Positions 1-64,000 of a stretch of DNA of 64,000 nt are shown here, piece by piece. The translations under genes were made by a program, and so were the position numbers. The DNA is from Gilliamella sp. ESL0405 (GTDB lineage Bacteria; Pseudomonadota; Gammaproteobacteria; Enterobacterales; Orbaceae), in NCBI RefSeq assembly GCF_019469205.1, contig NZ_CP048265.1, positions 2,356,001 to 2,420,000 on the forward strand, given 5' to 3'. The notes below the pieces were generated by a model. That model did not search any database. It was not told where the DNA came from and worked only from the letters and a program-made list of their open reading frames with translations. Every line of letters begins with the position of its first letter. Within the stretch, counting starts at the first letter, position 1.

Positions 1-507
1 TGCAATCATGACACGTTGTCTTTCGCCACCGGATAGCTGATGAGGATAAGATGAAAGTTTACTTTTAGCATCTTTAATACCTACCCTGTCAAGATATTGT
101 AATATTTCCGAACGAGCGACATTTCGACTCATTCCACGATGTAACGCCAGTACCTCATAAAGCTGCTTCTCAACAGTATGTAATGGATTAAGTGAGACCA
201 TAGGCTCCTGAAAAATCATACTGATTTGATTACCACGAATTTTACGTAGCTGTTTTTCTGGCGCGTTCAATAATGATTGCGCTTCAAATCTGATATCGCC
301 GGTTGGATAAGTCACCTGCTCTTTACGCAATAAACGTAATATCGACAATGCGGTAACACTTTTACCGGAGCCGGACTCGCCAACTAATGCTAATGTTTCT
401 TGCTCATGAATATCAAAACTGACCTTTTTGACAACTTCAGATTCAATGCGTGAACCACGTTTGAAGGCAATGCTTAAATCATGGACGGATAATAAAGGAG
501 AACTCAT
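1..507 (-). CDS. yejF: Peptide ABC transporter ATP-binding protein YejF (partial, N-terminal 169 residues)
   Basis: First ATPase domain of the double-ATPase subunit that powers the YejABEF importer of oligopeptides (and, in E. coli, microcin C). The protein starts MSSPLLSVHDL, has a Walker A GESGSGKS near residue 46, and the signature LSGGERQRVMIA falls exactly at the window edge, so Walker B and the second ATPase domain lie outside. The start ATG overlaps the TAA of yejE (TAATG), which indicates translational coupling and fixes the start. It is the last visible gene of the minus-strand order yejA-yejB-yejE-yejF, the same as in E. coli. The ATPase family is certain; the name rests on operon order. 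Confidence 0.93.
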   Translation of the reverse strand, partial: MSSPLLSVHDLSIAFKRGSRIESEVVKKVSFDIHEQETLALVGESGSGKSVTALSILRLLRKEQVTYPTGDIRFEAQSLLNAPEKQLRKIRGNQISMIFQEPMVSLNPLHTVEKQLYEVLALHRGMSRNVARSEILQYLDRVGIKDAKSKLSSYPHQLSGGERQRVMIA

Positions 508-1535
508 TAGCACACTCCTTTGTTTGGATCGAACGCATCTCTTACTGCTTCACCAATAAAGATTAATAGTGAAAGCAAAGTTGCAATAATTAAAAAAGAA
601 CTGATACCTAGCCACGGAGCTTGTAGGTTATTTTTGCCTTGTAACAGTAATCGCCCTAGTGACGGTGAATCGATAGGTAAACCAAAGCCTAAAAAATCGA
701 GCGAAGTTAACGTCGTAATCGCCCCACATAAAATAAACGGTAAATACGTTAATGTTGCCACCATAGCATTAGGTAAAATATGGCGAAACATAATTTTTCT
801 ATCGCTTACGCCCAATGCTTTAGCCGCACGGACATAATCAAAATTACGCGTCCGTAAAAATTCAGTACGCACCACGCCCGATAATGACATCCAACCAAAT
901 AAAACGGTTATGCCTAATAACCACCAGAAATTAAGGGGTAAAATACTGGCCAATAAAATAATCATAAACATTTGTGGCAATCCACTCCAGATCTCAATAA
1001 ATCTTTGTCCGAGTAAATCAATCTTACCCCCGTAATAACCTTGAATGGCGCCAATCACAATTGCAATAATTGAGGTTATCGCCGTTAAAAAAATGGCAAA
1101 CAGCATTGAGAGGCGAAAACCGTATAACATATTAGCAAACACATCAAAACCGGCATCTGTCGTTCCCAGTAAATGAGCGCTGGAAGGCGGTGTTGGGAAT
1201 GTCCTTTGTGTATCATAAATTAAGGTATTGTAGCTAAAACGAAAAGGCGGCCACAAAATCCAACCGTTATCCTCAATTCGTTTTTGGACAGTCGGATCTA
1301 AGTAATTAGTTTGTGTCTCAAATTGCCCCCCGAATGTGGTTTCGGGATAAAAATGAAAAATTGGCGAATAATAGTTATTTTGATATTTAATAAAAATCGG
1401 CCGATCATTCACAATAAAATCTGAAAATAGACTGATTAAAAATAACAAGGCAAATAACAAAAATGAGTAATAACCACGACGATTTTGTTTAAATCGTTGC
1501 CAACGTTGTCGATTAATAGAATAGTTGTTGGTCAT
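507..1535 (-). CDS. yejE: Peptide ABC transporter permease YejE
   Basis: Inner-membrane permease (342 aa; E. coli YejE is about 341) pairing with YejB in the dipeptide/oligopeptide importer. One transmembrane helix at residues 22-40 is followed by a periplasmic stretch, then the five-helix permease domain. The cytoplasmic EAA loop, which contacts the ATPase, is visible as YVRAAKALGVSDRKIMFRHI around residue 240. Its ATG shares bases with the yejB stop at 1535, and its stop overlaps the yejF start, so the operon is tightly coupled. Intact and of normal length. Confidence 0.95.
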   Translation of the reverse strand: MTNNYSINRQRWQRFKQNRRGYYSFLLFALLFLISLFSDFIVNDRPIFIKYQNNYYSPIFHFYPETTFGGQFETQTNYLDPTVQKRIEDNGWILWPPFRFSYNTLIYDTQRTFPTPPSSAHLLGTTDAGFDVFANMLYGFRLSMLFAIFLTAITSIIAIVIGAIQGYYGGKIDLLGQRFIEIWSGLPQMFMIILLASILPLNFWWLLGITVLFGWMSLSGVVRTEFLRTRNFDYVRAAKALGVSDRKIMFRHILPNAMVATLTYLPFILCGAITTLTSLDFLGFGLPIDSPSLGRLLLQGKNNLQAPWLGISSFLIIATLLSLLIFIGEAVRDAFDPNKGVC

Positions 1536-2623
1536 TAGTTGCGTGCCTCAAAGTCAATACGGGGATCAATAATCATATAAGATAAATCAGATATTAATTT
1601 AGTAAGAAGTCCAATTAAGGTAAAAATATAGAGTGAACCAAAGATCACCGGATAATCACGCTGTAAAATGGCTTCATAACCTAATAACCCAAGCCCATTA
1701 AGCGAGAAAATAATCTCAATTAATAACGAACCGGTAAATAAAATTCCAACAAAAGTAGCCGGAAAACTCGAAACAATCAGTAAAGTTGCATTACGAAAAA
1801 CATGACGGTATAAAATTTTCCTTTCAGTTAATCCTTTTGCCCGAGCAGTAAGAACATACTGTTTGCGTATTTCATCTAAGAATGAATTTTTGGTCAACAT
1901 GGTCAAAGAAGCAAATCCTCCGACAACCATGGCAACCGTCGGTAAACAGATATGCCATGCGTAATCTTTCACTTTGCCCCAAAAATCAAGTTGATCAAAA
2001 TTGTTTGAAATCAGCCCTCTTAGTGGGAATATATCCCAATAACTGCCACCGGCAAAAAGCACAATCAATAAAATCGCTAATAAAAAAGAGGGAATAGCAT
2101 AACCAATAATAATTAATGTGCTAGACCAAAAATCAAACGCCGAGCCATCTTTTACCGCTTTACGAATACCTAAAGGAATTGAAATAATATAAACAATTAT
2201 CGTACTCCAAAGCCCAAGTGAAATAGAAACAGGTAAGCTTTTAATAATCAAACCAACCACAGATTCACTTTTAAAAAAACTATCACCAAAATCGAATAAG
2301 ATATATTTTTTCAACGTCTCAATATAGCGTTCTAATATCGGTTTATCAAAGCCATATTGCTTTTCAATCATCGCAATCACTTGCGGATCAAGCCCACGAG
2401 CACCGCGATAATTCGATTCGTTTTTAGGTTGCTGTGATTGAATCGACGCACTATTTCCGGAAGATAGTAACCCTTGTCCGGACTGTGGTCCCATTTCGAT
2501 TAAAGCTAAAGCTTGATCAACCGGCCCACCCGGCGCAATTTGTACAATAAAAAAGTTAATTGTTAAAATAACAAACAGTGTTGGAATAATCAGTAATAAT
2601 CTTCGGATTAAATAATTTAGCAT
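1535..2623 (-). CDS. yejB: Peptide ABC transporter permease YejB
   Basis: Second permease of the Yej importer. I place the start at the ATG at 2623 ([15 protein letters not shown]...), one base after the yejA stop, giving 362 aa, close to the E. coli length. The frame is open further upstream to 2686, but that would add 21 residues with no family counterpart that overlap yejA. Six transmembrane segments are expected; the EAA loop reads [20 protein letters not shown]. The [18 protein letters not shown] segment of the periplasmic loop is also characteristic of YejB. No deviation from the family apart from a Gln/Ser/Asn-rich loop around residues 60-70. Confidence 0.95.
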
Positions 2624-2624
2624 A

Positions 2625-4577
2625 TCAATGTTCCCGATTTTTTGGCAGGCTGGCTGCTTTATCTGCATCATACCACCAACTATCAATCCCTATCGCATAT
2701 GTAGGCTCAATCGCTGGTTTCCCAAATTTGTTCCAATATGCATAATAAGTTTTACTGTTATACCACATTGGGATCATAGGATATTCTTGGGTTAAAATAC
2801 GATCGAGCGCTCTGCCCAAAGGAATTAATGTTTTCTCATCATCGATGTTTTCGTTAATTGCATCAATAAGGTTATCAATTGCTTGATTATGTAACCCCGA
2901 ACCATTCCAGGATGAATTGAGATATTGGCTACCCCAATAAACTGATAAATTAGAGTTAGGATAATTCATTGCATAATAAACTTGCGGCATCATATCATAA
3001 TCACGCTTACGCAAACGGCGTAAATGCTGTGACGAATCTAACAAACTAATTTTCATGGTAATCCCTAAACGGGCTAAATTTTGCTGAAAAGGAATTGCAT
3101 ATTTAACATCATCACCCACATAAGCGGTGAGTTCAAATTCAAATGGCTGGTTGTTCTTTTCATTAATTAGTTTGCCTTCTTTTATTACCCAGCCGGCCTG
3201 TTTTAGTAGCTCCGCTGCTTTTAACAAATTATCACGGTTAAAACCTTGTCCATCACTTTTTGCAACAAAATAGGCATCATCAAAAGCTTGCTCCGGAATG
3301 ATATCTTTATACGGCATTAACCATGTCAATTCTTGCTCTGTTGGTTTACCAATTGCGGCATAAATGGTGTTTTCAAAAAAACTATAAGGGCGTTTATAGC
3401 TGTCATAATAAAAAGCATGATTTAGCCATTCAAAATCAAAAGCTAATGTTATTGCCTGCCGAACTCTAATATCTTTAAACAGATCTTTTTGCAAGTTAAA
3501 TGCCAGCCATTTGGTATTGGTAGCCGTGGTAACCGGGCGTTCTTGCTTGATAATATTTTTAGCATCAAAGTGTTGCCCTTGATATTGAGTAAACCAATTT
3601 TTAGGCTCTGACTCTTCACGTATATCATATTCACCAGCTTTAAAAGCTTCTAAGGCAATACTATTATCCATATAGTATTCAATACGTTTTTCATCAAAAT
3701 TATTTAACCCTTTATTAATTGGCAAATCTTTTGCCCAATAATCAGGATTAAGTTTATAAACAACATATTGCCCGAGTTTATAATCACTTATATAGTATGG
3801 ACCACTGGCTAATGGCGGAGTACTCAATGGCTCAGAAAAGTCATGATCTTGCCAAAAGTGTTTAGGAATAACTTTCATCGAACCGGCGAACGACAACAAT
3901 TTAGTACGGTCTTTTTCCGGTAATTCAATGCGCACAAGATAAGTGTCAATTGCTTGCACAGTTACCCCTTCATAAAAAACCCGATAGGACGGCACACCTT
4001 CAGTCATAAATTTATGAAAGGTGAATTCAACATCTCGCGCAGTTATTGGCCGACCGTCTTGAAAGCGAGCGTTAGGGTTAATTGTCACTTCAGCCCAGCG
4101 GTAACTATCTGAATAGGTAATAGAGGTGGCAATTAAAGGATAAAAACTTTGAATATCATCTGAAGAGTTAGTAAAAAGCGTATCGTATAGCGCTCCCGAA
4201 TTTCGCTCAGGCGCTCCACGGCTTGCAAAGCGGTTAAGATTATCAAATGAACCTATTTCAGCAAACTTAATTACTCCACCTTTGGGCGCATTAGGATTAA
4301 CATAATCTAGGTGTTCAAAATTATCAGGGTATTTAGGCTCACCAGAAAGTGAAAAAATCGTTTTGTGATAAATTATTTCACTGGGTTGGCTTATATCAGT
4401 CGCATCAATCTGATCATCTTGTGTTAATGGCTCCACTGAATCAACTTCCGTTTGTGTTTCATTTGAAATCGTATCGGGTTTAGTGTCTGCATAAATTGGC
4501 ACAGAACATATGACTAATCCACTCAGGCAACATGAGATAAGTGTTGTTTTTATATTTTGTTTAATTTGCCCAATCAT
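2625..4577 (-). CDS. yejA: Periplasmic peptide-binding protein YejA (family 5 extracellular solute-binding protein)
   Basis: Substrate-binding protein of the Yej importer, first gene of the operon. A Sec signal peptide occupies residues 1-30 (positive start, hydrophobic core, cleavage likely after SVPIYA). The mature part begins with about 37 residues rich in Asp, Glu, Thr and Ser before the conserved fold starts at [25 protein letters not shown]. At 650 aa it is some 45 residues longer than E. coli YejA, mostly because of this acidic linker. The family 5 core (PNAPKGG near residue 97, [16 protein letters not shown]) is intact. About 930 non-coding bases lie upstream and should carry the operon promoter. 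Confidence 0.95.
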
Positions 4578-5507
4578 CCTAATTTAGTTCCTACTTGAAT
4601 TAACAAAAGATTGTGTATCTCATTAACGGGTTATCAAACTACCCCAACCACTTAATAAGAGCATAATACTTGTTTGTTAAGCTCACTATTTTGCCAAACT
4701 TCAAACCAATGAGCAAAACCTAATTAATCACCACGAAAGTAAAAATTATTATAACACTAATCATATCGTTATTGATTTGGTCTTTAATCATTTTCAATTA
4801 AACAATCTCATTTCGTCAATAAAATCTTGCCAAGAACTTTCAGAAAATATATACGTTTTAGTATAAAACAGATCGCCATATTACTAATAACATCGATTCA
4901 AAACGCCATAAAACAACGTTTTATTTATTGACTCATCATTATTTTTATACCTTTGATAAAAATTTATGACTAAATCAGATCAATTGACTAAAGGCTTATG
5001 AGCTTAAAAATGACTTTTCGCTATCAAAGCGAACTTTTAGACTATAAAACTCATCTTAAACAGTCAATGTCTGAATTTAACATACCCCATTACTTTTATT
5101 TATTTATTTTCATCGCATTTGTTAAATTAGTGTATAGAAATTGAAAATTTGATTAAAAATGGTCTTTTTTATATACTACTTAGATAATCACTACTGATTA
5201 AAAAGTGTTGGAAAGAATTTAATAAAATTAAAAAATTTTAGTTACTCGTAAGAGTAAGGAAATAGAAACCACCGAATGGCAATTACCCACATGATGTAAT
5301 TGCCTATCGATAAGATTAATAAAAATAAGCGTTATTATTTCCTGCCATGATTAGGTTTAACCATTGATACCACTAATATTATATCAATGCCTCCAAATCA
5401 CCTCAATTTTATTAGCTATCTAGTTAACAACACGCTAAAGGAATAATCGATAATAATTCATAACTCATAGTAACTTGAGTTAAAAAAAGGAATTTGTAGG
5501 AGAACAC
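4578..5507. other. Long intergenic region between divergent yejA and vgrG
   Basis: About 930 very AT-rich bases with no convincing ORF on either strand. The region must hold the divergent promoters of yejA and of the T6SS cassette, but I could not pick out a secure -35/-10 pair or a sigma-54 box. It contains a solo copy of the ~42-bp interspersed repeat at 4825-4869 and a short inverted repeat, TTACTCGTAAGAGTAA, near 5240. The vgrG Shine-Dalgarno (AGGAG) sits just before 5508. Confidence 0.6.
4825..4869 (+). repeat. Solo copy of the ~42-bp interspersed repeat
   Basis: The sequence around CAAGAACTTTCAGAAAATAT followed by ATACGTTTTAGTATAAAA matches the 42-bp motif that occurs twice in each unit of the large array at 54980-57985. 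Another solo copy lies at 26581-26625. Here it stands alone in the yejA-vgrG intergenic region. No function is known to me; a role in transcription or a mobile-repeat origin are both possible. Confidence 0.75.
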
Positions 5508-7934
5508 ATGGCTAGTGGTTTAAATAAGATCATCAATCAAGTTGGTGAGCACTTAATTAATGGACTATCGGATGCGGTTACACAAAATCGCTATACTCTC
5601 ACCATAGAAGAACTTAATTCACCGATCTCTATATTAAAGGTAAAAAGCGAAGAACAATTAAATCAACCATGGCGCTATACGATTACATTTACCAGTGCTG
5701 ATAAAACACTATCGAATGAAACTTTTTTGAACAAGAATGCCTCATTCTCATTTAATCCTGCGACTAACAATACGATTAATTCGACAATTCAATCTCTGAT
5801 CGATTTAACCTACGGTAACGATAGCAACCAACGCAAAATTTTTGGCATTATCACCGAGTTTAACCAATTATCGTTCAATAAAGATGAAGCTCACTATCAA
5901 GTTGTATTATCACCAAGATTAGCCAAACTAGCCTTAAATCACAATTACGCAATATTCCAAAATCAAAGTATTGTTAGTGTTGTCGAGGAAGTTCTTAGAA
6001 ATCATGGGTTACGAGGCATAGATTACCGGTTAGAACTTAAAGAACAATACCCAGTAAGGGAGTTTATTACCCAATGGCAAGAAAGTGATCTTGAATTTAT
6101 CCAAAGGCTAATGGCTGATGTAGGTATTTGGTTTCGTTTTGAAACGCATGCCGAACACGACTGTGATGTACTAATCATTAGCGATGATGAACAAGGCTAT
6201 GAAAAAGTAGCCGATATTGAATACCAACGACCAAGTGGAACTCAAGATAGCATGCAAGAAAGCGTATGGGATATAAGCATGCACAGTAAAATTGTTGAAT
6301 CTTCGGTGAATGTGCAAGATTACAACTACCGTAAAGCTAAAAACAATTTACAAGGTGAAAGTAATACCCAACTGAAAGACACGACCACTTATGGGACAGA
6401 TTATCGCTATGGTGAGCATTATAACGATCTCAATACAAATCAATTAGATGATGGTGAAGAAATCAGTGAGGATGACAAAACTGAAAGTGGTAACTGGTAT
6501 GCAAGTATTCGCCACCAACATGCAATCAGTCAACAAATTATTATCCACGGAAAAACAAACTGTTATCACTTAGTACCCGGGCAACTGATTTGTATTAACA
6601 ATAATCCGCTAACAAACATTGATGAAGGTATCTTAATTACCAGCGTGACAGGTAGCGGCTCTCGCAGTGATGCCTATGAACAAAGCTTTACAGCTATTCC
6701 ATATAATATTTCTAAACCTTATCGCCCAACACCACTTGATTGGCCACAAGTCGCCGGAACGCTACCGGCGCGGGTAACCAGCCCGGATAACGATACTTAT
6801 GGATATATCGATACCCAAGGGCGTTACCGAGTAAAATTCAATTTTGACCTTAAAAAATGGCGAAATGGTAAAGAAAGTTTATGGGTTAGACTGGCAAAAC
6901 CTTATGCGGGAAACACTTATGGTTTCCACTTTCCACTTATTGACGGTACAGAAGTGGCCATTGCCTTTATGAACAGCGATCCGGATAGACCATATATCGC
7001 AAACGTCATGCATAACAGTACTCATCATGACCATGTGACTACAATCAATAAACATCGCAATGTCATTCGCACCCCAACCAATAATAAATTACGCATGGAT
7101 GACAAACGGGGGCAAGAACATATCAAACTTGCCACCGAATATGGCAAGACCCAACTCAATTTGGGGCATTTAGTGGATCAGCAAAAACAACAGCGAGGAG
7201 AAGGCTTTGAACTTCGAACTGATGAATGGGGAGCAATTGCTGCCAATCGAGGATTGTATCTCACTACACAAACCGAACCCAAAGCGCAAGGTAAACAGCT
7301 TGATATGCAAGGGGCAATTACCGAATTAGAAAATGCTTTATCGATTGCTAAAGCACTACAGAACGTAGCAGCTAGTTCACAAGCACACACAGCCGACATC
7401 GCCAGCCAAACGCAGCTCAATGCCAATCTAACACAACTAAGTCTAAGTGGCATGTTAGCTTATGCACAGGAAGGTATTGCTTTAACCAGCCCAGAAAATA
7501 TTCAACTCACTACTGCCCATAGCCTAACCACCACATCGGCAAATCAAACTGATATTACTGCTTTAAAAAATATAACCCTTTCCACCCCTGAAGCTATTAG
7601 CCTTTTGGCACAAAAATCGGGGATGAAAGTATTTGCTAATCAAGGTGATATAGATGTACAAGCCCAAACCGACCAAATAGCGATAGCGGCAAAACAAGAT
7701 ATTCAAATTGATAGTGTTAACAGTCATGTCGATATTTCTGCAGCAAAAGAGATCAAGCTTATTTGCGGTGGTTCGTATATCAAAATAAGTGAAGCAGGTA
7801 TTGAGTTAGGCACCCAAGATAATATCTATCTTAAATGTAATGCGATGCAAAAAATGTCACCAGCGACTGAAACCAAAACAATTCAATTAAAATCAAGTGA
7901 TTTAGATGTTAAACGCTGTTCCGAAATGGATTAA
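5508..7934 (+). CDS. vgrG: Type VI secretion spike protein VgrG
   Basis: Trimeric tip of the T6SS needle that carries effectors into target cells. The 808 residues show the gp27-like N-terminal module (LTIEELNSPISILKVKSEEQ from residue 31), the gp5-like OB domain with the VgrG hallmark sequence (DTQGRYRVKFNFD, then FPLIDGTEVAIAFMNSDPDRP around residues 440-500), and a C-terminal DUF2345-type beta-helix repeat region ending with LICGGSYIKI. There is no extra enzymatic domain after the helix, so the cargo should be the product of the downstream genes. A good AGGAG ribosome site precedes the ATG. The T6SS structural genes are not in this window, so this is an orphan or accessory vgrG island. Confidence 0.96.
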   Translation: MASGLNKIINQVGEHLINGLSDAVTQNRYTLTIEELNSPISILKVKSEEQLNQPWRYTITFTSADKTLSNETFLNKNASFSFNPATNNTINSTIQSLIDLTYGNDSNQRKIFGIITEFNQLSFNKDEAHYQVVLSPRLAKLALNHNYAIFQNQSIVSVVEEVLRNHGLRGIDYRLELKEQYPVREFITQWQESDLEFIQRLMADVGIWFRFETHAEHDCDVLIISDDEQGYEKVADIEYQRPSGTQDSMQESVWDISMHSKIVESSVNVQDYNYRKAKNNLQGESNTQLKDTTTYGTDYRYGEHYNDLNTNQLDDGEEISEDDKTESGNWYASIRHQHAISQQIIIHGKTNCYHLVPGQLICINNNPLTNIDEGILITSVTGSGSRSDAYEQSFTAIPYNISKPYRPTPLDWPQVAGTLPARVTSPDNDTYGYIDTQGRYRVKFNFDLKKWRNGKESLWVRLAKPYAGNTYGFHFPLIDGTEVAIAFMNSDPDRPYIANVMHNSTHHDHVTTINKHRNVIRTPTNNKLRMDDKRGQEHIKLATEYGKTQLNLGHLVDQQKQQRGEGFELRTDEWGAIAANRGLYLTTQTEPKAQGKQLDMQGAITELENALSIAKALQNVAASSQAHTADIASQTQLNANLTQLSLSGMLAYAQEGIALTSPENIQLTTAHSLTTTSANQTDITALKNITLSTPEAISLLAQKSGMKVFANQGDIDVQAQTDQIAIAAKQDIQIDSVNSHVDISAAKEIKLICGGSYIKISEAGIELGTQDNIYLKCNAMQKMSPATETKTIQLKSSDLDVKRCSEMD

Positions 7935-7936
7935 AT

Positions 7937-8845
7937 ATGCTTACAGAATTAAATAAAAGAGCCAGTTTCAACAAATATCGCTATCTTTTAGTTGATAATT
8001 TAGTCGTTCTAAATTCGGTCAGTCCATTATCACATAAAGGGTTGCAGAGTTTATACGGTGAAGAAAAATCATTTGGCGAAAGAAAACTTACAACGGTTTT
8101 GCGCACGGATTTAGATTATGATCCAAGTGTATGTCCGACACTGGTTATGCTTGCTGAACCTTATCAATTTTTAGAACAGGCAATAATTGACAAAATTACG
8201 ATGCAAGCTACAGTCGAATGTTTTTGGTCTAAACGTTATATCTGTGCATTTATCGTCACTGACCTTAAACCATCAATACTGGCAAAACAGATTATTAATA
8301 TTGGTAATAACATCGCTAAAATATTGCGACAACGTTATTATCCCTTCTTTGAGCCTTTTCGAATGCAATTTTTACATGAATCCGGTTCAGATCAAGATAA
8401 CGCATGGCTAAAAGCCCAATTTTCACAAATTGAAAACTATTACTATCCTTCAATTCACAACGGCGAATTTATTCGCTATACAAACGACGACAAACCAATA
8501 ATAGAAAAAGAATGGAACACTCAATACTGTGAGCGTTTAAAAAAAATAAGGGTCATTCGCACCCTTGTTAATGCATGGGCAAATAACCGCACACAATTTG
8601 AAGAACAAAAAAATGTGCCACTTGAAAAGCAGGTAATCATACAAGCAACACAACTGATTGAGCAAGCTGACAAATTAGGCTTAACCGATGTTGCCGATAT
8701 TCTGTTTTGGGGGTTGAATGGATTACGCTACCAGCATGTATTTACAACACATCCACAAGTTCTTGAACAAATCCCTAAAGCACAACAGTCACCCGGTACA
8801 TTGTCTAAACATGTCATTGACGCCAATATTAACCTTGAAATCTAA
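7937..8845 (+). CDS. Probable T6SS effector adaptor (DUF4123/VasW-like)
   Basis: This 302-aa protein begins two bases after the vgrG stop, without its own clear ribosome site, so it is likely coupled to vgrG. Its position between vgrG and a VasX-like toxin is that of VasW or the DUF4123 chaperones that load effectors onto VgrG. The N-terminal half (YRYLLVDNLVVLNSVSP, then PTLVMLAEP, then FFEPFRMQFLHE) has the spacing of that adaptor family, but I recognise it only weakly by sequence. No signal peptide and no membrane helix, consistent with a cytoplasmic loading factor. The family name is an inference from weak similarity plus context. Confidence 0.65.
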   Translation: MLTELNKRASFNKYRYLLVDNLVVLNSVSPLSHKGLQSLYGEEKSFGERKLTTVLRTDLDYDPSVCPTLVMLAEPYQFLEQAIIDKITMQATVECFWSKRYICAFIVTDLKPSILAKQIINIGNNIAKILRQRYYPFFEPFRMQFLHESGSDQDNAWLKAQFSQIENYYYPSIHNGEFIRYTNDDKPIIEKEWNTQYCERLKKIRVIRTLVNAWANNRTQFEEQKNVPLEKQVIIQATQLIEQADKLGLTDVADILFWGLNGLRYQHVFTTHPQVLEQIPKAQQSPGTLSKHVIDANINLEI

Positions 8846-8895
8846 ATCCACCCATTAACAGAATAATGGAAAAAGAAAGAATTAAAGAGTATAAG

Positions 8896-11800
8896 ATGAA
8901 AAGAACAGAAAACATCGCTATAGAAAATAAAAATGAAGCCAGTGGTAATTGCCTTGCGTGTGGTCGTACAGGAATACCGGTATTTTTGCTGCGTCAAGCA
9001 GTAATAAAAATGAAAGAGCATAAAACGCTCAAGGCGAATGTTGATTATCAAGATTTGGCGAATTATGCAAAAAAATTAAATTTTAAATCCCGTATGCCAA
9101 ATGAAGAATTGCAAGATTATGGTTATATTTTACGGACTTTACGAAACGGTTACATCTATGTTATGCAACAACAAGGTGAAGATATAAATAGTCGAATAAT
9201 GCATACTTATGAATGTATTGAAGGGGCGTTAAGATTAAAAAACAACCATGAACTTGCTCATACCGAGCCAAGACCGATATCAAAGGCCTGTAAAAACGCC
9301 TGTCACACTATTCCGGCAGCATTTATCAATCTACAACAACACTATACTCAAGCATGGGTGGCGTACTGTTCGCAACCGTGGAGTAAAACCGTGATTGAAA
9401 ATTATTTAAAAGAGCAAGATAATCAAGTATTATCCCGTTTTACACGAATTGATATAACTAACCTAGCGCACTCACCGTCAGAAGCAACTGGTAACCGCGC
9501 CGTCCCGTTTACAGATATTTTTGGGCAGGTAAATAATACCGAAACGCCCAGCAAAGTATTAGAATTTCGCTTTGATGATAATAAATTACCTTTTTTTGAA
9601 TCGGCTCATCCCTTTAATAGTTTTAAACAGCAAAAACAGCAATTTGCAAGGCATACTAGCCAGTTATATAAAGGATCGAAGCCAATATCGTGTGGAGTCG
9701 TTTTAGAAGACACGTTTGGCATTGCCGAAGAACTTAACACGCAGCGAATTGTTCATCTGAATATATTTAATGAACAACCACTGACTGACAATGAAATCAA
9801 TTTAGCAGAAGAAACAATAAACGGTTTTGAAGATGTTGATAGGCTGAATAAAATTTATGAACAACGTGCGAAAAACATGTTCAAAACCATTAATCCTGAG
9901 TTACAGCGAAAATTTAACTATTATAAACCGGTGATGTTAAAAAAACGCATGATATTGCAATTAATAGAACAATATCGATCTTCTATCGTATCCGTTTATG
10001 ATCAAGAAATAGCAAGAGCATTGGAAAGCATTGAAAATTTAAAAAATTCGGGTGATGACAAAGAAGGTTATAATGGAATTCCACAATCGACAAGAATGCA
10101 TTATAAAATAGGTCATTTGAGTTCAGAAAAGAAAGAAAAGCTTAAGGATTTTGATGATTTCATCAATCAAAAAGAAATTGACGACTTCAAAGATGAATTA
10201 GAAGTAGCGTATACAGAAGTAGTGAATTACCACAAAGAGTGGTCGATAGACTACTTTACGTATGCACGTTGGTTATTCGGCAAGGACGGCTTTACCTCAA
10301 AATTTAGTAAAAAACAACCGCGCAGCCTCAACACCAACCATTTTTGGCAACGTGAATTTGATTTTAGCACTCAAGAAACGCAACTAGTTTATTTATCGCA
10401 AGTAACAAATATGTTACTCGATACCACCCATTCTGAAATAAAATTGGATGAAGATAGCGCATTATGGGACGAATTACTCAGTAACCCCGAAAGTATTTAC
10501 TATATCAGTGAATACGATAACCCTAAAGGAATCGATCATGATAAAGAAATTTATGTTGATCTGACGGATAATAGCCTGTTAAAACCTCGTGAACTTATTC
10601 AACATCTGACTAAAATTGTTTCGGTTATTAATAATGTTATTGAAGGAAAGCTTGATAACAATTTAGAAAATAAAATAAAAGTATTACATGAAAATAAGCA
10701 GCAAGCAGAGGTTGAAATCAAGCAAAACCAACAAAAAATAGCCGATCTGGAAAAGCAAAAGCAAAACATTCCAGACAGCGATTCTATAACACGTGAACGG
10801 CTTAGAAAACAAAAACAAGGTTATAAAATCCAAATTCAGCAACTAAATAAAGAACTTAAAGCCATTGAACAACAATTATCTAACATTACCCAAACCTCTG
10901 ATGCGGCAGCTTCACTTGAAAGCAAACCGCTAGCGAGTACAGCACTTAAAAAACAGGCAATTCTGGCAAAAGATACCTTACGTTTCCCAATTAAAACTAA
11001 GTGGATGCGATTAAACGCATTTGATCAACTTGCCAAACTTGGGGCAATAGCGGTTGAAATTAATGTCGAGGTTAAACCCAAAAATATTACTAAAATTCAA
11101 AATTTATTTACACAAATGCATCGGTCTTTTTTTAACAGGGGAATTTATCACCCACACGAACTTGCCTTTCTTGAAAATTTTGATATCGATGAAAAGCCAG
11201 TCAAAAACGGGTCGGGCAAAGTACAAAAGGTCAAATTTACTTTATGTTTTCCTGACGTACAAACTAAAATTTTGTTTGTTAACTTTATAAATAGTATCAA
11301 CGGCAAATTGAGTCCTTATAATTTAAAAAAATTTATGGAACAAGCCTATAAAGATTATTTCAAATTAATATATCAGAAAAAAATACATCTTGAGAGCTTA
11401 GAACATGCCAATCGAGGCAAAGCAACTACTACTCAAATATTGAACGAAACCAGTGACAAAAACACAAATCTAGCCAGAAATAAAATCGATGAAAAAATTG
11501 GAAAAATGCATGATATTGTAGTGCTCAATGAGAATTTGAAAACAAAGATTGATCAACAAATTAAGATAGATCCTGCTGAAAATCAAATTAAAAAAGGGAA
11601 AATTACCTTTAATGCTAATCTTAATGTTGCAGGGGTATTAGGATGTATTAATTTAATGAATATTAACGATATCATTAAAGACTGGAATAAAGTTAAAGAA
11701 GGTGATGGTGACCAAATAACCAAAAGAAAACTATCAATGGAATTGTTATCGTTAGGACTGATTACTGTTGATATCACCAGCCAATATAAAAATGTGAAAC

Positions 11801-12912
11801 TGAATATGCAACTAAAAGATGCGCTTAATGTAGGTAAAAATGTGAATCTGCTTAATGCAAAAATCAACCTAAATAGTATGATATCTAACACGGTCAATAA
11901 AGTATTTGGGGTAATATCTGTAATCGAGGCTAGTGGAGAGTTGATTAGTGCATTAGAGATGATGAATATGGAAGATAAAAGTTACATGGCTCTTCGTGTT
12001 ATGGGTTCGCTTATGTCAGGAGTTGGTTCTTTAATACTTTTATTTGCAGGGGGGTGGATACTTATACTTGTTGGTGTCATTATGGTGATTGCAGGGGCAA
12101 TTATGATTATGTTTAGTAAAAAATACGATAATTTAACCCCTATTCAACACTGGTTAAACCGCTGCTGTTTTGGCAACCAAAAGGAGTTTGATTTTTTGGG
12201 CTATAACGCTTATAAAGAAGACGATTATAGTGACCACGGAGGTTTTGGATTAGCATTAAATGATTATGCGATAGCAACTTATAATATTCAAACCTTTTTA
12301 CATAACAAAATATTGAATATTAATGCACCAATCGAACAAGGTCAAACTTCTACTAATATAAATCAAAATCATATCTATTTTTATTTAAATATTCCTCAAT
12401 TTGCAAGCTTTAACGAAAAGGAAAACTTAACTGTTTATATTAGGTTTTTTATCAATAATTTTGGTAAACAAACTGATTATATAGATGTAAAATATCAAGC
12501 TAGCTTAGATAATGGGGTTAAATTAAATAATGTGAATGACCCTTTAGGTGTAAATGGAAACAAAATAATATTAGATAAAAAACAATTTTTTGAACTATAT
12601 GCTAATTCTGCATTAGAAAATAAGCGCAGAAGTTATTCACAAGGTCAAATGTATATCTCAGAACCATATGAATTTGTATTTATTAAAACATTACCTGATG
12701 GCACCAAAAATGTGCTAACTAAAATCACAAACACTGATATAAAACATATTGCTTACGAAAAACCAAGCGATCTAGACATGGATGGACTAACCATTGACAT
12801 ATGGTCAGCAGGAAGTAAGTCTGGGTATAGCATTCATAAATACCAAATAATTATTCAATACAATAATCGTGAAGAAATACCCTTAATTATTACTAAAAAA
12901 GGGAAATTTTGA
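8896..12912 (+). CDS. VasX-like pore-forming T6SS effector
   Basis: Very large (about 1,338 aa) toxin. The N-terminus carries the VasX-type module: a Cys-x-x-Cys (CLACGRTGIPVFLLRQAV) followed by YGYILRTLRNGYIYVMQQ and a TYECIEG segment. The middle, around residues 590-660, is a long Lys/Gln/Glu coiled coil. A strongly hydrophobic hairpin near residues 1035-1076 (MGSLMSGVGSLILLFAGG, then ILILVGVIMVIAGAIMIMF) is flanked by amphipathic helices, the pattern expected of a colicin-like membrane-permeabilising domain. The frame is open from 8866, but no ribosome site precedes that ATG, while AAAGAG precedes the ATG at 8896, so I prefer 8896. It follows vgrG and the adaptor and precedes membrane proteins that may confer immunity. 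Function is inferred from family and context. Confidence 0.82.
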   Translation: MKRTENIAIENKNEASGNCLACGRTGIPVFLLRQAVIKMKEHKTLKANVDYQDLANYAKKLNFKSRMPNEELQDYGYILRTLRNGYIYVMQQQGEDINSRIMHTYECIEGALRLKNNHELAHTEPRPISKACKNACHTIPAAFINLQQHYTQAWVAYCSQPWSKTVIENYLKEQDNQVLSRFTRIDITNLAHSPSEATGNRAVPFTDIFGQVNNTETPSKVLEFRFDDNKLPFFESAHPFNSFKQQKQQFARHTSQLYKGSKPISCGVVLEDTFGIAEELNTQRIVHLNIFNEQPLTDNEINLAEETINGFEDVDRLNKIYEQRAKNMFKTINPELQRKFNYYKPVMLKKRMILQLIEQYRSSIVSVYDQEIARALESIENLKNSGDDKEGYNGIPQSTRMHYKIGHLSSEKKEKLKDFDDFINQKEIDDFKDELEVAYTEVVNYHKEWSIDYFTYARWLFGKDGFTSKFSKKQPRSLNTNHFWQREFDFSTQETQLVYLSQVTNMLLDTTHSEIKLDEDSALWDELLSNPESIYYISEYDNPKGIDHDKEIYVDLTDNSLLKPRELIQHLTKIVSVINNVIEGKLDNNLENKIKVLHENKQQAEVEIKQNQQKIADLEKQKQNIPDSDSITRERLRKQKQGYKIQIQQLNKELKAIEQQLSNITQTSDAAASLESKPLASTALKKQAILAKDTLRFPIKTKWMRLNAFDQLAKLGAIAVEINVEVKPKNITKIQNLFTQMHRSFFNRGIYHPHELAFLENFDIDEKPVKNGSGKVQKVKFTLCFPDVQTKILFVNFINSINGKLSPYNLKKFMEQAYKDYFKLIYQKKIHLESLEHANRGKATTTQILNETSDKNTNLARNKIDEKIGKMHDIVVLNENLKTKIDQQIKIDPAENQIKKGKITFNANLNVAGVLGCINLMNINDIIKDWNKVKEGDGDQITKRKLSMELLSLGLITVDITSQYKNVKLNMQLKDALNVGKNVNLLNAKINLNSMISNTVNKVFGVISVIEASGELISALEMMNMEDKSYMALRVMGSLMSGVGSLILLFAGGWILILVGVIMVIAGAIMIMFSKKYDNLTPIQHWLNRCCFGNQKEFDFLGYNAYKEDDYSDHGGFGLALNDYAIATYNIQTFLHNKILNINAPIEQGQTSTNINQNHIYFYLNIPQFASFNEKENLTVYIRFFINNFGKQTDYIDVKYQASLDNGVKLNNVNDPLGVNGNKIILDKKQFFELYANSALENKRRSYSQGQMYISEPYEFVFIKTLPDGTKNVLTKITNTDIKHIAYEKPSDLDMDGLTIDIWSAGSKSGYSIHKYQIIIQYNNREEIPLIITKKGKF

Positions 12913-12939
12913 GAAAACCATTAAAGCAAGGAGAATATA

Positions 12940-13764
12940 ATGGCTTCAAAATATCGCCCACAAATACCCGGTTGTATTGGCGATTTAAATAAAGGTCCCA
13001 CTTACATAACGGGGGCCGATAATCGACTTCTTTATGCTAATGATAATTATTGTGCTTTTATTAGGAAACCGAAATCAGAACAGATTGTTTATATATTCGT
13101 TTTTTTATTAGCAACTATTTGTTTGATTCCAACAATTGTTTTATCGATATTTTTAGTCTTTGTATTCAATATTTCACATGATTTGAAAATTGAAATTTTG
13201 GGCATATTTTGTTTTTTGTGTTGTTGCTTGGGGTTCTATGCTGTTTTACCTGAATTATACCAAAACTTATTTACTCGTCGTGGTGCACCAATCATTTTTA
13301 ACCGTAAAACAAATAAAGTATATATTAATGAAAGTTATTTTTTTAATCTTAAATTTTTAAAAAACCCACTTACCTATATACACCCAAATAAAAAACGTAT
13401 TAAAGAATATGATTGGGCGAATTTACACGGGGTAGTGGTGCATAACTTTTCCCGATATTCACGCAATAGCACCATTTTAATGGTATGCAAACCCAATACC
13501 AATAAAACCATTGATCATATTATGTTAGATCCGCTACGCAATGGCATTGGTAGTTATCTGGTCTGGGGTTGGGTCAATAATTTTATGTGTGCGAACGATT
13601 TAATCAGCTTAAACGACGGTAAATACAAATGGGAACAAGAAACCCAATTCAAAAAAGATATTATTAAAGGACAAGGTTGGCCTGAATGGATGATTGAAGC
13701 GTTTAATGCTACAACGCTAGATGAGTTGGCCGAAATCAAACAAAAGCACCATGTTAATGCGTGA
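12940..13764 (+). CDS. Two-helix membrane protein, putative immunity or effector-associated protein, copy 1
   Basis: A 274-aa protein with a strong ribosome site (AAGGAGAATATA before ATG), 27 bases after the toxin gene. The N-terminus (PGCIGDLNKG, LLYANDNYCAF) is followed by two hydrophobic helices (about residues 48-75 and 85-105) and a soluble C-terminal domain with KEYDWANLHGVVVHNFSRYS and a WGWVNNFMCANDLISLNDGKY-like segment. I do not recognise a named family with certainty. A membrane protein directly after a pore-forming toxin fits an immunity protein that blocks the pore in the inner membrane, but an accessory effector role is also possible. A second copy follows at 13813. Confidence 0.7.
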   Translation: MASKYRPQIPGCIGDLNKGPTYITGADNRLLYANDNYCAFIRKPKSEQIVYIFVFLLATICLIPTIVLSIFLVFVFNISHDLKIEILGIFCFLCCCLGFYAVLPELYQNLFTRRGAPIIFNRKTNKVYINESYFFNLKFLKNPLTYIHPNKKRIKEYDWANLHGVVVHNFSRYSRNSTILMVCKPNTNKTIDHIMLDPLRNGIGSYLVWGWVNNFMCANDLISLNDGKYKWEQETQFKKDIIKGQGWPEWMIEAFNATTLDELAEIKQKHHVNA

Positions 13765-13812
13765 TAACAAGCTAGGATATAAAACAAATAAAAGAAGGAA
13801 TCAGAAGTTAAC

Positions 13813-14660
13813 ATGCCATCAAAATACCAACCCCAAATCCTTGGCTGGATAGGCGATTTAGATAAAGGCGGTAATTATTTAACAGGAGCCGATCAACGTT
13901 TATTGTATGCCAATGATAACTACTGTGCTTTTAGAAGACAGGTATTGTCTGATAAAATTTTTTATATATTTATCTATACAATAGCAGTAATTTTGGGAAT
14001 TGTAATAATAATCCTATGTTTAGACTTGATTATTCATTTCAATTCAGATACAGATACAGATACAGATACAGATACAGAACAAAACATATTGAATTTAGGA
14101 ATATTTATTTTTTTGCAACTTGGTTTGCACTGTATATCGTTATTCCATTATTATACCAAACGATATTTACTCACAAAGGAAGCCCCATTATTTTCAACCG
14201 TAAAACCGGTAAAGTGTATGTCAATGAAAGTTATTTTTTCAATTTTAAGGTATTACGCAATCCATTAACTTTTTTACACCCCAATAAAAAGCGTATTAAA
14301 GAATACGATTGGGCGGATTTACACGGGGTGGTTGTGCATAACTTTTCCCGATATTCCCTCAACTCCACCATTTTAATGGTTTGCAAACCTAATACCCATA
14401 AAACCATTGACCATATTATGTTAGATCCGATACGCAATGGCATTGGTAGTTATCAGGTCTGGGGTTGGGTCAATAATTTTATGTGTGCGAACGATTTAAT
14501 CAGCTTTAATGACGGCAAATATAAATGGGAACAAGAAACCCAATTCAAAAAAGAGATTATTAAAGGACAAGGTTGGCCTGAATGGATGGTTGAAGCATTC
14601 AATGCTACAACGCTAGATGAGTTAGCCGAAATCAAACGAAAATATAATATTCATGAATAA
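13813..14660 (+). pseudogene. Tandem second copy of the membrane/immunity-like protein, frameshifted
   Basis: Close paralogue of the gene at 12940. The first reading frame (13813-14268) matches the N-terminus and first membrane helix; the match then moves to the -1 frame and continues to 14660 through the C-terminal domain, which is nearly identical to copy 1. The switch lies just after a (CAGATA)5 hexamer tract (14045-14074), most likely at the T7 run at 14108-14114. In the first frame that run forms T TTT TTG, a -1 slippery heptamer. So this may be a broken gene, a phase-variable gene regulated by the T run, a programmed -1 frameshift, or a sequencing error in the homopolymer. The C-terminal 150 residues show no other damage. 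Confidence 0.8.
14045..14079 (+). repeat. Hexamer microsatellite (CAGATA)5
   Basis: Five perfect CAGATA copies plus a partial one. It encodes Asp-Thr repeats in the frame of the gene start. Because the unit is six bases, gain or loss of copies would change only the length of the loop, not the frame. It sits between the two membrane helices of the duplicated immunity-like gene and is absent from copy 1. Confidence 0.9.
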
Positions 14661-15603
14661 TTACAAAATTACATATCATCATTCAATAATACAGAACAGC
14701 AAGACAGTAAGCCAAAGTATGAACAAAGAAACTAGCAACTATTATCAAATTATCATCGGCAAAATAACCGAATTGGAAGTTATCGACACCAATTTAAACC
14801 TGTTTGGCAAAGGCACGCTTGCCAATTTGCCAATACTAGGACAATTAGCATTCGGTAACACCACCGAAGCCACCAGCCAGATCGGTATGGCTACAGGTCA
14901 AGAAGAAGCCGTTGACTATCTTAATAGCGTGCAATACTTTCGCTGTAAAATTGGTCATTTAACGGTGCAAGGTATTTTTTGTCGGGCTTTTTTTCGCAAT
15001 GGAGATCAAGTTGAAGTGGTGGTAGAACCGCTAGAAGACGGTAGCTATTATGCCTACGCCTTACGTCGACCGATTGATCATCGCCTATGGTTATATCCAT
15101 GGGCTATGAAAGGGACTAAAGCTAGTAGTAAAAAAGCTTTTAAAGGAGCTGGAATTTTTACATTATGTATGTTTATTGGTAGTTTGATTCTCTATTTATG
15201 TTTAACACAGATATTATGGATTATTGCTATTTTTATTGGGACTTCTTTAATATTCCATGGGTTAATTTTTCTTTTTTTATTTTGGTTGTATAAAAACATA
15301 CTAGGTGGTGGCTCTAAAGAAGCTGATAAAATCTTTGCTACCCTTGGCTATCCAGAACCAAAAAACGTGGATATGGAAGAAGAATATATGGAGATGTTCT
15401 TTAATAATAAATCAATGAACGAACCCGACTTTTATATCGATGTTACCACCGACGAATTTAACCGAAAAGATCCTGCCGGAGTAAAATGGGTTGCCTTCTA
15501 CCGTGAAGCGCCAACAATTCCCGATTATATCACCGTGATCCATACCGAAATAGAAAAAAATAAACCCACACCTGCAATAGGTAATACCACAGAATGGAGG
15601 TAA
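14653..15603 (+). CDS. Membrane protein of the T6SS cassette, unknown role
   Basis: A 316-aa protein overlapping the end of the preceding reading frame by eight bases; an internal ATG at 14719 is an alternative start. Residues 30-160 are soluble (KITELEVIDTNLNLFGKG, then VQYFRCKIGHLTVQGIF); two hydrophobic helices follow at about 165-187 and 190-215, and then an acidic tail with GVKWVAFYREAPTIPDY. Proteins of this layout are sometimes labelled putative T6SS effectors in databases, but nothing catalytic is visible. It could equally be a further immunity or trafficking protein. It is the last gene of the plus-strand vgrG cassette. Confidence 0.65.
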   Translation: MNNYKITYHHSIIQNSKTVSQSMNKETSNYYQIIIGKITELEVIDTNLNLFGKGTLANLPILGQLAFGNTTEATSQIGMATGQEEAVDYLNSVQYFRCKIGHLTVQGIFCRAFFRNGDQVEVVVEPLEDGSYYAYALRRPIDHRLWLYPWAMKGTKASSKKAFKGAGIFTLCMFIGSLILYLCLTQILWIIAIFIGTSLIFHGLIFLFLFWLYKNILGGGSKEADKIFATLGYPEPKNVDMEEEYMEMFFNNKSMNEPDFYIDVTTDEFNRKDPAGVKWVAFYREAPTIPDYITVIHTEIEKNKPTPAIGNTTEWR

Positions 15604-15959
15604 AATAAGTTTTGCGCGCTGAGAACTTTTGACTAAGTAGAATTTAAAAGATGATTAAATCTTAAATTGATGAGGCAAGGGAAACTTAACTATATCAATA
15701 AAATCCTTTAAAATATAACAACAAAAAACCATAAAACATAATTGTATACCTAAAACAAAATATGACTCATAAATTAAGCATTTTTATCTTGCCAAGTTGA
15801 AAAGCTAAAAATTGATTTTGAAATTTTAACGTTGTAAAAATTTGAGTGGAGGGCGGTGTCCATTTGAAAAGTTGCAGACTTTTACGTTACCCCCATAAAA
15901 TAAAATTTTATAAAAAGCGTTCACTAAATAAAAAATAGCTGTACAGAGATAATTATTAT
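15604..15959. other. Non-coding gap after the T6SS cassette
   Basis: About 350 bases between convergent genes. I see no ORF, no RNA gene and no clear hairpin followed by a T tract. Base composition is AT-rich like the flanks. Confidence 0.5.
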
Positions 15960-16730
15960 TTACCAGTATTCTATGTCTCTTACTGTGGTTACCTTTTTAT
16001 TTGAGCCTTGATTTTTTCTAATTGTGGTGGATTTAATCCAGTCTCCATATTCATTATAATCATAAAAATATGTTTCTGAGCCAACTATTTTTTTATTACC
16101 CATTACTATTGTTAGTATCATCTTTTCTATCTGTTTTTTTTCATTGTACAAATAGTCTGTTATATTGATTATCCTCAATTCATTGGAGTTATAGAGTAGG
16201 GATTCACTCTTTATAGGTAAATCATTTTCCCAGTACATACTTACTTTATTTATTATCTTTCCAACTTTTGTAAGAGATTGAATCAATTTTTTATCTTGAT
16301 AATTATTTATTGTTTTATATTTTGAGTCATTTTTAAAAATTTGATGATCATTATCGCCTGTATATTCTATAATTTGGTTGTTATGATTTCTTATAAAATT
16401 CCCATCAGTTATGTTTACTCTAAATAAATGATTGTAAAGTTTAAATTTGTTTTTCTCATAATCGTATTCAAAAGAAATTCCAAATACATCACTGTTTATA
16501 TAATTACCATTAGCTGATAGGATATCTCCTGACTTAGTATACTTAAACACTTGTATGCTATCTAATTTTCCATCGACTTCGGTTTTTATTGTTTGTTGTT
16601 TCATATAATGTGAAACAGGAGCAAACATAGGGGGAGATGATTCAAATGCTTTAAATCGATCGAAAGGCTGATGAGATGAATCGCAACCCGTAAGAAATAA
16701 AAATAATAAAAAATAACAATAATTTTTCAC
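15960..16730 (-). CDS. Putative lipoprotein with YD/RHS-like repeats
   Basis: The frame is open to an ATG at 16796, but the better start is the GTG at 16730. It is preceded five bases away by a perfect GGAGG, and the resulting 256-aa protein begins VKNYCYFLLFLFLTGCDSS, a lipoprotein signal peptide with the lipobox LTGC. The C-terminal half contains phrases such as YLYNEKKQIEKM and YFYDYNEYGDWIKSTT, which resemble single YD/RHS repeats. No toxin domain follows. It lies between the T6SS cassette and the phage remnant on the opposite strand to the cassette. Function unknown; a surface or periplasmic lipoprotein is the safe description. Confidence 0.7.
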   Translation of the reverse strand: MKNYCYFLLFLFLTGCDSSHQPFDRFKAFESSPPMFAPVSHYMKQQTIKTEVDGKLDSIQVFKYTKSGDILSANGNYINSDVFGISFEYDYEKNKFKLYNHLFRVNITDGNFIRNHNNQIIEYTGDNDHQIFKNDSKYKTINNYQDKKLIQSLTKVGKIINKVSMYWENDLPIKSESLLYNSNELRIINITDYLYNEKKQIEKMILTIVMGNKKIVGSETYFYDYNEYGDWIKSTTIRKNQGSNKKVTTVRDIEYW

Positions 16731-17084
16731 TTGGCCCTCCTCATAAACAATAAGAAAATAGCATATAAGATTGAATATTAAGATGCAAATTAACAATAAA
16801 ACCCGTTACTATTTTATATTTAACAATAAAATTTGAGTCACTAACTTATTTTTTCAGCTTTGGAAAGTCAATCTTCATTACTATTTTTTTGACGGTTCTT
16901 TTGCTCTTTTATGGATGTACTTTTTTATTTAATAACCAAGGGATTAGCCAAATTATTGTCTAAGCTAAAGGGCTGTTTAAGTCTATATTGTGTATATATT
17001 AATATAAGCATGATACAAATATCTTCTTGGATTGAAGGAGGGAATTCTCAAACTGCTTATAAACATCCCATTAAGATAAAAAAC
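16731..17084. other. Non-coding region upstream of the lipoprotein gene
   Basis: About 350 AT-rich bases without a supportable gene. It contains the promoter region of the minus-strand lipoprotein gene and is the likely left border of the degraded phage-like island. I looked here for a second copy of the tRNA-Ala 3' end, which would mark the attachment site, and found none. Confidence 0.45.
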
Positions 17085-17420
17085 TAAAAGATGGTCAGAT
17101 TCGCGTTTAATCGCGGTCGCTTCCTCTGATTGTAGTTGCTTGTGTAATCTTTCTTTAGCAGATTAAATCTTTTTGAGGTACTCCTATTATAGGTATTTTT
17201 AGCCTGAGCGATTCAAGTACTGAGCTTATCCTTAAGGGGCTAAATGGTTTGCCTGATTGGGTAAATAACTCGACTAATGTCCGCTTTAACACTTTATCGC
17301 TGATTGGTTGCCATGCATTATCTTTATAGTGGTAAATTCATCTGTAAGTAGATTAATCGCAAGTTTATTACCATAATATTGATTTAACAAGTCAACGCGT
17401 TGAAAACTAAAGTTTGCTTG
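17085..17420 (-). pseudogene. Remnant of a phage/P4-type primase-helicase
   Basis: Reading the minus strand from about 17420 gives QANFSFQRVDLLNQYYGNKL, then after one frame change near 17335 the phrases DNAWQPISDKVLKRTLVELF and SPLRISSVLESLRLKIPIIG, ending at a stop at 17155. This resembles the linker region of P4-family or D5-like phage primase-helicases that precedes the helicase domain. A further open stretch (KERLHKQLQSEEATAIKRES) runs from about 17153 to 17085. No Walker motifs are left, so the gene is clearly dead. The family call rests on a short stretch and should be treated as probable. Confidence 0.5.
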
Positions 17421-17629
17421 CCAAAAACATCGAAAAATTAAATTATTCCCAAAAAATAGCTATCTGATTGGCTATTGATAGTAGGAAAATCTTAATTGCC
17501 AACTAAGAAGAAAAGTTTCACCTTTTAGATAGCGCGAATCGTGCCATAATGATCTACTAAGCAATTATTTATGGGATATAGATAGCCATAGCCCTATTGC
17601 TAGGGCTTTCAAATAGTTTAAATTAGCTT

Positions 17630-18400
17630 TTAGGGACATAATGCTTCATCGCCCAATAACCGAATCATATAGCTTTTTGATAGCTTGATAAGCTCTAGTT
17701 TTCGTTTTTTGTAATTCCAACCCATATCAATTAAAGTAATATTTGATTTTTCTAGGTAGGCTAGGTGATTAAGCTGTTGTTCATTAAGATAATCGCGAAT
17801 ATCACCAGTGATATTATGTGCTTTTCTAAAATCCTTTGCAGACATACCAAGCACAATACCATTAATCATATTAAATTCATTGGTGTAGTGATATGGTTTA
17901 GTCTCTTTACCGTGTGATAGCCTTTGTAAAGTTAATGCATCACGCATAGGACGGGTATAATCTGCCACCTCAATGCGTGCTTTTAACCGCTTAAGCTCTT
18001 TCTTCTCGATTACTGGTGTAATTTCTTTAAAGTGCTGTTCACAACGGATAAAGTACTTTCTAATCGCTCTACCTTTCTCGTTGTTTTCAATCATTGCTAA
18101 TTCTTTAGCTGTTCCAATTGTCAGTATATAATCTGTACTTTTACAATCTCCATATCGCTTAGTTGTCCATTTTATTTGTTGATTGTTATTTGTACTTTGA
18201 CTCCTGAATTCTGACAAATCAAACATTAAAAAATCATCATTTTTAATAAGCCCGTATTCTTTTATTCTTCCCTTTATCCATGTTGAAAAATCATTTCCTA
18301 CTTTTAAGTAATTATGCAAATCTTTTGCGCTAACTGTTTGCTGTAATTTGCCGTTTAATTGCGTTTCGATTACTGGTACTAAATTATTAAAATCTGTCAT
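17630..18400 (-). CDS. Phage antirepressor, AntA/AntB type
   Basis: A 256-aa protein whose N-terminal domain reads VPVIETQLNGKLQQTVSAKDLH, then FSTWIKGRIKEYGLIKNDDF and DYILTIGTAKELAMIENNEKG, the classic AntA/AntB antirepressor domain (residues 8-120) of temperate phages. A C-terminal domain of about 110 residues (MRDALTLQRLSHGKETKPYH, NMINGIVLGMSAKDFR) is of the kind found attached to such antirepressors. It would counter a phage repressor, but no repressor is visible nearby. Full-length and apparently intact in an otherwise decayed element. Confidence 0.85.
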   Translation of the reverse strand: MTDFNNLVPVIETQLNGKLQQTVSAKDLHNYLKVGNDFSTWIKGRIKEYGLIKNDDFLMFDLSEFRSQSTNNNQQIKWTTKRYGDCKSTDYILTIGTAKELAMIENNEKGRAIRKYFIRCEQHFKEITPVIEKKELKRLKARIEVADYTRPMRDALTLQRLSHGKETKPYHYTNEFNMINGIVLGMSAKDFRKAHNITGDIRDYLNEQQLNHLAYLEKSNITLIDMGWNYKKRKLELIKLSKSYMIRLLGDEALCP

Positions 18401-18498
18401 TTTTTATCTCCAAATATGGCTATTTATTCCCCATTTAGCTAAATTTAGGCAAGGGGATACCGTCAGCGCAAAAATGCGCTTTGTTCTTAAATAATTAA

Positions 18499-18618
18499 CT
18501 AAATGGTTATCTTTTTATGTGGGCATTTATAGCAAGATTGACTATGATTGGAGTAGTCTAAGTTCCAATCTAAGCCCTTTACTATTTCGTTATATAAAGG
18601 GTTTTGCTTTATTTCCAT
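18499..18618 (-). CDS. Small 39-aa Cys-x-x-Cys protein
   Basis: The ATG at 18618 overlaps the stop of the upstream 65-aa ORF (TAATG) and is preceded by GAGGTGG, a good ribosome site. The product begins MEIKQNPLYNEIVKGLDW and has a Cys-x-x-Cys near the C-terminus (SCYKCPHKKITI). Coupled small ORFs are normal in phage early regions. A zinc-binding knuckle is possible, but a single CxxC is weak evidence. Between this gene and the antirepressor lies a short perfect hairpin (AGCGCA/TGCGCT, 18465-18480). Confidence 0.45.
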   Translation of the reverse strand: MEIKQNPLYNEIVKGLDWNLDYSNHSQSCYKCPHKKITI

Positions 18619-18815
18619 TATGCCACCTCGCGACGTTCTACTTTGCGAGATTCAAGCCAAGAATAAATCTCATCAAAAAAGCATAACTTTGGAATGCCTA
18701 CAAAAATAGGCTTGGATGCTAATAGGTCAGTTTTGATTAAATTATAGTAGAATCTTTTAATTCTAAATTCTGCATAAGCTAAAAATTTGATAATTGTAAT
18801 TAATATTTTGTTCAT
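18618..18815 (-). CDS. Small phage-element protein of unknown function (65 aa)
   Basis: ATG at 18815, preceded by GGAG at normal spacing. The N-terminal half is hydrophobic and basic (MNKILITIIKFLAYAEFRIKR) and the C-terminal half contains FFDEIYSWLESRKVERREV. Not recognised as a family. It appears coupled to the downstream 39-aa ORF and read in the same direction as the antirepressor, so it is probably part of the same phage early operon. Confidence 0.5.
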   Translation of the reverse strand: MNKILITIIKFLAYAEFRIKRFYYNLIKTDLLASKPIFVGIPKLCFFDEIYSWLESRKVERREVA

Positions 18816-18972
18816 ATGTGTATCACTCCGTTTTTTATTGAACTGGAATGATTAAATCACATTAAAGTACTATCATAGCAACCCTATTAGGGGTTACAGT
18901 AATAGTAAAAAAGGAACTGTGTCAGTTACTTAATCATTGGTATTACTGGTTTTATTACTATAATAGTAAAAG

Positions 18973-20565
18973 TTACTTACTTCTATTAATTGGGCATGAA
19001 ACTAATTCTATTGCTTTGGCTAGTTGGTCTGTTTGAACATTGTAATTGGTTTTTAAATCTTCACAAATAGCATCTTGTGTAGGTCTAGTTCTTCTATCTT
19101 GCTCATTATAATTAGACCATTCTTTATTCCTAATTTTGATTGCTATTAATAATGGGTCATCTTTTCTATATGTGCCGAGTAAAATAGGTACTAGTTTTTT
19201 TAGTTTCTCAATTTCTTTCTTAGCTTGTTCTAAATCTTTTTGTAAATCATTATGCGACGTCTGCTTCTTAGGTAAAATGATATTATCACTTTTTCTAATC
19301 ATTTCTTTGTTAAGATACTTTTGAATAATAAGCTTATCTATAGTAACTTTGTCATATAAAGGAAAACGATGAGTATTACTATCCCATTCATTAATGGGCA
19401 AACGATAATTTTCATTATTAATTTTAGTTGCAATACAAATTCCTTCAGCAAATAAATTTAAAAGTTCTCTGGCTTTCGAGTTAAATTCTACTGAATAAGG
19501 CTCAATCCCAGATATTAAGGTATACTCGTACATTAAAATGTTATACTTTCTTATTATAAGTAATAATTTTTTTCCAGTTTCCGAAATATCAGTTTGATAC
19601 TGCTGAGTAATTATGTTTATTAACGCTTTTAGTGAGATAAAATCATTATCAGTAAGGGAAGAATTATCACAATTAATATTGCTGATCTTCTCAAATTTCT
19701 CAATTTTCTGCTTTAATGAAACAATTTCATCTTTTAAGCTTGCATTTTCAGAAATAATTTGTTCATATTGAGTTTTATTATTTGAAAAATTAATATTATT
19801 TGTTAATGTTCCAAAGGAAGCTGATGTATAAAAATTAATATTTAAATCAGATAAAAGATTTTTGATATCATTTCTCAAAAAACCAATATTAGAGTAATTA
19901 TATCCATTAATCTTATCTAGTTTATTATCTACTTGGGGAATGCTATTATTAACAATAATTTCTAAAAGAATATCATTTAGATTCAAAAATTCTGCTTCTA
20001 CAATTTCACCCGTAATTTTTTTATTGTATAGTTTTAGCATAGGGATGTTTTTTTGCATAAGTTTTAATTTCAATGCTTTTGCTAATCTATCAGTTTGGAC
20101 ATCAGGATAGGCATAAGAGAGGTGATGAAACAATTCTACAATAGAAATAAATTGAAATTCATGTTTATCAATGGCATCTAAAAAAACATCTTTATCACTA
20201 TTAGTTTCACAAAACTTGAAATATTTATTATTTTTCAATATAAAACCTGATTTACTTGCCCACTCAAATAAATCTTTTTTAAAAATAATTGTTTGGTCTG
20301 AAGCTATAGGCCAGTCTTTAGTTGTTTCGTTATATTCCCCTTGATCAATAAGGTTACCATTACTATCACGTTTAATCATGTAATAGTATAAAGGAATAAT
20401 TTCTTTGATTCTTATTGCATAACATATCTGATTAATATTATTATCCAACTCTTCAATTTTTTCAGGAAATTTATCAAAAAAATTTTTTTTGTTTGTTGGC
20501 TCCAAATTCATCAATATAAATGCAGCTTCATCAATAGTTAATCGAGTAAGTTTTAAATAATCCAT
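18973..20565 (-). CDS. Unknown 530-aa protein of the phage-like island
   Basis: Soluble, Lys/Asn/Ile-rich protein with no recognised catalytic motif. It opens with LTRLTIDEAAFILMNLEP, an N-terminal pattern (LT-x-x-EAA-x-x-L-x-x-x-x-P) that I associate with many proteins of satellite phages and genomic islands in Enterobacterales and Pasteurellaceae. Two coiled-coil stretches follow (about residues 270-300 and 440-470). A short motif occurs twice: VQTDRLAKAL near residue 175 and VQTDQLAKAI near the C-terminus. The C-terminal part (RTRPTQDAICEDLK) looks like a small DNA-binding helical segment. Its leader carries a strong hairpin (20590-20646). It could be a replication accessory or a defence protein; I cannot decide. 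Confidence 0.65.
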   Translation of the reverse strand: MDYLKLTRLTIDEAAFILMNLEPTNKKNFFDKFPEKIEELDNNINQICYAIRIKEIIPLYYYMIKRDSNGNLIDQGEYNETTKDWPIASDQTIIFKKDLFEWASKSGFILKNNKYFKFCETNSDKDVFLDAIDKHEFQFISIVELFHHLSYAYPDVQTDRLAKALKLKLMQKNIPMLKLYNKKITGEIVEAEFLNLNDILLEIIVNNSIPQVDNKLDKINGYNYSNIGFLRNDIKNLLSDLNINFYTSASFGTLTNNINFSNNKTQYEQIISENASLKDEIVSLKQKIEKFEKISNINCDNSSLTDNDFISLKALINIITQQYQTDISETGKKLLLIIRKYNILMYEYTLISGIEPYSVEFNSKARELLNLFAEGICIATKINNENYRLPINEWDSNTHRFPLYDKVTIDKLIIQKYLNKEMIRKSDNIILPKKQTSHNDLQKDLEQAKKEIEKLKKLVPILLGTYRKDDPLLIAIKIRNKEWSNYNEQDRRTRPTQDAICEDLKTNYNVQTDQLAKAIELVSCPINRSK

Positions 20566-20589
20566 ACGTTGCTCACATTCGCTAATAGA

Positions 20590-20646
20590 TATTTGCGTCA
20601 GTTCGCTAGGATTTCGAATGTTCGAGGATCAGCCTAGACGCAAATA
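20590..20646 (-). ncRNA. Structured leader, possible C4-like antisense RNA
   Basis: Directly upstream of the 530-aa gene, TATTTGCGTC (20590-20599) pairs perfectly with GACGCAAATA (20637-20646). Inside it CTAGG pairs with CCTAG, leaving a loop that contains TTCGAATGTTCGA. Small RNAs of the P1/P4 C4 type occupy similar positions before phage antirepressor or replication genes and have comparable stem-loops. The structure is seen in the sequence; the C4 assignment is a guess from position and shape. Confidence 0.35.
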
Positions 20647-20728
20647 ACACTTTAACATACAGTTATATACATTATAGCAACGTGTTTATATACATTAAAT
20701 TATTTTAGATATGAAATTATTGAGGTTA

Positions 20729-21283
20729 CTAATCGGGAATTTTTATACACATAGTAATAAGATGATCGTCATCGTCTTTTTTTGTGGGCAATACTCTAAA
20801 TCCTTGTTTTTCGTATAACTCTATCAATGAGGGATGATTATTACATTCTAATATAGCAAATCTACCGCCAGCCATAGCACGGATTTGTTTAATTATTGTA
20901 AAAGTTTCTTGTAATATTAACCCAAGATTTATAGGGTTATTTTCAACTGCGAAATTTTTACCAATTTGACCAATCAAATGAACTTTTATTTCTTTGGCGT
21001 GCTTATTAAAGCCATCCATTTTAGAAACTAATGTATTAGATAATTCAAACTCACTTGATTGTATTGATGTAAATGCTAAAGAAAAATAGGCGAGAATATC
21101 AGGAGAATCTTCGTTGATAATAAGATAGGTTTTTGATACGTTTCTTTTGCTAAATTTTATTGCTAAATTACATAAAAAATTCTCTAAATCTTTATTTTTA
21201 TCACATGAGAAACAACAAAGGAGGCTTTTTATTTCCTCCTCGTCATATTCATTAATAAGTTCATCTAAATTAACCGTGAGCAT
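20729..21283 (-). CDS. GNAT-family N-acetyltransferase, possible toxin
   Basis: A 184-aa acetyltransferase-fold protein. The C-terminal half shows the GNAT pattern: an acetyl-CoA binding region around GGRFAILECNN and the terminal PSLIELYEKQGFRVL strand-helix. Its ATG lies within the last codons of the upstream 60-aa ORF (14-base overlap), so the two are translated together. Small-partner plus GNAT pairs on mobile elements are often toxin-antitoxin systems in which the acetyltransferase inactivates charged tRNA, but the small protein here is not an obvious ribbon-helix-helix antitoxin. A housekeeping or resistance acetyltransferase cannot be excluded. Confidence 0.7.
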   Translation of the reverse strand: MLTVNLDELINEYDEEEIKSLLCCFSCDKNKDLENFLCNLAIKFSKRNVSKTYLIINEDSPDILAYFSLAFTSIQSSEFELSNTLVSKMDGFNKHAKEIKVHLIGQIGKNFAVENNPINLGLILQETFTIIKQIRAMAGGRFAILECNNHPSLIELYEKQGFRVLPTKKDDDDHLITMCIKIPD

Positions 21284-21452
21284 TTTTTTTGGTTAAAACT
21301 TTAGAAAATAATTTTATTGCTTTTTTAGATTCGGTTTTCTCGTCTCTCTCGCGAGTTTTTATCGTACTTTGTGCTTTCTCTAATTCGAAAAATACATTAA
21401 GATCGCGAGGCTCAGCTAAAACAAAGTTTTTGCTAAATGAAGATGTCGCCAT
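21270..21452 (-). CDS. Small protein coupled to the GNAT gene, antitoxin candidate
   Basis: 60 aa, start ATG at 21452 after a strong GGAGG. Composition is charged and basic (EKAQSTIKTRERDEKTESKK). It begins MATSSFSKNFVLAEPRDLNVFF. It overlaps the acetyltransferase start by 14 bases, which is typical of translational coupling. I do not recognise a DNA-binding fold, so the antitoxin role rests on gene arrangement alone. Confidence 0.55.
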   Translation of the reverse strand: MATSSFSKNFVLAEPRDLNVFFELEKAQSTIKTRERDEKTESKKAIKLFSKVLTKKNAHG

Positions 21453-21794
21453 ATTATGCCTCCATATAAGTACAATTACACAAGTTGTGAAGTATTATAT
21501 AGTCCTATTTTGTTATATCAAGATGTATTTAACAAAATATAACTGAATATAAATTAATATTAATGAATATTAGAGTTATATAAAATTTCCCAATCTTGAT
21601 AAATAAATATATCTACTATGAAAAAATTGCAGGATTAAAATGATATATAAGGATAATTAAATAAGAGAAGTTATAAAAGGCAATAATAAATATATAAGCC
21701 ATCGGGCTGTTTCAAAACATAAAGCGCGCTTATCAGCAAGGTAATGAATAGCCCTTAATAAGCTTTGAAATTTAAACCCATGCAATCAAAATAA
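21453..21794. other. Non-coding AT-rich gap in the island
   Basis: About 340 bases with no convincing ORF. It includes the promoter area of the GNAT pair. Nothing else identifiable. Confidence 0.45.
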
Positions 21795-22060
21795 TTACAT
21801 TGCTTCTAACGTGTCCTTAAATTCTTCAAGCCAAGTAGGGAGGGATAGTAAATTTCTACAACGCTAATCTTTTTACACCGCCCAGCCTCATTTTTGTGCA
21901 AAATCGCGAATTGAAATAATTTTTTTACTATCAATGAATGTGCTGACTTTTTAGAAGATTGCAATTTTAATACCTGTATGGTGGAAATCACCATAGAGCA
22001 TTTAATCTTTTCCTCTAGTAGTAACCATGGATCAACCTTAAAATCACTTATTCTTAATAT
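21795..22060 (-). pseudogene. Decayed phage-island gene with multiple stops
   Basis: Minus-strand reading gives ISDFKVDPWLLLEEKIKCS, a continuation VISTIQVLKLQSSKKSAHS, then after a frame change FIDSKKIISIRDFAQK followed by three in-frame stops within about 12 codons, and a clean C-terminus LLSLPTWLEEFKDTLEAM before TAA at 21795. The coherent fragments with stops between them point to a real gene that has decayed. I do not recognise the family. Confidence 0.5.
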
Positions 22061-22419
22061 TATAATTAATATTTATTTTAGTGAAAAAGAAGGTGTATGG
22101 AATTACCCTATATTTCAATTACTTAATTATAGGATCATGATTATATTTATATGTGAATAGTAGTGAACACAAAAAAAACATATATAATAAGCATATAATA
22201 TATTGATATATATAATTAATTTTAAAGAGTCAATACCAGCGAACACTTTTAATGAAAAGTTTAGAATAATGTGGGGTAAGTATAAAAAAACCAGTTTAAT
22301 AACTGGTATATGTTAAGGATGATATTTGAAAAAGCTCACCTCACATTTGAGGAGTGGATCTTATTAATAATTAAAAGAGTAACTCAAATATGAGGTAGGA
22401 TAATTATAGCGTAATACAT
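22061..22419. other. Non-coding gap with short hairpins
   Basis: AT-rich and without ORF. It has a perfect inverted repeat, ACCAGTT-TAAT-AACTGGT, near 22290-22307, and a second weaker pairing around CTCACCTCACATTTGAGG. These could be terminators or recombination-site remnants next to the broken integrase. No tRNA-like fragment was found. Confidence 0.4.
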
Positions 22420-22859
22420 TTAATGTTTAACTAGCTTTAAATTATGGTTACCTGATAAAGAGACATTCCCGTTACTGGCTTGCTCGACAAAGTCACCCCA
22501 CCAGTTAAGCATGATTCTTCGTTGTTCTAGGTAAGTAGCGTGGTTATAGGCTCGCCTTACACTATTAGTATCGACGTGAGCAGTGCTGCTTCAATAATAT
22601 TAGGGTCTATACCTCCCTTAATTAATTCACGCATTTCATAGCGTTGTTTTCGCGCTTGCTGTGGTGAAACTTCCGGATAACTACCAAAACTGACTATAGT
22701 TCTATTATTTGTTATAGGGCGATAATGTCTAAATTGCCATTTTTTTGTCCCTGTTGACTGGAAAAGCAAACCATTTCCATCATAATGAGAATAATCTTCA
22801 CTTTGTGACTTGGCATTCTTAATTTGTGTATCAGTCATTGGAGCTATTTTTTTAGGCAT
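22420..22859 (-). pseudogene. Tyrosine integrase (P4 type) with internal deletion
   Basis: The N-terminal ~88 residues (MPKKIAPMTDTQIKNAKSQS, then SFGSYPEVSPQQARKQRYEM) are the arm-binding DUF4102-type domain of P4-family integrases. The minus-strand frame then changes and continues with the extreme C-terminus, YNHATYLEQRRIMLNWWGDF, ending at 22420. The core-binding domain and the whole catalytic domain with its Arg-His-Arg-Tyr residues are gone, so the gene was reduced by an internal deletion. It starts about 190 bases from the 3' end of tRNA-Ala, the usual place for such an integrase. Confidence 0.88.
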
Positions 22860-23046
22860 ACTTTCACCTTTTGGTGACTACGGATTTATAGGGCTATGTC
22901 CGTGAAGTCCTTAATACAGTCCCCAAAAATATGAATGTAAATGTTTCTTACTGATGCTTACAGGTTAATGAAATAGGCTTCAAAGCTTAGTGTTATTATA
23001 TTTGGTGTGCGTTAGGGGGTTAAAAGAATCTTACGGAATCTTAAAT

Positions 23047-23122
23047 TGGTGGAGCCAAGGGGGATCGAACCCCTGACCTCAACGCTGCCAGCGTTGCGCT
23101 CTCCCAGCTGAGCTATGGCCCC
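23047..23122 (-). tRNA. tRNA-Ala (anticodon GGC)
   Basis: Minus-strand cloverleaf: acceptor GGGGCCA pairs with TGGCTCC, including the G3-U70 wobble that identifies alanine tRNAs. The D-arm contains AGCTCAGCTGGGAGAGC, the anticodon stem CAACG/CGTTG encloses the loop CTGGCAG (anticodon GGC), and the T-arm reads AGGGGTTCGATCCCCCT. The CCA end is encoded. The degraded integrase and phage-like genes lie just downstream, so this tRNA was probably the attachment site. Confidence 0.97.
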
Positions 23123-23216
23123 AAAATGAAATGAATAAAACTGCGGCTAATAATATGCAACTAAATGGTAGGTGTCAATCGGTTTGATGTTGTTTGTTTG
23201 AAAAACAACCGAATTA

Positions 23217-23241
23217 AACGCTACCGATAAACGGTAGCGTT
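23217..23241 (-). terminator. Terminator of the yajC-secD-secF operon
   Basis: Perfect 10-bp stem AACGCTACCG/CGGTAGCGTT with a five-base ATAAA loop, seven bases after the secF stop on the minus strand. The downstream side in the direction of transcription is T-rich. Confidence 0.75.
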
Positions 23242-23247
23242 CAGATA

Positions 23248-24246
23248 TTAACGCAGAATAGCTGGTTGATCTGCACCTTCTACTTCTACTTTTGGTGGCA
23301 TAAAGTGTTCACGTTTAACGCCTAATTTAAGTGACATATAAGCCGCCACATAAATTGAAGAGATTGTACCAAGAACAATACCAACCCCTAACGTTTCTGA
23401 GAATCCTTTTAACATCGATCCGCCAAAAATATACAGAATGATAACAACCGCAAGTGTTGTACCTGAAGTCATTAAAGTACGATGTAATGTTTGAGTTAAC
23501 GAGATGTTAATCACATCGTAAGGTGATGCACGACGAATTTTTCTGAAGTTTTCACGAATTCGGTCAAATACCACGATAGTATCATTTAGCGAGTAACCAA
23601 TTATCGATAACATCGCCGCAATAATGGTTAAATCTAACTCACGTTCAAATAATGAAAGATAACCGGCTGTGATAATAACATCGTGCGCTAAAGCCACAAC
23701 AGCACCGGTACCAAATCGCCATTCAAAACGAAATGCAATATAGATTAGGATACAGACTAAAGCGGCGCAAATGGCTAAAATACCGTCTTGTGCAAGCTCA
23801 GCCCCGACGGTTGGTCCAACAAATTCAATGCGTTTGATTTGAGCATTTTCATCGATGCTTTTATGTATCAAATTAGAGATTTGTGAACCTAACGCATTAT
23901 CAATCGCCGCTGAAGCGCCATCTTCTTGTTTAGCAGTAGCTAAACGAATAATGATGTCTTTACTACTGCCATAATATTGCACCACTGGTTCATGATAACC
24001 AGCTTGACGCAAACTATTACGCAGATCATCAAGGTTAACCGATTTAGTTACCGTCAGCTCAATGGTTGTTCCACCAGTAAAATCTTGCCCAAGATTAAAG
24101 CCTTTGACAAAGATAACAACAATAGAGGCAACAACCAATAGCATTGAAATGACAAAAGCAATAAAGCCGTATTTTAAAAAGTCGAGGACTCTGCGGCCAT
24201 GATTGAGCTCTCTAACATCATGATTTTCTTTTTTATCAACACTCAC
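23248..24246 (-). CDS. secF: Protein translocase subunit SecF
   Basis: Inner-membrane partner of SecD in the proton-driven pull of proteins through SecYEG. 332 aa with the expected order: first helix (residues 27-52) leading into FVKGFNLGQDFTGGTTIEL, a periplasmic domain to about residue 135, the diagnostic IEFVGPTVGAELAQDG, and then five helices. The NDTIVVFDRIREN motif of the SecD/SecF family is intact. It begins nine bases after the secD stop, as in the usual yajC-secD-secF order. Confidence 0.98.
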   Translation of the reverse strand: MSVDKKENHDVRELNHGRRVLDFLKYGFIAFVISMLLVVASIVVIFVKGFNLGQDFTGGTTIELTVTKSVNLDDLRNSLRQAGYHEPVVQYYGSSKDIIIRLATAKQEDGASAAIDNALGSQISNLIHKSIDENAQIKRIEFVGPTVGAELAQDGILAICAALVCILIYIAFRFEWRFGTGAVVALAHDVIITAGYLSLFERELDLTIIAAMLSIIGYSLNDTIVVFDRIRENFRKIRRASPYDVINISLTQTLHRTLMTSGTTLAVVIILYIFGGSMLKGFSETLGVGIVLGTISSIYVAAYMSLKLGVKREHFMPPKVEVEGADQPAILR

Positions 24247-24255
24247 AATAAACCT

Positions 24256-26112
24256 CTAAATTGATAACTTATCAACACGGCGTCCGCCATAAACAAGATT
24301 GGCTAATGCTCGAGTTCCGACAATGGATGTAAACATCGATGTTAAAATACCGATTCCTAATGTAATGGCAAAGCCTTTAATCGATCCTGTACCAACGGCA
24401 TAAAGAATAATAGCAGTAATTAATGTGGTGATGTTGGCATCAAAAATACTACTCCAAGCGCCAGCATATCCTTCATTAATAGCATGCTGTACTCCTCGCC
24501 CGTTACTGAGCTCTTCTTTTATCCGCTCATTAATCAGCACGTTGGCATCAACCGCCATGCCTACCGTTAAAACGATACCGGCTATACCTGGCATACTTAA
24601 CGTTGCTCCCGGCAATAAGGACATCGCCCCAACAATAAGAATTAAGTTAGCCACTAACGCTAAACTTGCAAACACACCAAATAGGCGATAGACCACTAAC
24701 ATGAAGATAACGGAAATGAGTAATCCCCATATACACGATTCTAAACCTTGAGTGATATTTTCTTGCCCCATTGACGGCCCAACAGTGCGCTCTTCAATAA
24801 TTTGAATTGGCGCAATGAGTGCACCAGCTCGTAGTAATAGCGACAAATTTTTTGCTTCATCAATACTTTTAATATTCGTCACCTGAAAACGATCGCTGAA
24901 TATACCTTGAATAGTTGCAACATTAATAACTCGCTCTTGTTTTTCAAGAACTGGTTTATCATTTTCATCGCGTTTGCCGGTATCTTTATATTCAACAAAT
25001 AGCGTTGCCATTGCTTTTCCCAAATTCTTTTGGGTGAAATCAAGCATCGTTTTGCCGCCCGCACTGTCTAAATTGATACTCACCTCTGGTCGGCCATATT
25101 CACTAACTCTGGATGAAGAGTCAGTAATATGATCACCGGTTAATACAATTCGTTTAAACAGAAGCACCGGGTAACCGTCTTCCATATATTTCAATTCCGA
25201 TCCATATGGCACACGCATATCACCATTGATAATAGCGGCAAGGTTTTTTGATCCTTCTTCATTAACTTGTCTAAATTCTAATGTAGCTGTGGCACCTAAA
25301 ATGCGTTTTGCTAATGCCGTATCTTGAATTCCCGGTAACTCGACCACAATACGATCTGCACCTTGACGTTGCACTATTGGTTCAGCAACGCCCAATTGGT
25401 TAACACGGTTACGTAAAATAGTGGTATTTTGCTGAACAGCATCATTTTTTGCTTGTTGTAAACGCTGGTCGCTGACATTGATTACGATACTGTCATCAGT
25501 TTGGGAAGTTAATTTAAAATCCGGTAATACGTTAAGCTTTGTAATCGCTTTATTGCGATCGTCAGTATTATCAAATTGCATAACAATTTGTTGATTGTTA
25601 TTTTTATTAAGAGATTTGTACTTTAAATTGCTATTTTTAAACTCAGTTCTTATATTTTCAACCGATTGCTCAGTGAGTTTACTTAATGCAGTTGTCATAT
25701 CCACTTCCATTAAAAAGTGAACACCGCCTCGTAAATCTAAGCCGAGTTTCATTGGTTCGGCACCTAATACCCTTAGCCAAGCAGGTGTTGCAGGTGCTAA
25801 GTTTAAAGCGACGACATAATTATCACCTAAGGCTTGAGAAATTAATTCTTTAGCTTTAAGTTGAGTATCATTATCACCAACACGAATTAAGATAGATTTA
25901 TTTTCAAACACCAATGATTTGGGTTCGATATGATTATCACTTAAAAGCTTTTTGATATTATCTTGTGTGGTAACATTAATTTCAGCACCATTAGACGCTG
26001 AAATCTGTATAGCGGGGTCTTCACCATAAATATTTGGAAGCGCATAAAGTAGGCCGGCGCAAATAACGACGACCAACATAATGTACTTCCACAAAGGATA
26101 GCGGTTTAACAC
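24256..26112 (-). CDS. secD: Protein translocase subunit SecD
   Basis: Works with SecF and YajC. The frame is open to 26148, but E. coli SecD begins with the homologue of LNRYPLWKY. The GTG at 26112 gives VLNRYPLWKYIMLVVVICAG and a 618-aa protein, close to the E. coli length. The periplasmic P1 domain contains LGLDLRGGVHFLMEVDM; the C-terminal membrane part has GMAVDANVLINERIKEE, the family motif with its essential Asp. tgt and queA, which precede this operon in E. coli, are absent here; nuoN lies upstream instead. Confidence 0.97.
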   Translation of the reverse strand: MLNRYPLWKYIMLVVVICAGLLYALPNIYGEDPAIQISASNGAEINVTTQDNIKKLLSDNHIEPKSLVFENKSILIRVGDNDTQLKAKELISQALGDNYVVALNLAPATPAWLRVLGAEPMKLGLDLRGGVHFLMEVDMTTALSKLTEQSVENIRTEFKNSNLKYKSLNKNNNQQIVMQFDNTDDRNKAITKLNVLPDFKLTSQTDDSIVINVSDQRLQQAKNDAVQQNTTILRNRVNQLGVAEPIVQRQGADRIVVELPGIQDTALAKRILGATATLEFRQVNEEGSKNLAAIINGDMRVPYGSELKYMEDGYPVLLFKRIVLTGDHITDSSSRVSEYGRPEVSINLDSAGGKTMLDFTQKNLGKAMATLFVEYKDTGKRDENDKPVLEKQERVINVATIQGIFSDRFQVTNIKSIDEAKNLSLLLRAGALIAPIQIIEERTVGPSMGQENITQGLESCIWGLLISVIFMLVVYRLFGVFASLALVANLILIVGAMSLLPGATLSMPGIAGIVLTVGMAVDANVLINERIKEELSNGRGVQHAINEGYAGAWSSIFDANITTLITAIILYAVGTGSIKGFAITLGIGILTSMFTSIVGTRALANLVYGGRRVDKLSI

Positions 26113-26172
26113 GACATATTCTCTTGTGGGTTTAGGTAATAAACACAATGAACTATAATAGCTAACACACTA

Positions 26173-26505
26173 TTATAATGATTTCATTGTTCCTTTGGGT
26201 AAAACAGATGTGATAAAGTCACGTTTGATAACAACTTCAGTTGTATCGTTTAACTCTAACGCAATATAACCATTGTCATTCACTTTTGATACACGACCAA
26301 TAAGTCCACCATTGGTTAATACTTCATCACCTTTAGAAATTGATGCCATTAACTCACGATGCGCTTTAGCACGTTTTTGTTGTGGGCGCATAATCATAAA
26401 ATAGAAAAATAACCCAAACACAACAAGCATTATAGGTAAGAAATAAGGATTGTTTTCGCCTGCTGCCCCTTCAACGGCATACGCATTAGAAATAAAAAAG
26501 TCCAT
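26173..26505 (-). CDS. yajC: Preprotein translocase subunit YajC
   Basis: 110 aa with one membrane helix (residues 22-40: YFLPIMLVVFGLFFYFMIM) followed by RPQQKRAKAHRELMASISKGDEV and LTNGGLIGRV, the YajC domain pattern. Associates with SecDF. First gene of the operon; the 190-base upstream gap contains a solo 42-bp repeat at 26581-26625. Confidence 0.97.
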   Translation of the reverse strand: MDFFISNAYAVEGAAGENNPYFLPIMLVVFGLFFYFMIMRPQQKRAKAHRELMASISKGDEVLTNGGLIGRVSKVNDNGYIALELNDTTEVVIKRDFITSVLPKGTMKSL

Positions 26506-26580
26506 ATTTGTCCTCTTGATATAAATAAAATATTAAAGGTCAGAATTATAACACAATAAATAAATCTGTTATTAACTATT

Positions 26581-26625
26581 TCTTGTCAAGATCTTTCAGA
26601 AATTACCTACGTTTGAGCAAAAAAC
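26581..26625 (+). repeat. Solo copy of the ~42-bp interspersed repeat
   Basis: TTGTCAAGATCTTTCAGAAA followed by a CTACGTTTGAGCAAAAAA segment. Same layout as the copies in the array at 54980-57985 and at 4825-4869, with a few substitutions. It lies between yajC and nuoN, upstream of yajC on its minus strand. Confidence 0.7.
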
Positions 26626-26695
26626 ATACACCACTTAATAAAGATCTAGGTGCAAAATATTCCGCCTATCAAATGATGAAGGCGGAAAATGGTGG

Positions 26696-28603
26696 TTATG
26701 TGGTTAAATATTGAGCCATGCTAACTAAGTTAAACATCCATTTAGGATATACGCCACAAATTATGGTTAGCAGTGCTGATAAAACAATAAATAACTCACT
26801 AAATTTAATATCACGCCATGTTGATTTGCTAACGTTTTGACTGCTATTGAGATCATCACGTCCTACTGGTCTGATATATAAGTTGATAATAAGTCGGGCA
26901 TAAAAATATAAGCCTAATGTACTACCAAGAACAATAGCGGCATTTAACCACCATAATTCTGCGGTCACACCTAACATTAATAGTAGAAAACGACCAATAA
27001 ACCCTGCGGTAAGCGGCACGCCAGCTAAAGACAATAACCCCACGCCCATAGCAAGTGCAAGAATTGGGCGGCGCCAGAATAAGCCGGAAAGATCTATTTC
27101 GTTTTCGTGATCTTGGAGTTCATCAGAATGTGATTCCAAACTAATCACACCCAATACACAAATGTTAGCTAAAATATATCCAATTAAATAAACGCCAATG
27201 GTTTCTAATGCCAACACTTGATATTGCACTGCAATTAATGCAACGAGTAAATAACCAAAATGGGCAATCGATGAGTAAGCCAATAAGCGTTTTAAGCTAG
27301 TTTGCATTAAGGCAAATAAGTTACCCCATAAGATTGAGCAAAATGCCATACAAACTAAGATAATACGGATCGTTTCATTATTCACAATCGGCGCCAACAA
27401 AAATAGTCTGGCAATGGCACAAAATACTGCCACTTTTCCAACGGTTGATAATAGCAACGCAACTACGGTTGGCGCACCTTGGTAAACATCAGGTAACCAT
27501 AGTTGAAAAGGAACTAAAGAGAGTTTAAATCCAATACCGACCAACATCAAACACACGCCCATGAGTAATAATGTACTTGGATAAGACATTGTTGAGAGTT
27601 GATAACTTAAACCACTAAAAGTTAGCTCACCGGTTGTAGCATAATAAAAAGCAATCCCCATGATTAAAAATGCACTGGCTATCGATGATAAAATCATATA
27701 TTTAACCGCCGCTTCTAACGAGTGCGTCTGAGAATATTGATAACCGATTAAACCAACAAACGGTATTGAAAGCAGTTCAATACCAATAAAAAAGGCGATT
27801 AAATGACTGGCGTAGACTAATGTCACTCCGCCTAATGCCATGAAAAGTAAAATGACATAAAATACCCCATGATGAATTTTCTCATGAATAAACCAGCGAT
27901 AAGCTAAGCAAGCAACCACAATAGCAACAATTAAAATCAAGCTACTATATAGCAATCCATATCCGTCACTGGTAAAAAGTGCAGTAATTTGGCGGGCTTT
28001 CCATCCGTCATCTGAATCATCTGCCGCCGATTGCTCCTGCGTTGATGTGGCTTGTGCCGGATTGTTGCTATCTTGAATATTTTCTTGAGTGCTTTCTTGG
28101 GTATTATTTTGAGTACTCTCTTGAGTATTGTCTTGATTGTTATTTTGATTAGCAACGTCATTAGCATTTTGGTTGCTATTTCCGTTACCGTTTACATCAC
28201 TATTTTCATTAGTATTGGTTTCATTAGTATTTGTTTCATTGGTATTCGTTTGGTTAGCATCACTTTCCTCAGTACTGCTATTTTCACCATTATCTGACGG
28301 TTGGTTGGCGTCCTCAGTAGAGTCAGCATCAACGGCAATTGTCTCTTCGCTTGACGGTTGCTGATCTTGAGCTGGTGCAGGCGGTGCAACCGATAATTGC
28401 ATGTTATCATTACTAATATCAGTAATGGCTTGAGTATTGAACGAAATTTTATAGCCGATGATTGACGAACAAAGCAGCGCACAGCTAAGCGCTAACACCG
28501 TTAAAATTGTACATAATTTGGTGCCAATCTTGAAATAAAAGAGAGCAATGAGCAAAACAATGATGGCAAAGCTTAATACAAATATTGGCGATAAAGCTAT
28601 CAT
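26696..28603 (-). CDS. nuoN: NADH-quinone oxidoreductase subunit N-like antiporter protein with a large low-complexity insert
   Basis: Antiporter-like membrane subunit of complex I. At 635 aa it is about 150 longer than E. coli NuoN because of an Asn/Thr/Gln/Ser/Glu-rich stretch at residues 61-205 (repeats such as NETNT and TQEST), inserted in the loop between helices 2 and 3, which probably faces the periplasm. The rest is conserved: FFIGIELLSIPF with the channel Glu, LEAAVKYMIL, GFKLSLVPFQLW with Lys (but the usual His is Gln), LSTVGKVAVF with Lys, YSSIAHFGYL with His, and GFIGRF, where Arg replaces Lys. It is the best preserved subunit of this cluster, and the last gene in the order nuoJKLMN. 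Confidence 0.93.
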   Translation of the reverse strand: MIALSPIFVLSFAIIVLLIALFYFKIGTKLCTILTVLALSCALLCSSIIGYKISFNTQAITDISNDNMQLSVAPPAPAQDQQPSSEETIAVDADSTEDANQPSDNGENSSTEESDANQTNTNETNTNETNTNENSDVNGNGNSNQNANDVANQNNNQDNTQESTQNNTQESTQENIQDSNNPAQATSTQEQSAADDSDDGWKARQITALFTSDGYGLLYSSLILIVAIVVACLAYRWFIHEKIHHGVFYVILLFMALGGVTLVYASHLIAFFIGIELLSIPFVGLIGYQYSQTHSLEAAVKYMILSSIASAFLIMGIAFYYATTGELTFSGLSYQLSTMSYPSTLLLMGVCLMLVGIGFKLSLVPFQLWLPDVYQGAPTVVALLLSTVGKVAVFCAIARLFLLAPIVNNETIRIILVCMAFCSILWGNLFALMQTSLKRLLAYSSIAHFGYLLVALIAVQYQVLALETIGVYLIGYILANICVLGVISLESHSDELQDHENEIDLSGLFWRRPILALAMGVGLLSLAGVPLTAGFIGRFLLLMLGVTAELWWLNAAIVLGSTLGLYFYARLIINLYIRPVGRDDLNSSQNVSKSTWRDIKFSELFIVLSALLTIICGVYPKWMFNLVSMAQYLTT

Positions 28604-28609
28604 AAGTTA

Positions 28610-30154
28610 TTACTCTCCTACTCGTTCTGATGTTATATACTGCTGGGTTTGATTGACAATAGAATAAGACATATCTAACACCACTTGCGGATATAAACCA
28701 ATAAAAATAAGCACTAACAACACACTCGATAACAATAAAATATCAATTTTACTGAGCAGATGTTTAGTTACCCCAGCTTTATCCACAACGCCATAAAATA
28801 TCGGTTGCATACGGATAATAAACGAAATAGACAGTAATAATAAGCCAATCACTAACATAATAGTATAGTAAGAAAATGATGAAGAACTGCCTAATAACAT
28901 CATATAATTACCAATAAAATTGGCAGTACCGGGGATGCCTAACACCGCCAAAATAAAAAATAGCGTAAATGATGATAGATATTGCACCTGTTCTTTTAAA
29001 CCGGTGAACTGATTGATGTTTCTTGTCGAATAACATTCAGCTAATAAACCACTGACCATAAACATGCCTACGATAGCAAGATTAATGGCTATCATTTGAA
29101 TCACCACACCTTGATAAGCAACGACCGAGCCACTGTAAATAATTGCGGTAACAAAACTCATTAAGGCAATATGAATATAAGCAATGAGTTTTTTAATATC
29201 TGTTTGATTAAAGGCGAGTAAAGCGGCATAAACAACAGTAAAGAGCGCTAAAGCCAATATAAATGGCATAATGACCAGCGTTGCATTTGGGAACAGTGGC
29301 ACCACAAAGCGTAATAATCCAAATGTTGCGGTATTAAGTAGTAAACCGCTAATCATCATCGAACCGGTGGTTGATGATTCAATATGCGCATCAATAAGCC
29401 AGCTATGGAATGGCACAAATGGGATTCGTACGATAAAGGCCGCTAAAAAACCTAGCATAATTAAAAATTCGGTATGGCTCGAAATGGGTGTTTTAGTCAG
29501 TATTTGATAATCAAAAGTCCAATGCCCGGTCAAATTCCAGTTAATTAAAGCTAATGACACAATCGAGATTAACATCATTAAACTACTTACTTGGGTATAA
29601 ATTAAAAATTTACTGGCACCATTAAAGCGTAATTGTGAACTTGAATCCCGTCGACCCCATAAAGAGATGATAAAGTAAATCGGAATGGCAACCGCTTCCC
29701 AGAAAAAGAACATTAAAAACAGATCGGTAATGACAAACAACATCATAACCGCTGACGCCATAAATAACAGGCATAGATAAAATAAACCACTGTTAGTCAG
29801 GTTTTCTTTACAAGAATAAACAATAGTGAGCAAAACGATGAATAGCGAGGAGGTAATAACAATCATCGATAAACCGTCTAACACTAAATGGAAATGAATG
29901 CCCAATAATGGGATCCATTCAAGATTGACTTCCTCAGCCCAACTAGCGCCTTGCTCAATAGTATTTATCGCATGTGACCATAAAGTAATTGCCAATATTA
30001 AAGTTATTAATATGGTAGTGAAAGCAACCATCATAGGCAATTTTTGCCAACGTACTTGTAGCTGGTTAGTGTTGACAGTTCTTTGCAAAAACATATGGCA
30101 TAACCAGCCAACAAATCCGCCTAATACCGGTAAAAAAACAAGCCATAACAACAT
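28610..30154 (-). CDS. nuoM: NADH-quinone oxidoreductase subunit M-like antiporter protein, key residues substituted
   Basis: 514 aa and alignable without gaps to E. coli NuoM (509 aa) over most of its length. The first-half channel Glu is present (FFFWEAVAIP). The central Lys is Arg (FIVRIPFVPFHSW), the Lys of the next helix is Asn (LLLNTATFGLLRF), the conserved His is Ile (MIAINLAIVG), and the C-terminal Glu is Asn (ANFIGNYMML). These positions are required for proton pumping in E. coli as I recall the mutagenesis. The protein is intact with 14 likely helices, so it is either a degenerate or a re-purposed subunit. Seven bases separate it from nuoN. Confidence 0.92.
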   Translation of the reverse strand: MLLWLVFLPVLGGFVGWLCHMFLQRTVNTNQLQVRWQKLPMMVAFTTILITLILAITLWSHAINTIEQGASWAEEVNLEWIPLLGIHFHLVLDGLSMIVITSSLFIVLLTIVYSCKENLTNSGLFYLCLLFMASAVMMLFVITDLFLMFFFWEAVAIPIYFIISLWGRRDSSSQLRFNGASKFLIYTQVSSLMMLISIVSLALINWNLTGHWTFDYQILTKTPISSHTEFLIMLGFLAAFIVRIPFVPFHSWLIDAHIESSTTGSMMISGLLLNTATFGLLRFVVPLFPNATLVIMPFILALALFTVVYAALLAFNQTDIKKLIAYIHIALMSFVTAIIYSGSVVAYQGVVIQMIAINLAIVGMFMVSGLLAECYSTRNINQFTGLKEQVQYLSSFTLFFILAVLGIPGTANFIGNYMMLLGSSSSFSYYTIMLVIGLLLLSISFIIRMQPIFYGVVDKAGVTKHLLSKIDILLLSSVLLVLIFIGLYPQVVLDMSYSIVNQTQQYITSERVGE

Positions 30155-30171
30155 GAAAGTTCACACCTTTA

Positions 30172-32019
30172 TCAAATAAAAATCAGTAACATTAAAATCA
30201 TAATGCTACCTATGACAATTGACACCATATACCATCTAATATGCCCATTTTCTAAGCTGACAATATATGCATTTATTTTTTTAATTCCCAACATGATCCA
30301 ATTGTCCCATATGGCTAATGGATCAAGTTTTAACAAGTTAGCTAAATAGATATAAGGTTTAACAAATAGCGTGTGTAATAAATAGTCAAAGTGCCAATCG
30401 CTTTTACATAATCTGCCAAAGAATTTAACCATTGGCGTATTAAGCACTTCCTGCACTTCACTATTAGGATGCGCATAAAAGAAGTAAGCGATCACAAAAC
30501 TCAATAACGTTACAGCGGCGAGTAACAACTGGAATGTTATTCGACCTTTTGTGTCAATATCGGCAATAGGAATAATGCCTTGAATCGGAAATGGAAAATA
30601 GATAAATAGCGCTGTAGGAAATATCAGTAAGATAAAAATAGGCAAATAATATATCCAGCTAGTTTTGGTTAACTTGCGATGTTTAGATTTATGGTAAAAC
30701 ACCATAAAAATTAAGCGCCAAATACAAAGACTAGACAATAAGATACCAATCAGACCAATCGTACCGGACATTAGGCTATCTTGCGCCATAAGTCCCCAAA
30801 TAATATCCCCTTTGATATAAAATGACGCTGACACCCATGGCATGGCACTTAACGACAGCATAATTAACAAAAATACAACAAATAAGGTTGGGTTAGTCTT
30901 GTGTAGACCACCTAATTTAGTGATATCACGCTCACCTTGACAATTTCGAATTAAAATTGCTGAGGCAAGTATTAACAGCGTGCTGGTAACAGCATAGTTG
31001 ATTAAGCAGTTAAGTGATAAGTCCCAGCTTTTGGTTGAAAATGCATAGAACAGGTAACTTATCTGAGCCAGATTAATATAAGTCACGATTCGTTTGATAT
31101 CATTTTGTACCAACGCTATTGAGCTGGCAAATAACACCGTGAGGGAAGATATCAACATCATGATAGAAAGCGTATCAGATGACATCATAAACAAGTTACT
31201 TAATCTTAAAACCAGATAAACGCCAGCAAAAATAACGGTAGAACATTGCATTAAAGCAATTGCCGGCATTGGTGCAAGTGTGGTTTGGGCAAACCATGAA
31301 TGCATAGGGAAAAGGGCTGATTTACTCATCGCACCCAAAAATAGCATAAAGGTTATCCAAAAAATGATATCAGAATCAATAGCTAAATTTTCGTGCGCTT
31401 GGGTTAAAATATCATGAATATTTAAAGTTTCGACAGTCTGATAAAGTAAAAAGATACCAATGATCAAAAAGATATCCGTTAAATGCATCATCACAAATGC
31501 TTTAACCGCCGCATAACCGTTTCGAGCTTGTTGGTAATAGATCCCAATTAGCAAGTAAGTACTTATGCTCACCCCTTCCCAACCGAGTAACATAACAAAT
31601 AGATTATCCACCAGTACCACAGTTAAAATACTTGCAATTAATAAGTTACTGTAGGCATAGAAGGTATAGATATCTTGTCTTGATTTTAGATAACAAGCGG
31701 CAAAAAAGTAGATTAATATGCCAAAAAAAGAGGTTAAAACTAAAAAGATTAACGATAACCCATCTAAAGTTAATGAGAGAGGCACAACAAAATCACCGAC
31801 CGAAAACCACGTCCATAAAGATCGGGTATAGACTAAGGTCATATCCGGCACTGTATTGGAATTAAAATCAATACATGAAAAAACGGTAATTAATGCTATA
31901 AGCAACATGGTACTGTTACCAAAAATAATAACATCAATTGAACGAATATGCCTTCCCATAAAAACCAGAATTAAGAAAGATATTAAGGGAATAATGATTG
32001 CTAAATAAAGTAAATTCAT
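30172..32019 (-). CDS. nuoL: NADH-quinone oxidoreductase subunit L-like antiporter protein, key residues substituted
   Basis: 615 aa, the length of E. coli NuoL, including the long lateral helix at the C-terminus. The channel Glu (LLGWEGVSIS) and central Lys (SKSALFPMHSW) are kept. The conserved His of helix 8 is Gln (ALMQCSTVIF). In helix 10 the block with two His and one Lys is replaced (NCLINYAVTSTLLI, aligning gaplessly to the E. coli segment). The terminal Lys is kept but the neighbouring Asp is Gly (FYIKGDII). The start overlaps the nuoK stop by four bases. A complete gene, but half of the proton path appears disabled. Confidence 0.93.
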   Translation of the reverse strand: MNLLYLAIIIPLISFLILVFMGRHIRSIDVIIFGNSTMLLIALITVFSCIDFNSNTVPDMTLVYTRSLWTWFSVGDFVVPLSLTLDGLSLIFLVLTSFFGILIYFFAACYLKSRQDIYTFYAYSNLLIASILTVVLVDNLFVMLLGWEGVSISTYLLIGIYYQQARNGYAAVKAFVMMHLTDIFLIIGIFLLYQTVETLNIHDILTQAHENLAIDSDIIFWITFMLFLGAMSKSALFPMHSWFAQTTLAPMPAIALMQCSTVIFAGVYLVLRLSNLFMMSSDTLSIMMLISSLTVLFASSIALVQNDIKRIVTYINLAQISYLFYAFSTKSWDLSLNCLINYAVTSTLLILASAILIRNCQGERDITKLGGLHKTNPTLFVVFLLIMLSLSAMPWVSASFYIKGDIIWGLMAQDSLMSGTIGLIGILLSSLCIWRLIFMVFYHKSKHRKLTKTSWIYYLPIFILLIFPTALFIYFPFPIQGIIPIADIDTKGRITFQLLLAAVTLLSFVIAYFFYAHPNSEVQEVLNTPMVKFFGRLCKSDWHFDYLLHTLFVKPYIYLANLLKLDPLAIWDNWIMLGIKKINAYIVSLENGHIRWYMVSIVIGSIMILMLLIFI

Positions 32020-32318
32020 CCTTTCATTTCACTCAGTGAGTCAATATTAGAGATTTTGCGACGGTAAATTAATTTCATAAGTAGAGCAAGACCAACGCAA
32101 GCTTGAGCAATAACAGTTATTACAGCTAATAAAGCGAGCACTCGCCCGTCTGATTGTTGCCATGAACTACTTGCAGCAAATAAGGCAACGATTACGCCAT
32201 TATTCATAATCATCAGGCTGAGTAATAAAAAATATAAATTACGTCGAATCATCACGCCTAACAGTCCGATCACAAATAAAATAGACGCAAGAATAAGACA
32301 ATGCATAAGTGGTATCAT
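32016..32318 (-). CDS. nuoK: NADH-quinone oxidoreductase subunit K-like protein lacking both conserved Glu
   Basis: The start is the ATG at 32318, preceded by GGAG and one base after the nuoJ stop. It gives exactly 100 aa like E. coli NuoK; the open frame to 32360 overlaps nuoJ and is not needed. Three helices and the C-terminal NIDSLSEMKG match the family. The two membrane Glu residues that are nearly universal (positions 36 and 72) are Met (LSLMIMNNG) and Gln (VIAQACVGLA); I checked both codons (ATG at 32213-32211, CAA at 32105-32103). In E. coli loss of both abolishes coupled activity. Confidence 0.93.
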   Translation of the reverse strand: MIPLMHCLILASILFVIGLLGVMIRRNLYFLLLSLMIMNNGVIVALFAASSSWQQSDGRVLALLAVITVIAQACVGLALLMKLIYRRKISNIDSLSEMKG

Positions 32319-32319
32319 A

Positions 32320-32811
32320 TTATTTCTCCAACAAAAGTCGATGCATAAAATGATAAGCAATTATACCGGCACCTAATAACAGAAAAATAGCTAATTCGAC
32401 CATTAAAATGTAAGCATATACTGACATTTCATGCATCAATTCGTGCGATTCTCGAAGTTGAGAATAGTCAGTGCTTACAACACCATAAATGAGTATAACC
32501 AGTAAAATAAACGCTAAAATGAGTGGACCTAACCAAATTTTAGGGCTAATACCACGCTGACCATTTTCGACATTATCAACCTTAATTTTAAGGAGACTTG
32601 CAACCGACATAAACAGCACGATTGCACCACCAATAAAAAAGATCATATATAAAATAGCCGAAAGATAGATTTTAAGCAGAATAAATATCGATGCTGTAGC
32701 AAAAAGTGAAATAGCTAGGTACAAAATAGCTTTATCAACACGTAAGCAAATAATCACTTTCATACTGGCAATAACAGCAATAATTGACGCAATATAAAAA
32801 ATAGCGTTCAT
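32320..32811 (-). CDS. nuoJ: NADH-quinone oxidoreductase subunit J-like protein
   Basis: 163 aa (E. coli 184), five likely helices. It aligns to NuoJ through AILYLAISLFATASIF and the LYMIFFIGGAIVLF helix. In that helix the conserved Glu is Tyr and the Tyr of the IVYAGA motif is Phe. The C-terminal extension of E. coli NuoJ is absent. It is the first gene of this minus-strand cluster: nothing resembling nuoI or any other peripheral-arm subunit lies between it and the divergent ppc, so nuoA-I are missing from this locus. Confidence 0.88.
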   Translation of the reverse strand: MNAIFYIASIIAVIASMKVIICLRVDKAILYLAISLFATASIFILLKIYLSAILYMIFFIGGAIVLFMSVASLLKIKVDNVENGQRGISPKIWLGPLILAFILLVILIYGVVSTDYSQLRESHELMHEMSVYAYILMVELAIFLLLGAGIIAYHFMHRLLLEK

Positions 32812-33160
32812 TTAATAACCCAATATACATTCACAATTCCCTTAGTATATACCCAAATGCTTATAAGATACAGTTTACTGACAATCTGTTCATGGAAAAA
32901 CAGACATAAAATGAACAAAAAGGTAAAAAAAACGAAATTATTAGCAGGGTTTGATTAGCTTAACATGGGTATCAACTATAATAAAAACAGTAAAATTAAT
33001 AAAGTCCATAAAATTTTATTATTTAAATTCAACGAAACATTGTTATAAAGTATATAACCTGAGCATATTAACTCATATTTAAACCTAATTCTTTAAATTG
33101 TCATTTTGGTCATACAGCTTAAAGGCGCTTAGGCAAAATATACATAAAAACGAGAATAGA
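32812..33160. promoter_or_regulatory. Divergent promoter region nuoJ/ppc
   Basis: About 350 AT-rich bases between the nuoJ start and the ppc start at 33161. It should contain the promoters for both directions. No ORF of the complex I peripheral arm, even fragmentary, is visible. I could not assign clear boxes. Confidence 0.5.
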
Positions 33161-35803
33161 ATGAATAGTAAATACTCATCAATGCGAAGCAACGTCAACA
33201 TGTTAGGCACATTATTGGGTGATGCAATTAAACGTGCCACCGGTAATCAGACATTTGATTTAGTTGAACAAATAAGACAACTATCTAAATCAGCTCAACA
33301 AGGAAATAAGCAAGCGCATAGCGAATTGCTTAAATTAATTGAGAATCTTAATGATCATGATTTACTGCATGTTGCACGGGCATTCAATCAGTTCTTAAAT
33401 TTGGTTAATACTGCTGCCGAATATTATGGCATTTCACCGCATGGGGAAGCATCGAGCAGTCCTAAAAAAATGACAGAGTTGTTTAATTCGCTCAAAAACT
33501 TAAATTTTTCCAATGAAACCATAACGCAAGCAATTAACGATCTGTCTATTGAATTGGTATTAACCGCTCATCCAACTGAAATTAATCGCCGCACTATGAT
33601 TAATACTTACACGGCGATTAACAGCTGTTTATCACAACTGGATCATAATGATTTAGCCGATTATGAAGTTGAACGCATTATGCGTCGATTAAAACAGTTA
33701 GTTTGCCAAGCATGGTATACCGATGAAATTCGCAAAAAACGCCCAACGCCGCTAGATGAAGCAAAATGGGGATTTTCCGTTATCGAAGACAGTTTATGGG
33801 AAGGTGTGCCACTGTTTTTACGGGAATTTAATGACCAGCTGGTTGATGCCTTTAATCAAGAATTATCGGTTGAACATGTACCTATCAAATTTACGTCATG
33901 GATGGGGGGCGACCGGGACGGTAACCCGAATGTTACGGCTAATGTGACCGAAAGAGTCATGTTACAAGCCAGATTAAAGGCGATCGAACTATTTTTAGCT
34001 GATATCCAAATACTAGTGCGTGAATTATCCATGACTGAATGTAGCCAATCGGTGATTGATCTATTAGATGAACCGAATAAATCAGCCTCAGAACCTTATC
34101 GCATGGTGATGAAGCAACTACGTTCACGCTTAGTAAAAACCCATAGTTATATTGTTTCATTATTAAATAATGAACAAGTCTTAGCTCCCCATGATATCTT
34201 GCTTAAAAATGAACAACTATGGACACCGCTTTATACCTGTTATCAGTCATTGATTGAAAACGGAATGTCAACCATTGCGCATGGTCCACTGCTTGATACG
34301 CTACGCCGTATTAAAAGTTTTGGTCTTCAATTGGTAAGATTAGATATTCGTCAAGATAGCTCAGTGCACACAGAAGCACTCGATGCATTAACCAAAGAGC
34401 TGAATTTAGGCAGCTATGCGCAGTGGTCGGAAGATGAAAAGCAGGCATTTTTATTAACCGAATTGCAATCCAATCGCCCACTACTTCCATACAACTGGCA
34501 ACCTGATGAAATGGTGCAAGAAGTATTAGATACTTGTCGGGTAATTAAAAAAGCAGGCGAAGAATCGATTGCATCTTACGTCATCTCAATGGCCAAAGCA
34601 CCTTCAGATATTTTAGCGGTCTACCTGTTATTAAAGATAGTTGACTGCCAAAAAAATATCCCTGTTGCCCCGCTATTTGAAACCCTTGAAGATCTAAACA
34701 ATGCCAAATCTGTCATGCAAAAGCTGTTAGATATTCCTTGGTATCGCCAACAGATCAAAGGTAAACAAATGGTCATGATCGGCTATTCTGATTCCGCCAA
34801 AGATGCCGGCTCACTGGCTGCCTCCTGGGCACAATATCGCTCACAAGAAGAGCTGGTCAATTTGTTTGAAAAATACCATGTCAACTTAGTACTATTTCAC
34901 GGGCGAGGTGGTTCAATTGGTCGAGGTGGCGCACCAGCGCACGCCGCCTTACTTTCTCAACCACCGGGATCGTTAAAAGGTGGACTTCGAGTTACAGAAC
35001 AAGGCGAGATGATCCGTTTTAAACTTGGTTTACCGGAAGTGGCGTTAAGTAGCTTAATGCTCTACGCTTCAGCAATATTACAAGCCAACTTATTGCCACC
35101 ACCTCAGCCAAAACAAGCATGGCGAGATATTATGGATGAAATGTCCGACGTTTCCTGCCAATGTTACCGAAGCTACGTTCGTGAACGTGCTGAATTTGTT
35201 GACTACTTTCGCGCGGTCACGCCTGAAGCAGAATTAGGCAGATTACCATTAGGTTCAAGGCCACAAAAACGGCGAACTGGCGGTGGTATTGAAAGCTTGC
35301 GCGCCATTCCTTGGATTTTCGCATGGACACAAAACCGCCTAATGGTACCTTCATGGCTCGGTGCGGGTAGTGCGTTAAGATTAGTGATTAATGCCGGTAA
35401 AAAAGATCTGCTACAAGATATGTATCACAACTGGCCATTTTTTAATGCCCGATTAGGGATGCTGGAAATGGTATACGCCAAAGCCGCACCAAATATTCAT
35501 GAATATTATGAACAAAGGCTTGTCGACCCTATCTTATGGCCGTTAGGCGAAGAATTACGGACTTTATTAACCGAAGATATCAACACCGTATTAACTATTA
35601 CTGATGATATTAGTTTAATGGCAGATTTGCCATGGATTGCCGAATCAGTCGCTTTACGCAATATCTATATTGAGCCGCTGAATTTATTACAAGCGGAGCT
35701 ATTGAATCGTTCACGCAAACATAGTGATGAAAATAGTGTTGTAGAGCAAGGGTTGATGATAACGATATCGGGTATTGCCGCAGGTATGCGTAATTCCGGA
35801 TAA
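33161..35803 (+). CDS. ppc: Phosphoenolpyruvate carboxylase
   Basis: Converts PEP and bicarbonate to oxaloacetate, replenishing the TCA branch encoded at 60019-64000. The start at 33161 ([20 protein letters not shown]) matches the E. coli N-terminus and gives 880 aa (E. coli 883); the frame is open from 33098 but adds 21 unmatched residues. Catalytic motifs are intact: [15 protein letters not shown] (His near 140), [14 protein letters not shown], the [12 protein letters not shown] loop and the C-terminal AGMRNSG. A bidirectional terminator follows. Confidence 0.98.
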
Positions 35804-35814
35804 ATCACATAAAT

Positions 35815-35841
35815 AAAAAAAGGGCGTTGCGCCCTTTTTTT
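35815..35841. terminator. Bidirectional terminator between ppc and the Sel1 gene
   Basis: A7, GGGCG-TTG-CGCCC, T7: a short GC stem with A and T runs on the two sides, so it can stop transcription from both convergent genes. The Sel1 gene stop lies inside the T run. Confidence 0.85.
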
Positions 35842-36901
35842 ATTTTTCTACAGTAAGCTCTTCTAAATAATTTTTTGCATCCGGATCACCTTGTTCACTT
35901 GCTTTAGTGAACCAGTATATAGCTTTCTTTTTATCTTTCTCTAAACCTTGACCCTGTAAATATTTAACGGCTAAATTATATTGTGCATCGACACTACCTT
36001 GCTCGGCAGCTTTGAAATACCACTCAACCGCTTTTTTCTCGTCTTTTTCAACGCCACTACCGACGTCATACATCACAGCGATATTATACTGCGCTTCGGC
36101 ATTACCCGCTTCGGCAGCTTGAGTAAACCAATAAGCAGCTTGTTCATTATCAGGGCGAGTACCGCTACCGGTTGCATAGATAATCCCTAAATTAAACATC
36201 GCTAATACGTGGCCATGCTGAGCTGCTTGAGTAAAAAAGTAAGTGGCAGCCACATCGTCTTTCGTTAACCCATCACCTTTTTGAGACATTAACCCCAGAT
36301 AATATTGTGCTTCAGCGTTGTTATCTTTAGCGGCTTGACTAAACCAGTCAGCAGCCGTTATCCGATTTTCCTCTACCCCGTCACCAAAATAGTACATGAT
36401 ACCTAAATTAAGATAGGCATCATACACTCCGCCATCACCGGCTTGGGTCAGATAGTCGATAGCCGTTTGGATGTTTTTTTCGACCCCTTCACCATTTTTA
36501 TACATCATCGCTAAATTATACTTTGCTAAAGCATAATTTTGATCAGCAGCCATTTTAAAATACTTAATTGCTTGAGGTAAGTTGCGTTTGGTACCTAAGC
36601 CATTGAGATACATATAAGCTAAATTATTTTGCGCTTTAGCTAACCCTTGTTCAGCCGCTTTTCCATACCAAAACAGCGCTTTTAAATCACTACTTTGATC
36701 ACCGGAAGCTTGTTTATAAATAGTGGCAAGTGAGTATTGCGATTCGGCATTACCTTTTTCCGCAGAAAGTTGTAAAGAAGGAATTAATGCATTAGGATCG
36801 CTTACCTTTATTTCGGTATCGGTCTGCACTTTGGCTTCATTTGCTGTTACCGTAAAAGTTATCGATAATAGCAAAGCTAATAAAGTTTGTATTTTTCTCA
36901 T
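35840..36901 (-). CDS. Secreted Sel1-repeat protein
   Basis: 353 aa with a signal peptide (residues 1-21, MRKIQTLLALLLSITFTVTA) and about eight tandem 36-residue Sel1-like repeats from residue 45 on (typical phrases: AQNNLAYMYLNGLGTKRNLP, AIKYFKMAADQ, AEAQYYLGLM). Such alpha-solenoids bind other proteins in the periplasm, for example in stress signalling or envelope assembly, but no partner is evident here. Neighbours are ppc and ubiD, which give no hint. Intact. Confidence 0.9.
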   Translation of the reverse strand: MRKIQTLLALLLSITFTVTANEAKVQTDTEIKVSDPNALIPSLQLSAEKGNAESQYSLATIYKQASGDQSSDLKALFWYGKAAEQGLAKAQNNLAYMYLNGLGTKRNLPQAIKYFKMAADQNYALAKYNLAMMYKNGEGVEKNIQTAIDYLTQAGDGGVYDAYLNLGIMYYFGDGVEENRITAADWFSQAAKDNNAEAQYYLGLMSQKGDGLTKDDVAATYFFTQAAQHGHVLAMFNLGIIYATGSGTRPDNEQAAYWFTQAAEAGNAEAQYNIAVMYDVGSGVEKDEKKAVEWYFKAAEQGSVDAQYNLAVKYLQGQGLEKDKKKAIYWFTKASEQGDPDAKNYLEELTVEK

Positions 36902-37128
36902 AATTTTCTATTTACCATAACATGGCAGTGATTATACATAATTGCGTCACAAGGCAATAGTTTTTGTTTATAAAACAATAAAGATAACTCAGTTATATCA
37001 ATTAACTGGATAAAAACCCGTATCATTGTGTATACAACTTAAAGCTATCTTTAACTCTCTAGCAACACTTTTTTAACTAAACCAAATAGCATTGAGGTAA
37101 TAACTAAAAACAGTATTGATAAAACAGA

Positions 37129-38592
37129 CTAAAGACCAAGTTCATCCCAAATATCGTCAATATGCGCAATTATTTTAGGATCTTTTTTAATTATTTTTCC
37201 CCATTCACGATGGCTTTCACCCACCCATTTATTGGTCGCATCTAACCCCATTTTAGAGCCTAATCCCGAAACAGGCGAGGCAAAATCGAGATAATCAATC
37301 GGTGTATTATCAATAAATGTAGTATCACGATGCGGATCCATACGGGTAGAAATTGCCCACATCACATCTTTCCAGTCCCGGGCATTAATATCATCATCAC
37401 ACACAATAACAAACTTAGTATACATAAATTGACGGAGATAAGACCAAACCCCCATCATAATTCGTTTGGCATGACCGGGATACTGCTTTTTAATCGTAAC
37501 GATAGCAATACGATAAGAGCACCCTTCTGGCGGTAAGTAAAAATCAACAATTTCGGGAAACTGTTTTTGTAATATGGGAATAAACACTTCATTTAATGCC
37601 AATCCCATAACCGCAGGTTCATCCGGTGGTCTGCCGGTGTAAGTGGAGTGATATATCGCATCTTGACGACGAGTCATATGGGTAACGGTAAATACAGCAA
37701 ATTGCTCAACTTCGTTATAATAACCGGTATGATCACCAAACGGACCTTCCGGCGCCATTTCATTTGGATCAATATACCCTTCTAAAATAATTTCAGCGCT
37801 GGCAGGGACATCCAGTTCGTTGGATAAAGATTTGACAACTTCCGTTCGCCCGCCTCGTAGTAATCCAGCAAAAGCGTATTCTGATAAGGTATCAGGTACC
37901 GGGGTTACCGCCCCTAATATCGTTGCCGGATCGGCACCAATTGCGACACTAACCGGAAACTTTTCATTAGGGTATGCTTGTTGCCATTCGGCAAAATCAA
38001 GGGCGCCACCACGATGTGACAACCAACGCATAATTAACTTATTTTTTCCTAATAACTGTAAACGATATATCCCTAAGTTTTGCCGATCTTTATAGGGGCC
38101 TTTGGTAATCGTCAGTCCCCAGGAAAGCAGTGGCGCCACATCTTCCGGCCAGCAATGCATAATAGGTAAACGATTTAGATCCACTTCGTCATCTTTAAAA
38201 ATCACTTCCTGACAAGGTGCAGATGATCGGCGTTTAACCGGCATATTTAACACTTGTTTATATTTAGGTAATACATTGAAAAATTGACGAATGCCTTTAG
38301 GCGGATCCGGCTCACGTAAAAAAGCTAATAGTTCGCCAATTTCACGCAGTGCGGTGGTATCTTCCCGCCCCATTCCCATAGCAACACGTTTGGCAGTACC
38401 AAATAAATTACAAAGTACCGGCATATCGTAACCGATAGGGTTTTCAAATAATAGCGCCGGACCTTGCTGACGTAATACCCGATCAGCAATTTCCGTCATT
38501 TCAAGATAAGGATTAATAGGGTAAGTTATTCTTTTTAACTCACCTTGCTGCTCAAGATAAGTTAAAAATTCACGAAAAGTAGAAAAATGCAT
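37129..38592 (-). CDS. ubiD: 4-hydroxy-3-polyprenylbenzoate decarboxylase UbiD
   Basis: Prenyl-FMN-dependent decarboxylase of ubiquinone synthesis, 487 aa (E. coli 497). Visible family signatures: [32 protein letters not shown], and the catalytic [17 protein letters not shown] region with its Glu and Arg, followed by [13 protein letters not shown]. The ubiX partner that makes prenyl-FMN is not in this window. It implies the organism makes ubiquinone, consistent with respiratory chain use. Stand-alone gene. Confidence 0.97.
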
Positions 38593-38669
38593 GATTACTC
38601 CCGATTAGTCCCGACACTTTTTTTAATTATATTCAAAGTTGATGTGAATAATCCAATTTTGACTATTGA

Positions 38670-39089
38670 TTAATCAACATCGAAATTCAAACTGTAAATA
38701 GGCTGTTGTTTATCAGCATTACACTTAACTATTTTGGCTAAAAGAAATTGATATTGATTTTGGTCAAGCTCAGTAAACTGATCTTTATCAACTTGATACA
38801 ATAGATAGCTTTTATGTTTATCTTCAAATGTAAATGAAGCTACCCAATCATCACGATCTTCATAATAATCGTTAGTATAGATTTCCACAATCGTGTCATC
38901 TTTCAGATCCGGATTGTTGGCGAATTGGTGATCAACAATTTTTTCAGAAATGGCATGATCGGACTCATTAAACACTAAATAATCATGCGGATTTGTCCTA
39001 CACTCTTTAATGATGATGGTATCGGCATGGCTATTAAAACTAAAAAAGAACAAACTGCTTAAAACAATAGCGAACTTACTTAATTTCAT
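38670..39089 (-). CDS. Small secreted protein of unknown function
   Basis: Start chosen at the ATG at 39089 (MKLSKFAIVLSSLFFFSFNS), preceded by AGAGG; an in-frame ATG at 39104 is less well placed. Signal peptide of about 22 residues (cleavage after SHA), mature part about 117 residues, acidic, with two Cys that could form a disulfide (IKECRTN and KIVKCNA). It overlaps the 3' end of nudB by 14 bases. I do not recognise the family. Confidence 0.6.
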   Translation of the reverse strand: MKLSKFAIVLSSLFFFSFNSHADTIIIKECRTNPHDYLVFNESDHAISEKIVDHQFANNPDLKDDTIVEIYTNDYYEDRDDWVASFTFEDKHKSYLLYQVDKDQFTELDQNQYQFLLAKIVKCNADKQQPIYSLNFDVD

Positions 39090-39546
39090 TGTTGACCTCT
39101 TCATTATGTTTCATGATGCTATCAATTTTACCGATCGCCTCAGCATTGTTTGGCGATAAAGTAAGATTTGCAGCGTTTTTTATTGTCATCCATTGATAAG
39201 ATAAATGTTCAGATAATATTGGGGTTACCTCAGAGGAAATTGGCAGATAAAACCAATGTTCTTTATTTATTTTAACATTTGGAGCATATCTATGTATAAA
39301 TTGCGGGAAAATCTCAAATTCAACACTATAATTAGCGTCAATTAACTTTAGCTTTTGACCGATTATATCGATACCTGTTTCTTCCATAACTTCACGAATT
39401 GCCGTATCTTGCGGCAATTCGTCATCTTCCATACTACCTGTGACCGACTGCCAAAAATTCGGATCGTCTTTGCGTTGCAACATCAAACAGCGTTTGGTTG
39501 TTTGACAAAAAATAACAACTAAGACAGATTCCGGTTTTTTAAACAT
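39076..39546 (-). CDS. nudB: Dihydroneopterin triphosphate diphosphatase NudB
   Basis: Nudix hydrolase of folate synthesis. Start at the ATG at 39546 (MFKKPESVLVVIFCQ) or 39552; the frame is open to 39627 inside aspS, but E. coli NudB begins at the equivalent of this point. The Nudix box is visible as GSMEDDELPQDTAIREVMEETGI, and VEFEIFPQFIHRYAP is typical of NudB. It sits immediately downstream of aspS as in E. coli. 156-158 aa. Confidence 0.93.
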   Translation of the reverse strand: MFKKPESVLVVIFCQTTKRCLMLQRKDDPNFWQSVTGSMEDDELPQDTAIREVMEETGIDIIGQKLKLIDANYSVEFEIFPQFIHRYAPNVKINKEHWFYLPISSEVTPILSEHLSYQWMTIKNAANLTLSPNNAEAIGKIDSIMKHNEEVNNEIK

Positions 39547-39562
39547 TCGCATCAAATTATCG

Positions 39563-41320
39563 CTATTTTTTACTGACTTCAATGCCAAGTTCGACCAATG
39601 CGGCAGGATTAGCCGGGCTTGGTGCATCAGTTAATAAACAGGTTGCCGCTGTAGTTTTAGGGAAGGCAATAACATCACGAATATTATCAGTGCCCGATAA
39701 CAGCATAGTTAATCTATCTAACCCAAATGCTAAGCCTGCGTGTGGTGGAGTACCATATTTTAATGCATCAAGTAAGAAGCCAAACTTTTCACGTTGATCA
39801 TGTTCATCAATCCCCAAAATAGAGAATACGGCTTGCTGCATTTCACTACGATAAATACGCACCGATCCACCACCGACTTCATAACCATTAATCACCATAT
39901 CATACGCATTTGCCACCGCCGCTTGTGGATTATTGATAAGTTGCTCCGGTGTAAAATCTTTCGGTGAGGTAAATGGATGATGCATTGCACTAAGTCCGTC
40001 ATCCGTCTCTTCAAACATCGGAAAATCAACCACCCAAAGCACCGCCCATTTACTTTCGTCGGTTAAAGCTAAATCTTTACCAATTTTTAAACGTAAAGCG
40101 CCAAGTGCATCACTGACCACTTTATAGCTATCAGCACCAAATAATAAGATATCACCGTCTTTGGCATTAGCACGATCAAGTAACGCTTCCATTTGCGATT
40201 GATTGAAGAATTTCGCAATCGGGCTTTGTACCCCGTCTAAACCTTTGCTACGCTCATTAACTTTGATCCAAGCCATACCTTTAGCGCCGTAAACTGAAAT
40301 AAATTGCGTATAATCATCTAACTGTTTACGTGTTAACTGCGCACCATTAGGTACACACAGCAAAGCAACCCGACCTTTGGCATCATTGGCTGGCGCAGAA
40401 AATACTTTAAAATCGACATCTTTAACCAAATCTGCCACATCAATAATTTCCAGCGGATTACGTAAATCCGGCTTATCACTGCCGTAACGGCGCATTGCTT
40501 CAGCATAAGTCATTACCGGGAATTTACCCAGATCGACATTTTTGACATGTCGCCAAAGTTCGCGGATCATCTGTTCCATGATTTCACGAACTTGTTCAGC
40601 AGTCATAAACGATGTTTCAACGTCAATTTGCGTAAATTCTGGCTGGCGGTCAGCACGAAGATCCTCATCACGAAAACATTTAACAATTTGATAATAACGA
40701 TCAAAACCTGACATCATTAACAGTTGTTTAAACAGTTGTGGCGATTGTGGCAGCGCATAAAACTCACCATGATGAATACGACTAGGTACTAAATAGTCAC
40801 GAGCACCTTCCGGCGTTGCTTTGGTTAACATCGGTGTTTCGATATCTAAAAAGCCGTGCTCATTCATAAAAGCGCGCACAAAAGCCGTGATTTTCGCTCG
40901 AGTTTTAAAAATGGTAGACATTTCCGGGCGACGCAGATCGATATAGCGATATTTCAAGCGCTGCTCTTCACTGTTATTTTGATTAAAATCGAGTGGTAAA
41001 ACATCGCTGCGATTAAATATTGTCAATTCTGTCGCCAATACCTCAACTTCACCGGTAGCCATATCTTTATTGATTTGTCCTTCCGGTCTGGCTCGCACTT
41101 TACCTTTAATTTGAATACAAAATTCATTACGAAGTTCGCCAGCAAGTTGATATGCTTGTTGATAATCGGGATCAAAAAAGACTTGCACAATCCCTTCACG
41201 ATCACGCATATCAATAAAAATCATACCACCTAAGTCTCGACGTTTATTAACCCAACCGCATAAAGTGACTTCTTGATTAATATAATTTGCATTGAGTTGC
41301 CCGCAATAAATTGTTCTCAT
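39563..41320 (-). CDS. aspS: Aspartyl-tRNA synthetase
   Basis: 585 aa (E. coli 590). N-terminal OB anticodon-binding domain ([20 protein letters not shown]), class II catalytic core with [39 protein letters not shown] (motif 2), a bacterial GAD insertion domain and motif 3 [20 protein letters not shown] ribosome site before the ATG. Followed by nudB. Essential housekeeping gene, nothing unusual. Confidence 0.99.
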
Positions 41321-41606
41321 TAAAATATCCTGTGTACTATTGCCAAAAATGCTAGTTATTATAGAGCAATTTATCCGGGTATAAAGACTATGATAAAAAT
41401 AATCATCATTTAATTTACTTATACTCAGTTTTTGATAATAAATTTACTTTATAAATAAGTTATATAAAGTAAATGAAATTCAAAAAGATACCAATTATTC
41501 CTTTATAGTACTGACAAATCTCATCAAAACGGTTAATGAAAATCACTTGTCATATCATATATTTATTAATAAGCTTTAACTTTCTTAGCTAATTTGTTTA
41601 CTTTAT

Positions 41607-42152
41607 ATGAAAGCTTTAATTTCAATTGATTACACTAACGATTTCGTTGCAGACAATGGTGCTTTAACGACCGGGTCAGTTGGTCAACATATTGAGTCTG
41701 AAATAGTAAAAGTAACGCAATCATTTATTAAAGATAACCATTTTGTCGTTTTCGCCATTGATGCACATGATCCTTCAGATAGCTATCATCCGGAAAATAA
41801 ACTCTTTCCACCACATAATCTTATTGGCACTAGTGGGCAACAATTATTTGGCCGTTTAGATTCGCTATATCAAAAACATAAAAATAGTGATCACCTTTAT
41901 TGGATCAATAAACGTCACTACTCTGCCTTTTGTGGCACAGATCTCGATTTACGCTTACGTGAAAGACACATTAGTGAAATCCACTTAACCGGCGTTTGTA
42001 CTGATATTTGCATATTACATACCGCCGTCGATGCCTACAATTTAGGTTATAACATCGTGATTCATCAAAATGCGGTAGCTAGCTTCGATCCCGTTGGTCA
42101 TCAATGGGCTTTGAATCATTTTAAAAATACGTTGGGAGCAACAATAGTTTAA
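41607..42152 (+). CDS. pncA: Nicotinamidase, Gram-positive (streptococcal) type
   Basis: Deamidates nicotinamide to nicotinate for NAD salvage. 181 aa with the isochorismatase-fold triad: Asp8 (ISIDYTNDF), Lys in INKRHYSAFCGTDLDLRL, Cys in GVCTDICILHTAVDAYNLGY. Metal ligands are seen in DAHDPSDSYHPENKLFPPHN. The wording of these stretches follows the streptococcal nicotinamidase that I remember far more closely than E. coli PncA (which is longer). The neighbouring genes are also rare in Proteobacteria, so transfer from Firmicutes is likely. Confidence 0.85.
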   Translation: MKALISIDYTNDFVADNGALTTGSVGQHIESEIVKVTQSFIKDNHFVVFAIDAHDPSDSYHPENKLFPPHNLIGTSGQQLFGRLDSLYQKHKNSDHLYWINKRHYSAFCGTDLDLRLRERHISEIHLTGVCTDICILHTAVDAYNLGYNIVIHQNAVASFDPVGHQWALNHFKNTLGATIV

Positions 42153-42180
42153 GATAGATAGTTTAAGATAGATAGTTTAA
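42144..42180 (+). repeat. Short tandem repeat, 14-bp unit
   Basis: ATAGTTTAAGATAG is repeated 2.6 times right at the 3' end of the nicotinamidase gene, so the stop codon lies within the first copy. Probably slippage; no function suggested. Confidence 0.8.
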
Positions 42181-42218
42181 AAAAATTAGACTAATAGCAA
42201 TAAAAATAAGGAGTTAGG

Positions 42219-43004
42219 ATGGAGGTTTTAAAAGACTATAGAGTGCATTTTCTTGCACTGCTTGTTGTTTTATTATGTGAGTTTATCGGTAAGCAATCAA
42301 TTTGGACAATTGTGGTTTACCCAATGCTGTTTGCCATGATAATTGGCGGCATTATTAGTTTACCGAAATTGAAGATACTGAAAATTAAAAATATGAATCA
42401 TGCCAGCACCGTGATGATTATTACCTTAATGCTACTGGTTGCCAAACTTGGAGTATCAGTGGGTCCCAAAATTGATATGATTTTACACGACGCAAAACTC
42501 GCTTTGATTTTTCAAGAGCTGGGACATTTTGCCGGTACCATTTTATTAGGCTTACCGTTGGCAATGATGCTAGGGATGAAACGAGAAGCGGTTGGCGCCA
42601 CTTACTCGGTTGCGCGTGAACCCAATATTGCGATTATTGCCGACAAATATGGCCTTGAATCGCCGGAAGGACGTGGTGTGATGGCAATGTATGTTTGTGG
42701 CACACTTTATGGCGCAATATGGATGAGTATTCTTGCCACTTTAATGGCTAAATTTAATATTTTGCATCCTTATGCTTTAGCCATGGGCGCTGGGGTTGGA
42801 AGTGGCAGCATGATGGCCGCCTCCCTTGCACCAATCAGCGATCTTTACCCGCACATGGCGAACGAAATTAAAGCTTATGCCACAACCGCTAATTTAATGT
42901 CGAGCATTGTTGGCATCTATATTTATACTTTATTTTCTCTACCATTTGCATCATTTTTGTATAACACACTTGCCCGTTTTCGACGCAATAAAGAGGGCGC
43001 ATAA
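42219..43004 (+). CDS. DUF3100-family membrane protein
   Basis: 261 aa with about seven to eight hydrophobic helices and the conserved stretch GLPLAMMLGMKREAVGATYS, REPNIAIIADKYGLESPEGRG, typical of DUF3100 proteins as I remember them. An AAGGAG ribosome site precedes the ATG. It is followed after two bases by another membrane protein and then an M20 amidohydrolase. The three could form a transporter plus hydrolase unit, for instance for an N-acylated amino acid or peptide, but the substrate is unknown. Confidence 0.75.
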   Translation: MEVLKDYRVHFLALLVVLLCEFIGKQSIWTIVVYPMLFAMIIGGIISLPKLKILKIKNMNHASTVMIITLMLLVAKLGVSVGPKIDMILHDAKLALIFQELGHFAGTILLGLPLAMMLGMKREAVGATYSVAREPNIAIIADKYGLESPEGRGVMAMYVCGTLYGAIWMSILATLMAKFNILHPYALAMGAGVGSGSMMAASLAPISDLYPHMANEIKAYATTANLMSSIVGIYIYTLFSLPFASFLYNTLARFRRNKEGA

Positions 43005-43006
43005 TC

Positions 43007-43456
43007 ATGAAGATTTTAGAAACACTCTTTTTACTTATTTTAGTTGCAATTATCATGGCCGCTGGCAACTCAGTCGGTTATCACATTGATTTTATGCTTT
43101 CACTACAAGCCATGGCTATTTTAGTCGCGATATCCATTGTCGGCTTTTTTATCAGCAAAATTCCGGTGCTCAATAAACTACCGGTTATTTTATGGGTATC
43201 AGTTGCCGCTGCGGTGGCGTCCTCTCCGATCTTTCCATTTAATGAGCAAGTGGTATCGATAACCAATGAGGTCTCTTTGCTAGCGGTTTGTACACCGGTG
43301 CTTGCCTATGCAGGATTAGCAATCGGTAAAGATCTTGCTTTATTTAAAAGTATATCGTGGCGAATCATTCCGGTATCGCTAGCGGTATTTTCGGGCACCT
43401 TTATTTTTGCGGCAATTATTGCTCAAATCACATTACAATGGGAAGGCGTTATCTAA
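43007..43456 (+). CDS. Small integral membrane protein paired with the DUF3100 gene
   Basis: 149 aa with four or five helices (MKILETLFLLILVAIIMAAG, MAILVAISIVGFFISKIPVL, VSLLAVCTPVLAYAGLAIGK, a last helix near the C-terminus). Starts two bases after the DUF3100 stop, strongly suggesting a heteromeric complex. The GLAIGKDLALFKSISWRIIP segment looks like a loop of transport proteins. Family not named with certainty. Confidence 0.7.
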   Translation: MKILETLFLLILVAIIMAAGNSVGYHIDFMLSLQAMAILVAISIVGFFISKIPVLNKLPVILWVSVAAAVASSPIFPFNEQVVSITNEVSLLAVCTPVLAYAGLAIGKDLALFKSISWRIIPVSLAVFSGTFIFAAIIAQITLQWEGVI

Positions 43457-43476
43457 TTTAGATAAGGATGATATTG

Positions 43477-44796
43477 ATGACAAAAGAAGAACTTAAAAAA
43501 CAGGTTTGCCAAGCGATTGCCAACCGCAAAGCAGATATAAAAACCCTTGCTGAAGCGATTTGGGCTGAACCGGAGCTGGGCTATAAAGAGCATAAAACCG
43601 CCAAAAAAGTTGAACAAGCGTTTGATGCGCTCGGCGTACCGTATAAAAATAAACTGGCGGTAACTGGCGTTAAAGGCCGCTTAAAAGGGGGTAAAGGTAG
43701 CCAATACAGCGTTGCAGTCATTGGCGAACTTGATGCAATTATTTGCGCTGACCACCCGTCCGCAGATGAAACATCCGGTGCTGCGCATTGTTGTGGTCAT
43801 AATGCCCAAATTGCCAACATGATGGCGGTCACTATGGGATTAATTGACGCCGGCGCCATGCAGTTTTTAGCCGGCGATGTGGTGCCATTTGCTGTACCGG
43901 CCGAAGAGTATGTTGAAATTACTTACCGAAATCGCCTTATTGAAGAAGGCAAAATTAAATATATCGGCGGTAAACCGGAACTGATTTCACGAGGTGAATT
44001 TGATGATGTTGATATGGCATTACAAATCCATTTAACCAGTGTACCGACCGAACAACAAGACGGATTTATCGAAATCTCAACAACCAGTAATGGTTTTATT
44101 GGTAAATTGATCCGCTACAAAGGGGAAGCAGCTCATGCGGCAGCCGCACCACATGCCGGCGTCAATGCATTAAATGCCGCCATGATGGGCATGATGGGCG
44201 TTCATGCGATTCGTGAAACATTTCAGGAAAAAGACTATATTCGTTTTCACCCAATCATTACTCAAGGCGGCGATTTGGTCAATGTGGTACCCAGTGATGT
44301 GCGTATGGAAAGCTATGTAAGGGCTGGTAACGTTCCGGCGATGATTGATGCCAATGAGCGAATTAATCAAGCCTTAAAAGCCGGCGCAATGGCGGTAGGA
44401 GCAACGTGTGAAATTAAAGATCTACCCGGTTATCTACCTTTGCATAATAACCCAACATTAAATACGCTTTTAAAAGCCAATGCTGAAGCATTAATTGGCG
44501 AAGAAAATGTATCTGTTGCGCCGCATATGACGGGTAGCACTGACACCGGCGATTTATCACATATCATGCCGGTTAGTCATCCATGGATTGGCTCAGTCAG
44601 AGGCGTACTGCACGGTAAAGACTACACGGTATTTGATGAAGATATGGCCTACATCCGCCCCGCTCAAATGATGGCATGTACCATTATCGATCTGCTTTAT
44701 GATGACGCCAAAACGGCACAAACATTATTATCCAACTATAAACCACTGATGAGTAAAGAAGAGTATTTAAGCTTCTTGTCGAAATTCGATAAATAA
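43477..44796 (+). CDS. M20-family amidohydrolase (AbgB-like)
   Basis: Start at the ATG at 43477, preceded by AAGGA; an in-frame ATG at 43468 overlaps that ribosome site. 439 aa. Metal-binding core: GELDAIICADHPSADETSGA, AHCCGHNAQIANMMAV, then PAEEYVEI, with the dimerisation domain FIGKLIRYKGEAAHAAAAPH in the middle. M20D enzymes of this type remove an acyl or aminoacyl group from amino acids. Adjacency to two membrane proteins suggests that they import the substrate. A good hairpin follows the stop. Confidence 0.88.
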   Translation: MTKEELKKQVCQAIANRKADIKTLAEAIWAEPELGYKEHKTAKKVEQAFDALGVPYKNKLAVTGVKGRLKGGKGSQYSVAVIGELDAIICADHPSADETSGAAHCCGHNAQIANMMAVTMGLIDAGAMQFLAGDVVPFAVPAEEYVEITYRNRLIEEGKIKYIGGKPELISRGEFDDVDMALQIHLTSVPTEQQDGFIEISTTSNGFIGKLIRYKGEAAHAAAAPHAGVNALNAAMMGMMGVHAIRETFQEKDYIRFHPIITQGGDLVNVVPSDVRMESYVRAGNVPAMIDANERINQALKAGAMAVGATCEIKDLPGYLPLHNNPTLNTLLKANAEALIGEENVSVAPHMTGSTDTGDLSHIMPVSHPWIGSVRGVLHGKDYTVFDEDMAYIRPAQMMACTIIDLLYDDAKTAQTLLSNYKPLMSKEEYLSFLSKFDK

Positions 44797-44805
44797 TGTT
44801 TTTCA

Positions 44806-44830
44806 CTTGGCACAATGTTTGTGCCAAGTT
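44806..44830 (+). terminator. Terminator after the M20 amidohydrolase operon
   Basis: Perfect 10-bp stem CTTGGCACAA/TTGTGCCAAG with a three-base loop, followed by a short T run. It separates the operon from moeB. Confidence 0.7.
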
Positions 44831-44872
44831 TCTGCTATAATAGCGATTTTTTAACAACCAACACAACTTCCT

Positions 44873-45646
44873 ATGCAAGCGCTAACCGATCAAGAACTCT
44901 ATCGTTATGACAGACAAATCACTTTACGTGGTTTTGATATTGATAAACAGCAGATCTTAAAAAATAGCGCTGTGTTAATAATTGGTCTGGGCGGATTAGG
45001 TTGTGCCGCTTCACTCTATTTAGCCAGTGCCGGGATCGGTAAATTAACTTTAGTCGATTTTGATACCGTGTCCGCATCTAACTTAAACCGGCAAATTTTA
45101 TATACTGCACAGTCAATCAACAAATTTAAAGTGGATGAAGCCAAACAAGCATTACTTAACATCAATGCGGATATCGAAATAACTGCAATCAATGATAAAA
45201 TTGAAGATGAGAAGTTAATGGCATTAATTCAACAACACGACATTGTCATCGACTGCACCGATAACTTATCCACCCGGGAACAGATTAATGGCAACTGTTA
45301 TCAGCTTAAAAAACCGCTAGTTTCTGCTGCGGCTATACGAATGGAAGGGTTATTAACAACCTTTACTTATCAAGCTAATACACCATGTTACCACTGTTTA
45401 AGCCGACTGTTTGGGCAAGATCAACTAAGTTGCGTTGAAGCCGGTGTCATGGCGCCATTAGTCGGCATGTTTGGGTCGATGCAAGCCCTCGAAGCCATTA
45501 AAGTTTTGACCGATTACGGCAAGCCATTAGTGGGTCGGGTGCTGATGATTGATACCATGAGTATGCAATTTAATCAGGTTGGACTTTCAAAGCAGCCCGA
45601 TTGTCCGATCTGTGGTGAAAGCGATAAAAATCGGGTAACACAATGA
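44873..45646 (+). CDS. moeB: Molybdopterin-synthase adenylyltransferase MoeB
   Basis: Adenylates the C-terminus of MoaD in molybdenum cofactor synthesis. 257 aa (E. coli 249), gapless match to MoeB: YDRQITLRGFDIDKQQ, nucleotide loop GLGGLGCAASLYLASAG, DFDTVSASNLNRQ, and the zinc Cys pairs CYHCLSRL and CPICG. E. coli moeB follows moeA, but moeA is not here; the gene is coupled to dusC instead (ATGA overlap at 45643-45646). A ThiF paralogue is the alternative, but the full-length similarity favours MoeB. Confidence 0.93.
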   Translation: MQALTDQELYRYDRQITLRGFDIDKQQILKNSAVLIIGLGGLGCAASLYLASAGIGKLTLVDFDTVSASNLNRQILYTAQSINKFKVDEAKQALLNINADIEITAINDKIEDEKLMALIQQHDIVIDCTDNLSTREQINGNCYQLKKPLVSAAAIRMEGLLTTFTYQANTPCYHCLSRLFGQDQLSCVEAGVMAPLVGMFGSMQALEAIKVLTDYGKPLVGRVLMIDTMSMQFNQVGLSKQPDCPICGESDKNRVTQ

Positions 45647-46590
45647 ATATTAATCGAATTATATTAGCACCAATGGAAGGTGTATTGGATTATCATGTCC
45701 GACAAATCTTAACTGAAATAAATCAATTTGATTATTGCGTGACGGAATTTGTACGCGTCATGCATCATAAATTATCCAATCGAACCTTTTATCGGCTTTG
45801 CCCGGAGCTTAACCATAGCGGAAAAACCACATCGGGCACACCTGTTCGTGTCCAAATACTGGGACAATCACCGCAATGGATGGCAGAAAATGCGCTCAAA
45901 GCGATCGAATTAGGCTCCTATGGCGTGGATATTAATTTTGGATGCCCGGCTAAAACCGTGGTTGGCAGTCATGGCGGCGCCTATCTATTACAATATCCAC
46001 AGCAGATCTTCGATATTGTTCAACACGTCCGACAAGCGATTGGCAACGAGCAAATATTATCGGTTAAAATTCGTCTCGGTTGGCATGATAAATCCCTTTG
46101 CTATGAGATTGCGCAAGCCATTGCCAGTGCCGGAGCTACTGAATTGGTGGTTCATGGTCGAACAAAACAGGACGGTTATCAAGCGGACAAAATCGATTGG
46201 CAGACCATAGGCCACATAAAACAAAAAGTGACCATTCCGGTCATAGCCAATGGTGAAATCTTTGCTATTAAAGATGCCCAAAATTGTGTCAATCAGAGCC
46301 AAACCGGCGATATTATGCTGGGTCGGGGAATATTAACCATTCCTAATTTAGCCAATATGATACGCTTTAAACAAGCACCGTTAAGCTGGCAAGACGTTTT
46401 ACAAATATTAAGTCGCTACGCAAGCAGTCATGTAGCCGATGCCAAACCGTTTTACCATTCTGCTCGAATCAAACAATGGCTGGCATATCTACGACAACAT
46501 TATCAACCGGCAGCTTCATTATTGCGCAATATTCGAACACTTAAATCACAACAAGAGATCATTGATTTTTTAGAGCGAGAACAACAATAA
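45643..46590 (+). CDS. dusC: tRNA-dihydrouridine(16) synthase DusC
   Basis: FMN enzyme that reduces U16 in tRNA. 315 aa, same as E. coli DusC. Start ILAPMEGVLDYHVRQILTEI, VDINFGCPAKTVVGSHGGAY with the active-site Cys, ELVVHGRTKQDGYQ and IPVIANGEIF are all family hallmarks. The C-terminal HSARIKQWLAYLRQHY matches the tRNA-binding domain of DusC rather than DusA or DusB. It overlaps moeB by four bases. Confidence 0.95.
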   Translation: MNINRIILAPMEGVLDYHVRQILTEINQFDYCVTEFVRVMHHKLSNRTFYRLCPELNHSGKTTSGTPVRVQILGQSPQWMAENALKAIELGSYGVDINFGCPAKTVVGSHGGAYLLQYPQQIFDIVQHVRQAIGNEQILSVKIRLGWHDKSLCYEIAQAIASAGATELVVHGRTKQDGYQADKIDWQTIGHIKQKVTIPVIANGEIFAIKDAQNCVNQSQTGDIMLGRGILTIPNLANMIRFKQAPLSWQDVLQILSRYASSHVADAKPFYHSARIKQWLAYLRQHYQPAASLLRNIRTLKSQQEIIDFLEREQQ

Positions 46591-46593
46591 TCA

Positions 46594-47589
46594 TTACTTA
46601 AATAACATATGCGCTTTAGTTGAACCGGCAAAGTAATAACGGGTAATTGAAGAGACAATAAAGCACGGGCAAATCATCGATATCAATAACGTTATTAAAG
46701 GTAGAATATAGCTAAAATGCGATCGCAAGTTATTTGCCCAATAAATTAATCTAGTATTATTAAACAATAACGCCAGACAAAGCAAATTGAAAATCACCGT
46801 AAATAGATTAATTAACAGCGCACTTTTAATAATTCTATCGGTCTGTAGCACTACAAAAGTTTGTTTGAACTGTTTTCGACTAATTAATATAACCAGCAAT
46901 AAATTAATCAAAAAAACCATAAGTGGGAAGATCTCATTTAACTCACTTGCATGATAATAGTTAGAAATGGTTAGGGTGGTGAACAATAATAAAGCGGTAA
47001 ACACAACAAACAAGAACATATATAGCGCAATAAACAACACAAAGTGAATACGAGTGCTATTTTGTTGGTTAAGCTCAAAAACCTGTTTACTTTTATCAAA
47101 CCATGGACTCATCAGTTTAATATAAAAATAGATAATCAGACCGATTAAGGTCAGCTTAAGCACATTATAGCTGATAGCCGCCGTCACAATCCCGCCACTT
47201 GAATTAGGAGCGATAAACCTTGCCAATAAGTCACTGTTAACAAAAATGTGATCAAATATTAAGTCAAATATTTTGACAATCACGACATTGATTTCTAACA
47301 AAAGGAGATTTTTCAGCGTGAAAATATGAATATTACATCGATTTAAAGCGAAAGCCGAAACAATAAAACTTAATAAAGCAACCGGAATTAAATTATAAAA
47401 TTCATTATGCAAGTAGAAAATATAATCGCTAATAATTGACCATAATAGATAAAAATGGTCAATTACCCCAATAAATGGATACAAAAATAACCATAGAATA
47501 ATAAGCACACTGAAAATAAAAAACAGTGCAACAAAAGTAAGAGGTAATGTAAAAAAAGATAATTTTTTTGAAACAATGCTTAAAGTCAT
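46594..47589 (-). CDS. Integral membrane protein of unknown function
   Basis: 331 aa, very hydrophobic, about eight or nine predicted helices, rich in Phe, Leu, Ile and Asn, with no recognisable motif. The soluble loop around residue 170 contains PWFDKSKQVFELNQQ. It lies three bases from the end of dusC on the opposite strand and is not obviously in an operon. The AT-rich codon use resembles its neighbours. I cannot assign a family. Confidence 0.65.
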   Translation of the reverse strand: MTLSIVSKKLSFFTLPLTFVALFFIFSVLIILWLFLYPFIGVIDHFYLLWSIISDYIFYLHNEFYNLIPVALLSFIVSAFALNRCNIHIFTLKNLLLLEINVVIVKIFDLIFDHIFVNSDLLARFIAPNSSGGIVTAAISYNVLKLTLIGLIIYFYIKLMSPWFDKSKQVFELNQQNSTRIHFVLFIALYMFLFVVFTALLLFTTLTISNYYHASELNEIFPLMVFLINLLLVILISRKQFKQTFVVLQTDRIIKSALLINLFTVIFNLLCLALLFNNTRLIYWANNLRSHFSYILPLITLLISMICPCFIVSSITRYYFAGSTKAHMLFK

Positions 47590-47909
47590 TTAATACCTTA
47601 TTTTTATTTCAATTTGGAAATTTAAAATCTGGTTAAAACACGACCTTGAAACATATAATATAGATTAGACAGCATAACCAAAACCGATAAATAAAATACC
47701 ACAAGCGCAAACAATCACCAATAATATTTTTAATATCTGCCTTGTTTATTAAGGCTTAAATAGTGAAAAACATTTTATGAATCAATTGGTTAAAAATAAT
47801 CGTTAGCTGTTTAACCTTAGTGATAATAATAAGCGTGTAAACACGCTTCACCAGCTTGAAGGGGGTGAAGCAATGTAAAAAATGAGTGGAACAATTAACC
47901 TAAACCCGA
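47590..47909. other. Intergenic region with tandem hairpins
   Basis: About 320 bases between two minus-strand genes. A palindrome AAGCGTGTAAACACGCTT (47831-47848) is directly followed by a second hairpin, GCTTCACC/GGTGAAGC (47845-47871). They lie just downstream of the ulaE stop, so they probably terminate the ula operon. The remainder is featureless. Confidence 0.5.
47831..47871 (-). terminator. Putative double-hairpin terminator of the ula operon
   Basis: Two adjacent perfect stems (seven and eight base pairs) about 40-80 bases after ulaE on the minus strand, partially overlapping each other. No long T tract follows, so an mRNA-stabilising role is also possible. Confidence 0.5.
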
Positions 47910-48800
47910 TTAACTAAATAGTGGAAAATCGGCTTGCTGAGCAATATCCGTTAAGCGCTGTTTAGCCGTCACGATATTTTGTTTCCAGTTTTGATCTTGT
48001 GCCCACATTTCAATTACCAGTGGTGCGGTATAATTCATCTGTTTGAGCGTTTTGAAGATCGCAGCAAAATCGACTTCACCTTCACCGATCACTAAATCAC
48101 GAAACTGTCCGGCGTAATTGGGTTTAACTTTGTAAGTATCTTTTAGGTGTATTTGCACAATATGTTCACTGCTGAGTAATAGCTCGGTGCACACATCATA
48201 GTTCCAACCGGTAATATTACCCACATCCGGATAAGCCATAAAATAAGGGGAGTTGACTGATTTTCGTAAAATCTCAAATTTACTGAGCGAGTTGAGATAG
48301 TTGGTATCCATTATCTCAACTGCTAACATCACGCCCCTTCGCTCAGCTTGTTTGGCGCTCCATTGCATTCCTTCAATAAAACGCTGATGAGTCTCTAAAT
48401 TAGCCGGTTCGTAATAAACATCATAGCCCGCTAACTGAATCACTCTCACGCCTAACTTATAAGCAAGCAAAATGGCTTTATTCATAATGATTTTAGCTTG
48501 TTGTCGAATACTCTCCTGCGCTGAGCCAAATGGGTATTTACGGTGAGCGCTTAAACAAATGGAATGAAAATAGATGCCGGTTTGTTCACATAATCGCTTT
48601 AAGCTGAAAATCTCTTCATCTGACCAATCGAGCCTTGCTTGTCGTTCATCAGTTTCGTCAATCGACAGTTCGATAAAGTCGAATCCTAATGATTTCGCTT
48701 GGTTAAATTTTTCTTGCCATGAAAGCGTATTAGGAAGTGCTTTTTCATAAAGACCGATCAAAGGCGATGATTTGATGATATTGATTGAACTTTCTGTCAT
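47910..48800 (-). CDS. ulaE: L-ribulose-5-phosphate 3-epimerase UlaE
   Basis: Converts L-xylulose-5-P to L-ribulose-5-P in ascorbate catabolism. 296 aa (E. coli 284). Signatures: LIGLYEKALPNTLSWQEKF, LGFDFIELSIDETDERQARL, RVIQLAGYDVYYEPANLETH, and metal/substrate residues in EIMDTNY and YPDVGNITGW. Last gene of the ula operon, about 70 bases after ulaD. The paralogous SgbU is the alternative but the context makes UlaE clear. Confidence 0.95.
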   Translation of the reverse strand: MTESSINIIKSSPLIGLYEKALPNTLSWQEKFNQAKSLGFDFIELSIDETDERQARLDWSDEEIFSLKRLCEQTGIYFHSICLSAHRKYPFGSAQESIRQQAKIIMNKAILLAYKLGVRVIQLAGYDVYYEPANLETHQRFIEGMQWSAKQAERRGVMLAVEIMDTNYLNSLSKFEILRKSVNSPYFMAYPDVGNITGWNYDVCTELLLSSEHIVQIHLKDTYKVKPNYAGQFRDLVIGEGEVDFAAIFKTLKQMNYTAPLVIEMWAQDQNWKQNIVTAKQRLTDIAQQADFPLFS

Positions 48801-48868
48801 AGTTTAAACCTAATAGTGATTAAATAAAGCTTGATGCAGTCACCAATTAAGTGGCTGCATCAATCCGC

Positions 48869-49513
48869 TTACCAATATTTAGCAATTTGATCTCTCAACG
48901 CTTGCGCCGTTTGTTGACCGTTTTCATTGGCTAGTGCTCGACCAGCGATAAATGCTTTGGTTTTAATTCCTTTGAACAGATGTATATCTTCCGGCACAAT
49001 GCCACCGGTAATGGATAACTCTAACCCCAGATCAGAAAGTTGGCGCATTTTAACCAGATCTTCTTCGCCCCAACCAACCCCTGCCAATTCGGCATCTCGT
49101 GAGCGATGATAGATCGCTTGTTTGATGCCTAATTTACGCCACGCTTTGGCATCTTCAAGCGTCCAATGACCATACAGCTCAATTTGAATTTCACCGTTAT
49201 ACTCATCAGCCACTTTTTTACAAGCTTCAATGGTTGCAATATGCGCCGCTGCTGAAACCGTGAGCCAATTTGCGCCAGCAGAAAACGCCATTTTCGCCAA
49301 AATAGCACCGCCATCGGTGGTTTTTAAATCACACACTAAAATATGATTAGGGTGCTTTTCTCTTAAGGTTTTCACACCAATAATGCCGGCACCAAATGCC
49401 AGAATCGTTCCTACTTCGATAATATCGACAAATCCGGCAACATTCTCTGCTACCTCTAAAGCCGGCTTTAATTCTGTTTGATCTAAGGCTATTTGTAACA
49501 TAGGTTTTGTCAT
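48869..49513 (-). CDS. ulaD: 3-keto-L-gulonate-6-phosphate decarboxylase UlaD
   Basis: Decarboxylates 3-keto-L-gulonate-6-P to L-xylulose-5-P. 214 aa (E. coli 216), (beta/alpha)8 fold of the OMP decarboxylase suprafamily: LQIALDQTELKPALEVAENV, the metal/catalytic CDLKTTDGG motif, and the C-terminal phosphate loop SITGGIVPEDI plus FIAGRALA. Gene order here (ulaF before ulaD) differs from E. coli. Confidence 0.96.
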   Translation of the reverse strand: MTKPMLQIALDQTELKPALEVAENVAGFVDIIEVGTILAFGAGIIGVKTLREKHPNHILVCDLKTTDGGAILAKMAFSAGANWLTVSAAAHIATIEACKKVADEYNGEIQIELYGHWTLEDAKAWRKLGIKQAIYHRSRDAELAGVGWGEEDLVKMRQLSDLGLELSITGGIVPEDIHLFKGIKTKAFIAGRALANENGQQTAQALRDQIAKYW

Positions 49514-49532
49514 TTTACTTCCCCTTTAAATT

Positions 49533-50225
49533 CTATTTTTGACCATAATAAGCATTGGCACCATGCTTACGGAAATAGTGTTTATCTGATAAAGCTTGTT
49601 GAATATGAATGGTTGGATTAAGCTGACGAGTTGACAGCGCCATTTTAGCCACCTCTTCGAGTACCACTGCGTTATGTACTGCATCAATGGCATCTTTTCC
49701 CCAACAAAATGGCGCATGTCCTGAAATTAATGCGCCAGGCATAGCAACCGGATCAAGACCACGACGCTTGAACTCCTCAATAATCACTAATCCGGTGTTT
49801 TTTTCATAATCTGACGCAATTTCATTTTCAGTCAATCGCCTTGTACAAGGTACGTCGCCATAAAAATAATCCGCATGCGTTGTGCCTAATGCCGGTACAT
49901 CTAATTCTGCTTGCGCCCAAATGGTGGCAAAAGGTGAATGAGTATGCACAATGCCACCAATGTTGCTAAACGCTTTGTAAAGCTCAAGATGCGTTGCGGT
50001 ATCGCTTGACGGGTTTAATCGTCCTTCGACTATCTCACCTTCTAGTGACAAGACAACAATGTCTTCGACCTTCATATTTTCATACTCAACGCCGGAGGGT
50101 TTAATCGCAATCACCCCTTTAGTACGATCAATTTGCGAAACGTTACCCCAAGTAAAGGTCACTAAGTGATGTTTGGGCAGGGTTAAATTAGCTTGTAATA
50201 CTTTCTCTTTTAAAGCCTGATACAT
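49533..50225 (-). CDS. ulaF: L-ribulose-5-phosphate 4-epimerase UlaF
   Basis: Class II aldolase-like zinc enzyme turning L-ribulose-5-P into D-xylulose-5-P, the exit to the pentose phosphate pathway. 230 aa. Motifs: [46 protein letters not shown] with zinc His, [16 protein letters not shown], and the C-terminal [12 protein letters not shown]. The stop is near the ulaD start, and the start lies three bases after ulaC. AraD or SgbE are less likely given the operon. Confidence 0.95.
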
Positions 50226-50228
50226 AAA

Positions 50229-50702
50229 TCAACCTCCCATTAATGCCTTATCGATGACGGCATAAACATCTTCTTTGGTTTTACAAGCTCTTAACTTATC
50301 GAGATCAACACCAGTTTCACTGTTTTCATCATCGAGTACTTGTGTCACTTCCATTAACCCTTGCATATGCTCATCAGAAGTACTGCCCGCTAACGTGATA
50401 AGCACATCAACCGGTTCCGGTTCGCCGTCAAAGTAGACCGGTTTATTGAGTGTGACTAAAGCAAATGCTGTTCGATTCACGCCGTCTTCGGGTCTGGCGT
50501 GTGGCATGGCAAAATTAGGGGCGATAATAATGTAAGGTCCCATGGTTTTCACACAATGAATAATCGCCTCATAATAAGAGGGTTTAATCGCTTGAGATGC
50601 AACAAGCATATCCGTTCCTAACTTGATAGCTTCCTGCCAAGTGGCTGCATCAGCTTTAAGTAAAATAGAGTTGTTTTCAATCAATGATTCTTTCAAAGCC
50701 AT
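50229..50702 (-). CDS. ulaC: L-ascorbate PTS EIIA component UlaC
   Basis: Phosphocarrier that takes phosphate from HPr and hands it to the EIIB domain. 157 aa of the mannitol/fructose EIIA fold; the phosphorylated His is His68 in IIIAPNFAMPHARPEDG. Located between the EIICB gene and ulaF. Confidence 0.95.
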   Translation of the reverse strand: MALKESLIENNSILLKADAATWQEAIKLGTDMLVASQAIKPSYYEAIIHCVKTMGPYIIIAPNFAMPHARPEDGVNRTAFALVTLNKPVYFDGEPEPVDVLITLAGSTSDEHMQGLMEVTQVLDDENSETGVDLDKLRACKTKEDVYAVIDKALMGG

Positions 50703-50723
50703 GTTGCGCTCCTTTTATATAAT

Positions 50724-52490
50724 TTACTGGGCAAGAACTTTTTTAATCAGTTCAATAAGTTCATCACCAAATGTGTTTGGATTTAGCATATTTTGTACAC
50801 CTAAAGCATGTTGTCCTTCGTTGACTTCAATCTCGTGGATCAGATGCTTAGAGGCAACGATGATATCGACATTAGGTAAACGGGATTTGTAATCGGTAAC
50901 TGCACATGAATCCATAACATTGGCTATGCCTTTCTTATCTAAATAATTGGCAATTTTCATTTTCATCATCATTGAAGAGCCTTGACCACTGCCGCATACC
51001 GCTAAAATGCGCACCGGTTTACCTTCACTAATTGCCACTTCTTCCATTTTTTCAACGACCGCTTCGTTAACATCTTCAGTTGGATCATCGACCAGCGGTC
51101 TATTTTTTTGTTCTGCTTCTTCTTGACGTAACTGTTTAGCCGCAAAGAACATATAGACTAAAGCTAAAGCGATAAGTACATAGATGAATAAGTAAGAGAA
51201 AGATAATCCTTGTAAAATAGGCGGGAACAAGATAGCCCAGTCAGCCATACCCATCCAAGAATCGATTGGTGTACCATTTTGCGCAAAGATATGAATCACC
51301 CAGGCAGAGCCAAATACTTCAATCATGCCCATAACAAAACAGATCTTCATCACCGCTTTCCAGCCACCAAAATGGTTAGAAAATACGCCAATGGTCGCAT
51401 TAGAGAAGAACATCGGGATAAAGCCCGGAATGATCATAATCGGCGATTTAAAGACCAGTAATAAAGCAATAGCTAAAAATTGCCCTAATGCACCCCAGAT
51501 AAAACCAAACACCATTGCATTAGGTGAAAACGCATAAATCGCCGCACAGTCAATGGCGAGTACCGCATTAGGAATTAATTTTTCAGAAATACCTTTAAAG
51601 GCTTCAGATAATTCGGCAACAAACATTCTCACGCCGCCAACAATAACTTGAATTGCCACCGCAAATTTAAGCCCAGTCTCTAAAATATAGATTGTCCAAT
51701 GGGTTGAACCGGCCATTGTTTGTAAATTATCTAAACCGAAAGAAAGTAGAATAATGCCAAAAAAGATGGTCATGACAATTGCGGTTGCCGCAATGCTATC
51801 ATGGAAAATATGCAACCATTTCGGAAGTTTTAGATTATCCACTGAATCATTTTTATCACCTAATTTCGGCGCTAATTTAACCGCAATCCACGAGCCTAAT
51901 TGTTGCTGATGACCAATTGAAAACCCAGCTCCACCGGTGACGGCCTCAGTTGGTTTAAACATCATATTGGAAAAAATTCCCCAATAGAGCGCCGTAATAA
52001 CGGCTGAGTAGATGATTGTTTCCCACATGCTAAAACCAAATAGGAAATAAAATAGTGCAATTAAGCCCACTTGTTGGAACATGATATGTCCGGTAAGCAT
52101 AATTGTCCGAATTCCGGTTATACGGCGGAAAATAACCAATAAAATATTAATCGCAAGCGCTAATAGTACCGCATAGCCTACCCATGAATAATACTCACCC
52201 ATGCCTGTCTCAACCGCCACCATTGAGGCATAAGTATCGATAATTGATCCTTTGATACCATGATATTCAGAAAGTTTGGCGATAACCGGTTTAAAGGTCG
52301 AAACCAAAACGCCCGAACCAACTTGCAATAACATGAAACCGACGATAGTTTTAATTGTTCCTTTTAAAATAGTGGTGATATCTTTTCTTAAAAGGCAATA
52401 GCCTAACATTGTCACTAACCCAAGTAACAAAGGCGCCTTTGTCATCACTTGGCTATAAAAAATATAAAATATGTTATAGATTACTTCCAT
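50724..52490 (-). CDS. ulaA: L-ascorbate PTS fused EIIC-EIIB (UlaA-UlaB) permease
   Basis: 588 aa: residues 1-465 are the UlaA-type membrane channel ([57 protein letters not shown]) and about 490-588 are a complete EIIB domain with the phosphorylated Cys499 in [19 protein letters not shown]. In E. coli these are separate genes ulaA and ulaB. A charged linker ([19 protein letters not shown]) joins them. The frame is continuous, so this is a real fusion, not two genes. First gene of the minus-strand ula operon, divergent from ulaR. Confidence 0.95.
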
Positions 52491-52938
52491 AGACCCCTCT
52501 CAATGGTAATGGACACTACTGCTTCAATTATTCGAAGAACTGACAACAGATAGATGAATAAATCATCAAAATGTCTCTTATATGGTTGTTAATGATGAAG
52601 TTAATTTTGAGATAAATTTAAACTTCATGGGTTAATCAATCGCAAATGACTCAATTAACCGACATCATCTTTTCACAATCACAATTAATCACTCAATGAT
52701 TATTTATGATTAATTTGACCAAGATCACCTTTCTAATTCATTCGACTTAATATCTGTGATTGTGATCACACTTTTGTTAAAAAAACCGATCCAAACAAAT
52801 GCAAAAGTTATTTTTTTACAATATATTAAAGAAATATCACTGGAATAGGATTTTTAAAATAATTGACAATATTGTGAATGAAAACTATTATCACAAACAA
52901 TCAAATTTAATCAAAAAATGGACAACTTGAGGCGATAA
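52491..52938. promoter_or_regulatory. Divergent ula control region
   Basis: About 450 bases between ulaA(B) and ulaR. Holds a perfect CRP site (52755-52770) and an inverted repeat TTGTGA-N13-TCACAA at 52872-52896 close to ulaR that may be an UlaR operator. No ORF. Confidence 0.7.
52755..52770. promoter_or_regulatory. CRP-cAMP binding site
   Basis: TGTGATTGTGATCACA fits the CRP consensus TGTGA-N6-TCACA without mismatch. Its position about 270 bases upstream of ulaA and 180 upstream of ulaR suits catabolite control of the ascorbate genes, as in E. coli. Confidence 0.8.
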
Positions 52939-53700
52939 ATGAACGAAATAACTCGACATAATGAAATTGTTGCTTTAGTGAGCGAAAAAGGGATGCTCAA
53001 AGTGACAGAATTGATCGAACTTTTTTCGATCTCACCGGCTACAGCCCGTCGTGATATCACAAAATTAGATCAAGAAGGGCGAGTAAAAAAAGTTCGTAAT
53101 GGCATTATGCGATTAGAAGAACAAAAAGCGATTTGGGTGCCAATTGACATCAACAACACCGAAAACTATCACGAAAAAGCACGCATTGCGATACGAGCGG
53201 CAAAGCTATGCAGTAACGATGAAAATGTGGTGATTAATTGTGGATCAACCGCTTTTTTATTAGGACGTGAATTGTGTGGCAAGCAGGTTTCGATTATCAC
53301 CAACTACTTTCCACTGGCTTGTTATTTAATTGAGCATGATCATGAAAATGTCATCATTATGGGTGGTTTATATAACAAAACACAAAATATCATCCTCAAC
53401 CCAATTGCCAGTATCACAGATTCCTATGCCGGTAAATGGATGTTTACCAGTGGCAAAACCCTTACGCCAACAGGCCTTTATAAAAATGAAATATTAAGCG
53501 CTGTAGCTGAACAGCAAATATTAGAAAAAGCGGAAAAATTGGTAGTGGTGGTCGATAGTTCAAAAATCGATACCAAAGCAAATTCAGGCATGCTTTTTTG
53601 CCCAGTAAGTAAAATTGATATCTTAATTACCGGTAAGCAAGCAAACAAGGAAGTAATTGAGAGCATCAAAAAACAAGGTGTAGAAGTGATTTTAGTCTAA
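52939..53700 (+). CDS. ulaR: DeoR-family repressor UlaR
   Basis: 253 aa. N-terminal winged helix (KVTELIELFSISPATARRDI, residues 20-45), then a sugar-phosphate sensor domain of the ribose-5-P isomerase-like type (INCGSTAFLLGRELCG, ILITGKQANKEVIESI). GAGG ribosome site before the ATG. In E. coli UlaR represses both the ula operon and ulaG with L-ascorbate-6-P as inducer; the divergent layout here is compatible. Confidence 0.92.
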   Translation: MNEITRHNEIVALVSEKGMLKVTELIELFSISPATARRDITKLDQEGRVKKVRNGIMRLEEQKAIWVPIDINNTENYHEKARIAIRAAKLCSNDENVVINCGSTAFLLGRELCGKQVSIITNYFPLACYLIEHDHENVIIMGGLYNKTQNIILNPIASITDSYAGKWMFTSGKTLTPTGLYKNEILSAVAEQQILEKAEKLVVVVDSSKIDTKANSGMLFCPVSKIDILITGKQANKEVIESIKKQGVEVILV

Positions 53701-53725
53701 TTATTATTGTTAAAAGGAACATAGT

Positions 53726-54793
53726 ATGAGTAAAGTGAACGAAATTACCCGTGAATCGTGGATATTAAATACGTTTCCTGAGTGGGGAACTTGGCTTAAT
53801 GAAGAGATTGAAACAACCGAGGTTAAACCCAATACGTTTACCATGTGGTGGCTTGCTTGTACCGGGATTTGGTTAAAATCGGCTGGTAATACAAATATCT
53901 CGGTGGATTTTTGGTGTGGAACAGGTAAAAAAACTCATGCCAACCCTTTCATGAACAAACAACATCAAATGATGCGTATGGGCGGCGTGCGTGAGTTACA
54001 ACCCAATTTAAGAACCAGCCCTTTTGTGCTTGACCCTTTTGCGATAAAAGAGATCGACGCAGTAATGGCAACCCACGATCATGCTGATCACATTGACGTT
54101 AATGTGGCAGCGGCGGTAATCCAAAATTGTTCACCGAAAGTCAAATTCATTGGTCCTAAAGCTTGTGTCGAATTATGGAAAAGCTGGGGCGTGCCGGAAG
54201 ATCGCTGCATTGTTGCCAAAGTGGGCGACACTATTGAAGTGGGTGATATCACCATTCGTGTGCTTGACTCATTTGACCGAACTTCTTTAGTAACGCTACC
54301 TAAAGGCGTCTCTTCAACCGATAAATCGATTTTAGACGGTATGGATGATAGAGCGGTTAACTATCTGTTTGAAACATCCGGCGGATCACTTTATCACTCT
54401 GGCGATTCTCACTATTCTAACTACTATGCGAAACATGGTAACGATTATAAGATTGACGTGGCGTTGCTCTCTTACGGTGAAAACCCTCGTGGTGTAACCG
54501 ATAAAATGACCTCATCAGACATTTTACGTGCAGCCGAATCACTTAATACTAAAGTCGTGATTCCATTCCACCACGATATCTGGGCAAACTTCCAAAGTGA
54601 TCCTCGTGAAATTGAAGTGTTATGGGAAATGAAAAAAGATCGCCTTGATTACCAATTTACGCCATTCTTCTGGCAAGTCGGTGGGCGTTATACTTATCCA
54701 ACTGATAAAGGTAAAATGCATTATCAACACTATCGTGGCTTTAGAGATATCTTTACTGACGAACCGGAATTACCTTACCGTTCGTTTTTATAG
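53726..54793 (+). CDS. ulaG: L-ascorbate-6-phosphate lactonase UlaG
   Basis: Metallo-beta-lactamase-fold hydrolase that opens the lactone of imported L-ascorbate-6-P. 355 aa (E. coli 354). Metal motif [46 protein letters not shown] and [12 protein letters not shown] are diagnostic. Follows ulaR by 25 bases; the terminator at 54804 closes this two-gene unit. Confidence 0.97.
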
Positions 54794-54803
54794 TCGATGT
54801 AGT

Positions 54804-54824
54804 GGCCTGTCAGTTTGACAGGCC
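54804..54824 (+). terminator. Terminator of ulaR-ulaG
   Basis: Perfect nine-base stem GGCCTGTCA/TGACAGGCC with a GTT loop, 11 bases after the ulaG stop, followed by a T-rich stretch. Confidence 0.75.
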
Positions 54825-57800
54825 AGTTTGTCAAATTTTGGTTAATGTCATTTGATTAAATAAGCTTTTATTTAGTCCTTTGGGTCGGTTAGTTTAACGG
54901 CCCCTTTTTGTTAATATCCTTTCTATTTAAGCGTTCGCTGGATTATTTAGTGTTTTGGGTTTTGGTTGAGGTTATTTAGATTTTATACTTAAACGTGGGT
55001 GTTTTCTGAAAGTTCTTGTCAGTGGTTTGTGTTTTTTTGCTTAAACGCCTATATTTTCTGAAACTTTTTGACAAGTTTTTTACTTTCTTTGAAAGTTGTA
55101 GGTTTTTTGTCTGCAGGTTTCGGACGCTGTGAATTAGTTGATATTTTCATTTCGGTGTCTGCGTCCGAATAGGGGGATTTTATGCGAAATCCCCCTATAC
55201 CCCCTCGCAGCACCACCCAACGCGGTCTTCGACTGCCCTCCGCCTTCGTTCGGTCTTAACGCACCGGCGCTGATTTGTTCCGGACAAAGCAGCGCCTCGC
55301 CAAACATCCTTGTTTGGCGTGCTAACCTCTCTCAGTTGTCGGCGCTTTGTGAAGGTGCGGGTTGGTGCATTTGTTTGCTTTTGTGGAAGATAACGGTATG
55401 GGTCTCGGGGTATTTTGAAAATATCTTAAAAATTTTGTTTTTATACTAAAACGTGTGTGTTTTCTGAAAGTTCTTGTCAAGGGGTTGTATTTTTTGCTTA
55501 AACGCCTATGTTTTCTGAAACTTTTTGACAAGGTTTTTATTTCGTTAAAAGTTGCGGTTTTTTGGTTTGCAGGTTTCGGACGTTGTTGATTGGTTGATAT
55601 TTTCATTTCGGTGTCTGCGTCCGAATTAGGGGGATTTTATGCGAAATCCCCCTATACCCCCTCGCAGCACCACCCAAAGCGGTCTTCGACTGCCCTCCGC
55701 CTTCGTTCGGTCTTAACGCACCGGCGCTGATTTGTTCCGGACAAAGCAGCGCCTCGCCAAACATCCCTGTTTGGCGTGCTAACCTCACTCAGTTGTCGGC
55801 GCTTTGTGAAGGTGCAATCTGGTGCACTTTTATGATTTGGTGAAAAGTTACCGTTTAGGTTTTGGGATATTTTGAAAATATCTTAAAAATTTTGTTTTTA
55901 TACTAAAACGTGTGTGTTTTCTGAAAGTTCTTGTCAGTGGTTTGTGTTTTTTTGCTTAAACGCCTATATTTTCTGAAACTTCTTGACAAGTTTTTTACTT
56001 TCTTTGAAAGTTGTAGGTTTTTTGTCTGCAGGTTTCGGACGCTGTGAATTAGTTGATATTTTCATTTCGGTGTCTGCGTCCGAATAGGGGGATTTTATGC
56101 GAAATCCCCCTATACCCCCTCGCAGCACCACCCAAAGCGGTCTAGCGACTGCCCTCCGCCTTCGTTCGGTCTTAACGCACCGGCGCTGATTTGTTCCCGA
56201 CAAAGCAGCGCCTCGCCAAACATCCCTGTTTGGCGTGCTAACCTCACTCAGTTGTCGGCGCTTTGTGAAGGTGCAATCTGGTGCACTTGTTTGCTTTTGT
56301 GGAAGATAACGGTATGGGTCTCGGGGTATTTTGAAAATATCTTAAAAATTTTGTTTTTATACTAAAACGTGGGTGTTTTCTGAAAGTTCTTGTCAGTGGT
56401 TTGTGTTTTTTTGCTTAAACGCCTATATTTTCTGAAACTTCTTGACAAGTTTTTTACTTTCTTTGAAAGTTGTAGGTTTTTTGTCTGCAGGTTTCGGACG
56501 CTGTGAATTAGTTGATATTTTCATTTCGGTGTCTGCGTCCGAATAGGGGGATTTTATGCGAAATCCCCCTATACCCCCTCGCAGCACCACCCAACGCGGT
56601 CTTCGACTGCCCTCCGCCTTCGTTCGGTCTTAACGCACCGGCGCTGATTTGTTCCGGACAAAGCAGCGCCTCGCCAAACATCCTTGTTTGGCGTGCTAAC
56701 CTCTCTCAGTTGTCGGCGCTTTGTGAAGGTGCGGGTTGGTGCATTTGTTTGCTTTTGTGGAAGATAACTGTATGGGTTTTGGGGTATTTTGAAAATATCT
56801 TAAAAATTTTGTTTTTATACTAAAACGTGTGTGTTTTCTGAAAGTTCTTGTCAAGGGGTTGTATTTTTTGCTTAAACGCCTATGTTTTCTGAAACTTTTT
56901 GACAAGGTTTTTATTTCGTTAAAAGTTGCGGTTTTTTGGTTTGCAGGTTTCGGACGTTGTTGATTGGTTGATATTTTCATTTCGGTGTCTGCGTCCGAAT
57001 TAGGGGGATTTTATGCGAAATCCCCCTATACCCCCTCGCAGCACCACCCAAAGCGGTCTTCGACTGCCCTCCGCCTTCGTTCGGTCTTAACGCACCGGCG
57101 CTGATTTGTTCCGGACAAAGCAGCGCCTCGCCAAACATCCCTGTTTGGCGTGCTAACCTCACTCAGTTGTCGGCGCTTTGTGAAGGTGCAATCTGGTGCA
57201 CTTTTATGATTTGGTGAAAAGTTACCGTTTAGGTTTTGGGTATTTTGAAAATATCTTAAAAATTTTGTTTTTATACTAAAACGTGGGTGTTTTCTGAAAG
57301 TTTTTGTCAAGATTTCGTGTTTTTTGCTTAAACACCTATATTTTCTGAAACTTTTTGACAGGATTTTATGGGTGATGAAAGTCATAGTTTTTTGATCTTT
57401 AGGTTTCGGACGCTGGGAATTTGATTGATTTTTTCCTAATGATGTTAGCGTCCGAATAGAAGGACTCTGTGCATAATCCGCCCCCTCTCCGTACAACATT
57501 GCACTAAGCGATTTTCCAATAAACATAAAAATTTTTGACAAGAACTTTCAGAAATTATATACGTTTAAGTAAAAAATTTTAGCATTTAAAAATATCCCTA
57601 AATCCCCTACCGCTTCTTTTCCCAAAAGCAAACAAGTGCACCAGACCGCACCTTCACAAAGCGCCGACAACTGAGTGAGGTTAGCATGCCAAACAAGGAT
57701 GTTTGGCGAGGCGCTGCTTTGTCCGGAACAAATCAGCGCCGGTGCGTTAAGACCGAACGAAGGCGGAGGGCAGTCGCCAGACCGCTTTGGGTGGTGCTGC

Positions 57801-58330
57801 GAGGGGGTTATTAGGGGGATTTCGCACCAAATCCCCCTAATTCGGACGCCGACGTCGAAATGAAAATATCGACTAATTCACAGCGTCCGAAACTTGCAGA
57901 TCAAAAACTTATAACTTGCAAAAACCCACAAAGTCTTGTCAAAAACTTTCAGAAAACATAGGTGTTTAAGTAAAAAAATTTTTGCACTTAAAAAATATCC
58001 TAAATCCCCTACCGCTTCTTTTCCCAAAAGCAAACAAATGCACCAGACCGCACCTTCACAAAGCGCCGACAACTGAGTGAGGTTAGCACGCCAAACAAGG
58101 ATGTTTGGCGAGGCGCTGCTTTGTCCGGAACAAATCAGCGCCGGTGCGTTAAGACCGAACGAAGGCGGAGGGCAGTCGCCAGACCGCTTTGTGTGGTGCT
58201 GCGAGGGGGTTATTAGGGGGATTTCGCATAAAATCCCCCTAATTCGGACGCAGACACCGAAATGAAAATATCAACTAATTTCCAGCGTCCGAAACCTACA
58301 GATCACCCCCCCACAGATAAAAACCTACAA
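54825..58330. repeat. Large repeat array: five direct units, one degenerate unit, two inverted units
   Basis: Roughly 3.3 kb from 54980 to 58300 with no supportable gene. The direct part has a period of 456-459 bases: the landmark TTCGGTGTCTGCGTCCGAA begins at 55151, 55607, 56066, 56525 and 56981. A higher-order period of 1,374 bases is visible (copies 1 and 4 near-identical, copies 2 and 5 near-identical). A sixth, degenerate unit lies at about 57240-57520. Two further units are in reverse orientation (about 57533-57900 and 57903-58300). Each unit has two ~42-bp AT-rich motifs and a GC-rich core with several hairpins: AGGGGGATTT/AAATCCCCCT, CGCCAAACA/TGTTTGGCG, GGCGCTG/CAGCGCC and outer GGACGC/GCGTCC. 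Short ORFs inside it repeat with the array on both strands and look spurious. Confidence 0.9.
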
Positions 58331-58340
58331 CTTCTTACCC

Positions 58341-59879
58341 CTAATCAATCCGTTTTATAAAATGTTTTATTTTAAATCCCATTGCCATTAATGCGGCAAA
58401 ATAGATGATTATGCCGGCGATTACCAATAATAGTAATCGCCCTACACGCATTAGCATTGTTCCGGTTGACCAATTTGGTAGGAGTTGGGCGCCAAACCAT
58501 AATACGGCTGACATGAGTATGACTGCGATGATCACTCGGGTTAAGAATAGATACCAACCCGGTTGCGGCTGGTAGAGTTGCTTTTTGCGTAATTGCCAGA
58601 AGAGTAATCCGGCATTAAAACATGCAGCCAGTCCGATTGATAAGGAGAGTCCGGCATGCTGTAGTGGTCCAATAAAAATCAAGTTCATCAGTTGGGTTAA
58701 GATAAGGGTTATTATGGCGATTTTTACCGGTGTTTTGATATCTTGTCGGGAATAGAAAGCCGGCGCCAGTACTTTGATTAATATCAGTCCAAGCAAGCCT
58801 ATTGAGTAGGCAACTAATGCCCGTTGTGTCATTAAGGTGTCAGTTAAGGTGAAGTGTCCGTACTCAAATAGGGTTGAGATTAATGGGCCTGATATGACCC
58901 CTAGAGCAACAGTACTAGGTAGAGCGAGTAAGAAGCATAAGCGTAATCCCCAATCTAGTAGCTCGCTATATTGCTTTTGATCGCCGTTTGTGAAGCTTTT
59001 TGCTAATGACGGTAATAGTATTGTGCCTAACGCTACGCCGAGTACGCCTGCGGGGAACTCCATTAATCGGTCGGCATAATACATCCACGAAACTGATCCC
59101 GATACTAAAAACGAGGCGAAAATGGTGTTGATAATCAGTGAGATTTGCCCCACTGAAACGCCTAAAATCGCTGGTCCCATTTGTTTTAAAACTCGCCATA
59201 CGCCGCTGTCTTTAAAGCTGATGCGTGGCAAGACTAACATGCCTATTTTTTTCAAATAAGGGAGCTGATAAAGGAGTTGTAATATGCCTCCAACTCCAAC
59301 AGATACCGCCAATGCCAATACTGGCGGATCGAAATAAGGGGTGAGGAAGAGCGTGAAAATTATCATGCTGATATTAAGCAGCGTGGGCACAAAGGCCGGA
59401 ACTGAAAATCGATTCCAGGTGTTAAGAATTGCCCCAACCAGCGATGCTAGCGATATAAAAAAGATATAAGGAAAGGTGAGCCGTAATAAGGTGGTGGCAA
59501 GTTCAAATTTTTCGGTCGAATCTTCCAAAAATCCCGGCGCAGTTAACATAATGATAAAAGGGGCGGTGAGCACACCAATTAAGGTGACCAGCGCCAGTAC
59601 CAGTGTTAATAAGCCTGATACATAAGCGACAAAGGTGCGGGTAGCGTCGATGCCTTGCTGATTTTTATATTCCGCTAAGATTGGAACAAATGCTTGCGAA
59701 AAAGCGCCTTCAGCAAAAATACGTCTTAATAAATTAGGCAGTTTAAAAGCAACAAAAAAAGCATCAGTTGCCATGCCGGCGCCAAAAAAGCGGGCGATAA
59801 TTGCATCACGCACAAAGCCTAATACTCGTGATACCATTGTCATTGAACTGACTGTTGCTAAAGATTTTAAAAGATTCAT
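58341..59879 (-). CDS. murJ: Lipid II flippase MurJ
   Basis: Moves the peptidoglycan precursor lipid II across the inner membrane. 512 aa (E. coli 511), 14 helices, beginning [20 protein letters not shown] and [20 protein letters not shown], which carries the conserved Arg and Asp; [14 protein letters not shown] is also typical. Appears monocistronic. The last codons lie 10 bases from the repeat array. Confidence 0.98.
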
Positions 59880-60018
59880 AGATGATTTTTATACAATCTT
59901 AAAGGGTTGGAACAGATAATGATACATAGTCTACAAACTATTGCTTTAAAGCACCATGCTTTTTTTATAAGCTCTGATTTCGATTTTACCGTCAGCAGTG
60001 TGCTGACGGCGGATAACA

Positions 60019-61374
60019 TTAACGATCTTCAAGAGGAATAAATGGTTTAAGCTGACCGATGTTTTTATAGGCAGGTCGAATAATTCGGCGGTCATCAAAA
60101 TTGAGCTCTTCAATTCGATGTGCACACCAACCGACAATTCGGGACATGGCAAATAACGGGGTGTAGACCTCTTTCGGTAAGCCAATCATGTCATAGACAA
60201 ATCCGGAATAAAAGTCGACATTAGCGCAGACCTGTTTTTTGGTTCGGGCGTTTTTTCGATTAACAATGGCATTAATGGCACGTTGTTCAAGCAAGTTTAA
60301 AAAATCATACTCTTTTACTCGTCCCTTCTCTTTAGCCAGTTCGTACGCCATTTCTTTAAGTAACATGGCTCGAGGATCGGATACGGTGTAAACCGCATGT
60401 CCAATGCCATAAATCAGCCCTTTTTGGTCGAACACTTCTTTATTTAAGATGCGTTTTAAGTAGTTATCAATTTCGGTAACATCAGTCCAATCTTGGATCT
60501 GTTGTGCGAGGTGTTTGAGCATTTTACCGACTTGCAAATTTGCCCCACCATGCAAGGGTCCTTTTAACGAGCCGATACCGGCAGCAATTGAGGAATAAGT
60601 ATCGGTGCCGGTTGAACTGGTCACCCGTACGGTAAAGGTTGAGTTATTCCCGCCACCATGTTCGGCATGAATAATCAAGGCGAGATCTAATACTTTCACA
60701 TCAAGTTGCGTATAACCTCCGGAGCCTTTCATCATATATAAAAAATTTTCAGCGATAGAAAAATCTTCATGCGGGTGGCGAATATGTAATGATTTGCCTT
60801 TGGCGCTATGGCTTAACATGTTATAGGCATAAGCAATGATCGCCGGAAATTTGGCAATTAAGTCAATTGATTGGCGCATTAAATTGTCTCGAGAAGTGTC
60901 ATCTGCCTGTGGGTCATGGGTGTACATTTCCAGCACGGTTCTTGCTAAGATGTTCATCACATCGTGACCTTCGAGCTGCATAATGGCAATTTTGGTCTGT
61001 TTTTCCAGCGCCATTGATTCACAAAGTAATCGGGAAAAGTCACGCAGTTCTTCCGCATCCGGTAAATAGCCGGATAAAAGCAGATAAATGGTCTCTTCGA
61101 AGCCTGTTCGCTGCTCTTTTTGAGCATTATGTACCAGATCGTCAATATTAATCCCACGATACAATAATTTTCCGTCAATCGGTTTTAATACACCATTATC
61201 TAACCGCTCATAGCCTAGCACGTCGCCGATTTTAGTTAATCCAACCAGTACACCTGTGTGATCAGCATTACGTAAACCACGTTTGACATTGAATTTTTCG
61301 AATAGCTGGGACTCAATTTTGCTGGTGTTTTTAATGGTTTCAGATAATTTATAAACCAAAAACTTCTCTTTCAT
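60019..61374 (-). CDS. gltA: Citrate synthase, Bacteroides/Clostridium type
   Basis: Condenses acetyl-CoA and oxaloacetate. I take the ATG at 61374 (MKEKFLVYKLSETIKNTSKI), preceded by GGGCGG and 20 bases after the icd stop; the open frame to a TTG at 61407 overlaps icd. 451 aa. The protein follows the longer anaerobe-type citrate synthase I know from Clostridium and Bacteroides, not the 427-aa hexameric E. coli type: NVKRGLRNADHTGVLVGLT, ILDALIIHAEHGG-type catalytic His (LALIIHAEHGGGNNSTFT), GPLHGGANLQVGKM, GIGHAVYTVSDPRA. Last gene of acn-icd-gltA. Confidence 0.93.
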   Translation of the reverse strand: MKEKFLVYKLSETIKNTSKIESQLFEKFNVKRGLRNADHTGVLVGLTKIGDVLGYERLDNGVLKPIDGKLLYRGINIDDLVHNAQKEQRTGFEETIYLLLSGYLPDAEELRDFSRLLCESMALEKQTKIAIMQLEGHDVMNILARTVLEMYTHDPQADDTSRDNLMRQSIDLIAKFPAIIAYAYNMLSHSAKGKSLHIRHPHEDFSIAENFLYMMKGSGGYTQLDVKVLDLALIIHAEHGGGNNSTFTVRVTSSTGTDTYSSIAAGIGSLKGPLHGGANLQVGKMLKHLAQQIQDWTDVTEIDNYLKRILNKEVFDQKGLIYGIGHAVYTVSDPRAMLLKEMAYELAKEKGRVKEYDFLNLLEQRAINAIVNRKNARTKKQVCANVDFYSGFVYDMIGLPKEVYTPLFAMSRIVGWCAHRIEELNFDDRRIIRPAYKNIGQLKPFIPLEDR

Positions 61375-61393
61375 TTTGTTTACCGCCCTTGTT

Positions 61394-62656
61394 TTATAAG
61401 TTATCAATTACCGCTTGGGTAAATTGACTTGTGGATAAGGGTTGCCCATTTTGCATAAAGCGGGCTAAGTCTGTTGTGGCTTTTCCTTGTTGAAATAGTT
61501 TTTCCATAGCTTGAGTAATCAGTTGCCCTACTTCATACCAACCTAGATAATCAAACATCATCACGCCCGATAATAACAGCGAGGATGGATTGGCTTGATT
61601 TTGCCCGGCAATATCCGGTGCTGTGCCGTGCGTTGCTTCGAAAATCGCATGTCCGGTCAGATAGTTAATGTTTGCCCCCGGTGCAATGCCAATGCCACCA
61701 ACTTGAGCGGCAAGTTGATCGGAGATGTAATCACCATTAAGATTTAAGGTAGCCACAACGCTGTAATCTTGTGGCTTAAGCAGCGTATTTTGTAAAAAGG
61801 CATCACAAATCACATCTTTTATAATCAGTTTGCCGGATGATTTGGCCGCTTGTAAGGCTTCATCGGCAAGAGCTTGACCATTAGCTTTGGCCATTTTGGC
61901 ATATTGATTCATGGTAAATACCTCATTGGCAAACTCGCTTTCGGCTAAGGCATATCCCCATTGTTTAAATCCACCTTCGGTAAATTTCATAATGTTGCCT
62001 TTATGCACTAATGTGACTGACGGTAATTGATGTTGTAAGGCGTATTTTATCGCTGCACGAATTAATCGCTGCGATCCCTCAATCGATACTGGTTTAACCC
62101 CAAATGATGAGGTTTTCGGAAATCGCACTTTGTTAACGCCCATTTGCGTCGATAAAAATTGATAGAATTTTTCGGCTTCGGGGGTGCCTTGTTGCCATTC
62201 GATGCCCGCATAAATATCTTCGGTGTTTTCCCGAAAAATGGTCATATTGACCTTTTCCGGATGTTTAATCGGTGATTCTACCCCTTTAAACCAGCGCACA
62301 GGTCGTAAACAGACATACAGATCTAATTCTTGCCGTAATGCCACATTAAGTGAACGAATTCCTTCACCAACCGGTGTCATTAATGGACCTTTGATCCCGA
62401 TAAGATAGTGTTTAAAGGCATTAATAGTCTCTTGCGGAAGCCAGCTACCGGTGAGGTTGTAAGCTTTTTCGCCCGCCAGCACTTCGCACCATTGTACGCT
62501 TTTCTCGCCGTGATAAGCTTTTTTAACGGCAGTATCAAATATCGTTTTGGCCGCTGCCCATATCTCTTTGCCCACGCCGTCACCCTCAATAAAAGGAATG
62601 GTCGGATGATTTGGTACGATTAACTGTCCATTTTCAATTAAAACTTGCTGTTTCAT
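61394..62656 (-). CDS. icd: NADP-dependent isocitrate dehydrogenase
   Basis: Oxidises isocitrate to 2-oxoglutarate. 420 aa. Key features: [36 protein letters not shown] with the Ser that is phosphorylated in E. coli, [35 protein letters not shown] and [12 protein letters not shown]. It sits between acn and gltA with about 20 bases on each side, so the three are one operon. No aceK is seen. Confidence 0.96.
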
Positions 62657-62676
62657 CGGGTTTCTCCCTGTTATGT

Positions 62677-64000
62677 TTAATTGTGGTTAATTTGGGCTTT
62701 TAGCTTATTTAGGGCACTGCCTGCTTTATACCACTCAATTTGTGCTTGATTATAGGTATGCGCAACGGCAAAACTGTCAGTGGTGCCGTCTTGGTGGTGA
62801 AGCGTTAAGGTTAGATTTTTGCCCGGCGCAAAATCAATTAAGCCGGTAATACTGATTTGGTCATCTTGCCGAATTTTGTCGTAGTCATTTTTATCAACAA
62901 AGGTCAACGCTAACATGCCTTGCTTTTTAAGGTTGGTTTCATGAATGCGAGCAAATGATTTAACCACAATGGCTTTTACATTTAAAAAACGAGGCTCCAT
63001 AGCAGCGTGCTCACGTGAGGATCCTTCGCCGTAGTTTTCTTCGGCAACAACAATCGAGCCTAAACCTTGGGCTTTCAATTTTCGGGCTAAGGCCGGAACA
63101 GGCATATACTCGCCGGTTTGTGCATCTAATACACAATTGGTTTTTTGATTAAAGGCATTAACGGCGCCAATTAGCATATTGTTAGCAATGTTATCTAAGT
63201 GCCCTCGGAATTTAAGCCATTGACCAGCCATTGAAATATGATCTGTTGTGCATTTGCCGGCGACTTTAATTAACAGCGGTTGCGATACAATATCTTGTCC
63301 GTCCCAGGGTAAAAAAGGCGCTAATTGTTGTAACCGCTCTGAATTTGGGGCGATATGAATGGTAATGTGACTACCGTCAGCTAGCGGCTCAATATAGCCG
63401 GCATCATCAACGGCAAATCCCTGTTTGGGTAGTTCATCCCCAAAAGGCTCCGGCAGTTTTACTTGTTGTCCTTGTTGATTAACAAGGCTGTCAGTGAGTG
63501 GATTGAAGCTTAACTTGCCGGCAATGGATAATGCCACCACAATTTCCGGTGAACAGACAAAAGCATAGGTATTTGGGCTACCGTCATTACGTTTGGCAAA
63601 ATTACGATTGAATGACGTAACAATGGCATTTTTATGTTCATCTGCCACATCATCACGTCGCCACTGACCGATACAAGGACCACAAGCATTTGCCATAACT
63701 GCCGCCCCGGCTTGCTCAAAACGCTGTAAAATGCCGTCTCGTTGTGAGGTATATTTTACTTGCTCTGAACCGGGATTGATGATCAATTTCGCTTGCACTT
63801 TAAGCCCTAATTGATTAGCACTATCAAGCACTGATGCCGCCCGCATCATATCTTCATACGATGAGTTAGTACATGAGCCAATCAAGCCAACTTCCATGTT
63901 ATCGGGATAATTGTGCTCAGCCACAGCAGCGGCTAAGGTTGAGATTGGATAGGCCAGATCGGGGGTAAATGGACCATTAACATAAGGCTCGAGTTCGGAC
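62677..64000 (-). CDS. acn: Aconitate hydratase, mitochondrial type (partial, 3' part)
   Basis: The gene runs off the right edge; the frame continues beyond the internal GTG at 63924 through [17 protein letters not shown]. The visible 441 residues match mitochondrial aconitase rather than E. coli AcnA or Acn[19 protein letters not shown] with the first cluster Cys, [16 protein letters not shown] with the other two Cys, [38 protein letters not shown] with the substrate-binding Arg, and [14 protein letters not shown] at the end. Such an enzyme in an acn-icd-gltA order is known to me from Bacteroides. Confidence 0.94.

What the first reader, a model, noticed from the sequence alone, without database searches (positions are those of the whole stretch)
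26696..32811. A nuoJKLMN module without nuoA-I and with proton-channel residues replaced
The cluster starts at nuoJ; the 287 bases upstream hold no nuoI, and ppc diverges. Four of the five subunits lost residues considered essential for proton transfer: NuoK Glu36 to Met and Glu72 to Gln, NuoJ membrane Glu to Tyr, NuoL helix-8 His to Gln and the helix-10 His/His/Lys block to Cys/Tyr/Ser, NuoM Lys to Arg, Lys to Asn, His to Ile and Glu to Asn. All five reading frames are nevertheless intact with correct lengths, and the first-half Glu (and Lys or Arg) of L, M and N remain. That looks like an ancient module kept under selection for something other than normal complex I pumping, e.g. a reduced ion carrier or a non-coupled complex.
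Basis: partly seen in the sequence, partly recalled or inferred. Interest (0 to 1): 0.8.

Follow-up and report, generated by a model that had tools for sequence, protein, structure and literature searches.

The report
Orphan complex I membrane arm
A family of insect-gut bacteria has kept only part of the proton-pumping membrane half of the respiratory enzyme complex I, rewired inside and without the redox half, and selection still preserves it, so it probably does a different ion-transport job.

Summary
The cluster is real: nuoJKLMN (window 32811-26696, minus strand), five intact frames. The genome (2.81 Mb, Orbaceae, Gilliamella-type) has no match to NuoA, D, F or H models. NuoL occurs in 42 of 44 Orbaceae genomes searched and 39 of 39 good-quality ones; all five genes are full length in the 42. 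Median dN/dS is 0.08-0.16, like enterobacterial nuo genes. Descent looks vertical from an E. coli-type complex I. The replacements are family-wide: NuoM K265, H322, E407 and NuoK E36 are gone in 42 of 42 and NuoL's TM7-TM12 region is remodelled, while NuoN keeps its channel residues, one Lys as Arg. One claim fails: the NuoJ Glu was never conserved. The gene set is already published for Gilliamella and Orbaceae but judged a remnant (PMC11325843); the selection data contradict that. Best reading, not proven: a redox-free, NuoN-based membrane transporter, resembling Mrp without being Mrp. What it carries is unknown.

The parts
32320..32811 (-). nuoJ, 163 aa; Y59F, keeps E142
   Evidence: Pfam PF00499 1.7e-10; residues
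32016..32318 (-). nuoK, 100 aa (the listed ORF starts upstream at 32360; start chosen at 32318 by likeness to E. coli NuoK); E36M, E72Q
   Evidence: Pfam PF00420 4e-17, two NCBIfam NuoK models over cut-off
30172..32019 (-). nuoL, 615 aa, aligns along residues 1-613 to E. coli NuoL 1-610; keeps E144, D178, K229, K399; lost H254, H334, H338, K342, D400
28610..30154 (-). nuoM, 514 aa; keeps E144, K173, H241; K234R; lost K265, H322, E407; new His three residues from H322
   Evidence: NCBIfam TIGR01972 over cut-off
26696..28603 (-). nuoN, 635 aa; keeps E133, K158, K217, K247; K395R; H224Q
   Evidence: NCBIfam TIGR01770 over cut-off
27965..28474 (-). enlarged acidic low-complexity loop of NuoN (residues 44-213, aligned to E. 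coli 50-70, between TM2 and TM3; predicted periplasmic)
   Evidence: loop lengths; hydropathy and charge of loops; coordinates
26173..26505 (-). yajC, first gene of yajC-secD-secF downstream on the same strand; directly downstream of nuoN in 39 of 42 clusters
33098..35803 (+). ppc, divergent neighbour (start codon uncertain); a ppc hit lies in 34 of 42 fetched stretches

Best explanation
[quoted passage not shown] Shown: nuoJKLMN is kept as one five-gene unit throughout the Orbaceae sampled, under purifying selection, without the redox and connecting subunits tested; it branches with E. coli-type complex I; NuoN keeps its channel residues (TM12 Lys as Arg), while the NuoM relay, the middle of the NuoL channel and the NuoK axis residue were replaced family-wide. 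Inferred: the lineage lost the rest of the complex before the family diversified; the five proteins still assemble; with no redox driver the module can only spend, not make, proton motive force; protons would cross through NuoN, and J, K, L and M would serve as scaffold and perhaps as the path of another ion, i.e. a reduced, Mrp-like H+-coupled transporter. The substrate is unknown.
For: Absence of NuoD (own genome), NuoH (absent in 39 of 44, own included), NuoF and NuoA (0 of 44 each). NuoL in 42 of 44 and 39 of 39 good genomes; all five ORFs full length in 42 of 42 clusters. Median dN/dS J .159, K .081, L .099, M .078, N .096 (Orbaceae pairs with dS 0.3-1.0), against 0.02-0.18 in the first six of ten E. 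coli-like pairs printed per gene. Neutral simulation leaves on average 18-84 in-frame stops. NuoKLMN and SecDF protein distances correlate r = 0.983 over 38 genomes; Orbaceae monophyletic, with the E. coli-type complexes. NuoN E133, K158, K217, K247 42 of 42, Arg for K395 41 of 42. Some new residues are themselves fixed (NuoM R234, L322, N407; NuoL Y338; NuoJ F59: 42 of 42). NuoM H322 (36 of 36 canonical) is lost with a new His at 319 (41 of 42); R442 (34 of 36, otherwise Lys) is lost with a new Arg at 439 (42 of 42). NuoL lost more conserved positions than NuoN (39 of 105 against 4 of 41, Fisher p 0.001) and mostly in residues 232-405 (30 of 60 against 3 of 28 in 120-231, p 0.0003). Isolated Nqo12 and Nqo13 conduct protons, and K235M or E377Q in Nqo13 blocks this (PMC11496545, one results section read); by role these are the NuoM positions lost here, an equivalence I did not align. 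MrpC also lacks the two NuoK glutamates (PMC7419157, passages).
Against: No transport, assembly or expression evidence. For NuoM the excess of losses over NuoN (15 of 70 against 4 of 41, p 0.19) and between its halves (p 0.14) is not significant, and charged losses in K, L and M together against N are not either (10 of 30 against 1 of 8, p 0.39). MrpA/MrpD of Mrp keep key lysines on TM7, TM8 and TM12 (PMC7419157 passages), unlike NuoL and NuoM here. An open NuoN channel without a driver could be a harmful leak unless gated or coupled. The MrpC histidines are not in the window's NuoK.
Confidence: 0.42

Rival explanations
1. Remnant of genome reduction: a non-functional leftover of complex I that has not yet been deleted (the published view for Gilliamella).
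For: Stated in PMC11325843 (passages). Mean identity to E. coli is only 32-55%, and across the deepest Orbaceae split nuo proteins have changed 1.4 to 2.9 times as much as SecD; frdCD is another orphan of the same kind.
Against: 42 of 42 clusters intact over five genera, dN/dS near 0.1, neutral simulation gives tens of stops, several replaced residues fixed family-wide.
Confidence: 0.06
2. The module still serves a redox enzyme: another electron donor or quinone-binding part (e.g. the orphan FrdCD anchor, or NDH-2) docks to it, giving a non-coupled or differently coupled complex.
For: FrdC is kept in 43 of 44 genomes and 39 of 39 good ones, and frdC and frdD ORFs are intact in 20 of 20 loci examined, mostly without frdAB beside them.
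Against: NuoH, the coupling subunit, is absent in the own genome; NuoK E36 is gone in 42 of 42; no further gene sits inside the five-gene unit in the 12 loci laid out, though yajC-secDF follows in 9 of these 12; no match to PF03116 (NqrB/RnfD) or PF01512 in 44 genomes.
Confidence: 0.2
3. Regulated proton conductance (uncoupling valve): NuoN as a gated leak that lets NDH-2 and cytochrome bd respiration run fast (both enzymes reported for Gilliamella in PMC11325843, passages).
For: NuoN alone keeps the full set of channel residues; isolated antiporter-like subunits Nqo12 and Nqo13 conduct protons (PMC11496545).
Against: Does not explain why L and M are kept under similar constraint, nor the fixed new residues in them.
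Confidence: 0.14
4. A structural or sensory membrane assembly with no transport, for example linked to the neighbouring YajC-SecDF or acting through the long NuoN loop.
For: yajC follows nuoN directly in 39 of 42 clusters; the NuoN loop is a family-wide novelty.
Against: The linkage is broken in three of 42 clusters (L047, L071, L072) without loss of the module; NuoN channel residues would not need to be kept.
Confidence: 0.14

Closest known systems
P-module (membrane arm) of E. coli-type respiratory complex I, NuoJKLMN
   Same: Five homologous subunits in the same order, branching with the E. coli-type complexes, NuoN channel residues, first half-channel Glu of L (39 of 42), M and N (42 of 42), full-length NuoL
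   Different: No match for NuoA, D, F, H in the own genome; NuoK E36, NuoL H254/H334/H338/K342/D400 and NuoM K265/H322/E407 replaced; enlarged NuoN loop
Mrp cation/proton antiporter
   Same: Redox-free assembly of homologous subunits (MrpA-N ~ NuoL, MrpD ~ NuoN and NuoM, MrpC ~ NuoK, MrpA-C ~ NuoJ, per PMC7419157 passages); MrpC too lacks the NuoK glutamates
   Different: NuoJ and NuoL not fused, an additional NuoM, no MrpC His pair, no other antiporter-like subunit found in the genome with NuoL as query; descent with complex I
DAB / MpsAB inorganic-carbon systems (NuoL-like DabB with DabA)
   Same: A complex I antiporter-type subunit used without electron transfer (PMC13144422, abstract and one section read)
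   Different: DabA (PF10070) absent in 44 of 44 Orbaceae genomes
nuoJKLMN of Gilliamella and other Orbaceae as listed in PMC11325843
   Same: The same genes; presence in all 95 Gilliamella genomes reported there
   Different: Judged likely remnants there; residues, selection, descent and the NuoN loop are not in the passages I saw

Membership tests
Respiratory complex I (NDH-1) | NADH-oxidising module (NuoF) | tested here: not met
   PF01512 0 of 44 Orbaceae genomes; 9 of 14 control genomes ring
Respiratory complex I (NDH-1) | Quinone/connecting subunits (NuoD, NuoH, NuoA) | tested here: not met
   Own genome: PF00346 0 (own only), PF00146 0 (5 of 44 relatives have one), PF00507 0 of 44. NuoB, C, E, G, I not searched.
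Respiratory complex I (NDH-1) | P-module subunits J-N homologous to complex I | tested here: met
Respiratory complex I (NDH-1) | Central-axis residues in K, L, M | tested here: not met
   NuoK E36, NuoM K265/H322/E407, NuoL H334/H338/K342: 0 of 42 Orbaceae, invariant in 35 of 35 canonical genomes plus E. coli. NuoK E72 is kept in 25 of 42; NuoL E144, K229, K399 and NuoM E144 are largely kept.
Respiratory complex I (NDH-1) | Central-axis residues in N | tested here: met
   E133, K158, K217, K247 42 of 42; K395 as Arg 41 of 42
Mrp antiporter | MrpA (NuoL-like fused to NuoJ-like) and MrpD | tested here: not met
   J and L are separate genes; own genome has three antiporter-like subunits with NuoL as query, all Nuo
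Mrp antiporter | MrpC His37/His40 | tested here: not met
   Window NuoK has Met36 and no His in the stretch shown; the His pair is from PMC7419157 (passages)
Mrp antiporter | MrpB, E, F, G | not tested
   No model search run in the genome
Mrp antiporter | Cation/proton antiport activity | not testable with these tools
   Needs a transport assay
DAB / MpsAB | DabA partner (PF10070) | tested here: not met
   0 of 44; control rings in Bacillus subtilis and Haloferax volcanii
Group 4 hydrogenase / formate hydrogenlyase | NuoD-like large subunit | tested here: not met
   PF00346 0 in own genome. Five relatives have a NuoH-like gene beside other antiporter-like ORFs, probably Hyf-type, not followed up.
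Pseudogene / genomic remnant | Frame damage or near-neutral dN/dS | tested here: not met

The most novel reading that the evidence does not exclude
Complex I run backwards in evolution: a family of gut symbionts turned part of the pump's membrane arm into an independent, redox-free H+-coupled transporter in which NuoN is the only working proton channel, NuoL and NuoM have been rebuilt for another ion or solute, and an acidic periplasmic loop on NuoN is part of the new mechanism.
Probability: 0.3. Interest if true: 0.88.

Novelty: new variant of a known kind. Interest (0 to 1): 0.62.

Why it matters
[quoted passage not shown] Here is a natural experiment: membrane-arm subunits kept across a bacterial family without any of the redox or connecting subunits tested in this genome, in which NuoM and NuoL have lost defined relay residues and NuoN has not. 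It makes the roles of the three antiporter-like subunits separately testable and argues against a published reading of these genes as remnants in bee gut symbionts.

Tried and rejected
Decaying duplicate of a complete operon: rejected. DabA-type partner: rejected. Na+-NQR or Rnf: PF03116 0 of 44; that RnfC would also match PF01512 (0 of 44) is recalled. A sixth gene inside the operon: none in the 12 of 42 loci laid out. Horizontal origin: the tree and the r = 0.983 distance correlation speak for vertical descent. Selective loss of charged residues: not supported; among columns conserved in at least 35 of 36 canonical sequences the lost fractions, charged and uncharged, were NuoL 4 of 13 and 35 of 92, NuoM 5 of 14 and 10 of 56, NuoN 1 of 8 and 3 of 33, NuoK 1 of 3 and 2 of 10, NuoJ 0 of 0 and 5 of 14 (Fisher p 0.76, 0.16, 1.0, 1.0 and none). 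That NuoM as a whole is remodelled beyond NuoN is not significant by counts; the case for NuoM rests on its named residues. A burst of change on the family's stem: not seen; the ratio of E. coli-Orbaceae to deepest-Orbaceae distance is 1.46-1.62 for nuo and 1.48-1.96 for yajC, secD, secF, though nuo is faster throughout. Other gammaproteobacteria with a strong NuoM hit and no listed NuoH (lists were capped, so not exhaustive): by ORF layout G068 has Mrp-like clusters and G094 a NuoM beside a very long ORF, probably DAB-type (not confirmed by a model); G171's hit lies at its contig's end and G217's contig has 7,999 bases. Promoter and terminator scans gave no excess over shuffles (21 against 29.7; 5 against 5.4). 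A wider dN/dS comparison with 16 E. coli-type genomes gave higher canonical medians, 0.14-0.25; I prefer the closer pairs because dS saturates. Structure prediction of NuoN could not be run. Limits: dN/dS is Nei-Gojobori between species, one genome per species; columns with over 20% gaps (the NuoN loop) were left out; yajC, secD and secF had 40, 38 and 38 of 42 rows. The sole call that looked like a NuoD search of relatives was not made: NuoD was searched in the own genome only.
Full report
What is there. The minus strand of window 26696-32811 holds nuoJ, nuoK, nuoL, nuoM and nuoN in canonical order, each an intact frame and each matching its Pfam family. The window lies in a single-contig genome of 2.81 Mb, 99.97% complete. 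Named records that encode relatives of its NuoN are Gilliamella species, Orbus hercynius, Zophobihabitans entericus, Frischella japonica, Candidatus Schmidhempelia bombi and Orbaceae ESL0721 and ESL0727 (30 of the 32 loci; the other two are an Omnitrophota and a Bacteroidetes MAG).

No complex I elsewhere. In the own genome there is no match to NuoD, NuoH, NuoF or NuoA, and with NuoL as query the only three antiporter-like subunits are L, M and N of this cluster. Over 44 Orbaceae genomes NuoF and NuoA are absent from all; NuoH is found in 5 of 44, each beside further antiporter-like ORFs, probably a hydrogenase-4 type cluster. NuoD was searched in the own genome only; NuoB, C, E, G and I were not searched.

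Retention. NuoL is present in 42 of 44 genomes, in 39 of 39 that are at least 90% complete and at most 5% contaminated, in five of five genera; the two misses are 59% and 74% complete. I fetched the cluster from the 41 relatives with it; with the window that makes 42, and all five genes are full-length ORFs in all 42. Neighbours change: yajC follows nuoN directly in 39 of 42 (not in L047, L071, L072), and a ppc hit lies in 34 of 42 stretches, with other genes in its place in several of the 12 loci laid out. So the five genes are the constant unit.

Selection. Pairwise dN/dS medians for Orbaceae pairs with dS 0.3-1.0 are J .159, K .081, L .099, M .078, N .096, against 0.02 to 0.18 in the first six of ten E. 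coli-like pairs printed per gene. A first pass (dS 0.2-1.5) gave J .147, K .095, L .095, M .096, N .102, with yajC .100, secD .063, secF .044 as controls. Without selection the five genes would carry on average 18, 34 or 84 in-frame stops at 0.05, 0.1 or 0.3 substitutions per site (200 simulations each).

Descent. In a tree of NuoK-L-M-N (78 sequences, 1657 columns) the Orbaceae are monophyletic and fall with the E. coli-type complexes (clade of 59 with support 1.0; the Orbaceae node itself was printed with low support, 0.184, on a stem of 0.65). Their protein distances follow those of SecDF with r = 0.983 over 38 genomes.

The channel residues. The comparison set is E. coli, 16 E. coli-type genomes of the same order (all non-Orbaceae hits) and 19 other gammaproteobacteria that I picked from the list. 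In NuoN, E133, K158, K217 and K247 are kept in 42 of 42, K395 is Arg in 41 and H224 is Gln in 42. In NuoM, E144 is kept in 42, K234 is Arg in 42, and K265, H322 and E407 are gone in 42. K265-H322-E407 is a relay proposed for E. coli NuoM (PMC9271201, passages). In NuoL, E144 (39), D178 (42), K229 (40) and K399 (41) are kept; H334, H338, K342 and D400 are gone in 42, H254 in 39. In NuoK, E36 is gone in 42 and E72 is kept in 25. Of these positions all but H224 of NuoN and D400 of NuoL are invariant in the comparison set, including two genomes of about 0.3 Mb, presumably symbionts, whose proteins are about as far from E. coli as those of Orbaceae (L115, L116).

Remodelling, not decay. Of the positions conserved in the comparison set, NuoL lost 3 of 28 in E. 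coli residues 120-231 and 30 of 60 in 232-405, about TM7 to TM12 (p 0.0003); NuoM 1 of 16 and 10 of 38 (p 0.14); NuoN 2 of 14 and 2 of 23 (p 0.62). In all, NuoL lost 39 of 105, NuoM 15 of 70, NuoN 4 of 41 (L against N p 0.001, M against N p 0.19). Several replacements are themselves fixed: NuoM R234, L322, N407, NuoL Y338, NuoJ F59 (42 of 42 each). In NuoM a His appears three residues from the lost H322 (41 of 42; Ser in 36 of 36 canonical), and an Arg three residues from the lost R442 (42 of 42).

A new part. The stretch of NuoN aligned to E. coli residues 50-70 is 20-23 residues in 36 of 36 comparison sequences and 80-228 (median 113) in 42 of 42 Orbaceae; it is rich in Ser, Thr, Asn, Asp and Glu and poor in Lys and Arg. 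Hydropathy and the charge of the loops in the window's NuoN place it between TM2 and TM3, probably on the periplasmic side; this is a prediction, not a structure.

Mechanism. Shown: selection, descent, absence of the redox and connecting subunits tested, and which residues remain. Inferred: assembly, proton passage through NuoN, and a second role for L and M. Published work shows that isolated antiporter-like subunits conduct protons and that changing the middle Lys or the terminal Glu of the NuoM counterpart stops this (PMC11496545, section 7 read), so NuoM here is predicted not to conduct. Mrp gives the precedent of a redox-free assembly of the same subunit types whose NuoK counterpart has no such glutamates (PMC7419157, passages). 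The Orbaceae module is not an Mrp by the features tested, and not DAB, because DabA is absent in 44 of 44.

What is known. PMC11325843 (passages) reports nuoJKLMN in all 95 Gilliamella genomes studied and as conserved across Orbaceae and suggests that they may only be remnants of genome reduction, citing two 2014 papers that are not held (not read). A 2025 survey has a class of species with incomplete complex I; the words Gilliamella and Orbus do not occur in its main text (PMC12361115, passages). The rows listed by my searches on Gilliamella or Orbaceae with complex I, fitness or proteome terms and on orphan or partial membrane arms showed no paper that proposes a function; most of these lists were cut to the top 8-20, and only open-licence papers are held.

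A parallel. FrdC, a membrane anchor of fumarate reductase, is kept in 43 of 44 genomes and 39 of 39 good ones. In 20 of these 43 that I examined, frdC and frdD are intact in all 20, but near full-length frdA and frdB lie beside them in only two (G038, G043), with frdB fragments in two more (G039, G040) (stretches of 4.5-7.5 kb). dN/dS in 11 genomes of the window's genus is 0.27 for frdC and 0.16 for frdD. PMC11325843 also notes the orphan frdCD. Two respiratory enzymes in one family have thus lost catalytic parts and kept membrane parts in most members.

Verdict. The function is open; my best guess is an H+-coupled membrane transporter.

Noticed in passing
G000:C1:2353143-2353430 (about 2.6 kb left of window base 1); L131-L150: Orphan frdCD: the fumarate reductase membrane anchor kept, without frdAB beside it in most loci seen; ORFs intact in 20 of 20 loci examined, with frdB fragments still visible in G039 and G040, which suggests repeated loss of the catalytic half.
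   Followed up: partly
window 27965-28474 (NuoN residues 44-213): Family-wide, length-variable acidic low-complexity loop in NuoN with recurring short flanks.
   Followed up: yes
window 13813-14660: Second of two tandem similar genes downstream of a VgrG-like gene (5508-7934) appears as two overlapping frames at a repeat coding Asp-Thr; names from reading the translations.
   Followed up: no
window 60019-63924: Citrate synthase, isocitrate dehydrogenase and aconitase-like genes in a row (read from translations), a partial TCA branch of the kind reported for 62 of 95 Gilliamella genomes in PMC11325843.
   Followed up: no
L119 and L120 (G068): Two Mrp-like clusters, one with a 950-residue ORF that may be DabA, in a gammaproteobacterium without NuoH (by ORF layout only).
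   Followed up: partly
L078 / L178 (Candidatus Schmidhempelia bombi, identified by equal contig length): nuoJKLMN is intact here, although PMC11325843 in one passage speaks of a lack of nuo genes in this organism.
   Followed up: no
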